From assembly GCA_016938515.1 (NCBI GenBank), contig JAFGUM010000307.1:1-10208 (forward strand): a stretch of 10,208 nucleotides of DNA, given 5' to 3'. Of this stretch, positions 1 through 10,208 are shown in pieces (within the stretch, counting starts at the first letter, position 1; every line of letters starts with the position of its first letter). The notes below the pieces were generated by a model that did no database searches, had not been told where the DNA came from, and saw nothing but the letters and a program-made list of their open reading frames with translations. The position numbers and the translations under genes were made by a program. The DNA comes from Spirochaetales bacterium (GTDB lineage: Bacteria > Spirochaetota > Spirochaetia > Treponematales > UBA12059).

Positions 1-744
1 AAATCCCGGTAGCAGGTGTGCCCATGATCCCCGCAGCGTGGGAGCCTCAAGTGCCAGAGCCAAAAGCCGCTGATACTCATCACGGCTGATGTTCTTGCCG
101 CCCATTGACTCGACGTGTGCCGTTCGAACCTGGCTGTCCACCAGCGTAAAACCGGCTTCAGCCAAGAACCACACGAAAGGGATGAACGCGGCCTTTGACG
201 CGTCTGGCTCGATACTGAACATCGACTCGCCGAAGAACGCTGACCCGAGAGATATTCCGTAGAGACCGCCCACGAGCCTGCCATCTTTTCTGGCTTCGAC
301 CGAGTGAGCGTACCCCAGTTCGTGCAGACGCGTGTACGCTTCGATCATGTCCCGGGTTATCCATGTACCACTCTGCCCGGCTCGGGGTGTCGACGAGCAC
401 GCTTCAATCACGGCGGCAAAATCCTCGTCGAGGCTAAGCTCAAAGCTTCTCTTCTTTATGATTTTCTTCATGGTTGACGAAACGTGGAGCTCCCGCGGCA
501 CGACAATGAAACGCGGATCGGGGCTCCACCAGACGATGGGATCCTCGTCGTTGAACCAGGGGAAAATTCCCCGGCGGTACGCGGACAGCACCATGCCCGG
601 CGAGAGGTTCCCGCCGGTACACAGTACCCCTTCGGCTGAAGCTCCGTCGACATCGGGAAACGGGAAGTCGTCCAGTTCGTCAAGCCAGGGAAATCCTGCG
701 TCAGCGCGGGAACGGCTCCTGTCAAAGGTTCTTCGCGTGGCCAT
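1..744 (-). CDS. aat: Leucyl/phenylalanyl-tRNA--protein transferase (Aat), C-terminus cut by window edge
   Basis: Aat is a cytoplasmic enzyme that moves Leu or Phe from aminoacyl-tRNA onto proteins starting with Lys or Arg, creating a primary N-degron for ClpS/ClpAP. I translated this frame by hand: 248 residues are visible and no stop is reached at base 1. Family signatures are clear: LSAYRRGIFPWFNDEDP (53-69), VWWSPDPRF (71-79), GTWITRDMIEAYTRLHELG (126-144), GGLYGISLGSAFFGESMF (159-176) and the ASKAA segment (182-186). The E. coli enzyme is about 234 residues, and alignment by eye suggests only a few residues are missing beyond base 1. The ATG at 744-742 lies 7 bases after the clpA stop. 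Upstream there is only a weak GAGTGG-like ribosome site, so translation may be coupled to clpA. Residues 1-25 are a variable extension rich in Arg and Asp. What is seen is the motifs; the function follows from the family. Confidence 0.95.
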   Translation of the reverse strand, partial: MATRRTFDRSRSRADAGFPWLDELDDFPFPDVDGASAEGVLCTGGNLSPGMVLSAYRRGIFPWFNDEDPIVWWSPDPRFIVVPRELHVSSTMKKIIKKRSFELSLDEDFAAVIEACSSTPRAGQSGTWITRDMIEAYTRLHELGYAHSVEARKDGRLVGGLYGISLGSAFFGESMFSIEPDASKAAFIPFVWFLAEAGFTLVDSQVRTAHVESMGGKNISRDEYQRLLALALEAPTLRGSWAHLLPGF

Positions 745-751
745 TATCCAC

Positions 752-3130
752 TCAGGAGACGGTAAGTACTATTTCGCCGTCCTTGACGTCGGCTTTGGCC
801 GCGCCCCCGTCCTTGAGTCTGCCAAAGAGTACTTCGTCAACAAACCAGGTCTTGATCTTGTCTTCGACGACTCTGTTGACGTTGCGCGCGCCAAATTCGT
901 CGCTGTAACCGAGTTCCGCCAGGCGCGCGACACAGGCTTCCGTGGTTTCAAGCTGCACGTGTTTTTCGCCAAGCTGTTCCCTGAAGTCGTCGAGGGCTTT
1001 TATGACGATGCGCTCTATAATGGGGCGCGGTAGTCTGCCAAAGCGGACGATCGCGTCCAGGCGGTTGCGGAACTCCGGGGTAAAGGCCTTTTGCACGGCA
1101 TCGTCTATCGCCGCTTCGGTAAACGCGCGCTCGCCAAAGCCTATCATCGGCTTGCCTATGTCCCGGGCGCCAGCGTTGCTGGTCATGATGAGTATGACGT
1201 TGCGGAAGTCGGCCTTGCGCCCCTGATTGTCGGTAAGCGTAGCGTAGTCCATTATTGAAAGGAGAATGTTGTAGACGTCTGGGTGCGCCTTTTCTATTTC
1301 GTCAAGCAGAACTACCGCGTGCGGTGTTTTGCGGATGGCGTCGGTGAGCAGCCCGCCTTCCTCGTAGCCAACGTATCCCGGCGGAGAGCCGATAAGACGG
1401 CTTACGGTGTGCTTTTCCTGGTACTCGCTCATGTCAAAGCGGTGCAGGGCAATGCCGAGAGTGTCTGCGAGGGTGCGTGCGAGCTCCGTTTTGCCAACGC
1501 CGGTGGGGCCGACAAACAGGAAGTTGGCCACTGGTTTGTCGGGAGTGCGGAAACCCGCCCTGCCGCGCTTTACCGCTTTTGCTACGGATTCCACCGCGCT
1601 GTCCTGGCCAAACACCGACAACTTGAGATCAGCTTCGAGGGAGGCGAGCCTGTCGCGCTCTCCCTGCGTGACACTCTTTTCCGGTATCCTGGCAATTTTT
1701 GCCACTACCGACTCTATCTCCTGGCGCCCTATGGCTATGGTTGCCATTTCCTCGGCGCGCTCTTCTGCGCCAGCCGCATTGTTTGACTGTTCCTCGTCTA
1801 TTGTCTTCTCCAGTGCCGGGGGTGCTTCCTTGAACGCGCGGATTCGTACCCAGGCGCCAGCTTCGTCCATTACGTCTATGGCTTTGTCTGGCAAGCGACG
1901 CTCGGTTATGAACTGCGCTGATAATTTTACCGCGAGCTCTACGGCTTCATCGCTGTACACGACGTCGTGATACTCTTCGTATTTGGGCTTCAGGCCACGC
2001 AGTATTTCAATGGCTTCACCCACCGTAGGTTCTACGATGTCTATTTTCTGGAAGCGCCTTGACAGGGCACGATCCTTGTCAAAGAACTTGTTGTACTCTT
2101 CGTAGGTCGTAGAGCCAATGCAGCGCAGCTTGCCGCTCGTCAACGCTGGCTTGAGCAGGTTTGACGCGTCCATGGACCCGCCAGAAACCGCTCCCGCGCC
2201 AACGATCGTATGGATTTCATCGATAAACAGTATGACGTTCTCTTTCTTGAGGAGCTCGTCTACGACCCTCTTTATGCGTTCCTCAAAATCGCCACGAAAC
2301 TTGGTTCCGGCGATGATAGACCCCATATCAAGCGAGTAGACGGTGTAGTTTCTGAGCTTGGCGGGAACCCGGCCTTCGACGATGCGCTGGGCCAGGCCTT
2401 CTGTGATCGCCGTCTTGCCTACGCCAGCGTCTCCGACGTGTATGGGGTTGTTCTTGAGCCTTCTGCAGAGAACCTGTATGGTCCGCTCTATTTCGGCTTC
2501 GCGCCCTATCACCGGCTCCAGCCGGCCTTCTGCCGCAGCCTTGGTTAAATCTGTAGTGAATTTATCGAGAGCGCCGGCTTTGACGGTGGTTCGCGTCTTT
2601 TGCCTCACGCCGGCCTCATCGCCATCGTCGTCCGGGGCAGAGAAGGGGCTTGCCTCCGAAGCGTCGGCGGCGGCATCCTCCTGATCCGCGGGGGCTTCGC
2701 CGAGGTCAACGTCCGTGCCGTGGGATATAACCTCGAGCAAGTGCAACCTGTTGACGCCAGCTTTGCGCAGGTAGTAGGCGGAGTAGTTTCGTTCCTCGTC
2801 AAACAGCGATACGAGAATTTCCGGAATTCCCACTTCTGACTTTCCCGACCCCTGCGACTGAAGCACGGCGCGCTCTATAACGCTCTGGAATCCAGCTGTC
2901 TGTATCGGTTCCTGATCCTTGACGGCTGGTATTTTCTGCTCAAAGTAGGCTTCCATGCCCACTTTGATGTGTTCTATGTCCGCATCGCAGGCTTGCAGTA
3001 TGGATCGCACCTGCTCAAACGACAGAGAAGCGTACAAAATGTGCTCCGGCGTCAGGTACTCGTGGCTTCTGAGCCTGGCTTCATTGTACGCGGCGTTGAA
3101 TATGGCCTGAACCTGCTGGCTAACCTTCAT
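752..3130 (-). CDS. clpA: ATP-dependent Clp protease ATP-binding subunit ClpA
   Basis: ClpA is a hexameric AAA+ unfoldase that feeds ClpS-delivered and other substrates into ClpP. The 792-residue protein, close to the usual length of about 750-790, has the full order of domains. The Clp N-domain spans about 1-140. It is followed by an acidic Asp/Ala/Glu-rich linker (about 142-172). AAA module D1 has Walker A GDAGVGKT (233-240), Walker B ILFIDEI (300-306) and an arginine-finger region RALSRRF (354-360). Module D2 has Walker A GPTGVGKT (541-548) and Walker B VVLLDE (606-611). The loop IGF (663-665) sits where ClpA/ClpX carry the ClpP-docking tripeptide, so a ClpP partner is expected elsewhere in the genome. 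There is no long coiled-coil M-domain between D1 and D2, which argues against ClpB or ClpC. The ATG lies 6 bases after the clpS stop codon. The only GGAG nearby is inside the end of clpS and too distant to be ideal, so translational coupling is likely. Confidence 0.97.
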   Translation of the reverse strand: MKVSQQVQAIFNAAYNEARLRSHEYLTPEHILYASLSFEQVRSILQACDADIEHIKVGMEAYFEQKIPAVKDQEPIQTAGFQSVIERAVLQSQGSGKSEVGIPEILVSLFDEERNYSAYYLRKAGVNRLHLLEVISHGTDVDLGEAPADQEDAAADASEASPFSAPDDDGDEAGVRQKTRTTVKAGALDKFTTDLTKAAAEGRLEPVIGREAEIERTIQVLCRRLKNNPIHVGDAGVGKTAITEGLAQRIVEGRVPAKLRNYTVYSLDMGSIIAGTKFRGDFEERIKRVVDELLKKENVILFIDEIHTIVGAGAVSGGSMDASNLLKPALTSGKLRCIGSTTYEEYNKFFDKDRALSRRFQKIDIVEPTVGEAIEILRGLKPKYEEYHDVVYSDEAVELAVKLSAQFITERRLPDKAIDVMDEAGAWVRIRAFKEAPPALEKTIDEEQSNNAAGAEERAEEMATIAIGRQEIESVVAKIARIPEKSVTQGERDRLASLEADLKLSVFGQDSAVESVAKAVKRGRAGFRTPDKPVANFLFVGPTGVGKTELARTLADTLGIALHRFDMSEYQEKHTVSRLIGSPPGYVGYEEGGLLTDAIRKTPHAVVLLDEIEKAHPDVYNILLSIMDYATLTDNQGRKADFRNVILIMTSNAGARDIGKPMIGFGERAFTEAAIDDAVQKAFTPEFRNRLDAIVRFGRLPRPIIERIVIKALDDFREQLGEKHVQLETTEACVARLAELGYSDEFGARNVNRVVEDKIKTWFVDEVLFGRLKDGGAAKADVKDGEIVLTVS

Positions 3131-3136
3131 AGTCTA

Positions 3137-3448
3137 TCAAGCTTTCTCCATGATGCACTTGAGCGGGAATCCATTATCCCTCGCCATGGCGTGCACCCTA
3201 TTGATCTTCGTTGTGGCGATGTCGTACGTGTACGTTCCAACTACGCCCCTGCCTTTTCTGTGTACATCGAGCATAATGCGAGTCGCTTCAAACATATCCT
3301 TGTGAAATACCGACATTATCACCGCTACGACGAATTCCATCGTTGTAAAGTCGTCGTTGAGTAGTATGACCCGGTATTCTTCGGGTTCCTGTACACTGGT
3401 TTCCCCCTTGTTGAGGACCCCGGTTTGCGCATCGTTATCAGTAGTCAC
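3137..3448 (-). CDS. clpS: ATP-dependent Clp protease adaptor ClpS
   Basis: ClpS is the small N-recognin that binds N-terminal Leu, Phe, Tyr or Trp and hands the substrate to ClpA. The protein has 103 residues, as is usual. It carries a disordered N-terminal tail (1-24) and the ClpS core with YRVILLNDDFTTMEF (25-39), IMLDVHRKGRG (58-68), GTYTYDIA (71-78) and a C-terminal EKA. Residues matching the E. coli binding pocket are present with an offset of 3: N31, D32, M37 (the gatekeeper methionine), V40, M59, V62 and H63. It should therefore be a classical ClpS1-type adaptor. The start is GTG (3448-3446). No in-frame ATG occurs before M37, and the only upstream ATG (3456-3454) is out of frame. No clear Shine-Dalgarno sequence precedes it. 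It is the first gene of the clpS-clpA-aat operon; the tandem stops TGA TAG are followed closely by the clpA ATG. Confidence 0.96.
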   Translation of the reverse strand: MTTDNDAQTGVLNKGETSVQEPEEYRVILLNDDFTTMEFVVAVIMSVFHKDMFEATRIMLDVHRKGRGVVGTYTYDIATTKINRVHAMARDNGFPLKCIMEKA

Positions 3449-3456
3449 CGTACCAT

Positions 3457-3485
3457 AAAATATACATCGCCCGCGATAAAAACAA
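3457..3485 (-). promoter_or_regulatory. Candidate clpS operon promoter, close to the start codon
   Basis: Read on the minus strand, TTGTTT (3485-3480) and TATTTT (3462-3457) are separated by 17 bases, in a locally AT-rich patch of a GC-rich region. Initiation about 7 bases downstream of the -10 would fall at about 3450, almost on the clpS GTG at 3448. That would give a leaderless or near-leaderless mRNA and would fit the lack of a Shine-Dalgarno sequence. The -35 box matches the consensus poorly, so this is tentative. Confidence 0.3.
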
Positions 3486-3514
3486 GCGGACGCGTCGAGC
3501 TTGAAAGCCGAAGT

Positions 3515-3543
3515 CTGAAGCGCAATAGTATATTTGGTATATA
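3515..3543 (+). promoter_or_regulatory. Candidate promoter of the binding-protein/kinase pair
   Basis: CTGAAG (3515-3520) and TATATA (3538-3543), 17 bases apart, with a TGG just before the -10 (extended -10 type). A second AT-rich hexamer TATATT lies at 3529-3534 with no good -35 at the right distance. Either would start the RNA within or just before the hairpin at 3543-3585. The match to the sigma-70 consensus is partial. Confidence 0.3.
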
Positions 3544-3585
3544 GGAGCCCTTCCAGAAGCCAGACGGCTCTGGGAATTGGCTCCT
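3543..3585 (+). promoter_or_regulatory. Long stem-loop in the leader of the binding-protein gene
   Basis: A 43-base imperfect inverted repeat. AGGAGCC (3543-3549) pairs with GGCTCCT (3579-3585), TTCCAG (3551-3556) with CTGGGAA (3570-3576, one bulged G), and AGCC (3558-3561) with GGCT (3566-3569), closing a 4-base loop AGAC. That makes about 17 base pairs. It ends just before the Shine-Dalgarno AGGGAG of the gene starting at 3603. No T-run follows, so it is not an intrinsic terminator on this strand. A 5' mRNA stabiliser or an operator-like inverted repeat are both possible. Confidence 0.6.
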
Positions 3586-3602
3586 GTCAGGGAGACAGTG
3601 AC

Positions 3603-4727
3603 ATGAAACGAAGTACAGCTACTGTTGCAGCGGCAAGGCTACCATGGTTCCTGGCGGTTGCGGTGATGGCCATGGCAGGAGCTTCCTGCGCCCCCAGAGC
3701 GCCGTTGGTACTGGGCTTTGCCACCAGCCTGTCCGGGCCCAACTACATGCTGGGCGTGGAGGGTCGTAACGCCGCGGAACTGTTCGTTAAGGAGGCGAAT
3801 GCATCAGGTGGCATCGCCGGGCGACAGCTCATGCTTCTGGTGAGGGATTTTGGCAGCGACGACAGAAACGTCGTGCCGGTAACCAGGGAGCTCGTCGACG
3901 CCGGCGCTGTTGTCATTCTGGGATACTTTACGAGCACATCGGCTGTTACGGCCTTGTCGTTGCGGGCAGATGAACGCGTGCCTCTCGTCAGCCCCTCAGC
4001 TACTTCGAGCGAGCTTTCTGGCCTGGATGATGGGTTCTACCGAACCATAATGAGTTCAGAGTATGACGTGCCCTACCTCGTCGCGCATATGAAGGAGAGG
4101 AAGCGGGAGCGGGTGCTCTTTCTGGCTACTGCAACCAACAGGTCGTACGTCGAAACCTACGCCGCTCCGCTTAGAACGCTCGTGAACGTAGTTTTAGACG
4201 AGCGTTTCGACTCAATAGACGACATAGACTTCGCGGCCATAGAGGATGTGCGCGAAAGGATTGGCTACGACGCCATACTCGTGGTGGCAAGTTCCATTGA
4301 TACGGGAACCCTCGCGCAGGAGTTGACTATACGCGGGCTGGACGCACCGCTGTACGTAAGCGGCTGGGCTGGTAACGACGAGCTGCTGGTCTACGGCGGC
4401 AGCAGCGTCGATGGGGCCGTGTTTGTGCATCAGACCGATATCGACCATCCGGGTGTAGTCGCGCTCGCAGGCCGATACCAGTCGGTGTTCAAGCAGAAAC
4501 CAGGCTTCAGCGCCATACAGACCTGGGATGCGCTGAGTTACATCGCAAGCGCCATTACGCTTGCGGAAGGCGACGAATCCAGATTCGCCAAGGCTATCGG
4601 CGGTATCAGGTCGTTTGACGGTTTGGCGGGACGTATCGAAATCGACGAATACGGAGACGCCACGCGCACCGTCTACTACAAGCGCGTCTCGGGTAGTAGC
4701 ATCGTGGTGGATGGAGTGGCGGAGTGA
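3603..4727 (+). CDS. ABC-type branched-chain amino acid-like substrate-binding lipoprotein
   Basis: A type I periplasmic binding protein of the LivJ / Peripla_BP_6 kind, 374 residues, expected to bind a small ligand (amino acid, amide or similar) outside the inner membrane. The N-terminus is a lipoprotein signal: charged MKRS, a hydrophobic stretch (13-26), and GASC with Cys29 as the probable lipidation site. The lipobox is relaxed, with Gly at -3. The mature part begins LVLGFATSLSGPN (35-47), the usual first strand and ligand loop, then GVEGRNAAELFVKEANASGGIAG. PLVSPSATSSELS (127-139) matches the family's ligand-contact segment. I chose the ATG at 3603 because AGGGAG lies 8 bases upstream and the signal peptide starts there; an in-frame upstream start would add 23 unlikely residues. 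The stop TGA overlaps the GTG start of the sensor kinase. No permease or ATPase gene is adjacent, so a sensory role with the kinase is inferred. The ligand cannot be told from sequence. Confidence 0.88.
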   Translation: MKRSTATVAAARLPWFLAVAVMAMAGASCAPRAPLVLGFATSLSGPNYMLGVEGRNAAELFVKEANASGGIAGRQLMLLVRDFGSDDRNVVPVTRELVDAGAVVILGYFTSTSAVTALSLRADERVPLVSPSATSSELSGLDDGFYRTIMSSEYDVPYLVAHMKERKRERVLFLATATNRSYVETYAAPLRTLVNVVLDERFDSIDDIDFAAIEDVRERIGYDAILVVASSIDTGTLAQELTIRGLDAPLYVSGWAGNDELLVYGGSSVDGAVFVHQTDIDHPGVVALAGRYQSVFKQKPGFSAIQTWDALSYIASAITLAEGDESRFAKAIGGIRSFDGLAGRIEIDEYGDATRTVYYKRVSGSSIVVDGVAE

Positions 4728-6835
4728 TTCACAGGCAGGGAAAAGGATCCATGCAAACAGTCCGCTCGAGGTTGCGCGTTTCCATGGCGCTCGCGATCGG
4801 CTTGGCGATAATCTTGTCTGGTACTGCTGTTGGCACACTGCTCGTCGTGTCCAGGGTTGGCGAGTCGATGCGTCGCGAAGCCATAGAAAAGAACAGGTTG
4901 ATCGCGCGCACCATGGCCAACGACATCAGCACCTTTCTGGACGCGTACTCGGCGTCGCTCAGGCTACTCGGAAACCCTGCGTTCAGGAACCAGCACGGAG
5001 TGGACGGCGTTGCGCGCGACTTTCCCGCATTTGATTCAGTGTTTACCGTCGATACCGCGGGGTTTGTCGAGTACGCGTCAGAGCGCTCCAAAGAGCGATT
5101 ATTCGACGTGTCGATGCGGGACTTTTTCCGCGAGACTACCGGTGTGGAGGGCGTGTATCTGTCTTCTACGTTTATAGGCGAGGGAAGTTACTCGCCTACC
5201 GCTGTCCTGGCTGCCTCATCGGCTCATGGCCTGGCCGTTGGGTATCTCAACCTGGCGCAGCTGAGCGTTTTCGTGATGTCGTTGCCCGTGTACGGAGGTG
5301 AAACGGTTGCGGTAGTTGACAGGCTGGGGTACTACGTCGCCCACAGCGACCATCAGCGGGTCAAGCAGCGAGAATCGGTTGCTACAGAGGACTGGTTCAT
5401 GCTGGCTTCCGATCCCGTATCGCAGGAGAGCTCTTCGTGGCTCATGGTAGACAGGCCATCTGGAGAAACGGAACTCGTGTGCTGGGCTCCGGTAAACAGC
5501 GACTCCGGCTGGACGGTGATGGTGGTTTCCCCCTCCAGTCGTGTGTTCGCGGTTGCCGATTATTTTGCGTCAGCACTGCTGATGACGTTCGCTCTCACCG
5601 GCGTGTTCGTGTTTTCCGTCGTTGCCTACATCCTGTGGGCTTTTGACAGGGATATCCGTTCTCTCAGGGCCCACACCACGGCCATAGCGGCTGGCAACTA
5701 CGACGCGAACCTCGGGTACAACGGCTTTGCCGATCTCAGACCCCTTGCCGACGATTTTGGCAAGGCGGTACAGGCGATTCAGGAGAGGGAAGAGCAACTC
5801 AAGGATAACAGGCACCGGCTTGAAAGCCTCCTTGATTTTATGCCCGTGCCAGTAATAAGCATCGCCCCTGACAATTCCATAGCGGTGTACAACAAAGCCA
5901 TGACCGAACTCGTCGGCTGGACTATTGATGAGGTGCGTGATGTCGAGGGGTGGTGGCGGCGCGTGTACCCCGACCAGGAGTATAGGAACACGGTTCAGGA
6001 GCACTGGCACGGCTACCTGAGCCATCTGAGGGCAGATGGTGAGCGGCTCCCGTCGTTTGAGGGCAGGCTGGCTTGCAAAGATGGTTCTACCAAAGCCGTT
6101 ATCGGCGATGCATCGATTATTGGCAACGATACCGTGGCTACCTTTACCAATGTAAGTGCTGCCCGGGAATCGGAAGCCAGGATGGCGGCCAACCTTGCAG
6201 AAAAAGAAGTGCTCCTAAAGGAGATACACCACCGAGTCAAAAACAACCTGCAGCTTATCGTAAGCTTGCTGACGCTCGACGCCAACGCCCCCGGGGGCAA
6301 CGCGGCAATATTTGCCGATTCAATAGACCGGATTCGCGTTATGGCGACTATTCACGAGCTCCTGTACGAGTCCAGAAACTTCGCGCGCATAGACCTGGCG
6401 GAATACATAGGAACAATCGTTGAATGGATACTATCGTCGTACGCGTATGGTGCCCGAAACCCCAGGCTCAAGCTGGAGCTGGAGCCTATACACCTTGACA
6501 TAGACGCGGCCGTGCCGTGCGGCCTCATAATCAACGAGTTGTTTACGAACGCCATCAAATACGCTTTTGACGAGAATACCCGCGAACCGGAAATTTTCAC
6601 CGGGGCGACGCTGAGTCCTGATGGCTTTGTAACGCTGTGCATCGCCGACAACGGCAAGGGCTTGCCTGAAAGCATCGACCCAGAGCGTGTGGACTCACTG
6701 GGTTTGCAGCTCATCGTCTCGCTTACCGCGCAGCTGCACGGTGAGTGGAGAATATCCAGGGAAGGGGGAACCACCTGGACTATACGGTTTCCCCACAAGG
6801 ACACGGCCGCAGCTCTCGAGCATGAGCCGACTTGA
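4724..6835 (+). CDS. Membrane sensor histidine kinase: Cache - HAMP-like - PAS - HisKA_2 - HATPase_c
   Basis: Predicted two-component sensor kinase, 703 residues from the GTG at 4724. TM1 is at about 20-43. A double-Cache-like periplasmic domain follows (about 44-276, with SVFTVDTAGFVEYAS and VAVVDRLGYYVAHSD repeating the Cache strand pattern), then TM2 (about 281-306) and a HAMP-like/coiled linker (307-365). A PAS domain spans about 366-478. The dimerisation box EIHHRVKNNLQLIVSLL (500-516), with His503 the likely phosphoacceptor, is of the HisKA_2 type. The ATPase domain has an N-box with Asn609 in NELFTNAIKYAF, G1 box ADNGKGLP (641-648) and G2 region around SLGLQLI (658-664). The GTG overlaps the previous stop as GTGA and has GGAG 7 bases upstream, favouring translational coupling. 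An ATG at 4751 is an alternative that would remove nine residues; its AAGGA lies only 3 bases away. No response regulator is adjacent. Confidence 0.92.
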   Translation: MIHRQGKGSMQTVRSRLRVSMALAIGLAIILSGTAVGTLLVVSRVGESMRREAIEKNRLIARTMANDISTFLDAYSASLRLLGNPAFRNQHGVDGVARDFPAFDSVFTVDTAGFVEYASERSKERLFDVSMRDFFRETTGVEGVYLSSTFIGEGSYSPTAVLAASSAHGLAVGYLNLAQLSVFVMSLPVYGGETVAVVDRLGYYVAHSDHQRVKQRESVATEDWFMLASDPVSQESSSWLMVDRPSGETELVCWAPVNSDSGWTVMVVSPSSRVFAVADYFASALLMTFALTGVFVFSVVAYILWAFDRDIRSLRAHTTAIAAGNYDANLGYNGFADLRPLADDFGKAVQAIQEREEQLKDNRHRLESLLDFMPVPVISIAPDNSIAVYNKAMTELVGWTIDEVRDVEGWWRRVYPDQEYRNTVQEHWHGYLSHLRADGERLPSFEGRLACKDGSTKAVIGDASIIGNDTVATFTNVSAARESEARMAANLAEKEVLLKEIHHRVKNNLQLIVSLLTLDANAPGGNAAIFADSIDRIRVMATIHELLYESRNFARIDLAEYIGTIVEWILSSYAYGARNPRLKLELEPIHLDIDAAVPCGLIINELFTNAIKYAFDENTREPEIFTGATLSPDGFVTLCIADNGKGLPESIDPERVDSLGLQLIVSLTAQLHGEWRISREGGTTWTIRFPHKDTAAALEHEPT

Positions 6836-6860
6836 CCACGCGCTGCAAAGTAGCGATAGT
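6832..6860 (+). promoter_or_regulatory. Predicted sigma-70-type promoter of the T-box/thrS transcript
   Basis: TTGACC (6832-6837) and GATAGT (6855-6860) are separated by exactly 17 bases. The -35 box matches consensus at five of six positions and the -10 at four. Initiation at about 6867-6868 would begin the RNA immediately before the base of T-box Stem I (GGCT at 6871). The -35 contains the TGA stop of the kinase gene, so the two genes abut with no space for a separate terminator. Confidence 0.6.
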
Positions 6861-6867
6861 AGTGGGC

Positions 6868-7270
6868 ACAGGCTTTGATGGAGACGAGTAGGCGGGTCGT
6901 CGCGCCCGGAGAGAGGGTGCCCCTGGCTGGAAGGCGCCCGACGCGATCCCGTTGAAAACCACTCCGGAGCCGCTCCCGTGAACACCCCTCGGGGCTGGTA
7001 ATTGGAGCCGGGTGCGCCCGTTATAGCATTACGAGCGCGAGCTTGGTAGTGTAATTGAACCACGGAGACACGGAGGACAGAAGACAGCAAGACGAGGCTG
7101 AGAAAAGCCTGGGAAATGCACGCTTCTTGACTCGGTTGTTTCTCTGTTTAGATGTGTTCAGTGCAATGCTGGCCCGAAGTAAGGTGGTACCGCGGATTCC
7201 GCGAGCCGGAGCACGACGTCGTCGTGGTTCGACGGTCCCAATACGGGACCTGACGGGATTCGTCCTTACG
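6868..7270 (+). promoter_or_regulatory. T-box riboswitch (tRNA-Thr sensing) in the thrS leader
   Basis: An RNA leader that reads the charging state of tRNA-Thr. The base of Stem I pairs GGCT (6871-6874) with AGCC (6968-6971) and GGAG (6880-6883) with CTCC (6962-6965). The AGTA motif is at 6887-6890. The lower arm pairs CGGG (6893-6896) with CCCG (6948-6951). GGAGAGAG (6908-6915) and a distal stem GGGTGCC/GGCGCCC (6915-6921/6933-6939) close over a loop containing GGCTGGAA. The specifier loop holds GAAAACCA (6954-6961), with ACC (Thr) at 6958-6960. Stem II candidate: GCTCC (6972-6976) with GGAGC (7004-7008), then a small hairpin CGGG-TGCG-CCCG (7009-7020). Antiterminator: AAGG (7181-7184) with CCTT (7264-7267), bulge TGGTACC (7185-7191), and GCG (7192-7194) with CGT (7261-7263). 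TGGT would pair with a tRNA end ACCA, fitting A73 of tRNA-Thr. A 66-base insert with three hairpins (7195-7260) lies inside the antiterminator. Confidence 0.92.
7055..7079 (+). repeat. Partial copy of a dispersed 'AACCACGGAGACACGGAG' repeat
   Basis: TTGAACCACGGAGACACGG followed by AGGACA (7055-7079) matches, from memory, the left arm of an inverted-repeat element scattered through many Gram-negative genomes. Its chance translations give short ORFs of the NHGDTED / SVSPWFN kind, and both appear here on opposite strands. The usual right arm (CTCCGTG...GTGGTT) is not evident downstream. Only a weak GGTTGTTTCTCTG (7134-7146) remains, so the copy seems partial or decayed. It lies in the T-box linker after the Stem II region. 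Confidence 0.6.
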
Positions 7271-7296
7271 CTGTAGAACGCCGGTAACGAACGCGG

Positions 7297-7342
7297 CGGG
7301 GCGTACGGACGCGCCCCGATCGTGCTGTTGCCGATCGAGGAG
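7297..7342 (+). promoter_or_regulatory. Hairpins and Shine-Dalgarno of thrS (translational expression platform)
   Basis: CGGGGCG (7297-7303) pairs with CGCCCCG (7312-7318). CGATCG (7317-7322) pairs with CGATCG (7332-7337) across a 9-base loop, ending on the first base of the Shine-Dalgarno GAGGAG (7337-7342), which lies 6 bases before the thrS ATG. No T-run follows either hairpin. GAGGA (7337-7341) can also pair with TCCTT (7263-7267), the 3' strand of the T-box antiterminator. The two pairings of TCCTT exclude each other, as in translational T-boxes. The pairing is seen; the mechanism is inferred. Confidence 0.5.
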
Positions 7343-7348
7343 TACCGT

Positions 7349-9085
7349 ATGAGCTTTCCCGTCCAGACCATCCGCCACTCGTATTCCCACGTCATGGCCG
7401 AAGCCGTAATCAAGCTGCACCCGGGCACCAAGGTGGCCATAGGGCCGGCCATAGACGACGGATTCTACTACGACTTTCTGTTTCCCGAAGCGCTGCAACC
7501 GGACGACCTCCCGGCCATCGAAAAGGAAATGCGTCGAATCATCTCAGCCAACGTGCCGTTCAATCGCGTCGAGGTAAGCAAAGCCGAGGCAAAGGCGATG
7601 TTCGCTGACGAGCCGTTCAAACTGGAGCTTATAGACGGGCTGGAAGATGGCACCATCTCCATCTACGAGCAGGGAGTGTTCAGGGACCTCTGTCGTGGCC
7701 CGCACGTGGACACTACTCGCGACCTGAAACCCGATGCCTTCAAGCTACGGGCAATAGCGGGCGCGTACTGGCGGGGCGACGAGAAACGGCCCATGCTCAC
7801 CCGTATTTACGCCTACGCCTTTGGTAGCAAAGCCGACCTTGAAGCCCACCTGAAGCTGCTCGCCGAGGCTGAGAAACGCGACAACCGCAAGCTGGGCAAG
7901 GAGCTGGGGCTGTTCAGCACCCATGAAGAAGCGGGGCCGGGCCTGATTTACTGGCACCCCAAGGGCGGCCGCTTCCGCGTCGAGCTGGAGAACTGGTGGC
8001 GCGACGAGCACTACGGCAACGGGTACGAGATCCTCTTTACCCCGCACATCGGCAAAAGCTGGCTCTGGGAAACTTCGGGACACCTCGGCTTCTACAAAGA
8101 GGGCATGTACTCGCCCATGGAGATAGACGAGGACGACTACTACATCAAGCCGATGAACTGCCCGTTCCACATCATGATATACAACAACGACGTGCACTCG
8201 TACCGCGAGCTGCCCCTGCGCTGGGCGGAACTGGGCACTGTATACCGCTACGAGCGCTCTGGCACCCTGCACGGCCTCATGCGCGTGCGCGGTTTTACCC
8301 AGGATGACGCGCACATCATCTGCACACCGGAACAGATCGAAGACGAGATCGCCGAGGTGCTGCGTTTTTCGCTTCATATGCACAAGACCCTCGGCTTCAA
8401 GGAAATCAAGGCGTACCTCGCGACGCGGCCCGCTGGCAACGGCGCTGTAGGCGATCCTGCGATGTGGGATACAGCTCTGGAGTCTCTGCGCAAGGCCATA
8501 GGCAAGGAAGGCCTGGCCTACGAAATGGACGAGGGCGGCGGCGCCTTCTACGGCCCCAAGATAGACCTCAAGGTCAAGGACGCTCTCGGCCGCGAATGGC
8601 AGCTGACCACCATACAGTTCGACTTCAACCTGCCGGAGCGCTTTGACATGACCTACGTGGACTCAGACGGCCAGAAGAAGCGGCCGTACATGGTACACAG
8701 GGCCCTGCTCGGCTCGATCGAGCGCTTCTTTGGCGTGTACCTCGAGCACACCGCGGGAGCCTTCCCGATATGGCTTGCGCCGGAACAAGCGGTGGTCATT
8801 CCGGTGGGGCCGGACTTTGCCGATTACGCCGCTACAGTAGCTGCGGATCTTAAGAAAGCGGGCGTGCGCGTGAAGGCTATGCTCTCCGATGAGCGGATGA
8901 ACGCGAAGATCCGTGACGCCCAGAATCAGAAAGTGCCCTACATGCTCGTCGTCGGCGCCAAGGAGCGCGATGAGGGCACCGTAGCGGTGCGCGTGCGTGA
9001 CGGCCGGCAGCTGCCGGCGATGCCGGTGGCCGCTTTTGTCGAGATGGTACAGGCACTGGTTCGGGAACGGTCGCTCGAACTGTAA
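7349..9085 (+). CDS. thrS: Threonyl-tRNA synthetase, lacking the TGS domain
   Basis: Class II synthetase that charges tRNA-Thr in the cytoplasm. The protein has 578 residues from the ATG at 7349, chosen for GAGGAG 6 bases upstream. It is about 60 residues shorter than E. coli ThrRS (642) because it starts directly at the N2 editing domain: HSYSH (His10, His14) corresponds to E. coli His73/His77, and Cys115 and His119 lie in LCRGPH. The TGS (N1) domain is absent, and the leader RNA upstream leaves no room for it. The catalytic core keeps the zinc ligands Cys271 (MNCPFH), His322 (DDAHIIC) and His450 (YMVHRALLGS), and the motif 2 arginine at 300 (VYRYERSG). The anticodon-binding domain is at about 473-570 (PVGPDF, VRVKAMLSDERMNAKIRDAQNQKVPYMLVVG read in two parts). 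Editing residues appear intact, so proofreading of Ser-tRNA-Thr is expected. Expression is probably set by the T-box upstream. A GTG at 7322 is a less likely start. Confidence 0.97.
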   Translation: MSFPVQTIRHSYSHVMAEAVIKLHPGTKVAIGPAIDDGFYYDFLFPEALQPDDLPAIEKEMRRIISANVPFNRVEVSKAEAKAMFADEPFKLELIDGLEDGTISIYEQGVFRDLCRGPHVDTTRDLKPDAFKLRAIAGAYWRGDEKRPMLTRIYAYAFGSKADLEAHLKLLAEAEKRDNRKLGKELGLFSTHEEAGPGLIYWHPKGGRFRVELENWWRDEHYGNGYEILFTPHIGKSWLWETSGHLGFYKEGMYSPMEIDEDDYYIKPMNCPFHIMIYNNDVHSYRELPLRWAELGTVYRYERSGTLHGLMRVRGFTQDDAHIICTPEQIEDEIAEVLRFSLHMHKTLGFKEIKAYLATRPAGNGAVGDPAMWDTALESLRKAIGKEGLAYEMDEGGGAFYGPKIDLKVKDALGREWQLTTIQFDFNLPERFDMTYVDSDGQKKRPYMVHRALLGSIERFFGVYLEHTAGAFPIWLAPEQAVVIPVGPDFADYAATVAADLKKAGVRVKAMLSDERMNAKIRDAQNQKVPYMLVVGAKERDEGTVAVRVRDGRQLPAMPVAAFVEMVQALVRERSLEL

Positions 9086-9099
9086 GGGGATGGTCTGAG

Positions 9100-9139
9100 G
9101 CTGGCGGCGGTTGGGGAGCGTATCCCGGCCACCACCAGC
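9100..9139 (+). other. Imperfect hairpin between thrS and the DUF1361 gene
   Basis: GCTGG (9100-9104) pairs with CCAGC (9135-9139). The stem continues through GG/CC steps with C-A mismatches towards an inner GGG/CCC around a small loop. It ends 2 bases before the GGAGGG ribosome site of the next gene. No T-run follows, so it is not a Rho-independent terminator. It might shape the relative expression of the two genes. Confidence 0.35.
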
Positions 9140-9152
9140 ACGGAGGGTGCGG

Positions 9153-9878
9153 ATGGATCCAGAATATTCGGGACTGGGACGAAAGCTGCTCATCGTCGTG
9201 GGGCTGTCGTTCCTGTCCTGCACGCTGTTTGTCCTGGTTCGGTTCAGCCTCACTCATAAATTCGCGCAGAGCTATCTGGTCTGGAACCTGTTGCTGGCGG
9301 CCGTGCCCGTGATCGTGTCATGGCTTGCCGGCGGGCAGGCGCGGCGCCTGCGCGGGATGGGCGTGAGCCCTCTGAGGCAAAAACTTGCCGGTGGCTGTTT
9401 TTTTATATTATGGCTGGTGTTTTATCCCAATGCTCCGTACATCTTTACCGACTTCATCCACGTTGTACGGCGTGCCGGGCTGGGACAGGTCGCGGCTAAC
9501 TGGCTGTCAGAGTACGACCTGCTATGGTTCGACATCGTAATGAACTCGGCTTTTGCCTTCGTTGGACATTTTCTGGGGCTGGTATCGATGAACATCATGC
9601 ACGGCACCATGCTGAGCCTGTTCGGGCGCGTAGCGGGTTGGCTGTTGCTGGTGCCGGCCATCGTGCTGTCTGGTTTCGGCATTCACCTCGGTAGGTTTTC
9701 GCGCTTCAACAGCTGGGATATGGCTTTGTATCCCGTCGATTCGTTCCGTGTGATGTTCCGTTCGATGTTCGACCCGGCGGCCCTGCTGTTCTCGATGGCT
9801 TTTTCCCTGTTCATAGCCATGACCTACGTGATGTTCTACGTGGTCAACGGGGTTGAGCGCCGCACGCCTGGTCGGTGA
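9153..9878 (+). CDS. DUF1361 family integral membrane protein
   Basis: Predicted inner-membrane protein of unknown function, 241 residues. Two segments typical of DUF1361 are present: FYPNAPYIFTDFIH (90-103), in the family's 'W-hydrophobic-PNAPYI-TD' pattern, and GIHLGRFSRFNSWD (176-189). About six hydrophobic segments are visible (roughly 11-30, 41-59, 79-92, 122-147, 160-175 and 208-231), with a basic loop QARRLRG between the second and third. I chose the ATG at 9153 because GGAGGG lies about 6 bases upstream; an in-frame start at 9111 would add 14 residues of Pro/Arg-rich sequence with no ribosome site. The gene follows thrS by 67 bases in the same direction with no terminator between, so it may be on the thrS transcript. 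It is convergent with the small membrane protein gene to the right, 24 bases away. The biochemical role is not known for the family. Confidence 0.85.
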   Translation: MDPEYSGLGRKLLIVVGLSFLSCTLFVLVRFSLTHKFAQSYLVWNLLLAAVPVIVSWLAGGQARRLRGMGVSPLRQKLAGGCFFILWLVFYPNAPYIFTDFIHVVRRAGLGQVAANWLSEYDLLWFDIVMNSAFAFVGHFLGLVSMNIMHGTMLSLFGRVAGWLLLVPAIVLSGFGIHLGRFSRFNSWDMALYPVDSFRVMFRSMFDPAALLFSMAFSLFIAMTYVMFYVVNGVERRTPGR

Positions 9879-9902
9879 TGCGGCTATTGTACCAAGTACT
9901 AT

Positions 9903-10079
9903 TCAGAACAATACCCACGCTACGAGGGCGAACAACAGGAACACCCCCAGCAGCACGGGAAACACGTACATAGACAGGGCTATCATGATGGCCAGGAAGT
10001 CGTTCTTTTCAAGCTCGACATCGCGCTTGTCAGGAGCCAGTTCTTTTTTTTCGAGTAGTTTGTGTAGCTTGTCAAACAT
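9903..10079 (-). CDS. Small single-span membrane protein (58 residues)
   Basis: I do not recognise the family with certainty. A hand translation gives 58 residues starting MFDKLHKLLEKKELAPDKRD and ending ALVAWVLF. The first 27 residues are strongly charged and probably helical. Residues 28-58 are almost wholly hydrophobic with a central VFPVLLG, so one long or two short membrane segments are possible and the C-terminus lies in or at the membrane. The ATG (10079-10077) has AAGGA about 8 bases upstream, a good ribosome site. It follows the stop of the oligopeptide-transporter ATPase gene by 33 bases on the same strand, so the two are probably co-transcribed. A membrane accessory of that transporter is possible but is only inference from position. 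Confidence 0.7.
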   Translation of the reverse strand: MFDKLHKLLEKKELAPDKRDVELEKNDFLAIMIALSMYVFPVLLGVFLLFALVAWVLF

Positions 10080-10112
10080 GCTACGCTTCCTTGGCCGTTG
10101 TACCGCCTGGCG

Positions 10113-10208
10113 TCATATCTCTCCCGCAAAGTGGCAGGCGACAAAGTGCTCAGGCTTGACTTCCCGGTATTCAGGTTCCACTTGCTTGCAAATATCCTTG
10201 GCGTGGAT
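10113..10208 (-). CDS. Oligopeptide/dipeptide ABC transporter ATP-binding protein, C-terminal 31 residues
   Basis: Only the end of the gene is in the window; the frame is open to the right edge and stops at TGA (10115-10113). The visible residues contain CKQVEPEYREVKPEHFVACHF. This has the layout of the C-terminal extension of OppD/OppF/DppD/DppF ATPases (the oligo_HPY region): a Cys followed by a Pro, then a Gly- or Glu-His-x-Val-Ala-Cys-His segment near the end. The ATPase core, Walker motifs and gene start lie outside the window, so OppD and OppF types cannot be separated. It is likely the last ATPase gene of a peptide uptake operon, with the 58-residue membrane protein downstream. Confidence 0.78.
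   Translation of the reverse strand: MHAKDICKQVEPEYREVKPEHFVACHFAGEI

Follow-up and report, generated by a model that had tools for sequence, protein, structure and literature searches.

A T-box riboswitch upstream of thrS in an uncultured spirochaete carries a dispersed repeat in Stem III and a U opposite U73 of tRNA-Thr

Results

The window, by which we mean the whole stretch of 10,208 nucleotides that was analysed, carries the gene for threonyl-tRNA synthetase (ThrRS) behind a structured leader (Table 1). The neighbours clpS, clpA and aat named in the original prediction were identified by Pfam, and its description of a ThrRS without a TGS domain also held, no TGS being found among the Pfam matches of the protein at a cut-off of E 0.001. 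A Peripla_BP_6 periplasmic binding protein is located beside a dCache-like/HisKA_2 histidine kinase at 3534-6835, ending about 30 bases 5' of the T-box leader, and a DUF1361 protein is located at 9156-9875, downstream of thrS. A match to mir-21 at 4420-4499 (E 0.057, under its threshold) was taken as chance. The thrS comparison set consisted of the best 80 of at least 592 loci, and within it the best eight matches in named genomes were all titled Spirochaetota, Spirochaetaceae, Spirochaetales or Spirochaetes, with 77-63% identity. In a tree of 177 ThrRS proteins, from which three short proteins were left out (a second tree kept 120 rows), the window fell into a starred set of 85 rows, of which the nine with a phylum label were all Spirochaetota and the other 76 were unlabelled. 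The window's ThrRS was placed among those of its own genus, up to 90% identical. By these comparisons the host, suspected from the beginning to be a spirochaete, is an uncultured spirochaete.

Table 1. Positions of the features in the window.
Feature	Positions	Strand	Basis or remark
Putative sigma-70-type promoter, TTGACC-17-GATAGT, just 5' of the leader	6832..6860	+	Consensus match alone
Stem I with AGTA (6887-6890) and distal loop	6871..6971	+	RF00230 match; covariation, 19 family members
Specifier codon ACC in GAA-A-ACC-A (6954-6961)	6958..6960	+	Invariant in 19/19 family members; cognate tRNA in genome
Stem II and Stem IIA/B with CCGUUA (F-box); borders approximate	6973..7023	+	RF00230 alignment
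GAGCG, RRRxG purine string 5' of Stem III (3'-side AA 7177-7178)	7033..7037	+	Sequence reading against the motif in the part of PMC7583486 covered
Stem III, lengthened by insert	7038..7175	+	One long hairpin predicted
Insert from dispersed inverted-repeat element, about 110 nt; borders approximate	7052..7165	+	Left end intact, right end degenerate
Antiterminator: A1 7181-7184/7264-7267; bulge UGGUACC 7185-7191; extended A2 7192-7200/7255-7263	7181..7267	+	
Fourth base of UGGN, U, opposite tRNA-Thr U73	7188..7188	+	Bulge and tRNA reading
Predicted competing OFF helix (7242-7273 with 7299-7329)	7242..7329	+	Duplex -31.0 kcal/mol
Shine-Dalgarno GAGGAG (7337-7342), then GUACC (7342-7346)	7337..7346	+	Read from sequence
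thrS, threonyl-tRNA synthetase	7349..9085	+	Pfam tRNA_SAD, tRNA-synt_2b, HGTP_anticodon

We found that the leader is, judged by its sequence, a T-box riboswitch (RF00230). The search with this family, suggested in the original prediction, gave a cmscan match to the full model (1-219) at 6866-7229 of the + strand with E 4.2e-13, but the score of 66.8 bits was below the gathering score of 93 and was counted against the T-box reading. The shortfall probably came in part from two long interior insertions, one of about 110 nt in Stem III and the other an enlarged antiterminator loop. The 3' end given by Rfam, 7229, is a false partner; the true antiterminator end is 7267. The AGTA motif that had been claimed and a long Stem I are present on the + strand, and Stem I, over which covariation was counted, covaried beyond chance. 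When the 19 aligned members of the window's family (f1) were compared, two-sided changes occurred at 17 of 29 pairs against 7.7 in shuffles, none of 500 being as high; 88.2% of the cells were paired, pairing collapsed on sliding, and all five covariation measures were matched by 0/500 shuffles.

The specifier had been read as GAA-AA-ACC-A. Its ACC was correct, but the context in the window, GAAAACCA, reads GAA-A-ACC-A and has one A fewer. ACC was unchanged in 19/19 members of the f1 alignment, preceded by A or G and followed by A, G or C, and in f4 leaders the preceding base was also C (L089) or U (L101). This codon specifies Thr, cognate to the downstream thrS, and the matching tRNA-Thr(GGU) was detected together with tRNA-Thr(CGU) in the window's own genome, which is 79% complete.

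The proposed T-box sequence AAGG-TGGTACC-GCG was located at 7181-7194, with its partner CGT-CCTT at 7261-7267 on the + strand, and UGG of the bulge was read at 7185-7187. The antiterminator is formed by pairing of AAGG-UGGUACC-GCGGAUUCC (7181-7200) with GGGAUUCGU-CCUU (7255-7267), as in relatives, where the extended A2 is present too and contains changed pairs, for example in L096. Folding of 7182-7268 gave -39.0 kcal/mol (z -1.74), which is mildly better than shuffles, 12 of 200 being as stable. Sequence and covariance model together established the ACC Stem I, parts of Stem II, the purine flanks of Stem III, the bulge and the antiterminator, with covariation as further evidence in the case of Stem I. 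The full T-box for tRNA-Thr that had been predicted ahead of thrS was borne out, but it is not a plain one, as about 110 nt inside its Stem III derive from a repeat. A promoter consensus scan of the leader region found one site against a mean of 0.1 in shuffles.

On these features, the leader very probably acts as a T-box riboswitch of the long-Stem-I type, which responds to uncharged tRNA-Thr(GGU) by increasing ThrRS synthesis under threonine shortage. Uncharged tRNA-Thr would pair its anticodon with ACC and its CCA with UGG, and would hold the antiterminator. Charged tRNA would be unable to do so, and the freed 3' strand would pair with the downstream sequence, switching thrS off. The antiterminator and the competing helix are both present as predictions in the window, and constrained folds of its leader without tRNA gave -84.0 kcal/mol for the OFF state and -78.5 kcal/mol for the ON state. 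In 18/19 f1 leaders the 3' part of the antiterminator was predicted to pair strongly with sequence further downstream (-31.0 to -56.5 kcal/mol, unconstrained duplexes), L096 being the weak exception at -14.2 kcal/mol.

We further investigated how the OFF helix might act. In f4 it looks like a terminator with a U-tract, the richest T count per 8 bases between antiterminator and start being 5-8 in all ten f4 leaders against 2-5 in the window's genus (n=8), where the tract appears weak or absent. In the window itself, no 8-base stretch from the antiterminator to 14 bases ahead of the start held more than 4 T, and a terminator scan of its leader found neither a terminator-like site nor a class I terminator hairpin with a U-tract. 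Since the U-tract is weak or absent in the window's genus, blocked translation, perhaps accompanied by some remaining termination, was thought slightly likelier than plain attenuation, and we give this reading about an even chance. Folding did not support sequestration of the Shine-Dalgarno sequence as the means of such a block. In the constrained model the predicted openness of the window's Shine-Dalgarno bases was 0.32 in the ON and 0.76 in the OFF state, the wrong direction for translational control, and f1 showed no general closing, as the mean hardly shifted (ON 0.36, OFF 0.32) and results were mixed among relatives. The predicted OFF duplex extended into the Shine-Dalgarno sequence in L088, L091 and L109, and stopped short of it in the window.

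Alternatively, the OFF helix may end transcription by plain attenuation despite the weak U-tract, perhaps aided by Rho or because terminators poor in U are tolerated in a GC-rich genome. The strong pairings of the 18 f1 leaders speak for this reading, as do the T-rich corresponding regions in f4, f13 and others, the TTTT retained in the 3' arm of the helix in L108 and L110, and the 5 and 4 T per 8 bases of L088 and L094, both from the window's genus. The low T content of the window and its lack of a terminator-like site count against it, and we regard plain attenuation as a tentative second choice. The families f4, f1 and f5 form a series in which the sequence following the antiterminator can be seen both with a U-tract and lacking one.

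Complementarity between base N of UGGN and base 73 of the tRNA is a usual T-box feature with recorded exceptions and not a defining one. In the parts of the literature covered, N was described as varying with the tRNA discriminator base (PMC2916919), and as Watson-Crick paired with base 73 more often than not, Trp being an exception with G:U (TBDB, PMC7778990). N in the window is not complementary to base 73, U facing U73 in both Thr tRNAs found in the genome. All 57 spirochaete genomes read (59 before removal of Leptolinea and one Clostridia genome) had tRNA-Thr(GGU) with U73. Of 50 of these whose thrS T-box was read (51 before removal of Leptolinea, which has A), 35 had U as base N, 10 had A and 5 had G, so that 35 lack the fourth T-box:tRNA pair and 15 can form it. 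The T-box motif was also present in 14 of 79 named thrS loci (among the best 80 of at least 592, L075 left out). Four of these were spirochaetes, with UGGU in L002, L008 and L009 and UGGA in L032, and the ten others all had UGGA. A control of six Clostridia genomes yielded no T-box set and was replaced by Chloroflexi, for which tRNA-Thr(GGU) was read in four of the ten non-spirochaete T-box genomes; in a fifth, G416, tRNA-Thr(CGU) alone was found, again with U73. The fourth pair was missing in none of the four, all of which combined U73 with UGGA. Within the sampled genomes (spirochaetes and four Chloroflexi), the UGGU/U73 mismatch is a feature of several spirochaete branches, and its recurrence offers a natural test of how important the fourth T-box:tRNA pair is. 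In family f13, g53 (L152, L161, L162, L167, L168, L171, L173), UGGG replaces UGGA and would make a G:U wobble with U73.

A second role of the bulge was considered, in which GGUACC pairs in the OFF state with the GUACC beside the Shine-Dalgarno sequence and tRNA binding frees the ribosome site. We consider this unlikely, and equally so its extension that the fourth base is kept as U for the start pairing at the cost of the discriminator pair with U73 of tRNA-Thr. If true, the same seven bases would be both tRNA sensor and start-site block in one spirochaete branch. GTAC was found within 16 bases before the start in 19/19 f1 leaders. Among 79 spirochaete thrS T-boxes, it preceded the start in 30 of 48 UGGU leaders and in none of 31 with UGGA, UGGG or UGGC, and predicted bulge-to-start pairing averaged 2.1 versus 0.6 pairs, although the higher pairing of GTAC leaders is partly built in, GTAC being complementary to GGUACC. 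At the f1 loci, 18 of 120 frames with a Shine-Dalgarno sequence (frames unfiltered) had GTAC and 13 of the 18 were thrS starts; for other f1 frames with a Shine-Dalgarno sequence the figure was about 5/107 (unfiltered, some spurious). U and GTAC occur together in L009, f3-L172 and f19, whereas UGGA without GTAC is found in their neighbours L032 and L169. However, five independent tree contrasts gave a mean of 2.2 concordant, 0 opposed and 2.8 without difference, which was not significant. GTAC was absent from 18 UGGU leaders and from L008, and was combined with UGGA in the Anaerolineae L011. A run of at least 5 T lay between T-box and start in 8 of the 30 GTAC leaders, which may use a terminator, and the expected number of such pairs in the window, 1.8 without constraint, fell to 0.19 under the OFF model. 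The association of UGGU with GTAC appears to be largely explained by shared descent, and it remains a lead.

The insert in Stem III was traced to other places in the genome. The segment 7046-7076 partly matched five of them at 100-86%. Inverted ends were present on both sides, about 100-145 bases apart, at three of the five (L112, L113, L115); L114 had only direct copies nearby, and L116 was at a contig end. The sequence CCACGGAGRCACGGAG had 16 exact sites in the genome, the window site included, and with one mismatch allowed 35 sites were found versus 5 for the reversed control. The dispersed element appears to be MITE-like, a short element with CCACGGAGRCACGGAG ends, often inverted and in places tandem, and was also seen in G000 C345, C46, C408, C226 and C599. 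The region 7035-7177 folded as a single long hairpin of -46.4 kcal/mol (z -1.72), mildly better than shuffles, of which 12 of 200 were as stable. The insert makes Stem III longer at the tip, probably without harm to the sensing core. That it broke the window copy, which would now be unregulated or permanently off, we hold to be improbable. By eye, the insert was not seen in the leaders of the seven other genus members and the base of Stem III looked less perfectly paired than in genus relatives, but the conserved flanks, bulge and antiterminator are intact, insert and Stem III fold as one arm, and section 14 of a review (PMC7583486) describes insertions in Stem III and helix A2 as frequent in translational T-boxes.

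The original prediction held that a T-box would be unusual in spirochaetes and might mark horizontal transfer. At E <=0.01, T-box matches were present in at least 37 of the 58 genomes of the relatives' set, the window's own included, and in 8/8 of the genus; by family they were found in 19/23 (f1), 1/1 (f2), 0/12 (f3), 11/12 (f4) and 6/10 (f5). Across the phylum, at least 72 of 392 genomes had a match at E 0.001 and 320 had none. Both surveys (58 and 392), each of over 40 genomes, used stricter filters, so that these counts are lower bounds. With such figures for genus, family, relatives and phylum, the T-box can hardly be called unusual. A match above the Rfam threshold was found in 25 of the 392 genomes, and automatic annotation of some is therefore likely. 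Ninety-five spirochaete T-box loci were collected; 80 precede thrS, and for the remaining 15 no assignment to thrS was made. Family f10 (L147-L151, L266-L268) has strong T-boxes, up to 125.6 bits, with two per genome in three genomes, that were not assigned to thrS. Those of L097 and L090 precede genes that, from their first residues, are presumably trpB and aspS.

From 21 loci given for a check on loss, 19 thrS leaders were read, since L131 lacked upstream sequence and for L311 the measurement started within the gene. Eighteen lacked a T-box motif inside 700 bases and gave no match to the Stem I profile (f1 2, f5 5, f3 11), and L135 retained Stem I, its genome having a T-box match in the relatives' survey. 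Upstream of thrS in L005, a Spirochaetaceae MAG, an apparently decayed Stem I and a changed specifier region without a T-box were seen by eye. Spirochaete ThrRS formed two groups in the tree, with T-boxes in some members of each, and the window's group adjoins Anaerolineae ThrRS that also have thrS T-boxes. In the window's lineage the T-box accompanies thrS through the ThrRS tree, being lost in places. It is seemingly held in common by many spirochaete relatives and not a recent borrowing, and not all of the phylum has it. Recent acquisition of T-box and thrS from a Firmicute or Chloroflexus is highly improbable: although the neighbouring non-spirochaete ThrRS clade includes Anaerolineae with thrS T-boxes, the T-box is found throughout the genus (8/8) and in 37/58 of the relatives' set, and the window's ThrRS is nested in its own genus. 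A recent transfer is thus unsupported by distribution and ThrRS tree, and measured by the refuting condition that the original prediction had itself set, this claim fails.

Discussion

T-boxes have been described mainly from Gram-positive bacteria. The leaders analysed here suggest a thrS-type T-box spread over a diderm class. A published phylum table lists six genomes of Spirochaetes, none with a T-box (Wels et al. 2008, PMC2494555), and the passages of the TBDB paper covered (PMC7778990) speak of major phyla and name no spirochaete. A literature search with T-box and spirochaete terms, outside whose coverage lay some key T-box papers, gave no recognisable report of spirochaete T-boxes, and in a paper on termination in Borrelia (PMC10319736) the T-box term was confined to the reference list.

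Compared with class II (translational) T-boxes, which are mostly actinobacterial and found for example at ileS, the window is alike in that no terminator was found and in its insertions in Stem III and helix A2, a trend noted in the part of PMC7583486 covered, but differs in keeping a long Stem I, in having no demonstrated sequestrator and in its specificity for Thr. From class I transcriptional T-boxes it differs by the want of a clear U-tract. With the nearest known system the window has in common a long Stem I, Stem II, Stem IIA/B, the flanks of Stem III, a UGGN bulge, a competing helix and an ACC specifier before thrS, and it departs from that system in its U-tract, in UGGU facing U73, in the extended helix A2 of the antiterminator, in the repeat inserted into Stem III and in its spirochaete host. 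The Anaerolineae thrS T-boxes (such as L010, Leptolinea) share with it thrS, a tRNA-Thr with U73 (four genomes read) and a neighbouring ThrRS clade; theirs, however, have UGGA, which pairs with U73, and T-rich stretches after the antiterminator (by eye), whereas the window has UGGU. Set beside these systems, what is new here is the dispersed repeat in Stem III of the window copy, the predicted OFF helix of the genus with a weak or absent U-tract, and the UGGU/U73 mismatch in 35 of 50 spirochaete genomes.
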